From assembly GCA_902762655.1 (NCBI GenBank), contig CACWOZ010000006.1, positions 1-64,000 of the forward strand: a stretch of 64,000 nucleotides of DNA. Direction: 5' to 3'. Below the pieces are notes generated by a model that was given only the letters and a program-made list of their open reading frames with translations, was not told where the DNA came from and ran no database searches. How positions within the stretch are numbered: position 1 is the first letter of the stretch; every line of letters begins with the position of its first letter. The DNA is from an uncultured Bacteroidia bacterium (GTDB lineage: Bacteria > Bacteroidota > Bacteroidia > Bacteroidales > UBA932). The translations under genes and the position numbers were made by a program. This document shows positions 1 to 64,000 of this stretch, piece after piece.

Positions 1-372
1 TGCCACAGAGCGAAATGGCAGACAAGGGAAGACAATTACTGGTCTCCTGCAATGAACAAAGGCAAAGCCCTTCCCCGCTACGCTAACCAGACTATCTATC
101 CTTATTCCGACTTCATCCAGCATCGCCTCTACATGGTGAACGACATCCATGGCACATGGTGCCGTACAACACCCCTCTGGGGACGCGGTCTGAGCCAGGC
201 CAACACAGGAGCGGGCGACCGCCTGCACGACTGCCGCGCACGCACCACCCTTGAGGCTATCATGTGGCACGGATACAGCAAACAGAGCGATGCCTACAAT
301 GCAACTGTTGAATTTTCGAAATTATCGAAGGAAGACAGGGATGCAGTCATTAAATTTGTAGACTCAATCTAA
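1..372 (+). CDS. Di-haem oxidoreductase family protein, C-terminal part
   Basis: The frame is open from the first base, so the gene starts outside the window and only about 123 C-terminal residues are seen. The pattern QTIYPYSDF, then TPLWGRGLS, then LHDCRARTTLEAIMWHG and a final LSKEDRDAVIKFVDSI tail matches the end of the bacterial di-haem cytochrome family (DUF1111, 'di-haem oxidoreductase, putative peroxidase'). The haem-binding CxxCH motifs would lie upstream and are not visible. The next gene, 6 bases on and in the same direction, is a cytochrome c assembly protein, which fits a periplasmic c-type cytochrome. Electron donor and substrate cannot be told. Confidence 0.8.
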   Translation, partial: CHRAKWQTREDNYWSPAMNKGKALPRYANQTIYPYSDFIQHRLYMVNDIHGTWCRTTPLWGRGLSQANTGAGDRLHDCRARTTLEAIMWHGYSKQSDAYNATVEFSKLSKEDRDAVIKFVDSI

Positions 373-378
373 AAGAGG

Positions 379-1566
379 ATGAATCAGAAGTTTTTCAAGC
401 ACATATCTTTTATTTCTCTGGCAGTCACCATCGTTGTGATGGTGGCTGCTACCATTGTAGAAAAGTTCCATGGCAGCGAATATGCGTTGGACACCATCTA
501 CCACTCTCCCGTATTTTTCGCCTTATGGGCTATTACTGCAATCTGTGGCCTCTGCTACATTTTCTCCGTGAAGATGCAGCGCAGCCCCATTACGCTCACA
601 CTGCACCTGTCTTTCGTTCTGATTCTGGTGGGGGCTCTGGTTACGCATCTGAGCGGTATCAGCGGAATGCTTCACCTGCGTGAAGGCGAAGTCGCGTCCA
701 GTTTCGAACTCGATGAGGGTGGATCGGCCGACCTGCCATTCAGCATCAGCCTGAACAAATTCGAAATCCAGTATTATCCCGACTCCAAGGCGCCGATGGG
801 CTATAGCAGTGAGGTCACAATCGACGGACTCCGGCAGACCATTTCCATGAACAATATAGCAAAGGTCAAGGGATACAGGCTCTATCAGGCAGACTACGAC
901 GAAGACCTCAAGGGTTCCGTGCTGGCAGTCAGCCGCGACCCATGGGGAATTGCCATTACCTATACGGCCTACCTGCTACTGCTGCTTTCCATGATTGGAT
1001 TCTTTTTCCAGAAAAGAAGTAACTTCAAAGCTATCGCTTTAAAGGTGAAGCCGCGCATTCCCCTGATCATTCTTGCAGCCTGCCTTGCCGGTGTTCTGAT
1101 CATGATGCGCAAATTCATATTCACAGGCGGTTCCCAGCTTATGCCGGTGCTTCGCACCCCCCTGCTGCAGGTCCATGTCATCAGCATCGTTCTGGGCTAT
1201 TTCATCTTCTTCTTTCTGCTTATCATTGGCATTGCCGGATTAATCGTTTCCAGAGAGGAATCTGAAAAATTGCGAGATCTCTCCACTATCCTGCTTTATC
1301 CGGCCGTATTCCTACTGACTTTCGGCACTTTCCTGGGTGCCGTATGGGCCAATATTTCCTGGGGCAACTACTGGGCCTGGGATCCCAAGGAGACCTGGGC
1401 ACTGATCACCCTCCTCATCTACGCGATTCCCATGCATCAGAAAACCCTTGGGTTCCTGCGCAATCCAAAAGCCTTCCATCTTTATTGCATACTCGCCTTC
1501 CTCAGCGTACTCATAACCTACTTCGGCGTGAATATGATTCTTGGTGGAATGCATAGTTATGCCTAA
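379..1566 (+). CDS. Cytochrome c biogenesis protein, ResB/CcsA-type fusion
   Basis: A 395-residue membrane protein. The N-terminal half has membrane segments and a ResB-like periplasmic portion (HLREGEVA, then GYRLYQADYDEDLKGS). The C-terminal half is a CcsA/CcsB haem-handling domain with the tryptophan-rich WWD-type motif WGNYWAWDPKETW at residues 328-340 and His residues in the flanking segments. Such proteins deliver haem across the inner membrane and attach it to apocytochromes (system II). It follows the di-haem cytochrome gene by 6 bases with AGAGG just before the ATG, so the two are probably co-transcribed. Its stop overlaps the end of the convergent next gene by 4 bases. Confidence 0.9.
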   Translation: MNQKFFKHISFISLAVTIVVMVAATIVEKFHGSEYALDTIYHSPVFFALWAITAICGLCYIFSVKMQRSPITLTLHLSFVLILVGALVTHLSGISGMLHLREGEVASSFELDEGGSADLPFSISLNKFEIQYYPDSKAPMGYSSEVTIDGLRQTISMNNIAKVKGYRLYQADYDEDLKGSVLAVSRDPWGIAITYTAYLLLLLSMIGFFFQKRSNFKAIALKVKPRIPLIILAACLAGVLIMMRKFIFTGGSQLMPVLRTPLLQVHVISIVLGYFIFFFLLIIGIAGLIVSREESEKLRDLSTILLYPAVFLLTFGTFLGAVWANISWGNYWAWDPKETWALITLLIYAIPMHQKTLGFLRNPKAFHLYCILAFLSVLITYFGVNMILGGMHSYA

Positions 1567-3164
1567 TAAACCCATATCTGGTATTGAATCTTGATATCCC
1601 TGGTGGAGATACGGAGATTCAGACGGTGGCGGAATCTTTTCTGTAGGTAGTTCAGACCCGCTACTAAAGACAGACTTCTTTTGCTGCCATACCATGCGGG
1701 TACGCTGAATGAGCCGGGGAGATCCCGCTCGTACGCATAGATGCGGGAGGTCCATCCATCCGTTTCACAAACTGTGCCCCGGAGAAATGCGGACCATTGC
1801 ACGCGTGCAGTATCGGAGGGACTCTTATATCCGATTTCAAGATACGCCAATGCCCCAGGATGCCGGGGTGTAACCTGCACGCCATTCAACCTCAGCGCAC
1901 CATGCAAGCCGCCTCTGTCAGCCTTCATGTCGCAGCGCAGATCATGCCTCCACTCCGCCTTGAAGGAATCTCCATTCGGGCTCAAAAACATACGTTCGGT
2001 CCATTTCAACACTGTTGTCATGGTCCATGCACCCGCCTTGAACTCCGGGCTGGCACTTATCACAGACTTGAATTGTTGGTAATTGTTTTTTCTGGCAGCC
2101 ATCCTCCCCGGGTGCAGAGCCATATCCACCGTTGCACTGAACCATCGCACCTGCATTCCGGTGGTAATCCCTGCCTCATCTTCCACCTTGCTTGCAGACC
2201 TTGCCGCTCCGGCAGAACCGGAAGCATACCCGGGAGCATAATAGCGTCCCAGCAACGCGACCGACACTTTGTATGCAGGCTCCCATTTCAGACCGGAGAG
2301 CACAGCCGCTTTCCCGGAAAAGGCAGCCTCGCCAAACAATTCCACATGTCCGAAAGCCTTCTTCCAATCCAGCGACATACCCCGGCCCTGACGCCCGATC
2401 ATGGCATTCAAGCCGGCTTTTCCACTGCCTCCGAACAAGGAAGCAGAACACACAAGTGTACCTTCCGTATCTAAAGCTGCCGACCCACTCAATCGTCGGC
2501 CGTCATATCCTGCTCCAAACCCGCGCCTTGATGGAGAGAATGATCCGGTTCCGGATATGCCTGAAGCATTCCTGCAGAAGGAAGATACCGTGGAAAAGCC
2601 ACTGAGCGAGAAGCCGCTCCATGCTAGCAGCCCCTGCCCAAAACGGGTATTGAAGTCACCCAGGACCATTTTCCACGGCCTCTTCCCGTAAATGCTCAGG
2701 CTACCCGTAAGTTCTTTCTTTCCAGATAGATAAATCTCCGCCCTTTCCCCATGCTTAAGATGATATTTTCCAGAGAAGGTCTGCTCTCCATCGCGGAACA
2801 CATCGCGTAGCATAAGTTCCTGCCTCAGGCGATTCCCGTGCTTTTTCCCAGCCGGAGAATGACTTTCGAAAGAAATAAATAGGCAAAGGGCCTCCGACAG
2901 TGCCGGCGTAAATCCAGGCACGGTACCCAATTCAGTCGCGGACAACACGTCTCCGGTACGCGAAATATAATCAAGCAGGCTCGCTACCTGATACTCGCTG
3001 AACAAGCCGCAGGAACGGAGCCTGCCATCAGATGCGATATTGATGCAAACGGGATGCGAGGCAAGGGACTCGAAGCGTTCCACTTCGCTCTCCCCCAGTT
3101 CTTCCATATTCCCTGCTCCGGTAAGCAGCAGGATGGCCTCCATTAGTGAAATCAACAGTCTCAT
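1563..3164 (-). CDS. Helix-hairpin-helix domain protein with predicted outer-membrane barrel
   Basis: 533 residues. After a short hydrophobic start, residues of about 15-100 carry helical repeats with helix-hairpin-helix character (LLDYISRTGDVLSATELGTVPGFTP), as in ComEA-like proteins. The remaining roughly 400 residues are alternating polar and aromatic strands rich in Gly, Ser and Trp (GKYHLKHGERAEIYLSGKK, FGQGLLAWSGFSLSGF), typical of a beta-barrel. Bacteroidetes carry a conserved family of this layout with no established function. A role in DNA uptake is only suggested by the HhH region. It is convergent with the cytochrome assembly gene and stands alone. Confidence 0.7.
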   Translation of the reverse strand: MRLLISLMEAILLLTGAGNMEELGESEVERFESLASHPVCINIASDGRLRSCGLFSEYQVASLLDYISRTGDVLSATELGTVPGFTPALSEALCLFISFESHSPAGKKHGNRLRQELMLRDVFRDGEQTFSGKYHLKHGERAEIYLSGKKELTGSLSIYGKRPWKMVLGDFNTRFGQGLLAWSGFSLSGFSTVSSFCRNASGISGTGSFSPSRRGFGAGYDGRRLSGSAALDTEGTLVCSASLFGGSGKAGLNAMIGRQGRGMSLDWKKAFGHVELFGEAAFSGKAAVLSGLKWEPAYKVSVALLGRYYAPGYASGSAGAARSASKVEDEAGITTGMQVRWFSATVDMALHPGRMAARKNNYQQFKSVISASPEFKAGAWTMTTVLKWTERMFLSPNGDSFKAEWRHDLRCDMKADRGGLHGALRLNGVQVTPRHPGALAYLEIGYKSPSDTARVQWSAFLRGTVCETDGWTSRIYAYERDLPGSFSVPAWYGSKRSLSLVAGLNYLQKRFRHRLNLRISTRDIKIQYQIWVY

Positions 3165-3232
3165 AGTCGCAAGTTAAGCAGCCGGAAAGACAATGTCAAT
3201 CAAAAAAATGCATTGTAAAAACTTTTTTTAAG

Positions 3233-3262
3233 TTTGCGTATCGGAAATGTTTTGTAACTTTA
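3233..3262 (+). promoter_or_regulatory. Bacteroidetes-type promoter of hpt-adk
   Basis: TTTG at 3233-3236 and TAACTTTA at 3255-3262 (7 of 8 matches to TAnnTTTG), 18 bases apart, 18 bases ahead of the hpt start codon. Confidence 0.55.
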
Positions 3263-3280
3263 TGCACTCATTTATCAAAA

Positions 3281-3847
3281 ATGGATAAAGTTTATATTCA
3301 CGACAAGGTCTTCGTACCTTTCATGCCCTACGGGCAAATCTCCCAACTCATTGATGGAGTGGCAAATAAACTCAACAAAGATTTTTGCACCCCCGGTCAC
3401 ACCTACACCGAAGCCGGCCAGAACGATGTTCCGGTTCTCCTTTGCGTCCTCCATGGTTCCATCATGTTCACCGGTGAACTTTTGCAGCGCCTGAACTTTC
3501 CAGTCGAGCTCGCATCGATGAAGCTTTCCTCCTACGTGGGCACGACTTCCACCGGAGTGATCCGCGAAACCATGCCTCTTACCACTGACATCAAAGGCAG
3601 AACCGTTATCGTCTGTGAAGATATCGTGGACACCGGCAACACCATCATGGAACTCAAGCAGAAACTTCTCGACAAGGGAGCCAGGGACGTACGCATCTGC
3701 ACCATGCTCCTCAAGCCCGAGGTCTTCTGCGGACGCTGCAAACTCGACTATGTGGGAGCAGAGATTCCCAACCGCTTCATCGTAGGCTTCGGCCTCGATT
3801 ACGACGAGCTGGGGCGCAACCTCAAGGATATATATGTATTAGAATAA
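3281..3847 (+). CDS. hpt: Hypoxanthine phosphoribosyltransferase
   Basis: 188 residues, the usual length for the enzyme that joins hypoxanthine (and often guanine) to PRPP to give IMP/GMP in purine salvage. The PRPP-binding loop VIVCEDIVDTGNTIM lies at residues 109-123 with the two acidic residues and the DTGNT core. LHGS at 58-61 and KLSSY at 81-85 match conserved family positions. It is the first gene of a pair with adk (7-base gap), an arrangement that puts nucleotide salvage and adenylate balance under one promoter. Confidence 0.95.
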   Translation: MDKVYIHDKVFVPFMPYGQISQLIDGVANKLNKDFCTPGHTYTEAGQNDVPVLLCVLHGSIMFTGELLQRLNFPVELASMKLSSYVGTTSTGVIRETMPLTTDIKGRTVIVCEDIVDTGNTIMELKQKLLDKGARDVRICTMLLKPEVFCGRCKLDYVGAEIPNRFIVGFGLDYDELGRNLKDIYVLE

Positions 3848-3854
3848 CAATCAT

Positions 3855-4427
3855 ATGAAGTATTTCATCATATTCGGCCCTCCTGGAGCCGGTAAAGGGA
3901 CTCACGCCGCCCCTATGGTAAAGAGATATAATCTCAAACACATCTCTACCGGCGAACTTCTCCGCAGCGAGATAGCTGCTGGCACCGAACTTGGCAAACA
4001 GGCCCAGGCGCTCATTGAAAAAGGCGACTTCGTACCCGACGTAGTAGTCGAAGGAATGATAGCCAACTGCTTTGCAGCCAATCCCCATGTGAACGGATTC
4101 CTCCTTGACGGATTTCCCCGCACCATTCAGCAGGCCATAGACTTGGACGAGATGCTTGAATCCCGCGACGAGTATGTTACCGGGGTCATCTCCCTGATGA
4201 TTCCCGACGAGGAAATCAAGTCACGCATCAAGGGCCGCGCCCTCGTCGAAGGTCGCGCCGATGATGCCAACGACGAAACCATCGCCAACCGTATCCGCAC
4301 CTACCACGATAAGACAGAGCCCCTTATCCAGGTATACAAGGAAAAGGGCATCTATCACGAAATCAACGGCATAGGCACAATCGAAGAAGTGCAGAAGCGC
4401 GTTTTCGAGTTGATGGATACCCTATAG
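3855..4427 (+). CDS. adk: Adenylate kinase
   Basis: 190 residues. The enzyme interconverts ATP + AMP and 2 ADP in the cytoplasm. The P-loop FGPPGAGKGTHA is at residues 6-17 and FLLDGFPRTIQQA is the AMP-binding DGFPR motif. The lid is of the short type: GRALVEGRADDANDETI replaces the longer zinc- or H-bond-stabilised lid, explaining a length below the 214 residues of the E. coli enzyme. It sits directly after hpt and ends two bases before the convergent murF. Confidence 0.95.
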   Translation: MKYFIIFGPPGAGKGTHAAPMVKRYNLKHISTGELLRSEIAAGTELGKQAQALIEKGDFVPDVVVEGMIANCFAANPHVNGFLLDGFPRTIQQAIDLDEMLESRDEYVTGVISLMIPDEEIKSRIKGRALVEGRADDANDETIANRIRTYHDKTEPLIQVYKEKGIYHEINGIGTIEEVQKRVFELMDTL

Positions 4428-4429
4428 TA

Positions 4430-5737
4430 TCAGAGTTCGGGAATCGCTTTTTCCATCTTTATTCCGCGGGAACCTTTCACTAGAATGGTTTTACCGCGGA
4501 ATTTCTCTACATTGCCGCGAATGTATTCAGCCAAACTGTCGGAAGTGGGGAAACATCCAAGGATGAGAGGGTGTTCAACAAGAGCCTTGCCAAATTCTTC
4601 CCCCACAAGATATGCCGGAATGCCGGATGAAATCAATTTGCGGACAATGTTCTTATGTTCCTCTACCGAAGCCTCACCCAGTTCGCGCATGTCTCCAAGG
4701 AGAGCGAGTTTGTCTGATGCCTGCAAAGCCGCGAGATTGTCGATGGCAAGCCCCATGGAACTGGGATTGGCATTGTAGGCATCTACTATGAGGGTGTTTC
4801 TGCCGGTTTTCACCAACTGCGAGCGGTTGTTGGAAGGTTCGTAGGTCTCGATGGCGTGGATGGCATCGGCCTTGGGCACGCCGAAATACTGTGAAATCGA
4901 GAAAGCTGCAAGAACGTTGTCGGCATTGTAGGCTCCTACAAGACGTGTATGGATAACATCCGCCCCGATACGCAGCGAGAGGAAAGGGTTATCCTCGCTG
5001 GTAGGAAGGACCTCGGCATCCATCGATTCCATGCTGAACTCCCACTGATGGCAGGGTTGCCTACGCGCGGCGGCAGCAAGGTCGGGATGGCCGGTGTTCA
5101 CGAAGATAACGGATCCCTTATGGGCGCCCAGCCATTTGTATAGTTCTGTCTTGGCGGCAAGAACTCCTTCGTAGGAACCGAAACCGAGCAGATGGGCCTT
5201 CCCTACATTGGTAATATAGCCATAATCTGGCTGGCTCACCTTGACGAGTTTGGCTATGTCGTCGGGATGGTTTGCCCCCATCTCCACTACCGCCATCTCC
5301 GTGTCAGGAGAGATGGAAAGCAGGGTAAGAGGTACGCCTATGTCGTTATTGAGATTGCCTTTTGTGGCTGCGACCTTGAATTTTGCCCTCAATGCCGCAG
5401 TAATCAGTTCTTTTGTAGTAGTCTTCCCATTAGTGCCTGTCAGACCTATGACCGGCAGTCCAAGGGTCTTGCGGTGATGTATCGCCAGTTCCTGAAGGCT
5501 CCTGAACGGATCCTGGACAGGAATTATCTGCCCTTTGCTTTTCGCGGAGGGCCAGGCATCAGCATTGACGACGGCGTATGACGCCCCCGCCTCGAGGGCC
5601 TTCAGCGCATAATCATTTCCATCGAAATTCTCTCCGCGAAGTGCAAAGAAGATTGCCCCCGCAGGGATAGAACGACTGTCGGTACTCACCTGGCACCCGC
5701 AATCGCAATACAACTTATAAAGTTCTTCCGTACTCAT
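4430..5737 (-). CDS. murF: UDP-N-acetylmuramoyl-tripeptide--D-alanyl-D-alanine ligase
   Basis: 435 residues. It adds D-Ala-D-Ala to the UDP-MurNAc-tripeptide in the last cytoplasmic step of peptidoglycan precursor synthesis, using ATP. The N-terminal substrate domain has the [23 protein letters not shown] pattern. The Mur-ligase P-loop [13 protein letters not shown] is at residues 98-110, followed by [11 protein letters not shown] and, in the C-terminal domain, [11 protein letters not shown]. Last gene of the leftward tgt-lptG-dut-murF operon; its ATG overlaps the dut stop by 4 bases. Confidence 0.96.
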
Positions 5738-6168
5738 TTTGTACCAGTACTTCCGAAGCCCCCTTCTCCGCGCTCGGTAGCGCCAAGTTCAGAGACTTCC
5801 TCCCAATCTATCTTCTCATGTTTTGCAAGCACCAGCTGCGCTATGCGCTCGCCTGGCTCGACAGTGAACGGCTCGTCTGAAAGATTGACCAGAATCACAT
5901 TCACTTCCCCGCGGTAGTCCGCATCGATGGTTCCCGGAGTATTCAGCACGGTTATCCCCTTTTTGGCGGCAAGGCCGCTGCGGGGGCGCACCTGCACCTC
6001 ATATCCTACCGGAATCTCCAGAAACAGGCCCGTAGGAATCATTGCGCGCTGAAGAGGCTTCAGCACGACTGGCGATTCCAGGGAAGCACGCACGTCCATC
6101 CCGGCCGATGCCAGGGTAGCGTACTGCGGAAGGGTATTATTACCCTTGTTAACAACCTTCACTGTCAT
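5734..6168 (-). CDS. dut: dUTP diphosphatase
   Basis: 144 residues; hydrolyses dUTP to dUMP, keeping uracil out of DNA and feeding dTMP synthesis. All five dUTPase motifs can be followed: [43 protein letters not shown] and the C-terminal arm [10 protein letters not shown]. The frame is open further upstream, but the ATG at 6168 overlaps the lptG stop codon and gives the normal length, so it is the chosen start. It also overlaps murF by 4 bases, indicating translational coupling. Confidence 0.95.
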
Positions 6169-7244
6169 TACTTCTGTGCTTTTGTATAAAGGAAAACTGT
6201 AATCAATGCAAACACCAGATTCGGTATCCACAGGGCTATCGCGGCCGGCATGGTGCCGGCATAGACGAACATCTGGGAGAAGCGCAGGAAAAGGATGTAC
6301 GTGAATGCCAGGGCGATTCCGACGCCCAGATTCCACCCTATGCCGCCACGTTTCTTGCGGGAAGACAGGCACACCCCCATTATTGTCAGGATAATGGCAG
6401 AGAACGGCATGGCGAAGCGGTTATGCAGTTCAATTTCAGCAAACATGACATTTGCGTCGCCACGCATGTCCTGCGTTTTTATAAGTTGGTTAAGATCTTT
6501 GATAGGCAGCGTTTCCACAGTCTTCTCATTACGGTAGAAGTCGGTCACGGTCAGTTCGATGGCCGTATCTTTCTTTTCTCCGCAGGTGATATGGTCTTCG
6601 AGCCCGGATGCATAGTCACGTATGAACCAGTTGCGCAGCCTCCAGCACTGCTGAGTGCTGTCCCAGACAGCGGAATCTGCCTCCAGTTTGCTCTTTAGCT
6701 TGTTGTTCTCGATAGTCTCAAGAGTGAACTTATATGCGGTATTGTTCCAGCGGCTGAAAGATTCCACATACACGAACTGCCCTGGGGCAATCTGGTAGTG
6801 GACATTTCGGAACTTGATACTCCTGGCCTTTATATATTTGTCTTCAAAGGCGGTCCTGGTGACATTCGACCTGGGAATCACATATAGATTGAGCCCTAGC
6901 GAAAGCATGGCAATCAGTATGGCGCAGCCCATGTATGGCAACAGGATGCGCACATAACTTATTCCGCCGGAGAGCATGGCTATGAACTCTGAATTGGCGG
7001 CCATCCTGGAAGTGAAAAAGATAACTGTTATGAACACGAACAAAGGGCTGAACATGTTGATGAAATACGGCACAAAGTTCATGTAATAATCGAAGATGAT
7101 GGCCTTGATGGGGGCTTCGTTCTTCACAAAATAGTCAACTTTTTCGGAAATGTCGAAGATAATGACGATGCCGATAATGAGCAGCAACGCCATGAAGAAG
7201 GTCGTGATGAACTTCTTTGATATGTAGAGGTCGAGTTTCCTCAT
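6168..7244 (-). CDS. lptG: LptF/LptG-family permease (lipopolysaccharide export)
   Basis: 358 residues with a YjgP/YjgQ layout: an N-terminal membrane segment pair ([20 protein letters not shown]), a further pair near residue 100, a large periplasmic domain in the middle, and three C-terminal segments ([21 protein letters not shown]). This is an inner-membrane component of the LptBFG ABC exporter that extracts LPS for the outer membrane. LptF and LptG are hard to separate by eye; the symbol follows the common Bacteroidetes arrangement beside tgt. The start at 7244 overlaps the tgt stop; an upstream ATG at 7283 would run well into tgt. Confidence 0.82.
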
Positions 7245-8371
7245 AATCTCCTTGTTATCTTGGCTACGGCGGCATCCTTCCATGATGCGAAATCGCCGGC
7301 CTCTATATGGGCCCTCGCCTGACGCACCAAATCAAGATAGAAGGCGAGATTGTGCTCGCTGGCTATCATGCCTGCGAACATCTCGCCGGAAATGAAGAGA
7401 TGCCTGAGATAGGCCTTGCTGTATGTATGGTCAACAAATGACGTGCCCGCCGGATCAAGAGGCGAGAAATCGTCCTTCCACTTTTCGTTACGCATGTTCA
7501 TGATGCCGTTCCAGGTGAACAGCATGCCGTTGCGGCCGTTCCTGGTAGGCATCACGCAGTCGAACATGTCCACTCCGCGGGCAATGCCTTCGAGGATGTT
7601 GGCGGGCGTTCCCACCCCCATGAGATATCGGGGACGGTCGTCCGGAAGAATGGGGCAGACCAATTCCAGCATCTCGTACATCTTTTCTGTCGGCTCCCCT
7701 ACCGCCAGACCGCCGATAGCATAGCCGTCAGCATCGAACTGGACGGCATGGTCCACAGCCTCTTTGCGTAGATCGGGATAGACGCAGCCCTGCACGATGG
7801 GGAAGAAAGTCTGCTCGTAACCATAGAGGGGCTCTGTTTCGCGGAAGCGCCTGGCATAACGCTCAAGCCACCCCTTGGTGAGATTCAGGCTCTTCCTGGC
7901 ATAGGCATGGTCTGCATCTCCGGGGCAGCATTCGTCAAGTGCCATGCAGATATCCGCACCAATAATGCGCTGGGTGTCTACATTGTTCTCGGGAGTGAAA
8001 GTGTGCCGGCTGCCGTCGATATGGCTCTGGAAAGTGCATCCTTCCGGAGTGAGTTTGCGTATGGGGCTGAGGCTGAACACCTGGAATCCGCCACTGTCGG
8101 TGAGGATGGGACGGTCCCAGTTTTCGAACTTGTGCAGACCTCCGGCCGCCTTGAGGATATCCAGCCCGGGACGAAGGTAGAGATGATATGTGTTGCCGAG
8201 GATTATTTCGGCCTTTACATCTTCCTTCAAGTCTTTATGATAAACCCCCTTAACGGACCCGACGGTGCCTACAGGCATGAAGATCGGAGTGCGTATGTCG
8301 CCATGGCCGGTGTGCAGTACTCCGCACCGGGCGGCGGAATGAGGGTCTGAATGTATCTTTTCAAATTTCAT
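7241..8371 (-). CDS. tgt: tRNA-guanine transglycosylase
   Basis: 376 residues. It swaps guanine-34 of tRNAs with GUN anticodons for the queuosine precursor. The general acid/base Asp is in LTDSGGFQVFS (Asp92) and the nucleophile in MFDCVMPTRNGR (Asp271). GGLAVGEP is the conserved base-binding loop. Odd point: the usual zinc site CxCxxC near residue 310 is absent; the segment reads PLDPAGTSFVDHTYSKAYLRH, with the following SKAYLRHLF helix intact. First gene of a four-gene overlapping operon with lptG, dut and murF. Confidence 0.95.
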   Translation of the reverse strand: MKFEKIHSDPHSAARCGVLHTGHGDIRTPIFMPVGTVGSVKGVYHKDLKEDVKAEIILGNTYHLYLRPGLDILKAAGGLHKFENWDRPILTDSGGFQVFSLSPIRKLTPEGCTFQSHIDGSRHTFTPENNVDTQRIIGADICMALDECCPGDADHAYARKSLNLTKGWLERYARRFRETEPLYGYEQTFFPIVQGCVYPDLRKEAVDHAVQFDADGYAIGGLAVGEPTEKMYEMLELVCPILPDDRPRYLMGVGTPANILEGIARGVDMFDCVMPTRNGRNGMLFTWNGIMNMRNEKWKDDFSPLDPAGTSFVDHTYSKAYLRHLFISGEMFAGMIASEHNLAFYLDLVRQARAHIEAGDFASWKDAAVAKITRRL

Positions 8372-8375
8372 CTTT

Positions 8376-8383
8376 CAAAGATA
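8376..8383 (-). promoter_or_regulatory. Candidate -7 box for tgt
   Basis: TATCTTTG read on the minus strand, matching TAnnTTTG, only 4 bases upstream of the tgt ATG. That would give a very short or leaderless transcript. No clear TTTG was seen at the -33 position. Confidence 0.35.
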
Positions 8384-8404
8384 AGCAAATTAGCAGAAAA
8401 ACGC

Positions 8405-8412
8405 TAAATTTG
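8405..8412 (+). promoter_or_regulatory. -7 box for the nucleoside transporter
   Basis: TAAATTTG matches the Bacteroidetes -7 element TAnnTTTG, 23 bases ahead of the ATG at 8436. It lies divergently to the tgt promoter in a 64-base intergenic region. Confidence 0.5.
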
Positions 8413-8435
8413 TCCGTTCAACAAACCACAGAATA

Positions 8436-9719
8436 ATGAAAAACCGACAACTTACCATCAGGCTCATCCTGATGAATTTCCTCCAGTATGCAGCATGGGG
8501 CGCATATCTTACCTCGCTCGGCCGTTACCTCGGCAATGTTGGTCTGGGCCCCCAGATAAAATGGTTCTTCGCCATGCAGGGCATCGTATCCATATTCATG
8601 CCCACACTCATGGGGATTGTCGCCGACCGCTACATACAGGCTCAGAAAACACTCTCGCTTTGCCATGGGCTGGCCGGCATTTTCATGATAGCAGCCGGCA
8701 TGTACTGCATGAACTCCGGTTCCGCCATTGCATTTGCTCCGCTGTTCATTCTCTACAGCCTGAGCGTTGCGTTCTACATGCCCACAATCGCAATCTCCAA
8801 TTCGGTAGCATACAACGCACTCGGTAAGGCCGGGATGGATCCTGTCAAGGATTTCCCGCCCATCCGCGTGTTCGGCACAATAGGTTTCATCTGCAGCATG
8901 CTGCTCACCAACTTCCTCAAGATAGGCGGTGTGGCCATGCAGGACAATTACACGCAGCTGATTTCTTCAGGTCTGATCTCACTGGTGCTCTGCGCCTATG
9001 CACTCACGATGCCCGCCTGCGAAATAAATCGCGGTGAGAGCAAGAGTCTCGCAGAAGCCTTCGGTCTCAAGGCATTCAGTCTGTTCAAAGACGGTCAGTT
9101 CGCCATCTTCTTCATATTCAGCATGTTGCTTGGCGCTTCACTGCAGATTACCAATGGCTACGCAAACACTTTCCTAGGTTCCTTCGCAGCGGACCCCGCC
9201 CTTGCAAATACATTTGCAGTCAAGAACTCCAACGCGCTTATCGCCATCAGCCAGGCATCCGAAACCCTGTGCATCCTGCTGATACCGATATGCATGAAGA
9301 AATTCGGCATCAAGAAGGTGATGCTCATCGCCATGTTCGCATGGGTATTCCGCTTCGGCTTCTTCGGCCTGGGAAATCCTTCCATGCCAGGCGTCCTGCT
9401 GTTCGTGCTCAGTTGCATAGTCTATGGCGTGGCCTTTGACTTCTTCAACATCTCCGGCTCTCTCTATGTCAACGAGAACACAACCCCGGACATCCGTTCC
9501 AGCGCCCAGGGCGTGTTCATGCTTATGACCAACGGTCTCGGTGCTACCATAGGTACACTTGCCGCAGGAAAGGTAGTAGAGGCTTGCGACGTTTTCAACA
9601 CACCTGCGAACTGGGCTAATGCCTGGTACATCTTCGCAGGATATGCCTGCGTGGTAGGTGTGCTCTTCGCAATCCTCTTCAAAGACCCACGGAAGAAGGT
9701 CAGCTCCAAGGCGGAATAA
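8436..9719 (+). CDS. MFS nucleoside transporter (NupG/NHS type)
   Basis: 427 residues, about 12 predicted membrane segments. The opening MNFLQYAAWGAYLTSLGRYLG, the FFAMQGIVSIFMPTLMGIVADR loop and the later SAQGVFMLMTNGLGATIGTLAAG segment match the nucleoside:H+ symporter family of the major facilitator superfamily. It would import nucleosides through the inner membrane, fitting the purine salvage gene hpt 5 kb away. Single gene with its own promoter; its end overlaps the convergent pilus operon by 20 bases. Confidence 0.85.
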   Translation: MKNRQLTIRLILMNFLQYAAWGAYLTSLGRYLGNVGLGPQIKWFFAMQGIVSIFMPTLMGIVADRYIQAQKTLSLCHGLAGIFMIAAGMYCMNSGSAIAFAPLFILYSLSVAFYMPTIAISNSVAYNALGKAGMDPVKDFPPIRVFGTIGFICSMLLTNFLKIGGVAMQDNYTQLISSGLISLVLCAYALTMPACEINRGESKSLAEAFGLKAFSLFKDGQFAIFFIFSMLLGASLQITNGYANTFLGSFAADPALANTFAVKNSNALIAISQASETLCILLIPICMKKFGIKKVMLIAMFAWVFRFGFFGLGNPSMPGVLLFVLSCIVYGVAFDFFNISGSLYVNENTTPDIRSSAQGVFMLMTNGLGATIGTLAAGKVVEACDVFNTPANWANAWYIFAGYACVVGVLFAILFKDPRKKVSSKAE

Positions 9720-12267
9720 AAGATCCGTTCGATATCCATTCCGTTGCTGGATTGTAATCGAAAGTTGCCTTTTCCGACACGCTCCACAGATGGACTCTGA
9801 CAAGCCCCTTCTGCGGAGCGCGTCCGTTACTGCCCGCAGCATATACGTTCACAGAGGTATAAGGGCAGTATAGATACAACCAGATATTGCTCATGCCGTT
9901 TCCACCGTATGTGCTGGATGCAAAACGCGTCCTGTCCGTGCCGGATTCACTTTCCGCCTGCCACACTATCGAAGTTGCGAATGAGGAAGAAGACTCTATG
10001 GGACGCGAATCCCCCATCACCGGTGAAAACTTGTCGTACAAATCCCCGGTATAACAAATGAGATAACATCTCCGTCCGTTTTCGTTCCAGGATGCAGTTC
10101 CGTCCGGGTCCAGCGACATGCATCCGGCGCCGACAGGATATGGTGAGTCGCCTTTCTTGCAACTGGCGTAAGCGATGCTGCTGTTTGCGTCATGTTCCCT
10201 GAACACGAGCATCGAATAAACTTCCATACCGTTGTTTCCCATGTTTACGTTGCCGAAACTATCGAATCCAATTTGTATGAATGCATATTCCATCCCAGCC
10301 GGAATATACTTCGAAGAAGAATAATACCCGACGCAGGTCCTTACGTACTCTCCACAGTTCGGATTCAGTTTGCCTATGAAAACCGGGATATCCTCCGCAT
10401 AAAGAGCCTGGGTTACAGTCGAGCCGAAGTTCCAGCGGATGCCATTGGAAAGTACCGACATGAAGGCGTCAGCCGAAGTCCCTTCTTCAAGGGCACTTCC
10501 CCCATACCAACTTGCCCAGCCGGCGGTACGCCAATCGCCCTGCAGGTCAGAAGGAACGGAAACCCCAGTCCTGCTGATTGTGATTGACCTACCGTCCAAA
10601 GCACGCACGGCGCTTGTCGGGGAAGGTATTTCCGATGTATTGACAACTTCACCGTAATTGTCGGATGACGCAAAGCGCCCGACCACTTCGTTTACCACAC
10701 GGACGTTCATATCCGCATGCGTACCGCAGGCAAGGGTAACCCGGTATAGGTAAGTCTTCCCTACCGCTTCCAGCCAACTGCATACAACACCGTTCCTGGT
10801 CCATCGCAGGTTATTTACCCACAATTGTTTAGACGACACATCCAAGCAGATGAAATCTTCCGGATGGAAGCCGTACTCCGCTCCTTCAGGCTCGACATCC
10901 CTCACAGAATACAATGCCTCATACAATTCGTCAGAGACTCGGGATGCGTAGATATCTTCCAAGCCTCTCACCACAAAACTTCTTTCTGTCCCAATCACGT
11001 CCAAAGATATATCCGGCACGGTAAAAACCGGGTATTCCGAAGTCAGAGGCATGCGACCCATCAGATTACCTTCAGCATCAAAGGCACAGAGCACACCCGA
11101 ACCGGCATCCCTTGATGACAGTACCACTCCATAGCACAGTCCTCCCGAAACCGCCTTGCCTTCTATGCGGAAAAAGCCGTCATCACTTAATCCCGGAGTC
11201 TCTGAAAGGGAGAAACTGATTCCTGCAGGATCATGATTCCCGGAGTGCAGCAGTACGGTTTTCCTGGTGCCGGCATAGAAAGCCCCGGGCTGTTCGAAAC
11301 GGTAGTCATCTTTCCTCCAGTGATGAGCCGCGCCATCGTTGGAAACAGTAACTCTGCAAGAGTAACTGCATCCCCCCTGCAAGCCTATCCTCGCGCCGTC
11401 GTTAGCATAAAAACGGCACACTGAGACACCTTCGCTTATGCCGGAAACAGCATCCGATTCAATGGTCATCTCAATGTAGCATGATTTGGATGTGGCATCT
11501 TCCGGCCGGTCTGTGTAGGCGGTTCCGGTATAATTCGGAAGCGAATACAGATACACGGTCCCTCCTGATTGCAACGTTGCGAGATCTCCCGCCGAAAGAC
11601 AGTCTCCACCTGTCATAGGAGTGCCTGAAACGGCCTTGAAGTTCCTCACCGAGTCCCATGCATTATATGGTTGAATGGCAAAGACGGAGGGTGAATTGCA
11701 AAGTTTAGCGCCGGTCACCCTTACATTTCCCCCAAGCGTGCAGCCGGAAGCTTTCATGGATTCTGACAACTCCACCGTTAGCGCTATCCTGCTCATGGCA
11801 CGGAACAGAGTCACCGAGCTCCTCATGCCGGTCGCAGTCAACGACAGATTCCCCTCTCCTACCAGCAGCACCGGTTTTTGCGATCCGCTGTAGTCCATTG
11901 AATAACTGCCAGTCACATTATTTGTCGCAGGCCCCTGCAGGCTCCTCCCGGCATTGCCGATAAGCACCAGCCTGCTATGTCCGCCCGCCGCCGTGTCGAA
12001 ATCGACATCCCCTGCGGTGCGTATGGAGAGTCCGTCCAGATAATGAGTTTCCTTGAGTTCTCCCGAAGAGGAGTACACCCATATATTCAGGTCGTGCACG
12101 GAATCTTCGTCATTTATCGAGCAACTCTTGGACAAGGGCAGGTTATCGACGGTCAGGGTTATCCTGGCCGCCATACCCGTTGCCCCTTCCTGCCCCGGTT
12201 CCTTGGCACATCCAGCCGCAAGCATTGCTGCCTGAAGCAGAATCATTATTATTGTTCTGTTTTTCAT
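9700..12267 (-). CDS. Large fimbria-associated lipoprotein, putative tip subunit (DUF4906-like)
   Basis: 855 residues. The signal peptide ends in a lipobox (MLAAGC), so it is predicted to be lipidated. The first roughly 300 residues follow a fimbrillin plan (HDLNIWVYSSSGELK, LVLIGNAGRSL, MSRIALTVELSES). The C-terminal 500 residues are a large Gly/Ser/Tyr-rich extracellular portion that I do not recognise in detail. Being the last and largest gene of the type V pilus operon suggests a tip adhesin, as with the accessory Mfa/Fim subunits. The DUF4906 label is from memory of similar proteins and is tentative. Confidence 0.6.
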   Translation of the reverse strand: MKNRTIIMILLQAAMLAAGCAKEPGQEGATGMAARITLTVDNLPLSKSCSINDEDSVHDLNIWVYSSSGELKETHYLDGLSIRTAGDVDFDTAAGGHSRLVLIGNAGRSLQGPATNNVTGSYSMDYSGSQKPVLLVGEGNLSLTATGMRSSVTLFRAMSRIALTVELSESMKASGCTLGGNVRVTGAKLCNSPSVFAIQPYNAWDSVRNFKAVSGTPMTGGDCLSAGDLATLQSGGTVYLYSLPNYTGTAYTDRPEDATSKSCYIEMTIESDAVSGISEGVSVCRFYANDGARIGLQGGCSYSCRVTVSNDGAAHHWRKDDYRFEQPGAFYAGTRKTVLLHSGNHDPAGISFSLSETPGLSDDGFFRIEGKAVSGGLCYGVVLSSRDAGSGVLCAFDAEGNLMGRMPLTSEYPVFTVPDISLDVIGTERSFVVRGLEDIYASRVSDELYEALYSVRDVEPEGAEYGFHPEDFICLDVSSKQLWVNNLRWTRNGVVCSWLEAVGKTYLYRVTLACGTHADMNVRVVNEVVGRFASSDNYGEVVNTSEIPSPTSAVRALDGRSITISRTGVSVPSDLQGDWRTAGWASWYGGSALEEGTSADAFMSVLSNGIRWNFGSTVTQALYAEDIPVFIGKLNPNCGEYVRTCVGYYSSSKYIPAGMEYAFIQIGFDSFGNVNMGNNGMEVYSMLVFREHDANSSIAYASCKKGDSPYPVGAGCMSLDPDGTASWNENGRRCYLICYTGDLYDKFSPVMGDSRPIESSSSFATSIVWQAESESGTDRTRFASSTYGGNGMSNIWLYLYCPYTSVNVYAAGSNGRAPQKGLVRVHLWSVSEKATFDYNPATEWISNGSFIPPWS

Positions 12268-12278
12268 CTATCTTTAAA

Positions 12279-13955
12279 TCAATTCATTACAAAAGTCTTC
12301 TCTTCCTGGCCCCATGGCCGTACGGAAATGTCCCAGCATAATCTTCCGCGTTCCACAGGCACATCCGGTGAAGCCGAACCCCATCCGATCAATTCAACAT
12401 TGCCAATGCGGTATTCGCGGTTACTCTGCATTGGAGGCAAGGTAAGCGGGTAGTAATTCTTTATCCCGCATATCGTCAGTTCCAGCACGAGCCCGGTATT
12501 CCCTGCCGGATTCGGGCAGCAAAAGAAATCCATGCCCAGATTCCTCGTAGAAGCATCGGAAAGCATCAGCGCAGGAGTACGGAGTACTTGTTTCTGCAGC
12601 ACCGCCGGGAGCAGGACATCAAGACCGCCGACATTACACAAGTCTGTGGCAGAGGGCTCCAGAGTAACAGGTACACTTACCGGAGCATTGACAAGGTATA
12701 CCTTGTCGAGCGACGCTTCCGACCCTGCAGGCAGGCCTCTTGAAAGGAAAGATGGTGTCAGGTTTCCAAGTGAAATCTTACATACAGCCCGGTCTGTCCT
12801 TATTACCCTGGCGGATTGCCCGGAAAACACTCCGCTCCCACAACCTATCATCAATGGAGCATCTTCCGAGTAATCCGCAAGCAAGAGTTTCGACGAAAGC
12901 AATTCACTTTGTTCACTGATCCTGTCCAGGCTTCCCTCCGGCAAATTTTCTATCAACCAATAAGAAAGGGCTTCTCCGGCCGTAAGCCTGGCCGTCAGGT
13001 TTTCGCCCCTCTGCCGTGTATGGATGTCCAGCGAGCCATCCCTGCGGAATGCGAAAAAGTCCATCCATGCATTGTTCATGGGTGCGCTGAAAACTACAGG
13101 AACCCTGCCTTGGCCGGAGACGGAAGAAAGTGAGATATTCGTCTCGTTTGTTCCCCACGGTGACAGTTCTACGCTGAATCCAATCTTCTGCGAATCCGAA
13201 TTCGGCAGGTAGCAATTCACCGTGCACATTTTTCCTATGCCTGGGGTGAACGTCACCGTCTTGTCATAACTTGCAACGGTAACACCGTCCTGCAGACAGT
13301 CCCAGCATATGCGTAGCGTCATCTCCGAAGGTATCACTGAAACGCCATCTCCTATGTTTAGAAGGATGTTGCCGGCATGCAGGTCACCCCAAGTTCCGGA
13401 AGCAAAATCCCACGTCCCGGACGATGCAGCCGACAACTCAACCTTCCCCACTTTGTATTCCGCATCGGCGTCCAGTCCGTCCCAGAGCACCCTGAGCTGC
13501 GACAGGATATGTGAGAACTCCAGACCGACCTCGCCTTCGGAAGCTCGTACGTTTTCCCGCACTGCAGCAATCAGGTCTGTGCTGCCGTCGGATTCATAGT
13601 CCAGCAGGGCTTCGCCACCTTCTACCCTGATCCTCTCTTCTGCCGGATAGGCCGCGTAGAAGCTGACCGGTCCGGGCGGATAATAGTATGCCGCCTCCGT
13701 AGTAAACCACCCGTCTTTTTCCGACCATTCTGCCTTGTCTACAAAGTATGCAACGCCCTGCGTCACTCCGGCGACCTCGAATCCTCCGGCTTTGACATCG
13801 GCCACGGTGCTTTCTGTAATCGTGCGTGTCTGAAGCGCCGCAAAAACAATCCTTCCGCTCCGGTCTTCAGAGGCAGGGCCATCAGGGACAGTGCAGCATA
13901 CTGCTGACAATAATAACCCTGCACATAATATCTTCGTTTTCATGCTGACAGTCAT
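12279..13955 (-). CDS. Fimbrillin-family lipoprotein (Mfa-like)
   Basis: 558 residues. N-terminal signal with cysteines at the end of the hydrophobic core (LLLSAVCC). GSTDLIAAVRENV and the LEFSHILSQLRVLW segment are the hallmark of Mfa-like/fimbrillin-family domains, where FxH followed by a strand marks the first half of the fold. A second similar half follows (ENLTARLTAGEALSYWLI). Likely a pilus shaft or accessory subunit. Two starts are possible: ATG at 13955, directly after the upstream stop and behind AAAGGA, or ATG at 13943 with a more typical signal peptide. Confidence 0.72.
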   Translation of the reverse strand: MTVSMKTKILCAGLLLSAVCCTVPDGPASEDRSGRIVFAALQTRTITESTVADVKAGGFEVAGVTQGVAYFVDKAEWSEKDGWFTTEAAYYYPPGPVSFYAAYPAEERIRVEGGEALLDYESDGSTDLIAAVRENVRASEGEVGLEFSHILSQLRVLWDGLDADAEYKVGKVELSAASSGTWDFASGTWGDLHAGNILLNIGDGVSVIPSEMTLRICWDCLQDGVTVASYDKTVTFTPGIGKMCTVNCYLPNSDSQKIGFSVELSPWGTNETNISLSSVSGQGRVPVVFSAPMNNAWMDFFAFRRDGSLDIHTRQRGENLTARLTAGEALSYWLIENLPEGSLDRISEQSELLSSKLLLADYSEDAPLMIGCGSGVFSGQSARVIRTDRAVCKISLGNLTPSFLSRGLPAGSEASLDKVYLVNAPVSVPVTLEPSATDLCNVGGLDVLLPAVLQKQVLRTPALMLSDASTRNLGMDFFCCPNPAGNTGLVLELTICGIKNYYPLTLPPMQSNREYRIGNVELIGWGSASPDVPVERGRLCWDISVRPWGQEEKTFVMN

Positions 13956-14936
13956 TTATTCCTTTACCTCTCCCTGTCCTCCTTCTTCCCACGGCGCAAT
14001 CGCATTGCTCACGAATACTCCAAGATTCCTTTCCAGAGGATCTATCCTTATTATCAGTTCGCAATCCGCACCCATGGGAAGGTCCACCATCCCGCTCAAT
14101 ACCCGGTCATCCACGACCTGATTGCCATCTGCATCTACGGTCTGTATCCTTGCACGCAGGGTATGGGTTCCCGGAAAAGCATAGTAATCCATCGACATGG
14201 AGTTTCCTCCCCCCTGCAGGTTCAGTGTCCTTCTCCCGCACAGTTTTTGTTCGTCTGCCAGAGTATAGTCGGCAGATTCCTTCTGGAAGAGTTTCCCATT
14301 CTCACCGGAATAGATGAAGGTCTGCTGGTCTGCATCCGTGATGGTGCAGTACAGCGCGACAATGTCCGCAATATCCAGTTCCCTTTCCACAATCCATCTT
14401 TTATATGCAGACAGATCGAAAGTCAGTTTGCTTATCCTGGCACAGATGTGATTGAAATTGAGTGGGATACCGTCTATCTTTTCCTGCCGAATCCGTTTTG
14501 CCGCAAGCCAGTCCACATTGTGACGCACGTTCTTTAGCGTAAGGACTGCGCTCGTCCCGGAATTGTAAAGGATCATGGCTGAACCGAACTCTACGTCCGA
14601 TTCCAGCACGGACGGGGTTTCGTTGTATCCTGCAGCGTAAAAAGAGTACGTCCTGCCCTCTGGCCAGTATACACGGGTGGCATCCGAAGGGAGAAAGGTC
14701 GCGGATGCAGAGCTTTCCCTGACTGCAAGTCCTCCGAGTTCCCCACTCCAACTGCCCAAAGCATAATCGTATGTGAGATAGTGAAATTCAGTAAAACCGG
14801 CATCCACGGCACCTGCCTTCGTGCCGCCGAACTCTACACGGACAGGGGCCCCGTCCGGAGAGGGTGCAGGTGCCTTCCAGTATTCGGACGAGCACCCGCA
14901 CAGAAATGTAATAAGCAGCAGGGAAATCCTTTTCAT
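13956..14936 (-). CDS. Fimbrillin-family lipoprotein
   Basis: 326 residues from the ATG at 14936; the frame is open for another 20 codons, but these precede the signal peptide MKRISLLLITFLCGC, whose LCGC lipobox supports this start. The body follows the fimbrillin plan: FHYLTYDYALGSWSG, VRHNVDWLAAKRIRQ, then LNFNHICARISKLTFDL, and a final strand IRIDPLERNLGVFVSNAIAPWEEG that resembles the A'/donor-strand end of type V pilins. Stop and next start are adjacent (TAAATG), so it is coupled to the gene at 12279-13955. Confidence 0.7.
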   Translation of the reverse strand: MKRISLLLITFLCGCSSEYWKAPAPSPDGAPVRVEFGGTKAGAVDAGFTEFHYLTYDYALGSWSGELGGLAVRESSASATFLPSDATRVYWPEGRTYSFYAAGYNETPSVLESDVEFGSAMILYNSGTSAVLTLKNVRHNVDWLAAKRIRQEKIDGIPLNFNHICARISKLTFDLSAYKRWIVERELDIADIVALYCTITDADQQTFIYSGENGKLFQKESADYTLADEQKLCGRRTLNLQGGGNSMSMDYYAFPGTHTLRARIQTVDADGNQVVDDRVLSGMVDLPMGADCELIIRIDPLERNLGVFVSNAIAPWEEGGQGEVKE

Positions 14937-14940
14937 AACT

Positions 14941-15783
14941 CTACTGCAATGTAACAGGCAACTGCCTGGATTCCCAAGGTGCAAGCGAAACGGCAATCCG
15001 TACCGGAACGGCAGGATCTTTGGTAACAGTCAGGTTCAGGTCGCAGATCTTGCCTTCCATCAACGTGACATTGGATGTCGAGGTGAAGCTGTATGAGTAA
15101 TCACCCTTTGTCATGGTATACCTCACCTCGACCGCAGTAGTCCCCGGAACCACCAATATGTCGTTGTTGCCTATCTGCAGCGCCATATTGCTCTGCGAGG
15201 TACAATCGAACCACCTGTAGGTCTTGAGATTATACTTTCCTCCAATGTGTGCCTCCGTCAGTTTGATACTGATATTGCTCAATTCATAGCCTTGCTCCGA
15301 ATTTATTGATATGCTGCCTATCCTGGAGAAAATATGGCGCATTACGATGGTTGTGGTTTCCGCCTGGAAAGTCGGTGTGGTCATCGCTCCGCAGACAGCG
15401 TCCATGCTCTCGTCCACCACCGTACAAGGGACGCCCTCATTTATCGTCAATCCACAGTTAGAAGCATAGAAGCGGTAGGTAGGATTCGTCACCGGCCAAT
15501 ATTTACCAGTCAGGTATCTGTTACCGGACCTGTGCGCCACAACCGACCATGCAAATGTTTCCGGACTGCCGGCACTGACCGCCGCGACATTGAAAGACTC
15601 CAGATTCTCCATGGTTACCTCGGCCACCTTCGTTTGTACGTCGACACCGAGGCCTTCCGTCACAAAGCAGATTTCCTTTCCGGTCAATTCCGAATCTTCC
15701 GTCATGGCGGAAGGGCTTTCATTTTTGGTGCAAGATGCTGCCATTGCCAGGGCAGCCGCCATTATCATTATTTCATTTTTCAT
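14941..15783 (-). CDS. Fimbrillin-family lipoprotein
   Basis: 280 residues. Signal peptide with lipobox AMAASC. Core signatures of the Mfa-like_1 fold: ESFNVAAVSAG, YLTGKYWPVTNPTYRFYASN and TIVMRHIFSRIGSISIN, ending in VRIAVSLAPWESR. Shortest of the subunit-like genes, 4 bases upstream of the 326-residue one and 12 bases downstream of the Mfa2-type gene. Probably an accessory or minor pilus component; which role it plays cannot be told from sequence. Confidence 0.7.
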   Translation of the reverse strand: MKNEIMIMAAALAMAASCTKNESPSAMTEDSELTGKEICFVTEGLGVDVQTKVAEVTMENLESFNVAAVSAGSPETFAWSVVAHRSGNRYLTGKYWPVTNPTYRFYASNCGLTINEGVPCTVVDESMDAVCGAMTTPTFQAETTTIVMRHIFSRIGSISINSEQGYELSNISIKLTEAHIGGKYNLKTYRWFDCTSQSNMALQIGNNDILVVPGTTAVEVRYTMTKGDYSYSFTSTSNVTLMEGKICDLNLTVTKDPAVPVRIAVSLAPWESRQLPVTLQ

Positions 15784-15795
15784 TATCTGTCTTCT

Positions 15796-16596
15796 TTAAA
15801 GTACAATCGTCACTGTTTCAGATAGTTTCCACGCCTCTACCTCTACATGGAACCCAGCCTCAGACATATCTAACCCTATGCTTATGTCAGGCAGATCCGG
15901 CAAAGTCCAGTCATATCCTTTCTTCCTGATAATCTCACCGAGAGGCTGCCTTGTCAGCAGCGTTCCGTCATCTTTATGATAGACCTCCAGCAAGAGTGAA
16001 TCGTCCTTCTGGCGCGGTATTATTGCATTGTATAAGTTTTCTTCCACCTCAACAGGCCTATAGTCGAAGCGTCCGGTATGGGGTGTCCCCCCGGGCAGTT
16101 CATATCCGTCCACATCGCCTGTTATCCTGAAGGTAAAGGGATAGTCCGCAGGAGGGATATCCCCTTTCACCTTCATGGAAATAACCGCATAGTCCTTGTT
16201 CAAAGGCAGGCCAGTCTCTCCCTCTTCTCCGGATATGAACACACTTCCGTGTCCGGCATAAATGCTGTCGCAGCAGAAACCAATGGGAATCGCCAATACG
16301 GATCCGTTCAGTTCCATCCCCTTCACTCCGCAGAAGACATCCACATATACCTGCTCATGCCGCGGAACCTCCAGCACCAGATCTCCCCTTCTTGCAAAGC
16401 GCGTGAATTCCTGTTTTCCGTACTCGAAACTGCTCTTTGCATCCGTAGCCACATTGCAGGTCAGTTCTCCCCGGCAGCCCTCAGCTACATATCCGTCGGA
16501 ATAAACCACGCACCAGGCCGGGCAGAACGTCCTGTCTTCCTTTACCGTACAGGAGGCGGCAAGAAGCATTGCAGCGAGCAATCCCCATCGTTTCAT
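15796..16596 (-). CDS. FimB/Mfa2-family fimbrial anchor subunit
   Basis: 266 residues. Lipobox LAASC, then KEDRTFCP with the paired cysteines (FCPAWC) seen at the start of Mfa2/FimB proteins. VPRHEQVYVDVFCGV and PLNKDYAVISMKVKG match the family's first domain. In Porphyromonas these proteins anchor the pilus to the outer membrane and limit its length. Its ATG overlaps the stop of the major fimbrillin gene (ATGA), the order found in known fim/mfa loci. Confidence 0.78.
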   Translation of the reverse strand: MKRWGLLAAMLLAASCTVKEDRTFCPAWCVVYSDGYVAEGCRGELTCNVATDAKSSFEYGKQEFTRFARRGDLVLEVPRHEQVYVDVFCGVKGMELNGSVLAIPIGFCCDSIYAGHGSVFISGEEGETGLPLNKDYAVISMKVKGDIPPADYPFTFRITGDVDGYELPGGTPHTGRFDYRPVEVEENLYNAIIPRQKDDSLLLEVYHKDDGTLLTRQPLGEIIRKKGYDWTLPDLPDISIGLDMSEAGFHVEVEAWKLSETVTIVL

Positions 16597-17669
16597 ATCA
16601 CATACTTTCCTGCTTCCGTTTCAAGGGGAACCACAGTCCATGGATTAGCTTCCACAGTGAATGTGCAGGACGCGGTTTCAGTCTTCTTCTCAGGGTCCGA
16701 TGAGCCTGGACGGGTAATCACCAGTTCGCCGATATCGTAAGTCGTATTGCTCTCGAGGGCGCCGAGCGGAATGACATAGTAGATGGGCTTTGCGTTCAGC
16801 ACCGCTTTAACTACGAGTTTTGTATTACGCACGGTGAACGGCTTTTTGTCATTGTCGGTATCGACAGGATTCGGCATCGCATACATGCTGAAGGCAGCGT
16901 CACCCATATTCTTCGATTCTCCGTCCGCGAGTGTTTCACCAATCGGACGACGCATCCAGAGGTCGCAGGCGGCATCGGGAACCCCCAGTTTGTTGACGAA
17001 GTCATCGGCCGCAGGCGTCAGGTCCAGGCTGTATTTTTCTTTATCGACAGCATTGGAGAGATAAATCTCTTCTACACTGAAGTCCTGGGCTCCAAGTGCA
17101 GAGGACTCGAAATCGCGGGTAATCTTAAGCAGGCGCACCCTGGATACGATACGGTCTACTTTGACAGTAATGGAGTTGACACCTGGGACCAGGGCGTTTG
17201 CCGTGGCCTCGCTTCGGTTAACGCAGCCGATCATAGTAAAGTTTCCTGGAGCGGCAGAGGCCGTTTTCTGCGAGGAAATTTCCGTCACTTTCGACAACAA
17301 GCCGGTTTTGGTGGAAACAGTTTCCAGTTCCGAGACAGGGTGCGCGCTGTTGACCACCGCGTAGATTGTGCGGTCACCCGTTGTTGCCGTCAAGGAATAT
17401 GGTGCCGAATCGAAGTGTGCGTAAGCATCCAGCTGGCCGTCGTACTCACCTCCTTTGAAGAAGACGAATATGTCCACTGTCCTGACGGCATTCTCCGCTC
17501 CGGTTCCGTCCACTGTAGCCTTCGTGCAGGTGTTTCCGGCAAGCGCCAGAGAAATCTCTGCCGTTCCGGGAGGGACAACATTTTTGACAACGGTTTCCGT
17601 GTTTTTGTTGCAGCCGACTAAAGCCGCTGCGGCGGCAATACATACCGCAAATTGCAAATACTTTTTCAT
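16593..17669 (-). CDS. Major fimbrillin subunit, FimA/Mfa1 type
   Basis: 358 residues. Signal peptide with lipobox ALVGC. Early strand AEISLALAGNTCTKA, VRTVDIFVFFKGGEYDG and RTIYAVVNSAHP are typical of the FimA/Mfa1 N-terminal domain; VNSITVKVDRIVSRVRLLKI and a C-terminal strand FTVEANPWTVVPLE complete it. Known relatives are exported as lipoproteins, trimmed by an Arg-specific protease and polymerised by donor-strand exchange. No Arg-gingipain-like gene lies in the window. Second gene of the operon, overlapping the preceding stop by ATGA. Confidence 0.8.
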   Translation of the reverse strand: MKKYLQFAVCIAAAAALVGCNKNTETVVKNVVPPGTAEISLALAGNTCTKATVDGTGAENAVRTVDIFVFFKGGEYDGQLDAYAHFDSAPYSLTATTGDRTIYAVVNSAHPVSELETVSTKTGLLSKVTEISSQKTASAAPGNFTMIGCVNRSEATANALVPGVNSITVKVDRIVSRVRLLKITRDFESSALGAQDFSVEEIYLSNAVDKEKYSLDLTPAADDFVNKLGVPDAACDLWMRRPIGETLADGESKNMGDAAFSMYAMPNPVDTDNDKKPFTVRNTKLVVKAVLNAKPIYYVIPLGALESNTTYDIGELVITRPGSSDPEKKTETASCTFTVEANPWTVVPLETEAGKYVI

Positions 17670-19576
17670 TGATCGTAAAGATTTAAGTTGTAATGGTTTA
17701 TAAGTATGGCTATCTCCGGGTCCAAACTCCCCCGGAAAACATAGTTCCTGTCTGCGGAGCAGGCATTCAGGAAGTGCTGCACGGCATTCCTGTCATCCCC
17801 GAAGCGAGAATACAGCAGAGCCAGCATATACTCTACCTGCGGCGTCCTGTCCAACTTGAGAAGTATATCCATCGCATTATGGTTCCTGCCGAGCGACACG
17901 AAGGCGATGGCCGTATTGTAGTCACGGTAAGGCAGCAGCAATTCCAGGGCATGCTCATAATTCCTGTCCTTGAGGGCCTGCACGCCGGCCCGGTACACGG
18001 TGTCGGGAATCGTAGTATGGACAGTGTCCTTCACCATACCTTTGCGATGCAGATGGAAATCGAAGCGCACCATCCTGAGGCGAGGATAGATGTTGTTGCG
18101 AAGATGGGCGTAACTGCCTAGTTGCCGCAGGGATGCCTCGCGCAGGTCGAAATCGGCGATTTCCATCTTTTCGCGTATGGTTTCCAAGTCGGCCGGAGGA
18201 ACCAAGGTGTCAGACTCCACCAGGGTACCGAACAAGCGCCAGTTCTCGCCGCCTCCATGCGAGACGAAGTCCACGCGGGGGATGTAGCCTGCCATGCAGA
18301 GGCTGTCTATGAGAAAGGTGGTGTAATCGGAGAAGAAGGCCGAAGCGGCCCCGGCCCGGCGCAAGGCAAGGTCGCGGTTGGAGGCCGCGGCGCCCTCCGG
18401 GGACGCAAAGGCAGTGATTACCACGGAATCGAGGTCGAATTTGTCATCTTCCAGGATGTCCAGGATATTCTGCTTGATGCGTCCCATCTCCAAGGCATTT
18501 TCACCCAGATTTTCGCGTATTTCCGCTTTGCCCGCATCGAACTCGATGTAGCAGGATGTGTTGGCTTCGACTCTGCGCGACACCACCTTTGTGAGGAAGC
18601 GTTCGCGGTCTTCTGCGAAGGAAGACAGGGAGCTGATATAGAAGGTCAGCATCCCTGGACTGGGAAGTTTGCACAACTCGCGGTCCTCCTCGAAGACTCC
18701 CCCCTCCAGTTCTATCTCCACTTTCCTCAATCCCGGTCTGGTATTGATGGTCTGCACGTAAGCATAGGTAATGTCACCGCTCTCGGCCACCACCACTGTA
18801 TCCAGGCGGAGCGCTTCGGTGCGGATGGGGGCCTTAACGTAGCGGCGGAACATCTTATCTTTGCGACTGGCCTTCCTTGCGTTCATGCGCTTGCGGAAAT
18901 GGTCGGTGTAATGCTCGACCGCTTCTTCCCCTGTCACGCCGAATGCGGAACTCCACTGTTCATCACTGACCCGGGAACTGTCTTCGCGGAAAGCATACAA
19001 GTCCGGGAGGTTCCTCCGCAGGAATAGTTCCAGTTCATTCTTTCGTATGAAGAGGGTGGAGTCCGTGACTATGCCGTCGATGAAGCGAGCGTATCTCTCG
19101 TATCCCCTCAACTGCGCCGCCCTGTAACGGTTTCCGGTTATGAAAACCGGATCCAGCGCCACTGTTTCTCCCATGATATGCATTACCGGCGAGAGCCTCA
19201 GTTGCCAGCGGCTGTCCGTCAGGTCGGACGGCACATTGATATCGAATCTCAAATCGACTTTTCCGAGCCTCTCAGCCACATTCCTGAACGATGCGACTAC
19301 CACCGAAGGATCTATCACGTCACTCGCCACCATATCTCCATTCTCATCCCTCACCGCCTTCATTATTATAAGGTCCCGTCCTTCCGCATCCTTAATCATC
19401 ATTGTGTCGCTCACCAGGCGCTCCACCGGCACATCCGGTGTATGTACATCTTCTGCCAAGGCCAGACCCGGGACATAAGCCCCGGACCTGACCGACTCCA
19501 TCTTGCGCACCGGTGCACATGCACACAGGCAGACGCATAGAAGGATGGGCAGCCTACATTTGGCAGGGGAAATCAT
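17666..19576 (-). CDS. Outer-membrane lipoprotein with OmpA-like domain and C-terminal repeats, head of pilus operon
   Basis: 636 residues from the ATG at 19576 (an upstream ATG at 19609 would lie deeper in ssb). The signal peptide MISPAKCRLPILLCVCLCACAP is cysteine-rich with a lipobox. Residues of about 350-480 look OmpA-like: YIEFDAGKAEIRENLGENALEMGRI, VVITAFASPEG and NRDLALRRAGAASAFF. After that come helical TPR-like repeats (ALKDRNYEHALELLLPY, EYMLALLYSRFGDDRNAVQHF). It probably ties the pilus machinery to peptidoglycan or the outer membrane. It overlaps ssb by 23 bases and fimA by 4, so the operon may be read from the ssb promoter. Confidence 0.7.
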   Translation of the reverse strand: MISPAKCRLPILLCVCLCACAPVRKMESVRSGAYVPGLALAEDVHTPDVPVERLVSDTMMIKDAEGRDLIIMKAVRDENGDMVASDVIDPSVVVASFRNVAERLGKVDLRFDINVPSDLTDSRWQLRLSPVMHIMGETVALDPVFITGNRYRAAQLRGYERYARFIDGIVTDSTLFIRKNELELFLRRNLPDLYAFREDSSRVSDEQWSSAFGVTGEEAVEHYTDHFRKRMNARKASRKDKMFRRYVKAPIRTEALRLDTVVVAESGDITYAYVQTINTRPGLRKVEIELEGGVFEEDRELCKLPSPGMLTFYISSLSSFAEDRERFLTKVVSRRVEANTSCYIEFDAGKAEIRENLGENALEMGRIKQNILDILEDDKFDLDSVVITAFASPEGAAASNRDLALRRAGAASAFFSDYTTFLIDSLCMAGYIPRVDFVSHGGGENWRLFGTLVESDTLVPPADLETIREKMEIADFDLREASLRQLGSYAHLRNNIYPRLRMVRFDFHLHRKGMVKDTVHTTIPDTVYRAGVQALKDRNYEHALELLLPYRDYNTAIAFVSLGRNHNAMDILLKLDRTPQVEYMLALLYSRFGDDRNAVQHFLNACSADRNYVFRGSLDPEIAILINHYNLNLYDQ

Positions 19577-19901
19577 CTTCGTCGTCCAGGATAGAGAGTC
19601 TGTTTGCAATGATTTCCGTGGAGTTGTGTTCCAAACCGTCCATTCCCGTGAATTTGTTGTAACGGATGCGTCCGGTCACCCATACACGATCTCCCTTCTT
19701 CAGTTTTTCCAGGCCGACAATCCGTTTCCCCTCCCACGCGTTCACATTGTGCCACTGAGTGTCGATTACTGCTGCTCCACTGCGGTCGGTGTAGGCCATG
19801 CTCGTGGCCACAGTGATGCGTGCTACCTTCTTTTCTGCGACCTCCTGGAGTTTTACAGAGCCTACCAGGCCGCGCAATTCGATTTTGTTGATCTGTTCCA
19901 T
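19554..19901 (-). CDS. ssb: Single-stranded DNA-binding protein (short form)
   Basis: 115 residues, an OB-fold SSB: NKIELRGLVGSVKLQEV, ARITVATSMAYTDRSG, WHNVNAWEGKRIVGLEKLKKGDRVWVTGRIRYNKF. It lacks the long Gly/Pro-rich tail and acidic DDIPF-type tip of E. coli SSB, although it ends in DDEDDFPCQM, a shortened acidic tip. It coats single-stranded DNA in replication and repair. It overlaps the start of the pilus operon. A roughly 100-bp stretch upstream is homologous to the leaders of the two Rpn nuclease genes in this window (19952-20055). Confidence 0.9.
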   Translation of the reverse strand: MEQINKIELRGLVGSVKLQEVAEKKVARITVATSMAYTDRSGAAVIDTQWHNVNAWEGKRIVGLEKLKKGDRVWVTGRIRYNKFTGMDGLEHNSTEIIANRLSILDDEDDFPCQM

Positions 19902-19951
19902 AGTCTTTGGTTTTTTGTCCGATGCAAAGGAATATCATTGCATGGGCAGCA

Positions 19952-20055
19952 CCAAGGAAAGTGGCGAAACATTCCGCGACGGGGCTTTTTTCTTTTGACG
20001 ATTATGTGTTTTAACAAAGCCATAAGATTTTTCTTATGGTCTGCCTAAACTTAAA
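19952..20055 (-). repeat. Rpn-type leader repeat, copy upstream of ssb
   Basis: Read on the minus strand this matches, base for base over most of its length, the leaders at 28801-28902 and 37204-37307. It starts with AAGTTTAG, carries the hairpin CCATAAG-n6-CTTATGG (20020-20039), then the TTGT(T)AAAACA, ATCGTCAA and CGCGGAATGTTT blocks, and ends at TTCCTTGG about 50 bases before ssb. The other two copies stand in front of Rpn nuclease genes; here no Rpn gene is left. It contains an in-frame stop relative to the Rpn frame, so it is non-coding. Confidence 0.75.
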
Positions 20056-20119
20056 TTTTTACATGTTTGCCTCAAATGTTTGGAATATCCGCAAAAGCCT
20101 CCCACCTTAGCGGAAAAAG

Positions 20120-20494
20120 ATGAGAGTCATGGAAAAAGAAGAAGAAAGATTCTGTATGAACTGCGGCAAAAAACTCAACGGACGCCCGGACAAACTGTTT
20201 TGCTGCGCACGCTGCAAGAATGAATGGCACAATCGCATCAGCGGCGAAGAAAAACGCCGGCGCGACCGTGTCTTCAGCATGCTGTGCAAGAATTACAAGA
20301 TACTCGAGATGATGCTGGAACTCGAAGAACACAACCCGGTGATATCCTCGCTTGAGAATGCCGGATTCCGTCCGGACTACATAACCGGTTTCCGGCATCT
20401 CAGGGGGCGGGACGAATACCGCTGCTTCGACATCACCTACAATAAAACAGAAGCCCGCCTGTACAATATCAGGCGGGCTCCGGAATTGATCTGA
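20120..20494 (+). CDS. Small zinc-ribbon protein, unknown function
   Basis: 124 residues. Near the N-terminus, CMNCGKKL and CCARCKNEWHN give two Cys pairs of a zinc ribbon, followed by a basic helix (RISGEEKRRRDRV). The rest (NYKILEMMLELEEHNP, GFRPDYITGFRHLRGRDEYRCFD) has no motif I recognise. Similar short proteins occur in Bacteroidetes as conserved hypotheticals; nucleic acid binding is plausible from the ribbon and basic stretch only. A start at 20129 is equally possible. A perfect 10-bp hairpin lies in the last codons. Confidence 0.75.
   Translation: MRVMEKEEERFCMNCGKKLNGRPDKLFCCARCKNEWHNRISGEEKRRRDRVFSMLCKNYKILEMMLELEEHNPVISSLENAGFRPDYITGFRHLRGRDEYRCFDITYNKTEARLYNIRRAPELI
20452..20479. 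terminator. Hairpin in the 3' end of the zinc-ribbon gene
   Basis: AGCCCGCCTG and CAGGCGGGCT form perfect 10-bp arms around an 8-base loop, inside the last codons of the gene and ahead of the convergent bactofilin gene. There is no T-run after it, so termination is likely but not certain. Confidence 0.45.
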
Positions 20495-20503
20495 CTGGCT
20501 GCT

Positions 20504-20920
20504 CTACTCGGCAGACGGCACCTCCGTGGTTATGACATCCTTTACGAAGGCATCGTAATCTTCTTCGGAAATCATGCTGCAGGTGCCGTTGATCTGTGCA
20601 CCCATCTCCACCTGGAGGCGGCGGACATGAATATTACCGTTGACGGTGGCGGTGCCTTTGAGAGAGAAGGTGTCCTTGACATAGATGTCGCCTTCTATCT
20701 TGCCCCAGAAATCTACATTGTTGCATGCGAGCGTGCCGATGACAGAGGCATCCTCGCCGACGACCACACGGCCCTGGGAGTAAACCTTGCCTTGCACAGC
20801 ACCGTCTACGCGGATGTCGGCCAGCGAAGAAATCTCTCCCTTGATGACCGTCCCCGATGAAATGTGGCTGACGTTGTTGGCATCGACCACCGGAGTGCCA
20901 GGTTTGTTGTTGATTGTCAT
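20504..20920 (-). CDS. Bactofilin-family polymer-forming protein
   Basis: 138 residues. The central 90 residues are a repeating beta-helix pattern typical of bactofilins: GTVIKGEISSLADIRVDG, GKVYSQGRVVVGEDASVIG, NVDFWGKIEGDIYVKDTFSL, TVNGNIHVRRLQVEMGAQING. Bactofilins form nucleotide-independent filaments that position cell-wall or polar functions. It lies 21 bases downstream of secA on the same strand and is likely co-transcribed with it. Confidence 0.88.
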   Translation of the reverse strand: MTINNKPGTPVVDANNVSHISSGTVIKGEISSLADIRVDGAVQGKVYSQGRVVVGEDASVIGTLACNNVDFWGKIEGDIYVKDTFSLKGTATVNGNIHVRRLQVEMGAQINGTCSMISEEDYDAFVKDVITTEVPSAE

Positions 20921-20941
20921 ATCTTATTCGTTATTGATTAT

Positions 20942-23527
20942 CTATACCAACCCTTTTCCGTGGCAGTTTTTGTATTTCTTGCCGCTGCCGCAAGGACAAG
21001 GGTCGTTGCGTCCTATCTTCTTATCTACGCGTATCGGAGCGTTGGGCTTCTGGTCGCCGTTGGTAGTGAGGTCCTGACGGCCGGCCTGGAGGGTGGACAT
21101 ATCCTGTCTCGGACGCATCGCAGGACGGTTCCCTGCTTCGGAAGCGTCGCGCAGAGGCACGAATGCACGCAACAGGAAACTAAGCACATCCTGGTTGAGC
21201 GATTCCAGCATCTGGGCGAAGAGGTTGTAGCTCTCCAGTTTGTACACCACGATAGGATCCTTCTGCTCATAGGAAGCGTTCTGCACACTCTGCTTGAGGT
21301 CGTCCATGTCGCGCAGGTGCTGCTTCCAGTGCTCATCGATCTGGTAAAGGATGATGTTCTTGCTGAGCGTCTTGCCTACCTCGCGGCCTTCGCTGTTGTA
21401 GGCCTTTTCGAGATTGACGCTCACGGTCATGGTCTTGCGGCCGTCCGAAATAGGGATGGCGATGTTCTGATACATGCTCCCCTGCTTCTCGTATACGGTC
21501 TTGATGATGGGAGAAAGCTTCTCCACCAGAACGTCCATACGGCGGGTGTAAACCTCCTGCATATGCTTGATGAGGGCGGAGACCATTTCATCTTCCTTGG
21601 CATGGGCGTAGAACTCTGCGTCGAAACCGGAATCTATCGACAACTTGGCCATGAGAGTCTCCTGGAAAGCGTCGAAATCCATTCCCTTGCACTGGTCTAC
21701 AAGCAGGGAGGCGGTATCTATCATCATATTGCTAAGGTCGATCTCCACCTTCTCGCCGCTGATGGCGTTGCGCCTGCGGGAGTAGATGGCCTCACGCTGA
21801 TAGTTCATCACGTCATCATATTCGAGAAGGCGTTTGCGGATGCCGAAGTTGTTCTCCTCGACCTTCTTCTGCGCGCGCTCGATAGTGGAAGAAAGCATAG
21901 AACTCTCAAGGGCCTCGTCATCCTTCATGCCGAGACGGTCCACGACACCTGCGATACGCTCGGAGCCGAAAAGACGCATCAGTTTATCTTCCAGGGAGAT
22001 GAAGAATACGGAGGAGCCCGGGTCTCCCTGACGGCCGCTTCGGCCTCGCAACTGGCGGTCGACGCGGCGGCTGTCATGACGCTCGGTGCCGATGATGGCG
22101 AGGCCTCCCGCCGCCTTCACCTCCGGCGACAGTTTGATATCGGTACCACGGCCGGCCATGTTGGTGGCGATGGTCACGGTACTGCTCTGTCCTGCCTGCG
22201 CCACGATCTCTGCCTCACGTGCGTTCTCCTTGGCATTCAGCACATTATGACGTATGCCGCGCATCTTGAGCATGCGGCTCAAGAGTTCGGAAGTCTCCAC
22301 GTCGGTGGTACCCACCAGCACCGGCCTTCCGGCGGATGAGAGTTCCACTATCCTGTTGATTACGGCGGCGTACTTGGCCTTCTTTGTCTTATAGATCAGG
22401 TCATCCTGGTCGTCGCGGATAACTGGACGGTTGGTTGGGATGACCATTACGTCAAGTTTGTAGATGCTCCAGAACTCACCCGCCTCGGTCTCGGCCGTAC
22501 CGGTCATACCCGAGAGTTTGTGATACATCCTGAAGTAGTTCTGGAGGGTAATGGTCGCAAAGGTCTGGGTAGCAGCCTCGACCTTCACATTCTCCTTTGC
22601 CTCCACGGCCTGGTGCAGACCATCGCTCCAGCGGCGTCCCTCCATCACACGGCCGGTCTGCTCGTCAACAATCTTGATCTTGCCGTCCACTATGATATAG
22701 TCGATATCCTTCTCGAACATCGTGTAGGCCTTGAGCAGCTGGTTGACGGTGTGGATGCGCTCGCTCTTGAGGGAGAAGCCCTCCATCAGGGCATCCTTGC
22801 GCTCCTGCTTTTCCTCGAGGGAAAGGCCGCCCATATTCTGGATTGCGGCGATCCCGCTGCCTACGTCGGGGATGATGAAGAAATCCTCATTGCCCACGGC
22901 GTTTGCCAGCACCTCGTGTCCCTTGTCGGTCATGTCGACAGAGTGGAGCTGTTCGTTGATCACGAAATACAGAGGGTCGGTGACCACAGGCATCTCGCGC
23001 TCGTTATCCTGCATATAGAAGTTCTCCGCCTTCTGCAGCAGCACCTTCATGCCGGGCTCGCTGAGGAATTTGATGAGGGGAGAATACTTGGGAAGTCCCT
23101 TGTGTGCACGCAGGAGGAGTTTTCCGCCTTCCTGCTCGTCGCCTGCCGCAATGGCCTTCTTGGCATCGTTCAGCACCTGGTTCACAAGGCTGCGCTGGGC
23201 CTGGTAAAGCCTTTCGACATATGGCCGGAACTCCATGTACTGGCCGTCATCCTCCGCTTTAGCGACAGGTCCGGAAATGATGAGGGGGGTACGGGCATCG
23301 TCGATGAGCACCGAGTCAACCTCGTCCACTATCGCGTAATGATGTTTGCGCTGAACGAGGTCGTCGGAGTTGATGGCCATATTGTCGCGCAAGTAGTCGA
23401 AACCGAATTCGTTATTGGTACCGAAGGTAATGTCGCATTCATAGGCCCTGCGGCGGGCGTCGGAGTTGGGCTGATGCTTGTCGATGCAGTCTACGCTCAG
23501 GCCATGAAACATGTAAAGAGGCCCCAT
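20942..23527 (-). CDS. secA: Preprotein translocase ATPase SecA, C-terminal part (frameshifted)
   Basis: 861 residues beginning at [21 protein letters not shown], which is internal SecA sequence. It carries [17 protein letters not shown], the [19 protein letters not shown] Walker B region, the preprotein cross-linking domain, [20 protein letters not shown], the [11 protein letters not shown] helicase motif and the C-terminal [14 protein letters not shown] zinc motif. The N-terminal 236 residues lie in another frame (23497-24207). Only 2 bases separate the codon of Ser225 from the TGG that begins this part, where about five codons (roughly KRDSE) are expected, so 13 bases appear missing. SecA is essential, so assembly error, strain mixture or a second copy must be considered. 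Confidence 0.9.
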
Positions 23528-24207
23528 CCATTCGAGAGGTAATCGTTCACGGTAACCACATGCACGCCCTTGCCTGCAAGTGCGTTCAGGAACACCGGCA
23601 GGGTTGCCACCAGGGTCTTTCCCTCACCGGTCGCCATCTCCGCGATCTTTCCTTCGTGCAGGGCGATACCGCCAATCAACTGGACGTCGTAATGCACCAT
23701 GTCCCAGGTGATTTCGTTGCCGCCGGCAACCCACTTGTTGTGGTAAATTGCATTGTCGCCGTTGATGGTTACGAAGTCGTGGTTTGCGGCAAGGTCACGG
23801 TCGAAGTCGTTGGCTTTCACAACAATTTCGGAATTCTGGGAGAGTCTTCTGGCCGTCGACTTGACGATTGCGAATGCTTCGGGGAGAATCTCGTTCAAAG
23901 CCTTCTCGATCGCTTCATCCTCGTCCTTGACCAGTTTATCGGACTCAGTGGCAAGTTTCTCCTTTTCGGAAACCGGGATGTTCTTGTCAAGTTCTATCTT
24001 GATTTCTGCGATACGGTCCTCGAAAGGCTTCTCCACCTCGCGAAGATGTTCGCGCAATCTGGCGGAATGCTCACGTAGTTCGTCCGCTGACAATTTGTCA
24101 ATTTCTTCGTATGATGCGAGTATTTTGTTCAGGAGAGGCTTGACTGCCTTGTAGTCGCGGTCGGCCTTGGAACCGAACAATGCTTTGATAACGTCTGCTA
24201 AAGCCAT
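23497..24207 (-). CDS. secA: Preprotein translocase ATPase SecA, N-terminal part (frameshifted)
   Basis: 236 residues with the SecA N-terminus and first nucleotide-binding fold: [29 protein letters not shown] (Walker A GEGKT at 194-198) and [11 protein letters not shown] at 215-225, after which the frame turns into unrelated residues and stops. SecA drives secretory proteins through SecYEG. The break falls in the conserved NDYLAxRDxxW motif (motif Ia), so a truncated product would not work. A TAAATTTG box lies 24 bases upstream. Confidence 0.9.
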
Positions 24208-24230
24208 ATTTATAAAATAAGTGTAGTCTG

Positions 24231-24238
24231 CAAATTTA
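24231..24238 (-). promoter_or_regulatory. -7 box of secA
   Basis: TAAATTTG on the minus strand fits TAnnTTTG, 24 bases before the secA start codon. Divergent from the tRNA-Gly promoter. Confidence 0.45.
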
Positions 24239-24269
24239 ACGAATTATTGTCTATTACAAAAATTTTGCC

Positions 24270-24277
24270 TATGTTTG
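24270..24277 (+). promoter_or_regulatory. -7 box of tRNA-Gly
   Basis: TATGTTTG fits TAnnTTTG, 13 bases upstream of the first tRNA base. Confidence 0.5.
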
Positions 24278-24290
24278 CATCCGTAAAATT

Positions 24291-24361
24291 GCAGGATTAG
24301 CACATCGGTAGTGCATTGGCTTCCCAAGCCAAGGAGGAGGGTTCGACTCCCTTATCCTGCT
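24291..24361 (+). tRNA. tRNA-Gly (CCC)
   Basis: 71 bases fold as a cloverleaf: acceptor GCAGGAT with ATCCTGC, D arm GCAC/GTGC, anticodon stem TTGGC/GCCAA with loop TTCCCAA (anticodon CCC), and a TTCGACT T-loop. The discriminator base is T, as expected for glycine. The CCA end is not encoded. A strong terminator follows at once. Confidence 0.93.
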
Positions 24362-24363
24362 CC

Positions 24364-24390
24364 GGGAGCCTTCGGGCTCCTTTCTTTTTT
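24364..24390 (+). terminator. Rho-independent terminator after tRNA-Gly
   Basis: GGAGCC-TTCG-GGCTCC hairpin at 24365-24380 with a stable tetraloop, followed by TTTCTTTTTT. It abuts the 3' end of the convergent lipoprotein gene. Confidence 0.88.
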
Positions 24391-25468
24391 ACAACCGGTA
24401 ATCACTCAGGTTCTGCAGACCGGGGAGTTTGTAGTAGGCCTCGACCACATCACCGCGCAGCCAGACTTTGCGTCCGAGCATCGACGGGTTGTCCACCAGA
24501 TTCAGCACATTGCGGATATCCCCCACCGACAGTTGCACGCTCATGCATCGGTCGCGGTCGGAGCATGTGGCCGAATCCGCAATCACCAGATTCGTTCTGG
24601 CAGAGAATGGCCCCTCGAACGAGCAGGACTTCGAAGACAGGTCTCCCCCGACTATATATCCGCAAACCCACACACCCTTCGAACCGGCCATTCCTCTGGC
24701 CGTAGCGACACTCACAGCAGAAGGCACCTGCGGTCCTCCGTTTCCGGATCCGGAAGACCCGTCCCACGCGTAACTATCTTCCGTCCATACCCGGGTCGTA
24801 TCTATGCGCACAGTCAGTCCAATCCCGGAAACAGGCACTGCGGACGGCATGGTTTCAGATAGCCCCAGCCTCAGCGTAAATATCTGTCCGGCTGAGAGTT
24901 CCAGCGTGTGCACCACTGTGGTTTTGCCTTTATGGTTAAGGAGGATAGATACAGGCCCCGGAGAGAAAAAGGCGGTCCGCGATTCACCGTAACCAAAAGC
25001 CAGGGTGCCTTCCGCACTGCGCAGGAAGAGGCTACCCTCTTTGTAAGAAGCGACGAAGGCATCGCTCACCAGCAGGCGCAGGCCGGAATTCAACTGGGTA
25101 GCCACAAGTTCGACATCCGCTACCTGACCTTCCGTCAGGTTCACCGTCCGGCTGTCACCGAACTGCGGACAGTCGAAAGCCGGGCCTTCCAACTCTTCCG
25201 ACACCAGCGATACATAGTAGCTGCCCGGTTCCAGTTCGAACTGCGCCGGGCACTCCTCCCAACGGCCTTTAAACACCGATTTGCCTCCGGCAGATTTCAA
25301 AGACAAGACGTAGTCGGCAATAAAAACATTGGACGCGCGCGTGAGCGCTTCATCGGAAAGACTCAGCCGGAGTACAGCCGGATCGTGCACGGCAGGCACG
25401 GGAGAAAGACAGGAAGTAAACAATACGGCCGAAATGGCCATGGCGAGAAAAGTGACTTTTGTTTCCAT
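24389..25468 (-). CDS. DUF4493-type lipoprotein
   Basis: 359 residues from the ATG at 25468, which begins a signal peptide with lipobox LFTSC; the frame is open 19 codons further but those residues do not fit a signal. The N-terminal domain (RLSLSDEALTRASNVFIADYVLSLKSA, QFELEPGSYYVSLVSEELEGPAF) matches DUF4493, a Bacteroidales surface lipoprotein domain. The C-terminal 120 residues (GVWVCGYIVGGD, RKVWLRGDVVEAYYKLPGLQNLSDYRL) resemble DUF6359. Function unknown; cell-surface location inferred. Single gene. Confidence 0.72.
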   Translation of the reverse strand: METKVTFLAMAISAVLFTSCLSPVPAVHDPAVLRLSLSDEALTRASNVFIADYVLSLKSAGGKSVFKGRWEECPAQFELEPGSYYVSLVSEELEGPAFDCPQFGDSRTVNLTEGQVADVELVATQLNSGLRLLVSDAFVASYKEGSLFLRSAEGTLAFGYGESRTAFFSPGPVSILLNHKGKTTVVHTLELSAGQIFTLRLGLSETMPSAVPVSGIGLTVRIDTTRVWTEDSYAWDGSSGSGNGGPQVPSAVSVATARGMAGSKGVWVCGYIVGGDLSSKSCSFEGPFSARTNLVIADSATCSDRDRCMSVQLSVGDIRNVLNLVDNPSMLGRKVWLRGDVVEAYYKLPGLQNLSDYRL

Positions 25469-25579
25469 AAGGCATTTTTCTCGCAATAATATACAAAGCA
25501 AACGTAAAAATACCCCCTGAAACACGCCATAAAGTACGTTTTTTTAAGTTTCCCGATACTCAAACTTAAAAAAAATTCA

Positions 25580-25608
25580 CGGGGTCCCGCATCACTGCGA
25601 GCACCCCG
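25580..25608. promoter_or_regulatory. Hairpin upstream of the M16 peptidase gene
   Basis: CGGGGT and ACCCCG pair around an inner GCA/TGC. Read on the plus strand it is followed by TAACCTAAACTTAAACT and a 12-codon open frame (25632-25670). Read on the minus strand it is followed by a T-rich run, so it could instead be a terminator of a leftward transcript. Direction undecided. Confidence 0.4.
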
Positions 25609-25676
25609 CTACTTAACCTAAACTTAAACTATGAAAAACTTCGAGACAAATGTATGCATTTTTTCTTAAATAACAC

Positions 25677-25684
25677 TACTTTTG
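25677..25684 (+). promoter_or_regulatory. -7 box of the M16 peptidase gene
   Basis: TACTTTTG fits TAnnTTTG, 18 bases before the ATG at 25703. Confidence 0.45.
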
Positions 25685-25702
25685 TAATAAATTATACAAA
25701 AA

Positions 25703-28603
25703 ATGAAAAGAACTATCCCGTTGTTAATCACAACACTGGCCATTTTGGCCACTGCCGCCTGCACAAAGTACGAAAAAGTTGCGGGCGACCCCATGAATTC
25801 CAAAATCTACACCCTTGACAACGGCCTCAAGGTCTACATGACCGTCAACAAGGAAGAGCCCCGTATCCAAACCTTCGTCGCAGTGCGCGTCGGAGGCAAG
25901 AACGATCCCAAGGAGACCACCGGTCTCGCCCACTACTTCGAGCACCTCATGTTCAAGGGCTCCGAGCAGTTCGGCACACAGGACTATGAAGCGGAAAAGC
26001 CATACCTCGACGAGATAGAGCGCCTCTACGAAGAATACCGTACTATCAAAGATCCCGAGGCACGCAAGGCACATTATCACAAGATCGACTCCGTCAGCTA
26101 TCTGGCATCCCAGATCGCCATCCCCAACGAGTACGACAAGATGATGAGCATGATAGGCAGCCGCGGCACCAACGCCTGGACTTCCTACGACGAAACCGTC
26201 TACACCGAGGATATCCCCTCCAATCAGGTAGATAACTGGGCGAAGATACAGGCCGACCGCTTCCGCCACAACGTCATCCGCGGATTCCACACCGAACTTG
26301 AGGCTGTTTATGAGGAGTATAACATGAACCTCACCAGCGACAACCGCAAGATGTTCGAGTCCATCTTCGCCAGCCTCTTCCCCCATCATCCTTACGGCAC
26401 CCAGACCGTGCTCGGCACGCAGGAGCAGTTGAAGAACCCTTCGATCGTCAACATCAAGCGCACCTTCAACACCTACTACCGCCCGAACAATATCGCCATC
26501 TGCCTCTCCGGCGACTTCAATCCCAAACAGGTAGTGAAGATCATCGAAAAGTACTTCGGTGACTGGGAGCCCAATCCGGACATCCCCAAACTCGAATATG
26601 AGAGCGAACAGCCCATCACCGAGCCTATCGTAAAGGAAGTAAAAGGCCTTCAGGCCGAGATGATGGCTATGGGATGGCGCCTGCCCGGTTCCACCGACCT
26701 GCAGACTACGGCTGTTTCCGAGATTGCCGGCAGCATCCTCAGCAACGGCCAGGCCGGCCTCATCGACCTCGATATCAACCAGCAGCAGAAGGCGATGTAT
26801 CTCGGTGCAGGAGTGAACACACAGCCCGACTACAGTCTCTTCATGGCCATGGGCATGCCCAAGCAGGGACAGACTCTTGAAGAACTCCGCGACCTCGCCC
26901 TCGAAGAAATAGCCAAACTGCGCGCCGGCGAATTCGACGAAGAGCTTATCTCTGCGACCATCAACAACATACGCCTGCAGAAGATGCGCCAGCTCGAGAG
27001 TAACCGCGCCCGCGCAAACATGTTCGTGAACGCCTTCATCGCAGGCATCGACTGGAAGGATGCAGCCCTCGACATCGAACGTTACAGCAAGGTTACGAAG
27101 CAGGACGTCGTGGACTTCGCGAACGAGTATCTGCTCGACAGCAACTACGCGATCACCTACAAGCGACAGGGCGTAGATGAGAGCCAGAAGAAGATCGAAG
27201 CTCCCGCCATCACCCCCATCGCCACCAACCGCGACAAGCGCAGCGCCTTCCTCGAGGAGATCGCTTCCAGCGAGGTCAAGCCCATCGAGCCCGTGTTCGT
27301 GAACTTCAACAAGGATATGAAGAAGTTCAACTTCTGCGACGGCGTAGATGTCCTCTACAAGAAGAACGAACTCAACGACATCGCCAGCGTCAACTTCGTA
27401 TTCAACCGCGGAACGGAAGATGTGCCCGCCCTCGAATATGCATTCGACTATCTCTCCTACCTCGGAACCCCCGACATGACCAGCCAGGACATCGCCCGCA
27501 AGATGTATGATCTCGCCTGCGAGTTCAACATGAATGCCGGTCCCCACAGCACCAGCATCCACATCAGCGGCCTCAGCGAGAGCCTGCCCGAGGCAGTGAA
27601 GACGGTTGAGAACCTTCTTTACAATGCCGTGGGCGATGAAGCCATCCTCTCTAACTACAAGATGGATGTACTCAAAGCCCGCGTCGATGCCAAGAGCAAC
27701 CAGAGGTCCTGCTTCAGCGCGCTCCAGCGCTACCTCTTCTACGGCCCCGAGTTCGTGGCCAGGACCACCCTCCCCTCCGAAGCGGTGATGGCACTTGGTT
27801 CCGACGAACTGCTCGCTGCCGCACGCGACCTTGCATCCAAGGGCCACGAAGTTCTCTACTATGGCCCTGCCTCCGAGGCTGCCGTGCGCAAACTTCTCGA
27901 GGAGAATCACACAGTGGGGGCTAATCCCGAAGTGCTGACCGAAAAATTCACCAAGCGCCTGCCCAGCAACGAAAGCAAGGTGCTCGTTGCTCCTTACGAA
28001 TCCAAACAGTTCCAGTACATCCAGTACACCGACCTCGGCGGCAGTTTTGACCCTGCACTCAGTGCCGGAATCGATATTTACAACGAGTATTTCGGCGGCG
28101 GCATGAACAGCATAGTATTCCAGGAGATGCGTGAGGCCAGAGGTCTTGCATACAGCGCGTATGCCAACCTCAGCAAGCCTGACGATCCCGAGAACGGATA
28201 CATGTTCTATGCGTACATCGCCAGCCAGAACGATAAACTCCGCGCTGCATCCGAAGGATTCAAGGAGATCATCGAGAATATGCCCGAAAGCGAAAGCGCA
28301 TTCGCAATCGCCAAGGATGGCATCCTCTCCCGCATGCGCACCAAGCGGGTCACCGGCTCCGCAGTGCTGAGCCTCTACCGCCAGTGCCGCAGGCTCGGTC
28401 TGGATGAGCCCACCGACAAGGCCGTGTTCGAGGCCCTGCAGAATATGACTCTGGAAGATGTGAAGGCCACCCAGCAGAAATGGGTCGCCGGACGTGGATA
28501 TGTCTATGCTATCCTCGGTGATCCGGCTGACCTGGATTCCGGCTTCCTTCAGACCTTGGGCCCTGTCAAGCAGGTTTCCCTCGAGGAGATTTTCGGGTAC
28601 TAG
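25703..28603 (+). CDS. M16-family zinc metallopeptidase (lipoprotein)
   Basis: 966 residues, twice the single-domain size, so a two-repeat M16 protein (pitrilysin/insulinase type). The lipobox LATAAC (Cys20) predicts a periplasmic or outer-membrane lipoprotein. The inverted zinc motif HYFEH is at residues 77-81 (GLAHYFEHLMFKGS), with downstream acidic residues in TELEAVYEEYNM. The second half (from about residue 530) has the inactive M16 fold with RGLAYSAYANLSKPD. Such enzymes degrade peptides; together with the peptidases at 56-61 kb they suggest peptide scavenging. A very long open frame on the opposite strand is a codon-usage shadow. Confidence 0.9.
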   Translation: MKRTIPLLITTLAILATAACTKYEKVAGDPMNSKIYTLDNGLKVYMTVNKEEPRIQTFVAVRVGGKNDPKETTGLAHYFEHLMFKGSEQFGTQDYEAEKPYLDEIERLYEEYRTIKDPEARKAHYHKIDSVSYLASQIAIPNEYDKMMSMIGSRGTNAWTSYDETVYTEDIPSNQVDNWAKIQADRFRHNVIRGFHTELEAVYEEYNMNLTSDNRKMFESIFASLFPHHPYGTQTVLGTQEQLKNPSIVNIKRTFNTYYRPNNIAICLSGDFNPKQVVKIIEKYFGDWEPNPDIPKLEYESEQPITEPIVKEVKGLQAEMMAMGWRLPGSTDLQTTAVSEIAGSILSNGQAGLIDLDINQQQKAMYLGAGVNTQPDYSLFMAMGMPKQGQTLEELRDLALEEIAKLRAGEFDEELISATINNIRLQKMRQLESNRARANMFVNAFIAGIDWKDAALDIERYSKVTKQDVVDFANEYLLDSNYAITYKRQGVDESQKKIEAPAITPIATNRDKRSAFLEEIASSEVKPIEPVFVNFNKDMKKFNFCDGVDVLYKKNELNDIASVNFVFNRGTEDVPALEYAFDYLSYLGTPDMTSQDIARKMYDLACEFNMNAGPHSTSIHISGLSESLPEAVKTVENLLYNAVGDEAILSNYKMDVLKARVDAKSNQRSCFSALQRYLFYGPEFVARTTLPSEAVMALGSDELLAAARDLASKGHEVLYYGPASEAAVRKLLEENHTVGANPEVLTEKFTKRLPSNESKVLVAPYESKQFQYIQYTDLGGSFDPALSAGIDIYNEYFGGGMNSIVFQEMREARGLAYSAYANLSKPDDPENGYMFYAYIASQNDKLRAASEGFKEIIENMPESESAFAIAKDGILSRMRTKRVTGSAVLSLYRQCRRLGLDEPTDKAVFEALQNMTLEDVKATQQKWVAGRGYVYAILGDPADLDSGFLQTLGPVKQVSLEEIFGY

Positions 28604-28613
28604 GCGGCGTGCG

Positions 28614-28630
28614 GCCCTGCTTGGCAGGGC
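28614..28630. terminator. Short perfect hairpin after the M16 gene
   Basis: GCCCTGC-TTG-GCAGGGC, perfect 7-bp arms, 11 bases after the stop codon. No T-run follows; it merges into a GC-rich tandem repeat. Confidence 0.45.
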
Positions 28631-28680
28631 TGGCCGTGCTGGCCGTGCTGCCGTGCTGGCTGTGCTGCCGTGCTGGCCGT
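28629..28680 (+). repeat. 8-9 bp tandem repeat, six units
   Basis: Six head-to-tail units of GCTGGCCGT, two of them shortened to GCTGCCGT and one changed to GCTGGCTGT. It lies between the M16 gene and the first 106-bp palindromic element and touches that element's first bases. Confidence 0.8.
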
Positions 28681-28784
28681 GCCACGCAACTGACTGTAGC
28701 ACAAGATATTACGTGAAATGACCTGGTTAAAAACAACTAGGTCATTTCACGTATTCCGCTGTGCTATAACAAGTTCTGTGGCAC
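28679..28784. repeat. 106-bp nested palindromic element, upstream copy
   Basis: Three nested inverted arms: outer GTGCCAC/GTGGCAC, middle TAGCACA/TGTGCTA, inner TACGTGAAATGACCT/AGGTCATTTCACGTA, with a short A-rich centre. A second element of exactly the same length and arm order lies at 29950-30055; the two bracket the Rpn nuclease gene and its leader. Confidence 0.85.
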
Positions 28785-28800
28785 GGAACATACAAGTTTT

Positions 28801-28902
28801 TAAGTTTAGCCGAACCATAAGTTTTTTCTTATGGCCTTGTAAAAACATACAATCGTCAATGGAAAAATGGCCTATCGCGAAATGTTTGCTGCAATTCCTT
28901 GG
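28801..28902 (+). repeat. Rpn leader repeat, copy 1
   Basis: About 100 bp between the palindromic element and the Rpn start codon, homologous to 37204-37307 and to 19952-20055. The hairpin CCATAAG-TTTTTT-CTTATGG is at 28815-28834. It may carry the promoter or a regulatory RNA structure. Although open in the Rpn frame here and at copy 2, the ssb copy contains a stop, so coding is unlikely. Confidence 0.75.
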
Positions 28903-28933
28903 CGATTCGTCCAGTCTTGCCCACCTTGCCAAT

Positions 28934-29914
28934 ATGAAAACGAACGACTCCAAAGGTATCTGGCCGGCAGAGCTGGTGCAGTACAAAGAAATCATCGATG
29001 CGAATCCCAACTATTCCTCATATACCGAAGAGGAAAAGATTCTACTCGCGGACAGGATAATGAACTCCACATACGCGGATCTCACAAACAACTGGGCCTT
29101 TCAGTGGGTGTTCTTGAACAATCCGGAAATTCTCATTATGTTTCTGGCAGACATCCTGGAAGAGGACATAGTCAGCATATCCTATCTCCCAAACCAAGGG
29201 CTTGCCGCCACCGTAAACGACAAGCAGGCATCCCTGGATGTCATCTGCCACACCACGGACGGAAGACAGTTCATCGTCGAGATGCAGCACAATCGCAAAA
29301 GTGACTTCCGGAACCGCATCTTCTTCTATGGCGCCTCCGCCATCCACAGGCAGGTGAAGGCGGGTGACACAAAATATGACTACGACTCGGTCCGGATAAT
29401 TGCGATACAGAACTTCATTACCTCTCACGGAGTTGTACCAAGGGACAAGATACTTTTCCGCTATGAGTTCCGAGAGGCCGAAACCCAGGAACTCTACGGC
29501 ACGCAGATGCGCCTCTATATGCTGGAACTACCGAGAATGAAAAAAGCTGGCGCTGAACTGAATAAACTGGAGGAATGGTGCTATATGTTCAGGAATTTTC
29601 CTAACTTTGTCGGCATACCGAATGAGATAAACCCCAGATTTCACAAACTAATGGACGTAGCACGCATCAATAATATGAACGACGAAGAAAGAAAGAGCTA
29701 TTTCTCGTCATCGATTGATGACAACGAACGTGAGGATATTGCCAAGGCCAATTTCGACTATGGCAAGGAGGAAGGACGGGCTGAAGGTATAGCTGAAGGT
29801 GAAGCCGCCAAGGCCAAGGCGATCGCAAAAAAGCTCCTTGCAATGGGGCTGTCTGTAGAGCAGGTGGCCGAAGGTACCGGACTTTCTGTGGAGGAAGTCA
29901 AGGCGCTGGGGTGA
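28934..29914 (+). CDS. Rpn-family recombination-promoting nuclease / putative transposase, copy 1
   Basis: 326 residues. PD-(D/E)xK nuclease fold: Asp102 in SLDVICH, then Glu116 and Gln118 in FIVEMQ, followed by FFYGASAIHRQVKAG. The N-terminal region WAFQWVFLNNPEILIMFLADILEEDI is typical of the family. The C-terminus is a helical tail with repeated E-G units (GRAEGIAEGEAA) and LLAMGLSVEQVAEGTGLSVEEV. Rpn proteins are DNA endonucleases linked to recombination and, in E. coli, to phage defence. Start chosen at 28934 because copy 2 shares this Met but not the earlier ones. Copy 2 is about 90% identical by eye. Confidence 0.88.
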   Translation: MKTNDSKGIWPAELVQYKEIIDANPNYSSYTEEEKILLADRIMNSTYADLTNNWAFQWVFLNNPEILIMFLADILEEDIVSISYLPNQGLAATVNDKQASLDVICHTTDGRQFIVEMQHNRKSDFRNRIFFYGASAIHRQVKAGDTKYDYDSVRIIAIQNFITSHGVVPRDKILFRYEFREAETQELYGTQMRLYMLELPRMKKAGAELNKLEEWCYMFRNFPNFVGIPNEINPRFHKLMDVARINNMNDEERKSYFSSSIDDNEREDIAKANFDYGKEEGRAEGIAEGEAAKAKAIAKKLLAMGLSVEQVAEGTGLSVEEVKALG

Positions 29915-29949
29915 GAGGGAGATTGAGGGCCAAGCGGTTCCTGCGGAAC

Positions 29950-30055
29950 GTGCCATACATCTGTTTATAGCACAACCTTTTACGCGAAATGGGTTAGTCG
30001 ATTTCGACTAACCTATTTTACATATCTCACTGTGCTACAAGGAGTTGCGTGGCAC
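29950..30055. repeat. 106-bp nested palindromic element, downstream copy
   Basis: Same length and arm order as 28679-28784: GTGCCA/TGGCAC outside, TAGCACA/TGTGCTA in the middle, and a different inner hairpin GGTTAGTCGA/TCGACTAACC. The outer and middle arms are conserved with the first copy while the centre has drifted with compensating changes. Confidence 0.85.
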
Positions 30056-30123
30056 GTTGTATCTGAAGAAAAATGAGTGTTAATAACTTGTTGATATCTT
30101 TTAGGTAGATTTTCGGAAATAGC

Positions 30124-30154
30124 TTTGCCGGGCAGGACAAAAGCACTAACTTTG
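30124..30154 (+). promoter_or_regulatory. Promoter of the small-peptide/lipoprotein cassette
   Basis: TTTG at 30124-30127, then 19 bases, then TAACTTTG at 30147-30154: an exact match to the Bacteroidetes consensus. The first start codon is 52 bases further on. Confidence 0.75.
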
Positions 30155-30205
30155 TCTGATTAGCGCATAACTGTTTACGGATACAAATAAACTCTATATT
30201 TCACT

Positions 30206-30364
30206 ATGCTTAAAACCAAAGAACAACACAGCATCCACGGTGCCTATGCCGCACCGGAATGCAAAAGCATCGAGGTCGAACCCGATGCAATGATCTGCCA
30301 GAGCGGCGAGGTCTCTGCCCTGGCCATCGACGATGTCCTTCTTGAGGATTGGGGAACTTTATAA
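30206..30364 (+). CDS. Small acidic protein preceding lipoprotein 1
   Basis: 52 residues, opening MLKTKEQHSIHGAYAAPE and ending DDVLLEDWGTL, with a central CQSGE. No signal peptide. It shares a plan with the other small protein in this cassette (32469-32618): a Y-x-A-P opening, a Val/Asp stretch, a central SGE and an acidic Trp-containing tail. Similar roughly 50-residue genes often precede fimbrillin-like lipoproteins in Bacteroidales. It stands 12 bases ahead of the lipoprotein gene and shares the promoter at 30124. Function unknown. Confidence 0.72.
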   Translation: MLKTKEQHSIHGAYAAPECKSIEVEPDAMICQSGEVSALAIDDVLLEDWGTL

Positions 30365-30376
30365 TCTAGACGTGCC

Positions 30377-32386
30377 ATGAAAAAGATCTTTACAATGATT
30401 CTTGTCGGCGCAGCAGCTGTGCTCGCAAGTGTTTCCTGCAATAAAGAAGAAGTAATTGACGCATCGAAAGATGGCACCGTCCGTTTCTACGCAAACGAAA
30501 TCAAAACCAAGACAGAGTTCGGCACCCCGGATGGGAACAAATATCCGACACTGTGGACAAACACAGAGAAAGTGAAGATTTCGCTTAATTATGCTGCTGC
30601 TGTAGAGGCAACTGTCACACCATCCGTTGATAGGAAAACTGCAGACATCACCCCTGCTACCGCAATAACGGATGATGCCAGCGGCGACTATACATTCTAT
30701 GCTTTAAGCCCGGCCGCTGCAGAAGCATCAAATATTAACAAATCTTATAAAGACTGGGACATTAATATACCTTCAACTCAGACCCCAGGAGCCAATTCAG
30801 TTGACGAAAAGGCTCAGATTGCGATTGCTGTCAAGTCCACCGGCACTGTTTTCCCGGCTTCTGTTGCTCTTCCCTTCGCTCACGTAACAGCTTATGGAAA
30901 ACTGTCATTTACCAACCTGACACTTAGTCCTGGTGAAGAAGTAACATCTGTTACCCTTACATCCCCCGAGAATTGGGTTGGAAGTTGGTATTATTATTTT
31001 GAGGACGGACACATGGCAGCGCATTCGGGATCGAAAGCACTTACCATTAATACTGATAAAACATCAGATATCTGGTTTGCCTGCGCCCCTATTGATTTGC
31101 AAACCAAGACATTAGGCATTAGCGTTACCACTACCGACGGCTCCTATAGCAAGGACATTACCTTCCCCTCCGGCAAAGGCAATTTTGAAGCCGGTAAGAT
31201 TGGGTCCTTTACAGTGGATATGAGCGGTGTTATCCGTCAAGATCCAATTGTATATACACTTGTTGATGATGTCGACGAACTTTCTACCAACAGCGAGATA
31301 ATCATCGTTCATTCTTCTCTAGATTTTGCTGCAGGTAAATTAGGTAGTGAAACTTATTTGGCACAACGAGCTATTACAAAAACAGGTGTAACTATTAAAG
31401 ATCCCAGCGAGGAAGTAGAGGTGTTCAAAATTGCTGATGGAAACCAGTCTGGTTCTATCTCTCTTATTTGCAAATCAAATAGCAAATATTTGACCTGGTC
31501 CAGCACAACAAAACTTACTTCAAGTGAGAGTCTTACTGATGCCGGCAGTTGGACTGTGACGGTATCTGGCAGCGGTATCGCTGGTATTGCAAATGTGAAA
31601 GAGCCTGGTAGAAGCATTCTCTACAATAATTCTTCCCCCAGATTCAGTACATACAGCCCTGGAACCGGCTATGCCGATGTCAATATTTATAAAAAGAATG
31701 GGACCGGAGCAGCGGTTCTTCCCAAGGTGAGCATTGCTGGCGACATCGAAGCCGAAGTCAGTGGGAAGAACATCATTGTAACTTGGACAGACCCTGCAGA
31801 TGCCAATGTCAGCAAGTATAAGGTAACTTGCACTGGCCAGGCAGATCAAAACGTGAATCCAAATGAAGGAGGATACATTTTTGAAAATCTCGCAGATGGA
31901 GAATATGTAATCACTGTTACTGCCATCGCTGCCAATTCATCAACCCACAGGAATTCCAATACTTGGACCAGCAGCGAGTTGGAAGTCAGTTCTGTAACTT
32001 TTGAAGAAATCGATTTGACTGCAAAGGGATATGCCAATGGAGAAGATGTTACAACTGTCTCCGGAAGTGTTGCTGCATTGGTTTTTGCTAAAGGTTCAGG
32101 AAGCAATGCTCCAAAGTATTATACTTCAGGGACTCCTTCGGTTCGCACTTATGCAAAAAACACTCTGACAGTATCTGTCTCTGCTGGCAAGAAAATCAGC
32201 AAGATTGAATTCACTCTTGGTGGGACAAAATCAGCAACCGTTACTGCAGATTCTGGCACACTTGGAGACATCTCCGGCAGTTCCAGAACTTGGACCGCTG
32301 GTGCAACAAAACCGAACTCAGTCGTATTTACCAACGGCTCAAGTAACCAGATGCATTATCAAAAGGTTAAGGTCTATTACGAATAA
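30377..32386 (+). CDS. Fimbrillin-like surface lipoprotein with Fn3-like domain
   Basis: 669 residues. Lipobox LASVSC. The N-terminal 280 residues follow a fimbrillin plan (TVRFYANEIKTKTEFGTPDG, GDYTFYALSPAA, ALPFAHVTAYGKLSFTNL, GKIGSFTVDMSGV). Then a middle region of unknown type, an Fn3-like stretch (NIIVTWTDPADANVSKYKVTCTG) and a C-terminal beta-sandwich (VSAGKKISKIEFTLGGTKS). Likely cell-surface exposed. AT-richer than the flanking housekeeping genes. Confidence 0.7.
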   Translation: MKKIFTMILVGAAAVLASVSCNKEEVIDASKDGTVRFYANEIKTKTEFGTPDGNKYPTLWTNTEKVKISLNYAAAVEATVTPSVDRKTADITPATAITDDASGDYTFYALSPAAAEASNINKSYKDWDINIPSTQTPGANSVDEKAQIAIAVKSTGTVFPASVALPFAHVTAYGKLSFTNLTLSPGEEVTSVTLTSPENWVGSWYYYFEDGHMAAHSGSKALTINTDKTSDIWFACAPIDLQTKTLGISVTTTDGSYSKDITFPSGKGNFEAGKIGSFTVDMSGVIRQDPIVYTLVDDVDELSTNSEIIIVHSSLDFAAGKLGSETYLAQRAITKTGVTIKDPSEEVEVFKIADGNQSGSISLICKSNSKYLTWSSTTKLTSSESLTDAGSWTVTVSGSGIAGIANVKEPGRSILYNNSSPRFSTYSPGTGYADVNIYKKNGTGAAVLPKVSIAGDIEAEVSGKNIIVTWTDPADANVSKYKVTCTGQADQNVNPNEGGYIFENLADGEYVITVTAIAANSSTHRNSNTWTSSELEVSSVTFEEIDLTAKGYANGEDVTTVSGSVAALVFAKGSGSNAPKYYTSGTPSVRTYAKNTLTVSVSAGKKISKIEFTLGGTKSATVTADSGTLGDISGSSRTWTAGATKPNSVVFTNGSSNQMHYQKVKVYYE

Positions 32387-32399
32387 ACAACTTATCTCC

Positions 32400-32430
32400 C
32401 ACCGCCCTTATCTCCCAGATTGGGGCGGTG
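32400..32430. terminator. Hairpin between lipoprotein 1 and the second small gene
   Basis: CACCGCCC and GGGCGGTG form perfect 8-bp arms with a 15-base loop, 14 bases after the stop. No T-run; it may only attenuate transcription into the next gene pair. Confidence 0.5.
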
Positions 32431-32468
32431 CAGGAGGAGAAAAATGGAAATCAATAAACACAACTGAT

Positions 32469-32618
32469 ATGACAAAAAAGAAAATGGCCTATGAGGCCCC
32501 GAAAACGCAAGCCCTTTCGGTAAGATTTGATGGGACTATTTTGACCGTCTCGGGAGAGATGAACGCTAAGAGTTGGACAACAGGAAACTCATCCTGGTGG
32601 GAAGATGATGACGAATAA
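32469..32618 (+). CDS. Small acidic protein preceding lipoprotein 2
   Basis: 49 residues, starting MTKKKMAYEAPKTQALSVRF, with TVSGE in the centre and ending SSWWEDDDE. It parallels the 52-residue protein at 30206-30364 in position and pattern. Its TAA overlaps the first base of a possible ATG at 32618 for the next gene, which suggests coupling. Function unknown; not secreted by an obvious signal. Confidence 0.7.
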   Translation: MTKKKMAYEAPKTQALSVRFDGTILTVSGEMNAKSWTTGNSSWWEDDDE

Positions 32619-32635
32619 TGTTTAACACTCAAAAA

Positions 32636-34846
32636 ATGAAAACAATGAAAAAGTATTTTATTCTTCTGAGTGCAGCATTATCTGTTTTTGCACTCGCATC
32701 TTGCCAGAAAGAGCAGGATCTTGCCAATGAAGGTATTCTTAATGACGGCCCTAAGTCAGTACCGTTTGTTCTTCGTGCCAGCATTCCTTCCGTAGATACG
32801 AAGACTACTCTTAACACCAGCACCTGGGCTGTTGATTGGGAGGATACGGATGTTATTTATGCAGTTACAACGGATAAGGCATGGGGTGAGGCATATCCTG
32901 TAGATGCGGATGAAACCATCGCAGAGTTTGCGTACGATTCTGTAAATGGCACCTTCTCTACGGATAAGGCAATTGCCGACGGAAGCCACACTTTCAATTT
33001 CCTCTACACTGCCGGTCAGCAGAAATCATATCATCGCGGAGACGGCACCACATTCTCGCTTGCAGGGACACAGACCTTTGATGCTTCTGCTCCTACCGCA
33101 AATCTGAAGACATATGACGCTCTGGCAGCTCAGAAAACCGCTACGACGCCTACTTCATTCGCCGATATCGAGATGTCTCACCTATTCACCCTCATGAAGG
33201 TGACGCTGAAAAACAAGACCGGAGAGTCTATTACCATCAACAAGTTTGAAGTAGAGATTCCCGGACAGAATCTTTATGGTATTTTCAATGTTTCTTTCGA
33301 TGCGACTCCTTCTGTCTCTTATAAACAGAGTGGTGGGGATAAAATCACTGTCAATCTCTCCAATGGCGCTGTTGCTAACAACGGTTCTCTGGATGTGTAC
33401 TTTGTCATGGGTCCTGTTGCTGATTATACCGGTGATGTAACGTTTACAGTGACAGACAGCGCAGACAATATCTACACCAAGACGAATACGATTACTGGCC
33501 CTGGTGTATCTTTTGCTGCTGGAACATATAACACGGCCTCATATACTCTCAAGGCCGGAGTATCATATCCAATTGTTGATAATACCAGTTCAGATTATAC
33601 TACGGGATTCGAAACTAATTTCACGGCCGAAAATTCTTATAATAATTCTAGTATTAAGATAGATGGCCCTGATGGACAACAATGGGGCTCATATTACGGC
33701 ACAGTTTCAACTAATAGTGCTCTCAGTGACTCAAAGTCGATGCAAATGAGATGGTATACTACTGCACCATCTAATTTAGGTTATGCTGAAACAAATTTCC
33801 TTATTGCAAAGCTTGGATATGTATCTTTCTCTGCTGCCGCTACTAACGATTTGAAGATAGGATTGTACTATAAGGGCAAGACGGATCCTGATTGGACTCT
33901 CGCAGAAACATTTACGCCTACTACTACAAAAGACACTTATACTTACAGTTTCTTAACACCTATTGATAACGCAAGAATCCGGTTCCAAATTATTCTTCCG
34001 GATAGCGCGCCAACAGCGACCTCCAATGTTAGAATTGACAACGTTATTGTTAAAGCCGTAGCTCCTTCTCCAACGATTTCTGTCACCACATCTGCGGCCT
34101 CTAAAACAACAAGTCTGGATGGTACAACGGCAACACTTAACGGTTCCTTGTCGCTTCTATACGGTGCCGTAAATACAAATGTCTCCGAAGCTGGTTTCTA
34201 CTATAAGTTAACATCTGCAGGTAGTTATTCTAAGGTTACCTGCGCCTCTGCTCCAACCTCAACAACCACATTCTCGTATGACCTTACAGGCCTTACTAAG
34301 GATGCCGAATATACCTACTATGCATATGCCATTTATGATAGCGGTGACGAGGTTACAGGTAAGGAGACAGAGAAAACATTCACTCCGACTCAGAGTGGAG
34401 GAGGTTCACAGACTGTTACCTATAGCTTTGCTTTCGCGACAATGGGGTCCACAGGTTGGTCAAGTAGTTATGCCGATCATGATGCTGTTTATGATGATAC
34501 AATAGTAACTATAGACATAAAGAGCGCATCAAAGCAGACATCAACAATCACAAATATTCCGGTAACTAAAGCCGGCGATGTTATCGTAGTATTAAAGGAC
34601 GGCAAAACAATGTCTGCCGTAACATTTACTCTTACGCAATGGACTACAAAGGCTAAGACAGTTTCTCTACAATACAGTACAGACGGTGGCACCACATTCT
34701 CCGCTATGAGTCCTGCTGTTTCTTCCTCCTCATTCACTCTGACATCGAGTTCACTACCTTCTGGAACTAACGCAGTGAAGATGGTCCAAAGTAATACCAA
34801 CAACCAAGTCGGTATCGCCAGCGTTGAGTTCACTTACAACAATTGA
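32636..34846 (+). CDS. Fimbrillin-like lipoprotein, ends at an in-frame TGA before an endonuclease domain
   Basis: 736 residues from the ATG at 32636; ATGs at 32618 and 32645 are also possible. Lipobox ALASC. Residues 25-310 are fimbrillin-like (DVIYAVTTDKAWGEAYPVDADETIAEFAYD, ADIEMSHLFTLMKVTLKN). A carbohydrate-binding-like sandwich (FETNFTAENSYNN) and an Fn3-like segment (SEAGFYYKLTSAGSYSKV, LTKDAEYTYYAYAIYDSGD) come next, and last a beta-sandwich ending VGIASVEFTYNN. Directly after its TGA the same frame stays open into another Fn3-like segment and a DNA/RNA non-specific endonuclease, so the two are probably one ancestral protein. Confidence 0.75.
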   Translation: MKTMKKYFILLSAALSVFALASCQKEQDLANEGILNDGPKSVPFVLRASIPSVDTKTTLNTSTWAVDWEDTDVIYAVTTDKAWGEAYPVDADETIAEFAYDSVNGTFSTDKAIADGSHTFNFLYTAGQQKSYHRGDGTTFSLAGTQTFDASAPTANLKTYDALAAQKTATTPTSFADIEMSHLFTLMKVTLKNKTGESITINKFEVEIPGQNLYGIFNVSFDATPSVSYKQSGGDKITVNLSNGAVANNGSLDVYFVMGPVADYTGDVTFTVTDSADNIYTKTNTITGPGVSFAAGTYNTASYTLKAGVSYPIVDNTSSDYTTGFETNFTAENSYNNSSIKIDGPDGQQWGSYYGTVSTNSALSDSKSMQMRWYTTAPSNLGYAETNFLIAKLGYVSFSAAATNDLKIGLYYKGKTDPDWTLAETFTPTTTKDTYTYSFLTPIDNARIRFQIILPDSAPTATSNVRIDNVIVKAVAPSPTISVTTSAASKTTSLDGTTATLNGSLSLLYGAVNTNVSEAGFYYKLTSAGSYSKVTCASAPTSTTTFSYDLTGLTKDAEYTYYAYAIYDSGDEVTGKETEKTFTPTQSGGGSQTVTYSFAFATMGSTGWSSSYADHDAVYDDTIVTIDIKSASKQTSTITNIPVTKAGDVIVVLKDGKTMSAVTFTLTQWTTKAKTVSLQYSTDGGTTFSAMSPAVSSSSFTLTSSSLPSGTNAVKMVQSNTNNQVGIASVEFTYNN

Positions 34847-35044
34847 AGCTCACCCACTCCGCAGGCTACCGCTAGCGTAGTTACCGGGGGGACCGATGAA
34901 ATCAGTTCAGGAGGGGCGACCCTCCTGGGCTCTTTCTCGGGAGCAACAGGAAGAATCGCGGAAGCGGGCTTTGAGTATGCTACCAGCGAAGGGGCACTTG
35001 ACGGCACTGCATCTTTTGTTTACGACGACACCTGCCTTGGCAAC

Positions 35045-36037
35045 GTGGCATCGGGCAGCATGAGTGCAGAGATCGCAAGCCTTTCTGCTTCAACGACATA
35101 CTACTATAGGGCATTCGTATTGGAGTATAACGAGAGTACATCTCTCTACGACTACCGTTACGGCAGTGTCCGTTCCTTCACCACGGCCGCCCCTCCCTCT
35201 TATATCCCCGGAGGCTGGCTTGAGATGCCTTCTTATACGATAAGCGGTATGTCGGGGACGACATCCTCGTCTCTTTCCGACCTTTATCCGCTAACTCACA
35301 AGGCCTCGATGGGCGGAAAGACACAGCGTAACTACTCCTGCCTCTACGACCCTGAGATGTATGCCTCCTACTGGGTGGCATATCCTCTGTGCTACGACCA
35401 TGTCAACGGATCCGGCCGCAGCGATCAGTGGGCATATGACCCTGACGTTCCTGAAGCTAAACAGACTAAATTGACCAACGGTGCCTATGGAGTAAGTATT
35501 GCCACGGCAAATTACAGTAACAACCATTATGCCCGAGGTCACCAGATAGCCAATGCAGATCGCAACGGGGTGGATGGCATGTGCGACCAGACTTTCTATA
35601 TGACCAATCTTACTCCGCAACTCCAATATGGATTCAACGGAGGGATCTGGAACAATCTGGAGGGTGCTATCCAGGGGCTGACATCGTCCTGTGATACCGT
35701 TTATGTAATTACAGGTGCGGCTTTCAGGAAAAAGGGAGGAAGCGAGGCAATAACAACGATTGTGAATACCCGTGACGGTAAGACTTTGCCGGTTCCCAAC
35801 TACTATTGGAAGGCTCTCCTAAAGGTTACGTGGAGCGGCAATTCTGTTACAGCGGCCAGGGCTATAGGTTTCTGGCTCCCCCATCAGGATCTGGGAAATG
35901 ATAGTTATCTTAACTACGTGGTAAGTGTAGATCAGATTGAGGCATGGACGGGCTTTGACATCTTTGCCAATTTGCCGTCATCATTGCAGACTGCTGCCGA
36001 GACCAATACCAATTGGAACTCATTCAGATCGTTCTAG
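35045..36037 (+). CDS. DNA/RNA non-specific endonuclease domain, downstream of an in-frame TGA
   Basis: 330 residues from a GTG; the frame is actually open from 34847, right after the TGA of the lipoprotein, and contains no ATG, GTG or TTG before this point. The 34847-35210 part encodes an Fn3-like segment (FSGATGRIAEAGFEYATSEG, STTYYYRAFVLEYN) that a start at 35045 would cut. The nuclease domain has the NucA/Serratia-nuclease site: YARGHQIANADRN (RGH with the catalytic His), then MTNLTPQLQYGFNGGIWNNLEG supplying Asn and Glu. Surface lipoprotein nucleases of this layout could scavenge nucleic acids. Whether it is translated depends on readthrough or internal initiation. Confidence 0.75.
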   Translation: MASGSMSAEIASLSASTTYYYRAFVLEYNESTSLYDYRYGSVRSFTTAAPPSYIPGGWLEMPSYTISGMSGTTSSSLSDLYPLTHKASMGGKTQRNYSCLYDPEMYASYWVAYPLCYDHVNGSGRSDQWAYDPDVPEAKQTKLTNGAYGVSIATANYSNNHYARGHQIANADRNGVDGMCDQTFYMTNLTPQLQYGFNGGIWNNLEGAIQGLTSSCDTVYVITGAAFRKKGGSEAITTIVNTRDGKTLPVPNYYWKALLKVTWSGNSVTAARAIGFWLPHQDLGNDSYLNYVVSVDQIEAWTGFDIFANLPSSLQTAAETNTNWNSFRSF

Positions 36038-36055
36038 TCAACCTTCCTGAACGTT

Positions 36056-36145
36056 AACCACGTGGTCAAATCCAGGCTCTGGTGACCACGTGGTTGTAGT
36101 ATTCAGGTGGGTCGTGGTCAAAACAGCCATCCAATGACCACGTGG
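36056..36145. repeat. Paired CCACGTGG palindromes
   Basis: AACCACGTGGTCA at 36056-36068 and its exact complement TGACCACGTGGTT at 36083-36095 form 13-bp arms. A second pair, CGTGGTCA (36113-36120) and TGACCACG (36135-36142), follows. They fill the space between the convergent endonuclease and Rpn copy 2, so they may serve as a two-way terminator; there is no T-run. Confidence 0.7.
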
Positions 36146-36204
36146 CATAAGCATACGGACAGCCAGTCGTAGTTTTCTTGTATATGTCGGATGCTTGTGC
36201 TTTT

Positions 36205-37173
36205 TTACCCCAGCGCCTCAACTTCCTTCACGGAAAGTCCGGTGCCTTCGGCCACCTGCTCTATGGTCAAACCCATCGCAAGAAGCCTCTTCGCGATATC
36301 TGCAGCCTTGGCGGCTTCGCCTTCCGCCCGGCCTTCCTCCTTACCGTAGTCGAAATTGGCCTTGGCGATATCCTCCCGTTCGTTGTCATCAAGCGATGAG
36401 GAGAAATAGTTCTTTCTTTCTTCGTCGCTCATATTATTGATGCGTGCTATGTCCATAAGTTTGTGAAATCTGGGATTTACCTCTTTCGGTATACCGACAA
36501 AGTTAGGAAAATTCCTGAACATGTAGCACCATTCTTCCAGTTTGTTCAGTTCAGTTCCGGCCTTTTTCATTCTGGGTAGTTCCAGCATGTAAAGACGCAA
36601 CTGCGTGCCGTAGAGTTCCTGTGTATCGGTCTCTCGGAACTCATAGCGGAAAAGAATCTTGTTCCTTGGAACAACGCCGTGCGAGGTGATGAAGTTCTGT
36701 ATCGCAATGACCCGTACCGAATCGTAGTTGTACTTTATGTCACCCGCCTTCACCTGCCGGTGGATGGCGGATGCGCCATAGAAGAAGATGCGGCTACGGA
36801 AATCGCTTTTGCGATTGTTCTGCATTTCGACGATGAACTGCCTTCCGTCCGAGGTGTGGCAGATGACATCCAGCGAAGCCTGCTTATCGTTTACGGTGGC
36901 GGCAAGGCCTTGGTTCGGGAGATAGGATATGCTGACGATGTCTTCTTCCAGGATGTCCGCCAGAAGCATGATGAGCGGTTCCGGATTGTTCAGGAACACC
37001 CACTGAAACGCCCAGTTGTTCGTCAGGTCCGCGTAAGTTGAATTCATTATCCTGTCTGCGAGAAGGATCTTTTCCTCTTCGGTATACGAGGAATAGTTGG
37101 GATTGGCGTCGATAATTTCTTTGTACTGCACCAGCTCTGCCGGCCAGATACCTTTTGAGTAGTTCTTTTTCAT
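36205..37173 (-). CDS. Rpn-family recombination-promoting nuclease / putative transposase, copy 2
   Basis: 322 residues, about 90% identical by eye to the copy at 28934-29914 and in the opposite orientation. The nuclease residues are kept (SLDVICH, FIVEMQ). Differences are scattered substitutions plus a shorter C-terminal repeat: GRAEGEAAKAAD here against GRAEGIAEGEAAKAKA, one 12-base unit fewer. The start at 37173 matches copy 1. Upstream lie the shared leader (37204-37307) and a decayed half of the 106-bp palindrome. The frame stays open to 37359, but that stretch is non-coding leader. Confidence 0.88.
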   Translation of the reverse strand: MKKNYSKGIWPAELVQYKEIIDANPNYSSYTEEEKILLADRIMNSTYADLTNNWAFQWVFLNNPEPLIMLLADILEEDIVSISYLPNQGLAATVNDKQASLDVICHTSDGRQFIVEMQNNRKSDFRSRIFFYGASAIHRQVKAGDIKYNYDSVRVIAIQNFITSHGVVPRNKILFRYEFRETDTQELYGTQLRLYMLELPRMKKAGTELNKLEEWCYMFRNFPNFVGIPKEVNPRFHKLMDIARINNMSDEERKNYFSSSLDDNEREDIAKANFDYGKEEGRAEGEAAKAADIAKRLLAMGLTIEQVAEGTGLSVKEVEALG

Positions 37174-37203
37174 AGCGGCAAGATGGGAATGACCGATTGA
37201 CCC

Positions 37204-37307
37204 GCCAAGGAAATGCGGCAAACATTTCGCGGCGGGCCGTTTTTCTTTTGATGATTGCGTGTTTTTACAAGGCCATAAGAAAAATCTTATGGTTTGGCTA
37301 AACTCAA
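37204..37307 (-). repeat. Rpn leader repeat, copy 2
   Basis: Minus-strand match to 28801-28902 and 19952-20055, with the hairpin CCATAAG-ATTTTT-CTTATGG at 37273-37292 and the CGCGAAATGTTTGC and TTCCTTGG blocks in the same order. Confidence 0.75.
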
Positions 37308-37321
37308 ATTGAATATGTTTC

Positions 37322-37364
37322 GTACCACACAACTCCTTATTGCACAACAAAATACACAAATGAC
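37322..37364. repeat. Decayed half of the Rpn-associated palindromic element
   Basis: GTACCACACAACTCC, then TTGCACAACAA and ACACAAATGAC follow the left arm of the 106-bp element (GTGCCACGCAACT, TAGCACAA, ACGTGAAATGAC) in order and spacing. The right arm is not recognisable. The following stretch to 37545 is AT-rich and shows no gene. Confidence 0.55.
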
Positions 37365-37545
37365 ATAAAATATTGTATTATCTGTTACACGGCTATTAAT
37401 ACTTGGGGCCAGGGATCTCAATCAAGGGTTCTCCCAAGGCTTAGGACAGTTTCGAAAGCGAAGAGAACGCATTATTCGTGAATCACCTCGTCACAATAAT
37501 CGTAAAAATAGTTATAGGTATATATTATTTATAATATAATTTTAT

Positions 37546-37553
37546 TATTTTTG
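37546..37553 (+). promoter_or_regulatory. -7 box of the HTH operon
   Basis: TATTTTTG fits TAnnTTTG, 16 bases before the ATG at 37570, in a very AT-rich stretch. Confidence 0.5.
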
Positions 37554-37569
37554 CAAAAAGGCTTTTTGT

Positions 37570-38193
37570 ATGAATAAAATAATCTTCGAAGAAAAAGGGG
37601 CGGAAATTCTGCGAAAGATCGGAATGACCAAAACGGAATTTGCTGAAAAAATGGGAATCAAAAAGCAAAATGTCAACGCTTTGTTCAAGACACACAATCT
37701 CGCCACCATCAGAAAGGCTGCCACGGTGATGAATGTACCATTCGAAATGCTGATTGGATACTCTGAAGAGCCGGACATATTTGCAATGGACCTAGTTCCT
37801 ATAGTGGATGGTGTGACGCCAACTTCAAGCAGCGAAAAAGGGAATGTGTTTGATTTCTTTGCCGGACGGCCGCGCGAAGCGTTCTGGTTTTTGGTAAACA
37901 ATCAAAAAGGAGAACTGAAAGATGTATTCTACCGGACAGATATTGGAAGTATAAATCTTGTCTGGGGTGACGTTGCCAGTGGAGTTTGCAGAGTATTGAT
38001 GTGGCAGATAAAGAGCAGATTCTTCTCAACCGTAAACGAGATGATTGATACCATCACAAACACTGCTATCAAAGGAACTGTTCTTTCTGATAATGACGCG
38101 AAACTATTATTGGGTTTCGGAACATTCAGGCTTGAAATAGTTCGAGATACAAACTGGATACTATCGGATTTTTATGTAATAAGCGGCGAATGA
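37570..38193 (+). CDS. HTH protein fused to a PBECR/colicin-E5-like endoribonuclease-type domain
   Basis: 207 residues. Residues of about 10-65 form an XRE-type helix-turn-helix (GMTKTEFAEKMGIKKQNVNALFKTHNLATIRKAATVMNVP). From about 100 on, KGELKDVFYRTDIGSINLVWGD and then TVNEMIDTITNTAIKG resemble the polyvalent-protein 'barnase/EndoU/colicin E5/D' nuclease families (PBECR), whose core is YxxDIGxIxLVWGD followed by GLxHIIxKH. Here that last motif reads GVCRVLMWQ, without the His, so the domain may be inactive or a nuclease-derived antitoxin. First gene of an AT-rich operon; its TGA overlaps the next ATG (ATGA). The nuclease link is from memory and needs a profile search. Confidence 0.62.
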   Translation: MNKIIFEEKGAEILRKIGMTKTEFAEKMGIKKQNVNALFKTHNLATIRKAATVMNVPFEMLIGYSEEPDIFAMDLVPIVDGVTPTSSSEKGNVFDFFAGRPREAFWFLVNNQKGELKDVFYRTDIGSINLVWGDVASGVCRVLMWQIKSRFFSTVNEMIDTITNTAIKGTVLSDNDAKLLLGFGTFRLEIVRDTNWILSDFYVISGE

Positions 38194-38750
38194 ATATGGG
38201 ACGATATTTGGCAATAGGGATACGCATACGGGCAGAAGTCAATAAAGATGTCCTGCCATTGAAAGAAAGTATTTTCCATCTGGATTGTCCACCGGATCTG
38301 TTCGACTATTCCAATTTTGGGGCTTCTGGTATCTTGAATCTTGACAAAAGGATTAAAGTTGAAGATATCTTGGCAATAAGAAAGAGTGTTTTGGAAATAT
38401 GTAATCTGTCCGACGAGTTTGTGTCAAAGGATGGTGTAGATGAAACCGACATATTGGAAGCAGAGGCATCAACGTGCGGCTCTATAGCAGAATTGGAACG
38501 GTTAGCGGATAATAATAAAAATGTCCTGTATTCGTTCAGGACAGAAACCAGGCCTTGGCTTATAGGGGATGAGGAGGAGGATGTTTCAGTTTATTATTCA
38601 TATTTCATTTTCTATATATCATCGTTCAAGTATTATACTGAAAATGATTATTCTATGGACAAAACCACAATGATGATTGAAAAGGCAATCAAAGCCAATC
38701 TTGAAGATAGTTTTCTTTCTCCATTAGTATCGTGTTTTATTACATTGTAG
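38190..38750 (+). CDS. Unknown protein of the HTH operon
   Basis: 186 residues, no motif recognised. Opening MNMGRYLAIGIRIRAEVNKD, then an acidic helical body (ILEAEASTCGSIAELERLADNNK) and an aromatic strand region (DVSVYYSYFIFYISSFKYYTE). Translationally coupled to the HTH gene by a 4-base overlap. The next frame begins before this one ends, and their join (AIKANLEDSFLSPLVS followed by FSMANYVTVFFLAFEARF) reads like one continuous protein, so a single frameshifted gene of roughly 350 residues is a real alternative. Confidence 0.6.
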   Translation: MNMGRYLAIGIRIRAEVNKDVLPLKESIFHLDCPPDLFDYSNFGASGILNLDKRIKVEDILAIRKSVLEICNLSDEFVSKDGVDETDILEAEASTCGSIAELERLADNNKNVLYSFRTETRPWLIGDEEEDVSVYYSYFIFYISSFKYYTENDYSMDKTTMMIEKAIKANLEDSFLSPLVSCFITL

Positions 38751-38758
38751 TTTTTTCT

Positions 38759-39268
38759 ATGGCAAATTATGTGACCGTTTTTTTTCTTGCTTTTGAAGCA
38801 AGATTCAGAAAGACATTGGATGCTTATATTTATTCGATGAAAAAGGATCTTCCTGTGGAGCCTATTCTAAAACTATGGATTGGTATTTATGATGTGTTGG
38901 GTATTAAACAGAATTCATATGAAAAGCTGTTAATGGACGAACATATTAAGTCGCTGAGGAATTCCACGGTTGGGCATATGGTTAAACTCTCTCAGGAAAC
39001 ACCTCATAAAGATTCGTCAAGCCTCAGTTTTTATTGGCTCGATATTGAAAAAGAAGTTGTAATCAGAAGAAGAGAAGGCAGTTCTTTTGATAACTTGCAT
39101 TACAAAGCAAGTGGTATTCAACTGTACATTTATTCTTGTATCGACAATATTGAATTCCAGGGAGATTTCGGCCTGTTAACCGCACCCTTACGGCATTATT
39201 TCAATAATAACCCTTTTGCAGGAAATCTGTCTGTAGAAATATTACCAAATCGAGCCTTGTCCATTTGA
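38759..39268 (+). CDS. HEPN-like protein (candidate RNase) of the HTH operon
   Basis: 169 residues from the ATG at 38759; a GTG at 38732 would overlap the previous gene. Mostly helical in its first half. IKSLRNSTVGHMVK carries an R-N-x4-H signature, which fits the Rx4-6H catalytic motif of HEPN ribonucleases common in toxin-antitoxin, abortive infection and CRISPR systems. Preceding helices (EARFRKTLDAYIYSMKKDLP, LKLWIGIYDVLGI) fit a HEPN bundle. The C-terminal half is not recognised. The motif is short, so the assignment is an inference supported by the HTH/nuclease-like partner. Confidence 0.5.
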   Translation: MANYVTVFFLAFEARFRKTLDAYIYSMKKDLPVEPILKLWIGIYDVLGIKQNSYEKLLMDEHIKSLRNSTVGHMVKLSQETPHKDSSSLSFYWLDIEKEVVIRRREGSSFDNLHYKASGIQLYIYSCIDNIEFQGDFGLLTAPLRHYFNNNPFAGNLSVEILPNRALSI

Positions 39269-39349
39269 TTTAATACTCTGCACTGTCCTACGACTCCCCC
39301 ACCTTAACAAAAAAATCCTGTCAAAACGCACACATTTCCAACATTTTAC

Positions 39350-39357
39350 TATCTTTG
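39350..39357 (+). promoter_or_regulatory. -7 box of the acyl-CoA synthetase gene
   Basis: TATCTTTG fits TAnnTTTG, 22 bases before the ATG at 39380. Confidence 0.5.
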
Positions 39358-39379
39358 CAAGACTTAAACTTAAACCGCT

Positions 39380-41035
39380 ATGATTGAAAGATTTCTCAAA
39401 GGCGAAGGGCAGGGACTGGAGTTCAATGTTCCGGAGCATTTCAATTTTGCATACGATGTGGTGGACGCCTGGGCCGAGGAGGCTCCGGAGAAGCTGGCGC
39501 TTATCTGGACCAGCGACACCGAGCCTGAGCGCAGGCTGACTTTCGCCGACCTCAAGCGCGAGTCCGACAAGGTCGCGGGTTACCTCAGCTCGCTGGGCAT
39601 CGGCCGCGGCGATTTCGTAATGCTCATCCTCAAGCGCCGTCTCCCCTTCTGGACCACGATGCTGGCCCTGGAGAAGATCGGTGCCGTCGCCATCCCCGCC
39701 ACCTTCCTGCTGACCTCACACGATATTATCTACCGCTGTAAATCCGCCGAGATCAAGGCCATCATCTGCTGCGGCGACGCCCCCATCCTGGAGAAGGTCG
39801 CCGAGGCGGAGCCCAAGTGCCCTTATCTCGAGAAACTCATAAGCATAGGGCCGCTGGTGCCGGAGGGCTTCGAGGACTTCGAGGCCGGAGTTGCCGCCGC
39901 AACGCCCTGGGAGCGCGGAAACTGGCAGAACGAGAGCGAGGATCCCATGCTGATGTACTTCACCTCAGGCACTTCTGACGAGCCGAAGATGGTGATGCAT
40001 TCGCACACCTACGCCCTAAGCCATCTGGTGACCGCCGCATACTGGCATCAACTCACTCCGGACTCCATCCACTTCACCTATTCCGACACCGGATGGGGCA
40101 AGGCTGTGTGGGGCAAACTCTACGGGCAGTGGATAGTCGGAGCAACCGTATTCGTGTACGACCATGAGAAGTTCGTACCGGCTGAGCTGCTCGCCCTCAT
40201 CGGCAAGTATCGTATCACTTCATTCTGCGCTCCACCAACGATTTACCGCTTCCTCATAAAGGAACACTTCAACTGCTTCGACCTCTCATCCTTGAAGCAT
40301 GTCACCACCGCCGGCGAGGCCCTCAACCCTTCGGTGTTCGAGGAGTTCCATCGCCGCACGGGCCTCTGGATCCACGAAGCGTTCGGGCAGACCGAGACCA
40401 CCCTGACGCTGGGCACTTTCCCCTGGGTAGAACCGCGTCCCGGATCGATGGGCAAGCCCTCCCCTGCATACGACATCGACATCCTCACCCCGGACGGATC
40501 TTCCGCAAAACCCGGCGAGCGCGGTGTCATCGTCATCCGCACGGACCGCAAGCGCCCGATAGGCCTGTTCCTGGGTTACTACCGCAACCCCAAACTCACC
40601 CGCAAGGCCTGGCACGACGGCATCTATTATACCGGAGATGTCGCCTGGCGCGACGAGGACGGTTACTACTGGTTCGAGGGCCGCAACGACGACCTCATCA
40701 AGACCTCGGGCTACCGCGTGAGTCCCTTCGAGGTGGAAAGCGCCGTAATGGGGCATCCGGCCGTAGTGGAATGCGCCGTAACCGGCATTCCGGACCCGGA
40801 AGAGGTGCGCGGAACGGTGGTAAAGGCCACCATCGTAGTGGCATCGGAATACAAGCCGCAGCTCGCGAACGAACTATCGCGCAAGGCCCTCATCAAGGAC
40901 ATCCAGACCTTCGTGAAGAACATCACCGCGCCCTACAAATATCCGCGCGTGATAGAGTTCGCCGACGCCCTCCCCAAGACCATCAGCGGCAAGATCCGCC
41001 ACGTGGAGATACGGGAGAACGACGCGAAGAAATAG
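39380..41035 (+). CDS. AMP-binding acyl-CoA synthetase (medium-chain/acetyl-CoA synthetase-like)
   Basis: 551 residues. It activates a carboxylic acid with ATP and joins it to CoA. The P-loop-like YFTSGTSDEPK is at residues 193-203; HEAFGQTETTL, YYTGDVAWRDEDGYYWFEGRNDD and the C-terminal KTISGKIRHVEIR (catalytic Lys) are the standard adenylate-forming motifs. Substrate chain length is not readable; the medium-chain/'acetyl-CoA synthetase-like' group fits best. Monocistronic; ends 2 bases before the convergent AlkZ-related gene. Confidence 0.9.
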   Translation: MIERFLKGEGQGLEFNVPEHFNFAYDVVDAWAEEAPEKLALIWTSDTEPERRLTFADLKRESDKVAGYLSSLGIGRGDFVMLILKRRLPFWTTMLALEKIGAVAIPATFLLTSHDIIYRCKSAEIKAIICCGDAPILEKVAEAEPKCPYLEKLISIGPLVPEGFEDFEAGVAAATPWERGNWQNESEDPMLMYFTSGTSDEPKMVMHSHTYALSHLVTAAYWHQLTPDSIHFTYSDTGWGKAVWGKLYGQWIVGATVFVYDHEKFVPAELLALIGKYRITSFCAPPTIYRFLIKEHFNCFDLSSLKHVTTAGEALNPSVFEEFHRRTGLWIHEAFGQTETTLTLGTFPWVEPRPGSMGKPSPAYDIDILTPDGSSAKPGERGVIVIRTDRKRPIGLFLGYYRNPKLTRKAWHDGIYYTGDVAWRDEDGYYWFEGRNDDLIKTSGYRVSPFEVESAVMGHPAVVECAVTGIPDPEEVRGTVVKATIVVASEYKPQLANELSRKALIKDIQTFVKNITAPYKYPRVIEFADALPKTISGKIRHVEIRENDAKK

Positions 41036-41037
41036 CT

Positions 41038-41829
41038 CTAGCGAAGGAGTTTGGCAATCTGCGCATCCGAGGCATCGGGTGCGTTTTTTCGTACGATATC
41101 TGCCAGGAATTCGTAGGATTCGGCCGGGGTGCGGTCCGTATGAAAGGTGCGACGTTCGAGGAAGGCCTCGAAGGGGAATCCGCCAGGGACGGATCCGGAG
41201 TCTTCGAACAGGGATTCGGGGGTGCAGAAAGTGCTGACCTGCCAGCCGTTGTAATGGAGATCCTCCCCGCGGTAGACACGCGCTATATCTCCTGTAATCA
41301 CCCTTGTCTGCATCTGCAGGCGGGCCATCAGGGCATCCGCCGCGCTCTTCTTGAGGCCCAGCAGGTGCCGCACATCCTTCATCTCCACCGAACCGTGCTC
41401 CGCCAGGTAGTCCAGCAAGCGCTGCTGATCTGGCGAAGGCTGATACTCCTTGCGGGAACGGCGCCAGTTCACAAGTTCGCGGTAGACCTCGAAGGTCGCG
41501 AAGGCCGCCTTGCCCCCGAGCAGGAATTTGCCGTAGGCGATGTCACCGCTCTGCACGCAGGCGATCTTCCAGTCCCAGGGCCCGAGGGTATCCTCTTCCC
41601 CGTCGAACCAGTATTCACGCGGTGTGAGTTCCTCGATGGAATATCCGGGAATGATATTCTCGAAAAAAGGGATAAGGCCGGCTTCCTGCACGGCCTGCAC
41701 CATCGCCTCGGCGCTGTTTACACAAAGCGCCCGGCCACCAGAGCGGCTGCCGGGCACAAGGTCTTTCTTTTGGCTGATGGACACTTTAGAACTGATAGTT
41801 GATGCCGATATTGATCCAGGGATCGACAA
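41038..41829 (-). CDS. AlkZ-related winged-helix protein
   Basis: 263 residues if started at the ATG 41829, which overlaps the upstream gene by 44 bases; GTG codons at 41784 and 41757 or the ATG at 41703 are alternatives, since family resemblance begins near MVQAVQEAGLIPFF. The pattern IPGYSIEELTPREYWFDG, WDWKIACVQSGDIAYGKF and FEVYRELVNWRRSR, with LQMQTRVITGD later, matches Bacteroidetes 'AlkZ-related' proteins with winged-helix regions (SPDQQRLLDYLAEHGSVEMKDVRHLLGLKK). A role in repair of alkylated DNA is only by name association. Confidence 0.65.
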   Translation of the reverse strand: MSIPGSISASTISSKVSISQKKDLVPGSRSGGRALCVNSAEAMVQAVQEAGLIPFFENIIPGYSIEELTPREYWFDGEEDTLGPWDWKIACVQSGDIAYGKFLLGGKAAFATFEVYRELVNWRRSRKEYQPSPDQQRLLDYLAEHGSVEMKDVRHLLGLKKSAADALMARLQMQTRVITGDIARVYRGEDLHYNGWQVSTFCTPESLFEDSGSVPGGFPFEAFLERRTFHTDRTPAESYEFLADIVRKNAPDASDAQIAKLLR

Positions 41830-43144
41830 CCATCTCTTTATAGAAACAGTGCGCGGTCTCGACTGAAACGATGAAGTTCTGATTCATCGCAATCTTCAGG
41901 CCTGCACCGGCACTGGTGACCACTTCGCCGGCCTTGGAGGTGTCGTAGATCTTTGGCTCGATTCCCAGTGCGAGAAGCTTGGAATCGATGGACTTCACGC
42001 CTTCGAATGCATTTTCCCTATAGCCCTTCGTAACCATGCCTGCATCGAAGAAAGGATTGACGGCGATGTAGAAGAACTGATTCAGCAGCTTGAAGGAAAC
42101 CAGCTTGATGCGGAGTTCCATATTGGCCCAGGCGAAGCCCTCTGCGAGGATGCGGTTCTCACGTATGCCACGGATGGTGTTGTAGCTGCCGAATCCCTCG
42201 GAAATCATATTGCGCTGAACAAGGAGAGGCACGTTCTGGATCATATAGAAGGGAGTCTCCCCTGCTATTGTCTGCTGCCAGGCAAGGCGGTATGCGAACA
42301 CGGGATCGCCTGCCTTGAAGAGATGCACGGGCAGTGTGATGTAGTGGCGGAAGTAGGCACAGGCCTTGAGGTAGCGGTGGTCCAGGACGTTTCCGTTCAA
42401 ATACGCCTCCGCCCAGATGCCCTTGTTCGGGGCGGCCTCGATGTCGCGGGTGTCGTAAACGGCTCCGGCGTTGATTTCGAGGGCGTTGCCGCCGGCGGCC
42501 TCATCGGCGTGGATGGCATCGATCGCCTGATATGCCTTATACAGGGTGACATCTGTGTCGTAGCGGTTATCGTTCTTTGCGCTCTCCCTCATATCTCCCA
42601 TCTGCCAATTCCAGAAGTTGAGGCCGGCAGCCCAGTTGAGATTGTCGGTGATACGGCCCTGCACGTTTGCAAGTGCACGGAACATCTTGCGACTCATGCC
42701 ATAGTAGTTGATGCCGTGCTGCTGGCCGTCGGTTCCGAGGTGCAGGTGGCTTTCCTTGTTGGCACAGAGGTCGTAGTTCTGCAGGGCGGGGGTGCCGTTG
42801 AATCCCCAGAAATTGTACATGGGGTCGTTGACGTATGTCACGGATGCGTTGAAACGCATTCCGGGCACCAGATACTTGGAGTCGTAGGCGAGATAGAGAC
42901 GGGTGCGGCCCTTGGTGTAGTGGGAAGCCTCCCAGCTGAACTTGTGGAGAGGATCCGGATAAGTGTTGCCGTCGCCATAATAATAGACATCGCCGAAGGC
43001 GCCGTACTGAAAGCCGTTGTCGGTACTATAGGTAACACTTGGAAGCACGCCTAAACTCCATCCTGTCTTCATTTCCTTCTCCTGTGCAAATGCTGCCGTT
43101 CCTGCCAGAACCATGGCAAGGATGGTTAAGAAAGCTTTTCTCAT
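41786..43144 (-). CDS. Outer-membrane beta-barrel protein, BamA/TamA (surface antigen) type
   Basis: 452 residues from the ATG at 43144, which opens a clear signal peptide ending AGTAAFAQ; the frame's extra 49 upstream codons run through the tRNA-Arg gene and are not coding. Strands rich in Tyr/Phe/Asn, GYRENAFEGVKSIDSK, and a terminal Phe (INIGINYQF) as expected for barrels folded by BAM. GSYNTIRGIRENRILAEGFAWANMELRIKL resembles the Omp85 C-terminal motif region. No POTRA domains are present, so it is not BamA itself. Function unknown. Confidence 0.78.
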   Translation of the reverse strand: MRKAFLTILAMVLAGTAAFAQEKEMKTGWSLGVLPSVTYSTDNGFQYGAFGDVYYYGDGNTYPDPLHKFSWEASHYTKGRTRLYLAYDSKYLVPGMRFNASVTYVNDPMYNFWGFNGTPALQNYDLCANKESHLHLGTDGQQHGINYYGMSRKMFRALANVQGRITDNLNWAAGLNFWNWQMGDMRESAKNDNRYDTDVTLYKAYQAIDAIHADEAAGGNALEINAGAVYDTRDIEAAPNKGIWAEAYLNGNVLDHRYLKACAYFRHYITLPVHLFKAGDPVFAYRLAWQQTIAGETPFYMIQNVPLLVQRNMISEGFGSYNTIRGIRENRILAEGFAWANMELRIKLVSFKLLNQFFYIAVNPFFDAGMVTKGYRENAFEGVKSIDSKLLALGIEPKIYDTSKAGEVVTSAGAGLKIAMNQNFIVSVETAHCFYKEMVVDPWINIGINYQF

Positions 43145-43170
43145 CGTAAGTGTTTTAGTGTTGTTTTTCG

Positions 43171-43242
43171 TACCCCCGAGGCGAATCGAACGCCTATCGT
43201 CGGAACCGGAATCCGAAATTCTATCCATTAAACTACAGGGGC
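43171..43242 (-). tRNA. tRNA-Arg (CCG)
   Basis: 72 bases on the minus strand. Acceptor GCCCCTG pairs with CGGGGGT (G-U pairs included), anticodon stem TCGGA/TCCGA with loop TTCCGGT (anticodon CCG), T-loop TTCGATT, discriminator A. CCA is not encoded. Confidence 0.9.
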
Positions 43243-43279
43243 GTTCCCGTATGCGGTGCAGGGCGCCGCAAAAGGTCTG

Positions 43280-43287
43280 CAAATATA
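43280..43287 (-). promoter_or_regulatory. -7 box of tRNA-Arg
   Basis: TATATTTG on the minus strand, 37 bases before the tRNA 5' end, divergent from and 12 bases away from the fabD -7 box. Confidence 0.5.
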
Positions 43288-43299
43288 CCATTTTTTTGT

Positions 43300-43307
43300 T
43301 ATATTTG
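43300..43307 (+). promoter_or_regulatory. -7 box of fabD
   Basis: TATATTTG fits TAnnTTTG, 20 bases before the fabD ATG. Confidence 0.55.
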
Positions 43308-43327
43308 TAAACTTAAACCTAAATCGA

Positions 43328-44218
43328 ATGAAAGCATACGTATTCCCCGGACAGGGGGCCCAGTTCTCCGGAATGGGAAAGAATCTTTACGAAAGCAGTC
43401 CCGAGGCTAAAGCCTTGATGGACAAGGCGAATGATATCCTGGGTTTCAGGATTACAGATATAATGTTCAATGGCACCGACGAAGACCTCCGCGCGACGAA
43501 GGTCACCCAGCCGGCTATCTTCATACACTCCGTAGCTCTCGCCCTCTGCACTCCCGGGCTCGAAGCCCCCGATATGGTGGGTGGCCACTCTCTCGGCGAG
43601 TTCTCCGCCCTCGTGGCTGCAGGAGCCGTGAGTTTCGAGGATGCCCTCAAGTTGGTTGCGGTGCGTGCGAACGAGATGCAGAAGTGCTGCGAGAAAGAGC
43701 CCGGCACCATGGCCGCCATCATCGGCCTTCCCACTGAAAAGGTAGAGGAAATCTGCGACGGCATCGAAGGAATCGTCATCCCCGCCAACTACAACTGCGA
43801 CGGGCAGATCGTAATCTCCGGCGAGAAAGAAGCCGTGCTTGCCGCGTGCGAGGCCTGCAAGCAGGCAGGCGCAAAACGCGCCCTTCCCCTCGCGGTGAGC
43901 GGAGCCTTCCACTCCCCGCTCATGGAACCCGCCCGCGCCGAACTCGCAAAGGCCATCGAAACCACCGAGGTCCGCGCCCCGCGCTGCCCCATCTACCAGA
44001 ATGTGACGGCACAGCCAGAAACCGACCCTGTGCGCATCAAGGAGAACCTCCTGAAGCAGCTCACCAGCCCCGTGCGCTGGACGCAGAGCGTGAAGAACAT
44101 GATTGCCGATGGTGCCACCGAATTCACCGAACTCGGCCCCGGCACAGTACTGCAGGGCCTCGTTAAGCGCATCAGCGGCGCTGCCGGTACTGCTGTAGAC
44201 ATTAATGGCCTGACATAG
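43328..44218 (+). CDS. fabD: Malonyl-CoA:ACP transacylase
   Basis: 296 residues. It loads malonyl groups onto acyl carrier protein for fatty-acid synthesis. FPGQGAQ at residues 6-12, the nucleophile Ser88 in GGHSLGEFSAL, and His195 in SGAFHSPLM form the active site. The start at 43328 gives the normal N-terminus MKAYVFPGQG; earlier codons in the frame overlap the promoter. Followed by a strong nested hairpin. Confidence 0.95.
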   Translation: MKAYVFPGQGAQFSGMGKNLYESSPEAKALMDKANDILGFRITDIMFNGTDEDLRATKVTQPAIFIHSVALALCTPGLEAPDMVGGHSLGEFSALVAAGAVSFEDALKLVAVRANEMQKCCEKEPGTMAAIIGLPTEKVEEICDGIEGIVIPANYNCDGQIVISGEKEAVLAACEACKQAGAKRALPLAVSGAFHSPLMEPARAELAKAIETTEVRAPRCPIYQNVTAQPETDPVRIKENLLKQLTSPVRWTQSVKNMIADGATEFTELGPGTVLQGLVKRISGAAGTAVDINGLT

Positions 44219-44282
44219 TCATCCGCATAATCGGGCTGCGGAGCATTTTTTCTGCGGAGCAGCCCGTATTCATGCGGATGAC
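44218..44282. terminator. Nested hairpin between fabD and nifJ
   Basis: Outer arms GTCATCCGCAT/ATGCGGATGAC and inner arms CGGGCTGC/GCAGCCCG enclose a loop that contains TTTTTT. It begins on the last base of the fabD stop codon and probably separates the two transcription units. Confidence 0.65.
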
Positions 44283-44318
44283 AAAGAACGACAACTACAT
44301 AATTTATATCGATATAAT

Positions 44319-47300
44319 ATGGCAAAAGAAAAAAAATTCATCACTTGTGACGGCAATACCGCCGTGGCTGGCATCGCATACCTTTTCAGCGAGCACGCGG
44401 CGATTTATCCCATCACACCTTCATCTCCCATGGCAGAGAACATTGACGAATGGGCTGCCCATGGAAAGAAGAACCTTTGGGGCGAGACCGTAAAGGTCAC
44501 CGAACTTCAGAGTGAGGCAGGCGCTTCGGGAACAGTGCACGGTTCCCTCCAGGCCGGTGCCCTCACCACCACCTACACCGCATCCCAGGGTCTTCTGCTG
44601 ATGATTCCGAACATGTACAAGATCGCCGGCGAAATGCTGCCCGCAGTCTTCCATGTTTCGGCCCGCGCGCTCGCTTCGCACGCACTTTCCATCTTTGGCG
44701 ACCATCAGGATGTGATGGCCTGCCGCCAGACCGGCTTCGCGCTGCTCGCATCCGGCTCCGTACAGGAGGCCCAGGACATGGCAGCCGTAGCTCATCTCTC
44801 CGCTATCAAGAGCAGCATCCCCTTCCTGCACTTCTTCGACGGTTTCCGCACCTCGCACGAAATCCAGAAGATCGAGGCCATCGATGAGGACGACCTCCGC
44901 AAGATGGTGAGCACCAAGGCTCTGCAGCAGTTCCGTGAGAGAGCCATGAACCCCGAATCTCCCGTTACCCGCGGCACCGCGCAGAACGGCGACGTCTACT
45001 TCCAGGCCGTCGAATCCCGCAACAAGGTCTACGACGAAGTTCCCGATGTGGTCGCCCGTTACATGGGTGAGATCGGCGAAGCTACCGGACGCATCTACCG
45101 TCCCTTCGACTACTATGGCGACGCCAACGCAGAGAACATCATAGTCGCAATGGGTTCGGTCACCGAGACCATCCGCGAAACCATCGATTATCTCAACGGG
45201 CAGGGCCGCAAGTACGGTCTCGTTTCCGTACACCTCTATCGTCCGTTCAGCACCAAGTATCTCATGAAGGCCATCCCCGCCTCCGTCAAGAAGATCGCCG
45301 TGCTCGACCGCACCAAGGAACCCGGCTCGCTCGGAGAGCCTCTCTACCTCGACATCAAGGCAGCCTACCAGGGCGTCGCAGACGCTCCGCTCATCGTCGG
45401 CGGACGCTACGGCCTGTCCAGCAAGGACACCACCCCCGCACAGATAATCGCGGTATACGACAACCTCGAACTGAAGGCCCCCAAGAACGACTTCACCATC
45501 GGCATCGTGGACGATGTCACCTTCAAGAGCCTCCCCACCAAGGGCGAGATCTCTATCGTGAAGCCCGGCACCACCGAGTGCAAGTTCTTCGGTCTCGGCT
45601 CCGACGGCACCGTGGGCGCCAACAAGAATACCATCAAGATCATCGGTTCGCACACCGAACTCTACAGCCAGGCATACTTCGACTACGATTCCAAGAAGTC
45701 CGGCGGCTACACCTGCAGCCACCTCCGCTTCGGCAAGGAGCCCATCCGCGCACCTTATCTTGTTTCCACACCCGACTTCGTCGCCTGCCACGTTCCTTCC
45801 TATCTCGAGAAGTACGACGTGCTGAAGGGCATCAAGGAAGGCGGCAGCCTCCTGCTCAACTCCCTCTGGGACGAGAAGGAAACCCTCGAGCGCATCCCCG
45901 ACAATGTCAAGAGCATCATCGGCAAGAAGCATATCAAACTCTATATCATCAACGCTACCAAGATCGCTGCTGAAATCGGCCTCGGCGGACGCACCAATAC
46001 CATCCTCCAGAGCGCATTCTTCCGCATCACCGGCATCATCCCCGCAGAGGATGCAGTGAAGTACATGAAGGATGCCGCCCTCAAGAGCTATGGCAAGAAG
46101 GGCGAGAACGTCGTGAACATGAACTATGCAGCTATCGACCGCGGCGGCGAATACATCGAGGTGAAGGTTCCTGCAGAGTGGGCCAACATCACCGCGAAGT
46201 TCGAGAATCCCGGCAAGAACCGTCTGGCTCCTTCCTTCGTGAAGGAAATCGCCGACGTGGTGAATGCCCAGGAAGGTGACACGCTGCCCGTCAGCGCATT
46301 CCTCCCCTATGCCGACGGCACCATGCCCGCAGGCACTTCCGCATTCGAGAAGCGCGGCGTTGCCGTGAGTGTCCCCGTATGGAACGGCGAGACCTGTATC
46401 CAGTGCAACAACTGCGCATTCGTCTGCCCTCACGCAGCCATCCGTCCTTTCCTGCTCACCGCAGATGAGGCTCCCGCTGCAGAGGCTGCCGGCGTCAAGT
46501 TCGTGGACGGCAAGGCAAATCTCAAGGACTACAAGTTCGTCATGGCTGTATCCGTCGCCGACTGTACCGGTTGCGGCAACTGCGTGGATGTCTGCCCTAC
46601 CAAGCCCGAAAAGAGCCTGTCTATGCAGCCTTACATGGACCATGTCGCAGACCAGGAAGCTTACGACTACCTCAACGCAAAGGTCGGCTACAAGACTCCT
46701 CTCGATCCCAAGAGCAATCTCAAGGCCGCCCAGTTCAGCCAGCCTCTGTTCGAGTTCTCCGGCGCATGCGCAGGCTGCGGCGAGACTCCTTATATCAAGA
46801 ACATCACCCAGCTCTTCGGCGACCACATGATGATCGCGAACGCTACCGGATGCTCCTCGATCTACGGCGCCTCCTTCCCCGCATCTCCTTACTGCACCAA
46901 CGCCCAGGGCCATGGTCCCGCATGGGCCAACTCCCTGTTCGAGGACTTCTGCGAGTTCGGTCTTGGTATGCATCTCGGTTCCGACCGCATCCGCGAGACT
47001 GTCGGCTCCCTTATGGAGAAGGCTCTCGAGTGCGACAAGTGCTCCGAGCAGATGAAGGCTCTCATGCGCGAATGGCTTGCCGACCGCAACAACTACGCTG
47101 TCACCCGCAAGGTAGCGGACGAGTTGATCCCCATGATGGAGAAGTGCGGATGCGACTGCTGCAAGCAACTGCTTGAGTACAAGAACTTCATCGCATCCCG
47201 CAGCCAGTGGATCTTCGGCGGTGACGGTGCTTCTTACGATATCGGTTACGGCGGACTCGACCACGTGCTTGCCAGCGGCGAGAACGTGAACATCCTCGTA

Positions 47301-47849
47301 CTCGACACCGAGGTTTACTCCAACACCGGCGGACAGTCTTCGAAGGCTACCCCTGCAGGTGCTATCGCCAAGTTCGCCGCCAGCGGCAAGAAGATACGCA
47401 AGAAAGACCTCGGCATGATGGCCATCAGCTATGGCTATGTATATGTGGCCCAGGTGGCTATGGGTGCAAGCCCTGTGCAGTACATGAACGCGATCAAAGA
47501 GGCTGAGGCTTATGACGGCCCCTCACTCATCATCGCGTACGCTCCTTGTATCAACCATGGTCTGAAGGCCGGAATGGGTCTCAGCCAGAAGGAGGAGAAA
47601 CTTGCGGTGGATTGCGGCTACTGGCATCTGTATCGCTACAACCCCATGCTCGAAGGCACCGACAAGAACCCGTTCAGCCTGGACAGCAAAGAACCCGACT
47701 GGAGCAAGTTCCAGGACTTCCTGAAGGGCGAGGTCCGTTTCGCATCCCTCTATAAACTCTTCCCTGAACGTGCGGAAGAACTTCTGCAAAAGACCGAAGA
47801 GTTCGCGAAGGTGCGTCTCGAGACCTACAAGCGCCTGGCCGGGAAGTAA
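44319..47849 (+). CDS. nifJ: Pyruvate:ferredoxin (flavodoxin) oxidoreductase
   Basis: 1176 residues, the full single-chain enzyme that oxidises pyruvate to acetyl-CoA and CO2 and reduces ferredoxin or flavodoxin, central in anaerobes. The N-terminal domain is AVAGIAYLFSEHAAIYPITPSSPMAE. Two 4Fe-4S motifs occur at CIQCNNCAFVCPH and CTGCGNCVDVCP. A third cluster is in CAGCGETPY, and the thiamine-diphosphate site in GDGASYDIGYGGLDH and YSNTGGQSSKATP. Own transcription unit between two hairpins. Confidence 0.97.
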   Translation: MAKEKKFITCDGNTAVAGIAYLFSEHAAIYPITPSSPMAENIDEWAAHGKKNLWGETVKVTELQSEAGASGTVHGSLQAGALTTTYTASQGLLLMIPNMYKIAGEMLPAVFHVSARALASHALSIFGDHQDVMACRQTGFALLASGSVQEAQDMAAVAHLSAIKSSIPFLHFFDGFRTSHEIQKIEAIDEDDLRKMVSTKALQQFRERAMNPESPVTRGTAQNGDVYFQAVESRNKVYDEVPDVVARYMGEIGEATGRIYRPFDYYGDANAENIIVAMGSVTETIRETIDYLNGQGRKYGLVSVHLYRPFSTKYLMKAIPASVKKIAVLDRTKEPGSLGEPLYLDIKAAYQGVADAPLIVGGRYGLSSKDTTPAQIIAVYDNLELKAPKNDFTIGIVDDVTFKSLPTKGEISIVKPGTTECKFFGLGSDGTVGANKNTIKIIGSHTELYSQAYFDYDSKKSGGYTCSHLRFGKEPIRAPYLVSTPDFVACHVPSYLEKYDVLKGIKEGGSLLLNSLWDEKETLERIPDNVKSIIGKKHIKLYIINATKIAAEIGLGGRTNTILQSAFFRITGIIPAEDAVKYMKDAALKSYGKKGENVVNMNYAAIDRGGEYIEVKVPAEWANITAKFENPGKNRLAPSFVKEIADVVNAQEGDTLPVSAFLPYADGTMPAGTSAFEKRGVAVSVPVWNGETCIQCNNCAFVCPHAAIRPFLLTADEAPAAEAAGVKFVDGKANLKDYKFVMAVSVADCTGCGNCVDVCPTKPEKSLSMQPYMDHVADQEAYDYLNAKVGYKTPLDPKSNLKAAQFSQPLFEFSGACAGCGETPYIKNITQLFGDHMMIANATGCSSIYGASFPASPYCTNAQGHGPAWANSLFEDFCEFGLGMHLGSDRIRETVGSLMEKALECDKCSEQMKALMREWLADRNNYAVTRKVADELIPMMEKCGCDCCKQLLEYKNFIASRSQWIFGGDGASYDIGYGGLDHVLASGENVNILVLDTEVYSNTGGQSSKATPAGAIAKFAASGKKIRKKDLGMMAISYGYVYVAQVAMGASPVQYMNAIKEAEAYDGPSLIIAYAPCINHGLKAGMGLSQKEEKLAVDCGYWHLYRYNPMLEGTDKNPFSLDSKEPDWSKFQDFLKGEVRFASLYKLFPERAEELLQKTEEFAKVRLETYKRLAGK

Positions 47850-47867
47850 GTTCCTGACTGATATTAG

Positions 47868-47906
47868 AAAACGGAAGTCCGCAGGTTGCAGGCTTCCGTT
47901 TTTTAT
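47868..47906 (+). terminator. Rho-independent terminator after nifJ
   Basis: AAAACGGAAG and CTTCCGTTTT pair around a 15-base loop, followed by more T. The A-run on the other side means it may also serve the convergent LysR gene. Confidence 0.85.
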
Positions 47907-48271
47907 TTCAATTCAATATGAATGTCGCTGCCGGAGGCCCAGACTTCGGCCTCGGTGCCGTTTTCGAGTTTGAGAACGGCGGGTTTTACCGGTTGTGGAT
48001 GAAGGGCCAGCGGATCGGGATGGAAGGCTCGGTCGGCGACGGCATACCAATGGGCGATCTGCCGTGCATAGCCTTCGAAAAGATGGCCGTTTTCCGTCAA
48101 TGTGATTTCACCGCGGGCACGTTCCATCAGTTGCACTCCCAGCAGACGCTCGAGTTCGGCGATATTCTGGCTCACGGCAGGTTGGCTGATTCCCAGTTTA
48201 TATGCCGCAGATGTAAAATTTCCGCACTCCAGCACGGTCAGAAACACTTTTATTCTGTTGTCTTCGAGCAT
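47903..48271 (-). CDS. Short LysR-type DNA-binding protein
   Basis: 122 residues. Residues 5-65 are a LysR winged HTH (IKVFLTVLECGNFTSAAYKLGISQPAVSQNIAELERLLGVQLMERARGEITLTENG). The C-terminal part is only about 50 residues, so the roughly 200-residue effector domain of normal LysR regulators is missing. It is nevertheless a clean frame with its own promoter. Divergent from mtnN with a 29-base gap, it probably controls mtnN and itself. Confidence 0.8.
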   Translation of the reverse strand: MLEDNRIKVFLTVLECGNFTSAAYKLGISQPAVSQNIAELERLLGVQLMERARGEITLTENGHLFEGYARQIAHWYAVADRAFHPDPLALHPQPVKPAVLKLENGTEAEVWASGSDIHIELK

Positions 48272-48275
48272 ACTG

Positions 48276-48296
48276 CAAATATAATTATTATCTTTG
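48276..48296. promoter_or_regulatory. Divergent lysR/mtnN promoters
   Basis: TATATTTG on the minus strand at 48276-48283 lies 4 bases from the lysR ATG, and TATCTTTG on the plus strand at 48289-48296 lies 4 bases from the mtnN ATG. With so little room, both mRNAs should be leaderless or nearly so, and each promoter's upstream part lies under the other. Confidence 0.6.
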
Positions 48297-48300
48297 TACT

Positions 48301-48948
48301 ATGAAAATCGGTATCATGACGGCAATGGACCAGGAGTACGAAATGGTCCGTAAAGTCCTGGCTAATAATAGCAAACATCAAATCGTCCCGGTGCACTGCG
48401 GCTGGGGGAAGGTCAATTCGGCCGTAAATGCCTACAAACTCATCAGCGAGCATCATCCGGACTGCATCATCTCTACAGGATGCGCCGGCGGAGTTGCAAA
48501 GTACATCCATCTGCTGGATGTGGTCGTGGCGGCGCAGGTGGCCTATCACGACTGCTGGTACGGCGAGCCCAATGAGTATGGGCAGGTGCAGGGCTTTCCC
48601 GCCCGCTTCAAAGCGCACCCGGCCATGCTGAATGCTGCCCGCAGCCTGGATTCCGGCAAGTTGCATTTCGGCCTGATCGCCAGCGGCGATCGCTTCGTAT
48701 CTGGCCCGGCCGACAACGCCTTCATCCTCGGGCACTTCCCCGACGCGCTCGCCTGCGACATGGAGTCCGGATCAATCTCCCAGGTATGCCATATGTACAA
48801 CGTGCCCTTCATGAGCATGCGCGTCATCAGCGACACTGCCGAAGAGGAAAACCGCCTCGGTCAGTTCGAGAATTTCTGGGAAACTGTCGGCACAGAATCC
48901 TTCGAGATACTCCGCGCATTCATAGACACTCTCCCGGAGACACTCTAA
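48301..48948 (+). CDS. mtnN: 5'-Methylthioadenosine/S-adenosylhomocysteine nucleosidase
   Basis: 215 residues. It cleaves MTA and SAH to adenine and the thioribosyl compound, clearing methylation by-products. MTAMDQEYEMV (Glu12), the GCAGGV loop, then ACDMESGSISQVC and VISDTAEEE with the catalytic Asp match the nucleosidase family. Overlaps the end of the GH2 gene by 4 bases. Confidence 0.87.
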   Translation: MKIGIMTAMDQEYEMVRKVLANNSKHQIVPVHCGWGKVNSAVNAYKLISEHHPDCIISTGCAGGVAKYIHLLDVVVAAQVAYHDCWYGEPNEYGQVQGFPARFKAHPAMLNAARSLDSGKLHFGLIASGDRFVSGPADNAFILGHFPDALACDMESGSISQVCHMYNVPFMSMRVISDTAEEENRLGQFENFWETVGTESFEILRAFIDTLPETL

Positions 48949-51900
48949 AGATTGAATCCGCTTAACTCCAGACGGGGTTTCAGGGCCGTATCGAAATACA
49001 ACTTTGAAACCGTGATTTGTATATGCCTGCTCTCGCCGGGCATGAGATGGAAGTAGTTGTCGGACCACTCCGCCGGCAGAATTCGATAATCATCTGCAGG
49101 CTCCGAAGAACTGCACAACCCTGTAGGAGCAGGTCCTGAATTTACAGGACGATTGTTCAGAAGATTCAGCCTTAGCATCAGGGCCGGTACGTTGGATCGA
49201 TTCTGCAGATCCACATCCACGATGTATTTTAGATCCACATTCGATACCGTCCATTTGCACTTCACGGACGCCCTCGGAAGATCAAGCAGAGCGCGAAGGT
49301 TATCTTCCGGACAGCCAAGGACATAGAAATTCTCCGACAGAACACCGTCCATGCCACCCAGCAAAAGACGCAGGTAACTCACCTCACCTTCCGGCAAATC
49401 AACGGCAGGCCCTTCGAAGGTGGAATCTTCACGAGAATCCAGACCGAATTCAACTCGCTTCAATTCGCGCCCGTACATATCGAGCACGGACGCAGATGCG
49501 CTCAACCCTGTAAGGTCTCCCGCATTCATATTCACAACCTCCACCTTGCCGGAAGCCGCATTATATTGAATATGGATAGGTTCGCAGGCCTTCTTGCAGC
49601 CGAAGAAGCCAGCGTGCGGGTCATAATAATAGTCGTAAGGGCACCATACCAGCGAAGGCCATGCATTGTGGCTCATCCATAGCAGGAGTCCCCGGCGTTC
49701 AGTGCCGCGGCCCTCGAAAATGGCGCGGAAAGCATCGTAACTCACCCATTGAGCCAGTTCTGTAAAACGCCTGGCAGAGCCCGCATCCCCGAACCTTGAG
49801 ACAACAGCATCGCTGTATTCCCCTACTTTCTGGGCGTTCTCCTGGGCCCAGTCGTGCACTCCCCACATGTCGTTTTGAGGCCACAAGGCCTCGGAAGGGA
49901 TGAAACGCAACATACTTTCGAAATTGGGAATGGCCGTTGTGCCGCGTTCGGTATGCATTCTGTCCTGGCCCCGGAGTTTGAAGAATTCCGACGAGGGCAG
50001 ACGCCGGTACGGGCCTTCACCGCTAACGAGACCCCTCGAAGAGTGGGGAATATAAAGGATATCCCCGTGCAAACGTCCTGTCAGTTTATCAAGAGAAGCA
50101 TCCAGCGAAGCGGGAGGCATACCCTCGTTGCGGCCGCAGTAGAGTACTACGCAGGGGTGATGGCGGATCTTCCGGACGTAGTCATCGGCATTCGCCAGGA
50201 ATAGTGCCTCGTCGTCGGGATCCGGCCCGTCGGAGGGATTCGCCAGCCAGAAATCCTGCCAGACCATGATTCCGTGGCGGTCGCACGCATCATAGAATTC
50301 CTCATCGGCGGTCTGCCCTACCCAGTTGCGTATCATATTGAAATTCATCTGCTTATGATACCCTACGGCGATGTCATAATCGCGTGCGGTGTAGCGCAGA
50401 TTAAGTTCACTGAAACCCCAGTTGCCTCCTCGTCCGGAAATCCTGCGGCCATTTACCCAAGCCGTCAGCCTTCCGTCGTCAGTAGAGTATGTCATCTGCC
50501 GGAGACCAACCCTGAAGGCAAGTGAATCAGTACGGACGCCATCCAGCTCAACGGCCATCGATGCCCGGTGCAGATAAGGCTCTCCATAGCCGTTAGGCCA
50601 CCAAAGGCGTGGCTTCTCCATCATAAGTGTGTGCCGCACGATACGAGATTCACCGCCTCTGAGTCTGACCGGCTCTGCATAGTGTGCAGGGCCTATCTCT
50701 CCCCTCCAAACAACATTGCGGGACTGATCGGAATGATTGGTGAGTATGGCCTCCACCGTTACTTCCGCGCTGGTGGTATCCGGCAGATTCAGCACCGTTT
50801 GCACAAGCGGATCGCTGACTGTGACATCCCCGCCGGTACTGAACCAGACAGGCCGCCAGATACCTGTGTTGCGCCCTCGGACGGTCGGAATCCAGTCCCA
50901 TCCTATCGAAGCATGGAAAGTTGGATTATCAGCGCCAAGAATGCCTCCGTTCGGGGGTATGCGCTTGAGTGTGTTGCCTTTGGCCGCTCCTGGATGGGCG
51001 GGGCGGTGAATCAGTACCTCAACTTCATTGTCGCCCATCCGCACCAGTTTCGTCACCTCGAAACTACCGCGGGTGAAGGCGCCGTTGATGCTTCCTAGCA
51101 CAGTTCCGTTCAGGCTCACGTCTGCCTTCCAGTTGATTCCTCCGAAATTGAGGAACACCCTTTTCCCGGCAGGGCCGACAAAGGGTATGGTGCCGCGATA
51201 AATGAAATCGGAATTGAAATATGAATCCGAGATGTACTCCTGGTCATTGCCGAAGGAGATATCGGGCACTGCACCTATGTCGGTGAAGGCGGAGAGCACC
51301 GTGCCGGGGACTTTGGCTGGAATCCAAGCGGATGGATTGTCGGCCTCGCTCGCACGGCAGACCTTCCAGCGGCTTTCCGGAAGAGTCAGATTATTGGTTC
51401 CGAAGACCTGCCATTCGCTGAGGGCGAGAGGTTTGCCGTTTTCCGCAGGGGCCATTTCAACTTTTACAAAACGTCCGCTGCCGCGAAGTTTGATGCGGGA
51501 GCATTCGCTGCCTGCACTGCCGAATGCGCCGGCTTTCCTCCACTTCTTTCCGTCATCCGAAACCAGAATGCGACCAGCTTCAGGGCTGTTCACCCAATGG
51601 AAGGCGGCCTCACTGAGTCTGGAGTTGGTGCCTAAATCGATGCTCAACCACTGCGGACCGCTGTCTTCTGCCAGCCAGAGGCTTCGGAAGTGCTCGTTTC
51701 CGAGCATGTTCAACCGTTCCCCTTTATGAAAGAAATCCCAGGCGAGTAAGGTAAGATCAGCCACATCTTCGCCATGGAATACCATTTTATAGGCATTGAA
51801 GGAGTCATCAGGAGTAATCCTGAAAAAGAGTTTGGTCTCCACCTTCTCCTCGAGATCTGTCCTTATGGTGTAAATCTGCGTCCAGGTCGAACCAGCGTCC

Positions 51901-52301
51901 CGGGAAGCGAGGAAATCAAACTCCACCGGACCGTTCTCCTGATTACCGAAGTGGGTAGCAACGTTGATGCGCATTGCATCCACCTGCTGATGAATACCAT
52001 GCTCCACGACACACAAATCCCCTTCCGGGCCCTGCATCTTGAAGTGAACGGCGCGCCGTCCTGCCAGCACACTTTCTTTGCGGTGTTTGGCTGCGCGTTG
52101 CCCGTTTTCCAGCACTTCGTAGCCGACCGGCTCACGCAAATCGACAATCCCGTCGGTTACGAGCTGGGCCGTATGGTTGTAGTCAGCAGCGCTGGAGTGG
52201 TATGCCGCCCTGTGGAGAGCGAGGTTGCGTGGCGTGTCACAGCTGCCGCAGCCGACTACGACAAAAGCTGTTGCAATGAGAGTCGTGAAATAGTTTTTCA
52301 T
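48945..52301 (-). CDS. Glycoside hydrolase family 2 lipoprotein with N-terminal discoidin-like domain
   Basis: 1118 residues. Lipobox VVVGC. Residues 25-300 have an F5/8C (discoidin) look (RNLALHRAAYHSSAADYN, FHWVNSPEAGRILVSDDGKKWRKAG). Then the GH2 sugar-binding domain (FLNFGGINWKADVSLNG), Ig-like domain, and TIM barrel with MIRNWVGQTADEEFYDACDRHGIMVWQDFW and the acid/base Glu in VVLYCGRNEG. It resembles beta-mannosidase/exo-beta-glucosaminidase-type GH2 enzymes; exact substrate not readable. Divergent from the glycosidase-like gene at 52377, so the two may act on one glycan. Confidence 0.82.
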   Translation of the reverse strand: MKNYFTTLIATAFVVVGCGSCDTPRNLALHRAAYHSSAADYNHTAQLVTDGIVDLREPVGYEVLENGQRAAKHRKESVLAGRRAVHFKMQGPEGDLCVVEHGIHQQVDAMRINVATHFGNQENGPVEFDFLASRDAGSTWTQIYTIRTDLEEKVETKLFFRITPDDSFNAYKMVFHGEDVADLTLLAWDFFHKGERLNMLGNEHFRSLWLAEDSGPQWLSIDLGTNSRLSEAAFHWVNSPEAGRILVSDDGKKWRKAGAFGSAGSECSRIKLRGSGRFVKVEMAPAENGKPLALSEWQVFGTNNLTLPESRWKVCRASEADNPSAWIPAKVPGTVLSAFTDIGAVPDISFGNDQEYISDSYFNSDFIYRGTIPFVGPAGKRVFLNFGGINWKADVSLNGTVLGSINGAFTRGSFEVTKLVRMGDNEVEVLIHRPAHPGAAKGNTLKRIPPNGGILGADNPTFHASIGWDWIPTVRGRNTGIWRPVWFSTGGDVTVSDPLVQTVLNLPDTTSAEVTVEAILTNHSDQSRNVVWRGEIGPAHYAEPVRLRGGESRIVRHTLMMEKPRLWWPNGYGEPYLHRASMAVELDGVRTDSLAFRVGLRQMTYSTDDGRLTAWVNGRRISGRGGNWGFSELNLRYTARDYDIAVGYHKQMNFNMIRNWVGQTADEEFYDACDRHGIMVWQDFWLANPSDGPDPDDEALFLANADDYVRKIRHHPCVVLYCGRNEGMPPASLDASLDKLTGRLHGDILYIPHSSRGLVSGEGPYRRLPSSEFFKLRGQDRMHTERGTTAIPNFESMLRFIPSEALWPQNDMWGVHDWAQENAQKVGEYSDAVVSRFGDAGSARRFTELAQWVSYDAFRAIFEGRGTERRGLLLWMSHNAWPSLVWCPYDYYYDPHAGFFGCKKACEPIHIQYNAASGKVEVVNMNAGDLTGLSASASVLDMYGRELKRVEFGLDSREDSTFEGPAVDLPEGEVSYLRLLLGGMDGVLSENFYVLGCPEDNLRALLDLPRASVKCKWTVSNVDLKYIVDVDLQNRSNVPALMLRLNLLNNRPVNSGPAPTGLCSSSEPADDYRILPAEWSDNYFHLMPGESRHIQITVSKLYFDTALKPRLELSGFNL

Positions 52302-52317
52302 TTTGTTATGCTTCTTT

Positions 52318-52325
52318 CAAATATA
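52318..52325 (-). promoter_or_regulatory. -7 box of the GH2 gene
   Basis: TATATTTG on the minus strand, 16 bases before the ATG at 52301. Confidence 0.5.
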
Positions 52326-52346
52326 GCAAAAACAGAAGAAAAAAAC

Positions 52347-52354
52347 TATATTTG
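52347..52354 (+). promoter_or_regulatory. -7 box of the TIM-barrel glycosidase gene
   Basis: TATATTTG fits TAnnTTTG, 22 bases before the ATG at 52377; divergent partner of the box at 52318. Confidence 0.5.
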
Positions 52355-52376
52355 TATAATTGTAACGTTTTTTGGT

Positions 52377-53789
52377 ATGAAACGATTTTTCAAGGCTCTC
52401 ACCGTATTTGCAGCCATCCTGGCACTTTTATCCTGCAGTAAGAAATCCGAGACTTACCCTATGTTCTGGACCTGGCTCGAGGACATCCCCGAGATCGACA
52501 TGGAATCCGCCTTTACCCATATGGAAGAGGCCGGCCTCGATGCTGTCATGCTGCACGCACCTTCCGTGGAGGCGTACAAGAAAGATGTGGAGATTGCCCG
52601 CAGGCACGGAATCACCGTCTATGCGTGGGTTTGGACGCTGAATCCTCCCCGTCAGGAGCGTGCGCAGATGCTCGAGGAGCATCCGGACTGGTTCAGCGTC
52701 AACCGGAACGGAGAGAGCGTGGTGGACCACAAGGCATATGTAAACTCCTACAAATTCCTCTGCCCGGCGCTGCCCGAGGTGCGTGAATATCTGGCCCGGA
52801 AGGTTGCGGACATATGCGCCGTAGATGGAGTGGAAGGCATCTGCCTGGATTACTGCCGCCTGATTGACTGTGTGCTGCCTATTTCGCTGGCATATAACTA
52901 TAATTTGCGGCAGGATACAGAAGTGTGGCCTGAATACGACTACGGCTACCATCCGTCAATGCTTGAGAAATTCGAGAAGGAATATGGATACGATCCGCGC
53001 GAGCAGGATGATCCTTCACGCGACGAGAAGTGGTGCGAATTCCGCTGCAACCAGATTACGGAAGTCGCCAACCTCATGTGCGATGTTGCCCACAAGGCCG
53101 GGAAGAAAGTCACCGCATCTCCCTTTGCGGCAATCGGACTCGACAAATTCATGGTATTCCAGGACTTCGCGAAGTGGGACCTTGATATGGTCCATCCCAT
53201 GGCCTACTGCGATTTCTATACGATGGATCCTTCTTTTGCGAGGGATGCTACCTTGAGCAACTATCTAGGCAAGGGCTCAGGCACCACTCTCATGTGTGGT
53301 GTAGACACAGAACTCGGCGGAGAACCTGAATTCATTTTCGAAAAGATGGATGCAGCTTTCAGCGCTGGTGCGCAGGGCATATCTCTTTATACTATCGAAG
53401 GTTTGGCTTCGGCAGATTTGCGCGCGCGTTTCAAGGTCTATGCCGACAGCCTGCGTGCAGTGCGTGCTGCCGGCAAACTCCCTGAACCTCCGGCAGTTGC
53501 TCCTTCTACTGATCCTTTTGAGAATGCTTCGTTGATGGCAGTGATAGAGCGCAATATGCAACGCATGATAGCGAACGGCGCAATCCATGAGCGCAGTGTC
53601 AACGGCATGGTTCCCGACGACCTTTCGGTGAGTTATCCAGCCCTTGACCTGGGCGAATATGAACTTGTGTTCGAGAATGAGCGCCTGCGCCGTTATCAGG
53701 TGAGCGACAAAGCCAGCGGCAAAACTCTGGAAGTCCTCTTTGTGCTCTACGGCGACCTGATCTCCGGCTGGGACATCCGCCTGCTGTAG
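52377..53789 (+). CDS. Putative glycosidase lipoprotein, TIM-barrel (GHL10-like)
   Basis: 470 residues from the ATG at 52377, which opens a lipoprotein signal (LALLSC); upstream codons of the same frame overlap the GH2 gene antisense. MFWTWLEDIPEIDMESAFTHMEEAGLDAVMLHA, ARRHGITVYAWVWTLNPP and VEGICLDYCR follow barrel strands of the family-10-like putative glycosidases (GHL10 group); acidic residues in LDYCRLID and CDFYTMDP are candidate catalytic ones. Substrate unknown. A similar family seems to end at 63712. Confidence 0.68.
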   Translation: MKRFFKALTVFAAILALLSCSKKSETYPMFWTWLEDIPEIDMESAFTHMEEAGLDAVMLHAPSVEAYKKDVEIARRHGITVYAWVWTLNPPRQERAQMLEEHPDWFSVNRNGESVVDHKAYVNSYKFLCPALPEVREYLARKVADICAVDGVEGICLDYCRLIDCVLPISLAYNYNLRQDTEVWPEYDYGYHPSMLEKFEKEYGYDPREQDDPSRDEKWCEFRCNQITEVANLMCDVAHKAGKKVTASPFAAIGLDKFMVFQDFAKWDLDMVHPMAYCDFYTMDPSFARDATLSNYLGKGSGTTLMCGVDTELGGEPEFIFEKMDAAFSAGAQGISLYTIEGLASADLRARFKVYADSLRAVRAAGKLPEPPAVAPSTDPFENASLMAVIERNMQRMIANGAIHERSVNGMVPDDLSVSYPALDLGEYELVFENERLRRYQVSDKASGKTLEVLFVLYGDLISGWDIRLL

Positions 53790-53876
53790 GATTTCTGAAT
53801 GCAGAAAACTCGAAGGCGCTGTTCTACTATAAGTTAGGACCTACCATAAATCGCCACCCTATATCGTCGGCCTCTA

Positions 53877-54010
53877 TGTATGCAGAGGCCGGCGTTTTGC
53901 ATACGGAGCGGCCGATTCGGAGGGAGATGTATGCAAAATGCCACGTTTTGCATACAAGTCGGACGATTTGGAGGGAGATGTATGCAGAAAGGGCTATTTT
54001 GCATACATCT
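53877..54010. repeat. 51-bp-period palindromic repeat array A (REP-like), 3 units
   Basis: Units start at 53877, 53928 and 53979. Each contains TGTATGCA(A/G)A and TTTTGCATAC as inverted arms about 8 bases apart, then a spacer ending GGAGGGAGA. It lies just upstream of the RAYT-type transposase remnant. The 53790-53876 stretch before it shows nothing else. Confidence 0.85.
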
Positions 54011-54112
54011 ATAAAGTTTTTGTAGAATGTTTTGCGGGTGGAATCAAAAATATCTATATTAGCGCAACGCCAATTGTGGCGGAGATTATGTGGAACTTTA
54101 GAAAATGGCGTT

Positions 54113-54948
54113 ATGAAGGCTTCTTTCGCTCAAGCGGAGCAATTCTGCTCAAACACTTTCTCAAGCAACAGCCCCTTCTGGCACATCTGTACGCCAGGAA
54201 AACTCACCGAGATCTTATGTGAAACCATTGAAGATTACAAGTTTTGTGTTACTCTTATTGCGATTGCCGCTTCGTATGCCAAAGTCAAAGTAGTCACATT
54301 CGAAATCATGAGCAATCACATCCACGTTTTGCTCGCCGGATGCACAAGAGAGGATTGCTTGCGTTTTTTCGATTTCTATAAAGCCAAACTGCACCGTTAT
54401 TATCTTAGTACCGGACGCTATAAGAATCTGGATGGCTTCACAACAGACCCAATTCCTCTTCCCACCCTTGAGAGTGTCAGACGAGAAATAGTTTACATAG
54501 CACGGAACGGATTTCTTGTAAGCGATAAATACCTGCCTTATTCATATCCCTGGGGAGCAGGTGCATTATTCTTCAACCCTATGGCTAATATAACTGATGC
54601 ACAATCATTTAACGCGCGACCTTTCCGCGAGAAACAGAGTATGTGTCACGGAAGAATTCCGGATTTGCCAGACTCAATTCTTGTAAAAAACGGAATGATT
54701 CTGCCACAAAGTTTCTGCTGTATTAAACTTGGAGAAGCATTATCTTCCTGGATGACGATGATATGTTTGCAGTCCTGCTCAATATATGCAGAAAGCAATT
54801 CAACAACAGCAAACCAACTTTGCTTCCGCAAAGGGATAAATTGGAAGTAGCCAGGCAGTTAAGAAGGGAATACAACGCCTCCGACGGGCAGATCCAACGT
54901 ATGCTTAGGCTTGATCGTAATGTAGTTGAAGAACTGTTTGGGCGTTGA
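54113..54948 (+). pseudogene. REP-associated tyrosine transposase (RAYT/IS200-like), decayed
   Basis: Starting at MKASFAQAEQFCSN, the frame carries SPFWHICTPGK and the HUH signature TFEIMSNHIHVLLAG, then a helix (CLRFFDFYKAKLHRYYLS) and ESVRREIVYIARNGFL, as in RAYT/TnpA-REP proteins. At about 54735, after PQSFCCIKLGEA, the frame is lost. The C-terminus continues in another frame as IIFLDDDDMFAVLLNICRKQF and DKLEVARQLRREYNASDGQIQRMLRLDRNVVEELF, ending at 54948. By comparison with the family, some 30 residues seem missing at the join, so a deletion both shortened and frameshifted it. Its likely substrate repeats flank it (arrays A and B). Confidence 0.75.
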
Positions 54949-55695
54949 TTACAGCCCGGCGACACCCGTGACTATGATCCCAACCCCAAAATAAAGCATC
55001 AGACAAGAGCATAACCGGGCTTTGGTGTCGCGGGCAGAGAATATGCCAAGAAGTATCGCGGCGATACAGGTCAGGCCTCCGATTATGGCTCCGGTCAGTT
55101 GGAACCAGACACGTTCTTCCATCATATTACTCACAAGCGGATAGGTACCAATCTGTATGAAGTGTCCGAACCAGTTTCCGACGAATGAAAGTACAAACAC
55201 CCACATACCCCAGCCAAAAGCCTTTCTTTCGTAGCAATATAATAAGAATATGGTTACGATAAGTACCATGAATACTGCCGAGGCGCCTTCAATATGAGGA
55301 AAACACATCAAGTAGTCTTCGTTACGGATGCTGAAGTGCCAGGCACATTCCCCTACCGACTGCCATAACAGGGTTCCTCCGGCATAGCCCCACCAGAATG
55401 CAGGCAACGTACGGCCTTGCCGGCCTTTATGTTCAGAGATTGCAGCCAATACAAACGAAAGGGAGAAGCCAATCAGCATAAAAGCAAATCGAAATGGATT
55501 GGGATCTACCGTTTCGCCGTCATCAACATGCACCGGAACCACGGGAGCGAGGCCCTTCCCGGAAAGGATAAAAGCATATAGGATTGCAACCAGCAGAACA
55601 GTTATACCAATTATTCCTGTCAGTGGCAGAAAGACTTCTTTGCCTATGGTTTTTGCAGATGCCACAGGGCGGGGTGACCATTCAAAATGTTTCAT
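54949..55695 (-). CDS. Integral membrane protein of unknown function
   Basis: 248 residues with about seven hydrophobic segments (LTGIIGITVLLVAILYAFIL, FAFMLIGFSLSFVLAAI, GYAGGTLLWQSVGECAWHF, ASAVFMVLIVTIFLLYCY, GMWVFVLSFVGNWFGHFI, LTGAIIGGLTCIAAILLGIF, LYFGVGIIVTGVAG). Conserved-looking His and Glu residues sit between segments (GECAWHFSIRNEDY). I do not recognise the family. Convergent with the RAYT remnant, touching its stop. Confidence 0.7.
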   Translation of the reverse strand: MKHFEWSPRPVASAKTIGKEVFLPLTGIIGITVLLVAILYAFILSGKGLAPVVPVHVDDGETVDPNPFRFAFMLIGFSLSFVLAAISEHKGRQGRTLPAFWWGYAGGTLLWQSVGECAWHFSIRNEDYLMCFPHIEGASAVFMVLIVTIFLLYCYERKAFGWGMWVFVLSFVGNWFGHFIQIGTYPLVSNMMEERVWFQLTGAIIGGLTCIAAILLGIFSARDTKARLCSCLMLYFGVGIIVTGVAGL

Positions 55696-55776
55696 AGCTA
55701 AATGCCGATTATCTGATTACAAAAATACAACGCAATCCTTCACCGACGGTTACAAATCACTATTTATTAGGATATC

Positions 55777-55990
55777 GTATGCAGAAAGGGAGGTTTTGCA
55801 TACATGGCGGCTGGTTTGATGGGAGATGTATGCAGAAATGGAGGTTTTGCATACATGGCGGCTCGTTTGAAGGGAGATGTATGCAAAAGGCACGGTTTTG
55901 CATACATGGCGGCTGGTTCGGAGGGAGATGTATGCAAAAGGCCCGGTTTTGCATACATAACTGATGGGTTGAAAAGGGTTGTATGCAAAC
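55777..55990. repeat. 51-bp-period palindromic repeat array B (REP-like), 4 full units plus a partial fifth
   Basis: Units start at 55777, 55828, 55879, 55930 and 55981, exactly 51 bp apart. Arms GTATGCA(A/G)A and TTTTGCATAC as in array A; the spacers (TGGCGGCTGGTTTGATGGGAGA type) are near-identical within the array. Lies between two leftward genes. Because 51 is a multiple of 3 it produces spurious repetitive open frames on both strands. Confidence 0.9.
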
Positions 55991-56020
55991 CGGACGAATA
56001 AAGAGTGGCCGGGACAGGAA

Positions 56021-58774
56021 TCAGTAGACGTTCCAGTAGGGAATCAGTTCGGGGGTGCCGCCGAGCAAGGCCTCAAGCGACGCGGGAAGGTACTTGCGGT
56101 CGATGGCCATGCGGAACATATAAGTGCGCCACCAATCTGCGTCCATTTGGATATATCCGCCTGCTCCGCGGCCCAGTCCGAAGGAATTCTCCGCAATCCA
56201 GTCCTTGACCACGGACGGTGAATGCAGGTCGCGGAGCCGCACCCCGCACATAGCCATGGCATGTGCTGAGGAGATATCGCGCGAATCGAACAATTCGGCC
56301 TTGGTCATGGCCGTGTGCACGCCCAGGAGCGAATCCAGCGGGAACAGCGACGAATCGTAAATCCCTTCATCCGGCAGGGCGTCCTGCAGAGTATCCACAG
56401 TGAAATAAAACTTGTCCCCTCCCCGCAGCGAAGCCAGGCCGAGGAACTCCAAGTCTTCGCAGGAAAGGTTCAGGAAAGTCCAGTCCTGCCCGTCGGCAGC
56501 CTGGCGTGAGCCCTCCACGCGGTACATCTTGTTATAAGGCAGGCGCGGATCGTTCATCAGCATCACATAGCGGTCGCCCAGGCCAGGCGAAACGAATGCA
56601 TCACGGAATGAAGCAGGAGTATATTCATGCCCTTCAAAATAAAAGCTGGTCGGCGGCTCACCCAAAGTGGAGGTCAGAACACGGCATACATCCTCCAAAG
56701 CGGCAGCCCTCACGGCCTCCGGATCGGTTGTGGAACGCATCTTCAGTCCATAGGAGCGAAGCATCTTGCGGAGTTCGCGCAAAAGCGACGCAGAATTCTG
56801 CGAAGTAAAGGTCTCCGACATCGCGGAAGACGGCACAACTCCGTATTTTTCAATAAGATAGATGGCTCCCATGAAGTGCCCGCCATCCCAGATAGGCCGG
56901 CGGAAGATAGTTTCGTTGAAGCGGCTGTCAACGGCCTCGTTCCTATGCTCCCATGCCCTCACCAGGAAGAGGTTCGCCTTCTCCATCATATCCCAGAAAT
57001 ATGGATAGACCACTGAGAACTCCAGATCTCCGCGAAGCACATTCGCAGTTGCAAAAAACCAGCAGCGGCCGGATTCGGCCTGATTCTGAATACCGGACGA
57101 TTTTAGGAAGATATTCAACCCGGTTGTATCCGCAGTAGGACGCGATGTCGGCACGATAGATGGAATTCCCCCTGCACGCAGATCGACGACAGGAGGCCGG
57201 GAATGCCCCTGGTCTCCGCGTTGCTTCGCAACCCTGTACGGGAAAATGCTCCGACCAGGGGCATTCCCGGCCTCAGCAGCCTTTTCTGCGGAGCAGTCCG
57301 CTTTGCCCGTACGCAAATCAGGCATTTCAGGCGTCAGCGTAGCGGCAGGCAGGAACGGCGGGCGGCGGTTTCCCATCATCGGCTCGAACTTGAAGTCCGG
57401 ACCGCGCCTCGCAAGGAACTCCGAGCGAACATCCTCGAGCAGCTTCGCATCCGTAAACAACTCTATTGCTGACAGATGCAGCACCTTTGCAGCACCCAGC
57501 GCTCCTTTCGTACCAATAGTGGTGCCGCCACTGGAAACCTGCTGCCAGCTATGCCCTACTCCGCCGGGTGCAAAACAAGCGTAACGGAAACTGCCTGTGG
57601 GCACAGCCCATGTCACATTCCCAACATCGCTCGAAACATACGCCTCATATCCCTCTTCCGACGGAGGCACAACGATTCCTAATCTATCTATCAGCGCAGC
57701 ATCTACGCCGGACTCGGCAGCAATCGCCTGAGCGAAAGCCTGTTCGCGCGCATCCAACTTGATTCCTCCCACCTTCTCCAGCGAACGCATCACCAGCGAA
57801 GCCATCGCCTCGTTGGGCAGACGCTCGTAGTTGCCGGAAACAAGCTCATATTCCATCGTGGTGCCGGTTCCAAGCGCGGCGCCTTCGGCAGCTTTCAGCG
57901 CACGGGAGAGGATATCCTTCACTGTCTCGCGGGAAGGGCTGCGGAAGAAATATTTCACGCTTGCCCTGTCGGGAACGACGTTGGGAGCCTTGCCGCCCTC
58001 TGTTATAACATAATGGATGCGGGAGGTTTGGGGCACGTGCTCGCGCATCATATTCATCATATAATCAAAGGCTTCCACGGCATCGAGAGCGGAGCGCCCG
58101 GCTTCGGGGGCACCGGATGCATGAGAGGATTTTCCGCTGAAAGTGAAGAGTACCTGCACATTGGCAAGACCGGATGTCTTGTTGACGGTATTCCGCGTGT
58201 CCGGATGCCAGTCCAGCATAGCGTCGAGGCCGTCGAACACGCCTTCGCGCATCATGTAAGCCTTGCCTCCCCCACCCTCTTCCGCCGGGCATCCGAAGAG
58301 CTTGACAGTACCTTTGATACCGTTGGCCTGCATCCACCTGGCTGTTGCAACCGCACCGGCTATCGAGCCCGTACCCAGCAGGTTATGTCCGCAGGCATGT
58401 CCGGCAGCACCGGCCAGCAGAGGCTTCTTGAAAGCCACTGTATCCTGGCTCATCCCAGCGATGGCATCATATTCGGCCATCATCCCTATTACAGGGCTGC
58501 CGCTACCGAAACTGGCGACGAATGCGGTAGGAATCCCCGCCACTCCCCTCTCAACGCTGAATCCCTGACTCTCCAGGAAAGAGGTCCACTGCTCCACGCT
58601 CTTGAACTCCTTATAAGCGGTTTCCGCATAGTTAAAGATGCGTTTCTGGAGGGAATCGTAGAGATGGAAACTGGCGTCCAGATAGCGCACGCCAGTATTC
58701 CTGTCCAGTTTCTTTTTTGCAGCCGCCGGCACTAACATCAGCAGCGCCAGCAAATATATCATTATCCTTTTCAT
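56021..58774 (-). CDS. Fused M20 peptidase (AbgB-like) and C1B cysteine peptidase (bleomycin hydrolase/PepC-like)
   Basis: 917 residues. After a signal peptide (ending VPAAA), residues 30-475 are an M20 amidohydrolase like p-aminobenzoyl-glutamate hydrolase subunit B: GHACGHNLLG (126-135), CPAEEGGGGK (162-171), DWHPDT (188-193), SGKSSHAS. Residues 560-917 are a C1B peptidase: NQAESGRCWFFA with Cys571, SAHAMAMCG with His838 and WIAENSFG with Asn863. The linker at residues 501-527 is encoded by a 21-bp perfect inverted repeat. I know of no such fusion as standard, so it may come from insertion of a repeat that removed a stop. Downstream of GltS and C45 genes; peptide and amino-acid salvage is likely. 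Confidence 0.85.
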   Translation of the reverse strand: MKRIMIYLLALLMLVPAAAKKKLDRNTGVRYLDASFHLYDSLQKRIFNYAETAYKEFKSVEQWTSFLESQGFSVERGVAGIPTAFVASFGSGSPVIGMMAEYDAIAGMSQDTVAFKKPLLAGAAGHACGHNLLGTGSIAGAVATARWMQANGIKGTVKLFGCPAEEGGGGKAYMMREGVFDGLDAMLDWHPDTRNTVNKTSGLANVQVLFTFSGKSSHASGAPEAGRSALDAVEAFDYMMNMMREHVPQTSRIHYVITEGGKAPNVVPDRASVKYFFRSPSRETVKDILSRALKAAEGAALGTGTTMEYELVSGNYERLPNEAMASLVMRSLEKVGGIKLDAREQAFAQAIAAESGVDAALIDRLGIVVPPSEEGYEAYVSSDVGNVTWAVPTGSFRYACFAPGGVGHSWQQVSSGGTTIGTKGALGAAKVLHLSAIELFTDAKLLEDVRSEFLARRGPDFKFEPMMGNRRPPFLPAATLTPEMPDLRTGKADCSAEKAAEAGNAPGRSIFPYRVAKQRGDQGHSRPPVVDLRAGGIPSIVPTSRPTADTTGLNIFLKSSGIQNQAESGRCWFFATANVLRGDLEFSVVYPYFWDMMEKANLFLVRAWEHRNEAVDSRFNETIFRRPIWDGGHFMGAIYLIEKYGVVPSSAMSETFTSQNSASLLRELRKMLRSYGLKMRSTTDPEAVRAAALEDVCRVLTSTLGEPPTSFYFEGHEYTPASFRDAFVSPGLGDRYVMLMNDPRLPYNKMYRVEGSRQAADGQDWTFLNLSCEDLEFLGLASLRGGDKFYFTVDTLQDALPDEGIYDSSLFPLDSLLGVHTAMTKAELFDSRDISSAHAMAMCGVRLRDLHSPSVVKDWIAENSFGLGRGAGGYIQMDADWWRTYMFRMAIDRKYLPASLEALLGGTPELIPYWNVY
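57194..57273. repeat. Perfect 21-bp inverted repeat inside the peptidase-fusion linker
   Basis: The arm at 57194-57214 (AGGCCGGGAATGCCCCTGGT plus C) and its exact reverse complement at 57253-57273 flank a 38-base loop. It is translated in frame as the linker between the two peptidase domains. Confidence 0.9.
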
Positions 58775-58781
58775 ATTCTAA

Positions 58782-60116
58782 TTAAGACTTTTTTCGCCCA
58801 AGCCATCCGCGCACACCGGCAAAACCGAGTATCCCCACGCCGGCGGCAAGGCATACAAGCACGAAGAGCCAGCCCCAGCCGTAGGCGAATGCCACAGGAG
58901 AGAGTGACACCAGCGCAATCTCCACCGGTGCGATATACAAATAGGCCAGAGCGTAATCGTCCAGGCAGCCGCTGCGCGAATCCGGATCCGTAATGCGCAG
59001 CAGGGCTATTCCCATCGCCATGGTGCCGGTGAACCAGCCCCAGGTAAAGATGGATTTTTCAAAAGCGTAAGTCCTGTGGATGCGGGCGCCCACCCAGAAC
59101 ACGTAAAAGAGTGTAAGGACCAGCCCGACAGCCAGCAGAATGAGCAGCGGCACGATATAACGGCCTACCACTTCCAGTTTGATGGAAGCCACGCCGAAGG
59201 CTACAAGATAGTCGGTAAAAGCGCCGCTGAGATGCCCTATGATGGGTTTGGAGATATGTTCGTCTACCTTCACGCGACCGAGGAACCATCGCACCAGAAG
59301 GCCGGCGATGAACGCGCAACTGAACACCGGCAGCATCAGCACAGGCCACGCCAGGGCGATCAGTTTACTGATTCCGTATCCTCCAAGGGCGATCAACGCC
59401 ACGATGGCGAAGTTGAAAGTCATGGAATCCAGCGAGATGGCAGAAAAGGAGGCTTCACCCATGCTGCTGCGCTTGTCTTTTGGCAGGATGCCTGTACGCA
59501 ACTCGGGAGGGAGATTCTCGAAGCGCTGGAGGAAGGATGTCTTCCCGCGGGCTGCACCCCAGGATATCAGCCACATGCCGATTATCACCGATGCGATGAT
59601 TCCCACGGTTGCGGCTGTCATCGCCAGCGACTGCATTTCCTCCACTCCATAACGGGAGAAGGCTTCACCGATAGCGGCGGCAGTGCCGTGTCCACCGCAG
59701 AATCCGGCAGGCATCGAAAGGCCGAATGCGCCGTTAACCGGCCAGAAGATGCTAAGTATCCAAAGGCCGAGTGCGCCGCCCAGGGCCCATTGCAGAAGCA
59801 TGCCGGCCTGCGAATAAGCCCACATACGCCCCACCCGTGAACCTCCGTCATTGCTGCGTTTGCTGGCGGATGTTAGGGGTATACAGCTGAAAACCAGCGC
59901 AATTAGTATCCCGGCGTAAGTGCCCATATAGCCTGACAGGGGCAGCCATCCAAGAACTTCCGGCCCCAGGATCAGTCCGCAGAAACCGGCGATTAGACTT
60001 GGCGGGATGAAGAGGCGCTGTATCACCCGGACCTTGGCGCGCAGGAATTTGCCCAGCAACAGAAGCAGGGAGATAAATCCGACGTCAACCAATAGTGTCC
60101 AGGGAGTAAAGTTCAT
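58782..60116 (-). CDS. Sodium/glutamate symporter-family transporter (GltS-like)
   Basis: 444 residues, about 12 membrane segments in two halves. IPPSLIAGFCGLILGPE near the start and the glycine-rich MPAGFCGGHGTAAAIGEAF segment match the pore-loop motif of the ESS (GltS) family; the second-half counterpart is WGWFTGTMAMGIALLRITDPD. It probably imports glutamate or a related anion with Na+. 7 bases upstream of the M20-C1B fusion and 1 base downstream of the C45 gene, so one transcript. Confidence 0.82.
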   Translation of the reverse strand: MNFTPWTLLVDVGFISLLLLLGKFLRAKVRVIQRLFIPPSLIAGFCGLILGPEVLGWLPLSGYMGTYAGILIALVFSCIPLTSASKRSNDGGSRVGRMWAYSQAGMLLQWALGGALGLWILSIFWPVNGAFGLSMPAGFCGGHGTAAAIGEAFSRYGVEEMQSLAMTAATVGIIASVIIGMWLISWGAARGKTSFLQRFENLPPELRTGILPKDKRSSMGEASFSAISLDSMTFNFAIVALIALGGYGISKLIALAWPVLMLPVFSCAFIAGLLVRWFLGRVKVDEHISKPIIGHLSGAFTDYLVAFGVASIKLEVVGRYIVPLLILLAVGLVLTLFYVFWVGARIHRTYAFEKSIFTWGWFTGTMAMGIALLRITDPDSRSGCLDDYALAYLYIAPVEIALVSLSPVAFAYGWGWLFVLVCLAAGVGILGFAGVRGWLGRKKS

Positions 60117-60117
60117 C

Positions 60118-61284
60118 TCAATTTCGGTTTACTTGTTGTTTGAAAGATTCAAAGCGTGCGGCTGCGGCGGCATTGTATGCAGAGACTGCAGTGGCATCAA
60201 AGCTTGTTTCGCGGAACTGGCGGGCAAGCCTGCGGCCTGTTCTGAGTTCAGTGCGTTCCGCCTTGCGCACAAGGCGCAGGATGCGACGCAGAGGCTTTAC
60301 AGACAGGTATTTAGGATCCCAGTCGAAGGTCGAAAGGGAATGCTTGAGTTCTATGGAAAGAAGATTCGCGGGTGCTTCGCCTGCGACGGTTTCCGGGATG
60401 TCGGAGCCAGCTGCCACCCATACTGGTACGGCATAGCAGGCAGGGGTATAACCAGGTGCGGCCCAAAGGATTCCACCATTTGCAGGGTCTCCCGGAACTA
60501 CACCCTCGATGACAATCGATGCTACGGTGGTGCTGCGGGGGATGAAATCATGTTCGTAGATAAGGCCTGAACGCTTGCAGCAGAGGGCGTCTCCCCCGTC
60601 AAGCACATTCACGAAAGAACGTCCGGCATCCATAAAGAAGGCAGCGTCGAATTTCCGATTTGGCCTCAAGCCCTTACCGGCACGACGCGCCATCAATTCT
60701 TCCATAGTGGCAAAGCGTGCGTATCCGCTACCGCGCCCATCATCCCCCGAAATGGAGTAGTTCGTGCGGAAGAGATATCCGCCTTCGGGCACGTCGTAGC
60801 GCACATAGGAGGAATCTCCCGCCTCGAAATAGGCAGCGCCTCCGCAGGCGTCAATTACTGCAAAATTGGCGCTGATTCCTCTGGGCGCGGCTTTCGAGTC
60901 GAGCAACGCGGTAAAATCTTCCAGCGTCCTGCAAGTCCCCAGGGCCTCTGCCATCAGTTCCCCATTATGCGTATCCATATTAGCGCCTTTCGGACGCAGA
61001 TTGTACGACAGATTATTGGAGATGGCGAATCCCACTTCATTTATTCCGGCATACGCCAGACGATGCAGGCTGTCCCTCGTTGGGAAGAGGCCGGTATATG
61101 CGTAGATGGCGCCCTGCACGTGCGCGATGGTATTATGCTCGCCATTCGCATCGCGCTGTTTCCAGATCATCGGCCGTCCGCTTGTGCTCGCCCCCGCCGA
61201 CACTATCGCCGTCGTGCACGCCCCTGCGGGAAGCGGCAGCATCAGCGCCAGCACCAGACCGGTCAGCACAGCACCCCTTCTCAA
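60118..61284 (-). CDS. C45-type Ntn hydrolase (acyltransferase/amidase), secreted
   Basis: 388 residues from a TTG at 61284 (GTG at 61293 also possible, behind GGAG). It gives a signal peptide RRGAVLTGLVLALMLPLPAGA cut before Cys23, the start CTTAIVSAG, which would be the N-terminal nucleophile. SGRPMIWKQRDANGEHN and EVGFAISNN, then ANFAVIDACGGAAYFEA match penicillin acylase/AAT-like C45 or C69-type proteins. The frame is open 140 codons further, but those codons are repeat array C and a hairpin read by chance. It would release acyl or amino-acid groups in the periplasm, fitting the adjoining GltS and peptidases. Confidence 0.75.
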   Translation of the reverse strand: MRRGAVLTGLVLALMLPLPAGACTTAIVSAGASTSGRPMIWKQRDANGEHNTIAHVQGAIYAYTGLFPTRDSLHRLAYAGINEVGFAISNNLSYNLRPKGANMDTHNGELMAEALGTCRTLEDFTALLDSKAAPRGISANFAVIDACGGAAYFEAGDSSYVRYDVPEGGYLFRTNYSISGDDGRGSGYARFATMEELMARRAGKGLRPNRKFDAAFFMDAGRSFVNVLDGGDALCCKRSGLIYEHDFIPRSTTVASIVIEGVVPGDPANGGILWAAPGYTPACYAVPVWVAAGSDIPETVAGEAPANLLSIELKHSLSTFDWDPKYLSVKPLRRILRLVRKAERTELRTGRRLARQFRETSFDATAVSAYNAAAAARFESFKQQVNRN

Positions 61285-61297
61285 AACTCCCACCTCC

Positions 61298-61431
61298 GTA
61301 TGCAAAACACCCCATTTTGCATACAAACCCTTCAAAAAGCCACCACTTGTATGCAAAAACCCACATTTTGCATACAAACCCCTCAAAAACCGACTACTTG
61401 TATGCAAAAACGCCTTTTTTGCAAACATCTT
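61298..61431. repeat. 51-bp-period palindromic repeat array C (REP-like), 3 units
   Basis: Units start at 61298, 61349 and 61400, again 51 bp apart: GTATGCAAAA and TTTTGCATAC arms, spacers AAACCCTTCAAAAAGCC type. The third unit ends TTTTTTGCAAACA. It lies directly upstream of the C45 gene and is open in its frame. Confidence 0.88.
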
Positions 61432-61547
61432 CCAGCCGGAAAACGGCTTTCGGAAAAACGAAAGGGCTTCGACCGCCCCGAAAAAAAGGGGCTTGCCGAA
61501 GCATTCGTTTTTCCTGATGACGCCAACGCACTTTTCCGGCTGGAAAG
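61430..61547. repeat. Large nested hairpin
   Basis: Outer arms CCAGCCGGAAAA (near 61434) and TTTTCCGGCTGG (near 61533). Inside, GGAAAAACGAA (61452-61462) pairs with TTCGTTTTTCC (61504-61514), GCTTCG with CGAAGC, and CCCC with GGGG around an A7 loop. Lies between the MFS gene and array C; the rest up to 61672 shows a third CCAGCCG/CCGGAA block but no gene. Confidence 0.75.
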
Positions 61548-61672
61548 CAGCGTCAGCGTGTGTAGGAGCGGGCAATGCACGTACCGAACCCTTTTTTCGG
61601 GCGAGGACGTGCCCTTTGCCTGCGACGACGGAAAGAGCTTTCCAGCCGTCCGGAAGGAGTTTCCCGGCCGAG

Positions 61673-62863
61673 CTACTTCCGGATTTTGTAGCCGTAGTAA
61701 GCATAATACATTATGAGCAGGTAAAACGGCAGACATATCCAATAGGCAGGCTGGGGGCCAACCCAATCTTTCATGGCACCGAACAGCAGCGGAATCAGGG
61801 CTCCGCCGCCGATGGAAGCCACCAGCAGCGAGGATCCCTTCTTGGTGAACTTGCCAAGATCGACGATGGCAAGAGGCCAGATGGCAGGATACATCAGCGA
61901 ACAGGCGAAACTGAGCAGAGCGACGCACCAAACCGACACTTGAGGAGGAGTAAGGACGATTGCCAGAGAATCCAGGACAGCCAGCCATGTGCAGATGCGC
62001 AATGCCTTGACCTGTGAAATAAAACGCGGAATGCAGATTATGCCGAGGATATAGCCTGCAGCCATGCCTATGCCGGGCCAGATGGTGTAACTCTCCGGAT
62101 TCGAAAGTCCTTGTTCCTGGGCATAATCCAACACGGTCAGCAGAGCCAGATTCTCCACACCCACATACACGAAGAGCGCAAGGGCCCCGAGCAAGAGATG
62201 AGGGAACTGCCAGAGCGAGGTCTTGCCCGCAGCATAGGGGCAATCCTCCTCGTTCTCCTCCCCCTCCGCCTTTATCTCCTCGAGCGGAGCGAAGAAAGTG
62301 ATGATGCCGAGCAGGACCACGACCCCGATAATGATTAGCAGCGGCTTATCCAGATCCACCAGTCCCACGGCCTCAATCGGCTTTCGGGTAACTGCCGCGA
62401 TAAACACGGAGGGCAGAGCCAGCGCAAGCGAATTGCAGATTCCCATGATGGAGATGCGCTGTGCGGCACTGTCGATGGGCCCAAGTATGGTCACGTAAGG
62501 ATTTATGGCCGCCTGAAGCACGGTGTTGGCGGTTCCGCTGATAAAGCAGGCAAGCAGATAAAGAGCGAAACTCTCCATGCGAGCAGCCGGGATGAACAAA
62601 GCGAACGCCAGCGCGAACATGAAGAAACTCAAGGACATAGTCCGCTTGTACCCTATCTTGTTTATGATGCTCGAAGCAGGGAAACTGAACACCAGGAACG
62701 CGAGAAAAGTGGCCGCGATTACCAGATAGCTCTGGGCGGATGTCAGATTCAGATTGTTTTCGAGGAAAGGCACGAAATAACCGTTGATGCCGGTGGCAAA
62801 TCCCACGGTGAAGAACATCATGCCAATGAATGCAAGGGGAACTATGTACTTGTTGCTGCTCAT
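61673..62863 (-). CDS. Sugar MFS transporter (FucP/GluP type)
   Basis: 396 residues, about 12 membrane segments. FIGMMFFTVGFATGINGYFVPFLENNLNLTSAQSYLVIAATFLAFLV and the loop NKIGYKRTMSLSFF match the fucose/glucose-galactose permease group of MFS symporters, with CFISGTANTVLQAAINPYVTILGP typical. It imports a hexose or amino sugar by H+ symport. 3 bases downstream of the BadF-type kinase gene, so the pair probably takes up and phosphorylates one sugar. Confidence 0.85.
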   Translation of the reverse strand: MSSNKYIVPLAFIGMMFFTVGFATGINGYFVPFLENNLNLTSAQSYLVIAATFLAFLVFSFPASSIINKIGYKRTMSLSFFMFALAFALFIPAARMESFALYLLACFISGTANTVLQAAINPYVTILGPIDSAAQRISIMGICNSLALALPSVFIAAVTRKPIEAVGLVDLDKPLLIIIGVVVLLGIITFFAPLEEIKAEGEENEEDCPYAAGKTSLWQFPHLLLGALALFVYVGVENLALLTVLDYAQEQGLSNPESYTIWPGIGMAAGYILGIICIPRFISQVKALRICTWLAVLDSLAIVLTPPQVSVWCVALLSFACSLMYPAIWPLAIVDLGKFTKKGSSLLVASIGGGALIPLLFGAMKDWVGPQPAYWICLPFYLLIMYYAYYGYKIRK

Positions 62864-62866
62864 GTG

Positions 62867-63715
62867 CTAATTGTTAAGATGATACTTGATGAGACCTTCC
62901 ATCGGAGCCTTGAGGATGTTACCCATCTTCATGCCGAATTCCGCTACGACCTTTTCCAACAGTGGCCGGAAGTAGTATGCCACCGAGCCCACGGCATTGA
63001 AGGTATATTTTTGATAGTCAGGATAATGGGTAACTATCAACTTGAAAAACAGCCTGAATGCATCGGTCACCAGTTCCGGGAAGTAAGGATCGAAGTCAAG
63101 ATGCTCGTTGATGAACTTGGCATACTGCGCGCAGAAGCGGTTCGGGAAAGGTTTGGTATAGATAACGTCCAAGAGTTCGTCGTTATTCCGACCGAGTTCC
63201 TTGCCGACAAGTTCGTACACATTTGCCGGCATGTTGCGACGGATGTAGTCTGTGATCATGCGCTTGCCGAGGTTGCCGCCGGAGCCCTCGTCACCGAGGA
63301 TGAAACCGCAACTGTCCACGTTGAGGCCCTCGTTGCAGCCGTCATAGAGGCAGGAGTTCGCCCCGGTGCCAAGGATGGCTGCAAAGCCGGGCTTGGTCTG
63401 GAGCAGGGCACGGCACGATGCCAGGGTGTCCATTGCTATGAATACCTTTACCGCTTTTGTGAACACCTCACGGAGGGTCTTCTCCATGAAAGGATACTGG
63501 AGTTCGGTAACCCCGGCACCATAGAAGTAGATTTCATCTACCATATAGGGATCCAGTTCCGCAGGGAGATTCGCGCGGATGTCGGCAACAATCTGGCTGC
63601 CGGTAATATAGTTGGGGTTATAACCCTGGCTGAAGAAGCCAATGCGGGTCGAACCATCGCGGGAAACGCATCCCCACTCGGTCTTTGTAGCCCCGCTGTC
63701 TGCAATTAAAATCAT
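62867..63715 (-). CDS. BadF/BadG/BcrA-type ATPase, N-acetylglucosamine kinase-like
   Basis: 282 residues of the ASKHA fold. The phosphate-1 loop MILIADSGATKTEW is at the N-terminus; ILGTGANSCLYDG and GFILGDEGSGGNLGK are the phosphate-2/adenosine region. Such proteins phosphorylate GlcNAc or MurNAc (MurK group) in several bacteria. Coupled to the sugar transporter downstream and overlapping the upstream glycosidase fragment by 4 bases, so an amino-sugar pathway is plausible. Confidence 0.82.
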   Translation of the reverse strand: MILIADSGATKTEWGCVSRDGSTRIGFFSQGYNPNYITGSQIVADIRANLPAELDPYMVDEIYFYGAGVTELQYPFMEKTLREVFTKAVKVFIAMDTLASCRALLQTKPGFAAILGTGANSCLYDGCNEGLNVDSCGFILGDEGSGGNLGKRMITDYIRRNMPANVYELVGKELGRNNDELLDVIYTKPFPNRFCAQYAKFINEHLDFDPYFPELVTDAFRLFFKLIVTHYPDYQKYTFNAVGSVAYYFRPLLEKVVAEFGMKMGNILKAPMEGLIKYHLNN

Positions 63716-64000
63716 AATTCGTTCAAGTCCGGAAGTTCTCCGAGACCATAGCGGAAAAGCACTACGCCCTCGGCCTTGGTGGAATCAGTAAACATACGGC
63801 AATCCTGCAGGATGCGCTCGGCATTCATAGGCACGACATGCTCGGTATCGGTATCCTCGTATGTAGTAAGTCCGGCCCAGACCTTTGCGGGAGCGCCCTT
63901 GGTGGCGAAGTGATCCGCCACCATCTTTGCCCAGGGCCTGCCTCCCTTGCGGTAGCTGTCGCAGTGGAAGTAGATCATAGGCATGAGGATGTCGATGTAC
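63712..64000 (-). CDS. Putative glycosidase, C-terminal part (GHL10/YngK-like)
   Basis: The frame is open to the window edge, so about 95 C-terminal residues are seen. YIDILMPMIYFHCDSYRKGG resembles the barrel strand VDxIMPMxY of GHL10/DUF187 putative glycosidases, followed by VWAGLTTYED and GVVLFRYGLGELP, the usual end. It heads the kinase-transporter operon with a 4-base overlap, suggesting it releases the sugar they use. Confidence 0.6.
   Translation of the reverse strand, partial: YIDILMPMIYFHCDSYRKGGRPWAKMVADHFATKGAPAKVWAGLTTYEDTDTEHVVPMNAERILQDCRMFTDSTKAEGVVLFRYGLGELPDLNEL

Follow-up and report, generated by a model that had tools for sequence, protein, structure and literature searches.

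The three coupled genes at positions 37570-39268 of the window (the whole stretch of 64,000 nucleotides analysed here) combine an HTH gene, P1, with two tandem paralogues, P2 and P3. The part of our interpretation that is best supported is the regulation: a presumably self-repressing HTH protein heads the P2-P3 operon here and ends it in a relative. For the more comprehensive reading, namely that the locus is an island-borne conflict cassette which regulates itself and that the new two-paralogue P2-P3 pair is its likely effector, we see an even chance.

The ORF listing contains three successive open frames on the plus strand, 37570-38193, 38190-38750 and 38759- or 38732-39268. P1 (37570..38193, +; 207 aa) consists of an XRE HTH module (residues 1-70) and a degenerate PBECR1-like domain (residues ~88-207). 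For P2, the homologues favour the ATG at 38196 (MGRY...; 38196..38750, +; 184 aa), and a start at 38190 is possible (186 aa). For P3, they favour the ATG at 38759 (38759..39268, +; 169 aa). Since homologues exist for all three, P1-P3 are genuine genes and not chance frames. The window provides a single allele of each gene, the compared genomes are mostly drafts, and the homologues, which are 22-46% identical over their full length, are too distant for selection tests.

The initial annotation had described the frames as coupled, equipped with one promoter box, different from their neighbours in base composition and located beside an Rpn element. All this was borne out. P1 and P2 are joined by an ATGA overlap, followed by an 8-base gap to the ATG start of P3. 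Upstream of P1 lies the TAnnTTTG box TATTTTTG (37546..37553, +), the putative operon promoter, which by its motif we take to be a -7 box of the Bacteroidota type. The GC content is 0.413 in P1, 0.375 in P2 and 0.361 in P3, as compared to 0.524 in the window and 0.60 in the next gene. The gene at 36205..37359 on the minus strand belongs to the Rpn/PDDEXK_2 transposase family (PDDEXK_2, E 9.9e-34) and forms the island context outside the operon. Downstream of P3, a GC-rich gene begins at 39380, which by eye is acyl-CoA-synthetase-like. Elsewhere in the window, Rfam gives two tRNA genes, at 24291-24361 (+) and 43171-43242 (-).

The HTH proposed for P1 could be confirmed. Its profile scores stay below the cut-offs (HTH_3, 19.8 bits with a cut-off of 23; HTH_26, 18.2 bits with a cut-off of 22), and residues 1-70 share 53-69% identity with the module in 11 further copies, namely those of 10 of the 17 loci described in the following and the copy in genome G772; the copy in L006 clears the HTH_3 cut-off with 23.5 bits. 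A search with P1 gave matches in 15 of the 199 genomes of the family, its own genome counted. Apart from P1 itself these amount to 19 places, 17 of which were reached via the HTH part (L005-L021) and 2 via the PBECR part only (L022, L023). The 17 loci differ in their C-terminal part; thus a common HTH module is combined with variable cargo. In L005 the cargo is PBECR1 (59.4 bits over profile positions 2-102), and in L007 it is DUF1016_N/YhcG_C (Pfam), a fusion that L008 and L019 resemble as judged from their sequence only. L006, L009, L011, L012 and L014 show sub-threshold similarity to LPD3 (16.1-23.2 bits, cut-off 27); L020 is akin to this LPD3-like group, with no LPD3 match listed for it at E <= 0.01. 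Short HTH proteins of 87-110 aa are found in L010, L015, L016, L017, L018 and L021, and L013 has a different C-terminus for which Pfam gave no match. No match to P1 was obtained in the plasmids or in the viral contigs. The phages yielded 17 weak matches: 2 of Streptococcus, and 15 whose hosts are Helicobacter and which fall mostly within the PBECR half.

Some further observations were made at these loci. L015, L016, L017 and L021 (102-104 aa) represent a second HTH subclass with a MGIARQNV helix and without an anchored operator of the kind described below, and L015-L017 share near-identical DNA immediately past the stop codon. A contig of the viral collection, L050 (3971-4318 and 4343-7386), encodes a 115-aa relative of the HTH module, located 24 bases upstream of a gene for HsdM (Pfam), which is followed by a gene that is HsdS-like by eye. 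Just behind the HTH-LPD3-like genes, and convergent with them, lies a conserved structured RNA-like element of ~120 nt with a TAnnTTTG box of its own; it is also present behind the short HTH gene of L010. Copies are found on the minus strand of L011 (2211-2347), L010 (1771-1908), L012 (2206-2340) and L020 (2190-2324) and on the plus strand of L009 (858-994), L014 (898-1034) and L006 (903-1038). Its structure, which was derived from the same alignment, has 31 pairs, 11 of them with both partners changed (0 of 500 shuffles). There was no match in Rfam at gathering scores and none in the plasmids. With a covariance model, 26 sources yielded no copies beyond the 7 loci on which it was trained; the genome of L011 contains this one copy, and a search of the window's genome gave none. 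Possibly, the element is an RNA partner of the HTH genes it follows.

A common palindrome emerged from the inverted repeats listed upstream of the HTH genes. Its consensus, GTAATA-N6-TATTAC, was read by eye from the AT-rich regions that were later scored, window and G772 included. Among the 17 HTH-module loci other than P1, 11 (L005-L012, L014, L019, L020) have a palindrome that matches in at least 11 of 12 positions, a score that none of 300 shuffles equalled at any of these loci (shuffling preserved dinucleotides, with a plain shuffle as the fall-back). In 9 of these 11 strong loci the -7 box begins 15 bases past the start of the site; L014 differs, and L011 has no perfect box. The remaining six loci score 7-10 of 12. 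L016, L017 and L021 reach 10, away from the usual offset and with 9, 13 and 14 of 300 shuffles as good; L015, L018 and L013 reach 9, 8 and 7.

In the window, the candidate operator ATAATATAATTTTATTAT (37531..37548, +), with the half-sites ATAATA and TATTAT around TAATTT, agrees with the consensus at 10 of 12 positions. A score of 10 is reached by 14 of 300 shuffles somewhere in 150 nt. The offset to the -7 box is exactly 15 nt, as in the nine strong loci, and when all 38 TAnnTTTG boxes of the window (both strands) are anchored alike, one scores 10 and the other 37 score 7 or less. The longest perfect inverted repeat before P1, TATATTATTTATAATATA (37521-37538, arms of 8), overlaps the candidate operator; by itself it means little, because shuffling the last 90 bases 1000 times produced a repeat with arms as long in 74 cases. 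In G772, the operator occurs with 11 of 12 positions before P2 (0 of 300 shuffles) and with only 7 of 12 before the HTH gene. No anchored operator was found upstream of P2 in the two other relatives with a P2-P3 pair: the best site of G697 matches 9 of 12 positions and does not lie at the box, and that of G503 matches 8 of 12, the 150 bases containing no box. Taken together, the HTH module of P1 is probably the repressor of its own operon and acts via the candidate operator, and autoregulation would apply to two of the four P2-P3 loci, the window and G772.

The recurrence of module and operator allows a wider reading, which we put forward tentatively. Across one family, an XRE HTH with its operator in the -7 box might serve as a portable autorepressor for swappable conflict cargo, be it a fused PBECR1, LPD3-like or YhcG/PDC-S02 part or the unfused P2-P3 pair as a new two-paralogue effector. 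The window would then hold a spent PBECR domain that was turned into a part of the repressor and now holds or senses P2-P3.

The P2-P3 pair is rare. Used alone, P2 matched only its own genome when 295 genomes of the order were scanned, and two genomes, its own and G503, when 299 of the family were; P3 alone matched 3 of 299 of the family (its own, G503 and G400, the last of which we take as chance). A two-row P2 profile was run against 250 genomes of the genus and found P2 in four, i. e. that of the window, G503, G697 and G772. Neither a four-row P2 profile in 329 genomes of the family nor a P3 profile in 305 genomes of the order gave an additional credible case. In all four genomes with P2, P3 follows directly, at a spacing of 2-10 bases. 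Alignment of the P2 and P3 profiles with hhalign resulted in a probability of 95.6 (E 1.1e-8, 156 columns), which remained at 77-95% with any single genome left out. Of 60 column shuffles none reached 50% (maximum 1.1), and reversed profiles gave 0.3 at most. By these profile comparisons, P2 and P3 are paralogues.

The ferredoxin-like fold has the topology beta-alpha-beta-beta-alpha-beta. The model of P2 (pLDDT 82.1, pTM 0.78) comprises a strand (3-15), a helix (55-68), two further helices (84-91 and 97-106), two strands (115-125 and 128-146), a helix (153-168) and a final strand (178-183), so that P2 is predicted to be an alpha/beta protein of ferredoxin-like order with a helical insert. In the fold comparison, no match was good enough for naming a function. 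The model of the window P3 was unusable (pLDDT 39.1); with respect to all three homologues this protein carries an internal in-frame deletion of ~35 residues in its N-terminal half.

The window P2 and P3 found nothing in Pfam, NCBIfam and PADLOC at E <= 10, and the one PHROG match of each (E 0.068 and 0.43) was discarded as being at chance level. For the homologues, no credible family was obtained in Pfam and PADLOC at E <= 1; DUF4180 for the G697 P2 (16.3 of 25 bits, a chance-level Pfam row) and JetA of PADLOC for the G503 P2 (a single weak row of 12.7 bits) were rejected. There were no matches to P2 or P3 in the plasmids and phages, to P2, P3 or the P2 alignment in the viral contigs, or to P2 and P3 in the genome contigs, a scan which reaches close relatives only. 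The P2-P3 family thus appears to be new to the libraries searched, and it may have been described under another name.

An alternative is a decaying island, in which P1 without its RNase site and P3 without part of its N-terminal half would be a functionless remnant. The R and Q that replace histidines in P1 (see below), the ~35-residue deletion in P3, the adjoining Rpn-type gene and the occurrence of P2 in only 4 of 250 genomes, with none further credible in 329, agree with this. Yet all three frames have stayed open across 169-207 codons, the deletion in P3 is in frame, and both the -7 box and the candidate operator are present. We consider decay unlikely.

The neighbourhoods of the pair differ between the four loci. 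In the window the order is HTH-PBECR (P1), P2, P3. In G772, the gene after P2 and P3 encodes 128 aa and shares the HTH module of P1, with gaps of 4 and 3 bases between the three; directly behind come two genes, one HigB-like and one for an HTH_3 protein of the HigA type (L037 4860-5517). In G503, the pair lies between two ORF6N genes, of which the upstream one ends 192 bases before P2. In G697, a nucleotidyltransferase/DUF6577 gene and a gene with an NYN domain (L036 4191-5935) are located on the upstream side on the opposite strand, and a gene that is transposase-like by eye follows the pair. No HTH-module gene adjoins P2-P3 in G697 and G503. A conserved gene neighbourhood had been named as a check by the initial annotation: the order P1-P2-P3 is confined to the window among the four loci, whereas the P2-P3 pair as such is conserved and is accompanied by the HTH module in two of them, in different gene order.

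With two loci lacking an HTH-module neighbour, P2-P3 could be an independent two-gene module that came to lie behind an unrelated HTH-PBECR gene and is co-transcribed with it by accident. Against this speaks G772, where the HTH module stands beside P2-P3 as well and the candidate operator is found at the P2 promoter; we regard the accident as quite improbable.

As to the second half of P1, the initial annotation had seen an HTH fused to a domain resembling endoribonucleases. The fusion is there, and the likeness to PBECR1 (PF18809) is real, albeit at 22 bits, i. e. under the Pfam gathering cut-off of 27.6; the histidine of the helix, however, is gone. The match extends over residues 120-178 (37927..38103, +), corresponding to profile positions 2-66 of 104. 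In an alignment of the helix that took in P1, L005, L022 and two phage members, P1 reads GVCRVLMWQ as compared to GVRHILEKH in L005, GLKHILDKH in L046, GLEHILKRR in L047 and GLAKLVKFH in L022. R141 and Q146 of P1 occupy histidine positions of L005, and where P1 has R141 the four aligned PBECR1 members carry H, H, H and K. At the active-site positions, R141 and the C-terminal S199 of P1 correspond to H and T in L005 and L046. According to Iyer et al. (2017, PMC5512222), the active site pairs a histidine of the N-terminal helix with a C-terminal T/S; among the six PBECR families one carries Arg instead of this His, and the PBECR copy in the MuF protein of phage Mu is inactive. The sub-cut-off score and the R and Q replacing the histidines of the relative make RNase activity of P1 doubtful; probably, its PBECR1-like half is not an active RNase.

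The family with Arg at the place of His (PMC5512222) and the presence of R141 and S199 could be taken to mean that P1 is an active one-gene toxin-repressor with a PBECR RNase, and that P2-P3 are antitoxin or immunity proteins. But P1 matches PBECR1, whose four aligned members have H, H, H and K at this place. Moreover, the relative L005 is followed by a reductase-like gene on the opposite strand and not by P2-P3, and no PBECR gene was found beside P2-P3 in G503, G697 and G772 within the flanks read. We regard an active P1 of this kind as quite improbable, too.

HEPN ribonucleases have a conserved R-x4-6-H motif. P3 had been proposed to be HEPN-like on account of the letters R-N-x4-H (R67, N68, H73; 38957..38977, +), which are not conserved: the three positions are S, E and Q in G503 and I, N and E in G697, and the segment is absent in G772. 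Since the motif is found in none of the three homologues and P3 is a paralogue of P2, which was confidently modelled as an alpha/beta protein and not as a helical bundle, the HEPN reading falls in practice. Hence a locus of the toxin-antitoxin or abortive-infection kind that relies on two RNases, the PBECR domain of P1 and a HEPN domain in P3, is very improbable. The R-N-x4-H letters and the 22-bit PBECR1 match would speak for it; against it stand the lack of the motif in all three homologues, the paralogy to alpha/beta P2 and the loss of the PBECR histidines.

The autoregulated conflict cassette that we favour could work as follows. The HTH module of P1 would bind the palindrome set in the -7 box and thereby repress P1-P2-P3, a step for which the operator sequence speaks. 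P2 and P3, tandem paralogues that are paired in all four loci found, are likely the functional unit, presumably as a heterodimer. The PBECR1-like half, presumably an RNase no longer, may now serve the repressor for binding or sensing. If P1 were lost or titrated upon stress or infection, the operon would be de-repressed, and P2-P3 might then halt the cell or stop the invader, much as toxin-antitoxin or abortive-infection systems do. We infer the conflict function from the company of the HTH module elsewhere, i. e. PBECR1, YhcG (which scores as PDC-S02) and the HTH gene before HsdM. The tight coupling of P2, P3 and HTH gene in G772, with the operator before P2, argues for the cassette. Against it counts that no family or convincing fold match indicates a role for P2-P3, and that the link between HTH and P2-P3 consists of two loci with unlike gene orders, the other two having no HTH-module neighbour. 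If the cassette is real, P2-P3 would be a new protein family made of two paralogues, under the control of a repressor with an operator recognisable from the sequence; operator and HTH module would provide a handle for locating similar cassettes with differing cargo in relatives.

In agreement with the initial annotation, no described system with these three parts was found in the libraries Pfam, NCBIfam, PADLOC and PHROGs, and the cassette can be compared with known systems in its parts only. Type II toxin-antitoxin loci are marked by two coupled, autoregulated genes and by a toxic product that the other neutralises; P2 and P3 are coupled in 4 of 4 loci, and autoregulation is predicted for two of these. 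Two PADLOC candidates are touched by the HTH proteins: P1 matches PDC-M69A with its HTH (E 5.4e-7), a match limited to the HTH part of component A, and the HTH fusion L007 matches PDC-S02 (E 6.2e-117); the window P2 and P3, by contrast, match no PADLOC model at E <= 10. PBECR1, the phage Barnase-EndoU-ColicinE5/D-RelE-like nuclease, is similar to P1 over the stretch given above. P1 differs from it by the score under the cut-off, by R141/Q146 instead of histidines and by the fusion to an HTH in place of a position within a polyvalent or virion protein. Single genes that unite an HTH with a BECR-fold domain are in print as BECR toxin-HTH antitoxin fusions (gp49-HTH, HigB-HigA and RelE-YiaG; PMC11980606). 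In the part of that source dealing with them they are listed in toxin-antitoxin order, whereas P1 has the HTH first, its BECR-like domain is degenerate and two more genes follow. In the hyperpromiscuous Panacea antitoxin network (PMC10440598), one small domain likewise occurs with many effectors; the shared domain of the loci studied here, in contrast, is an XRE HTH and is often fused to its cargo.
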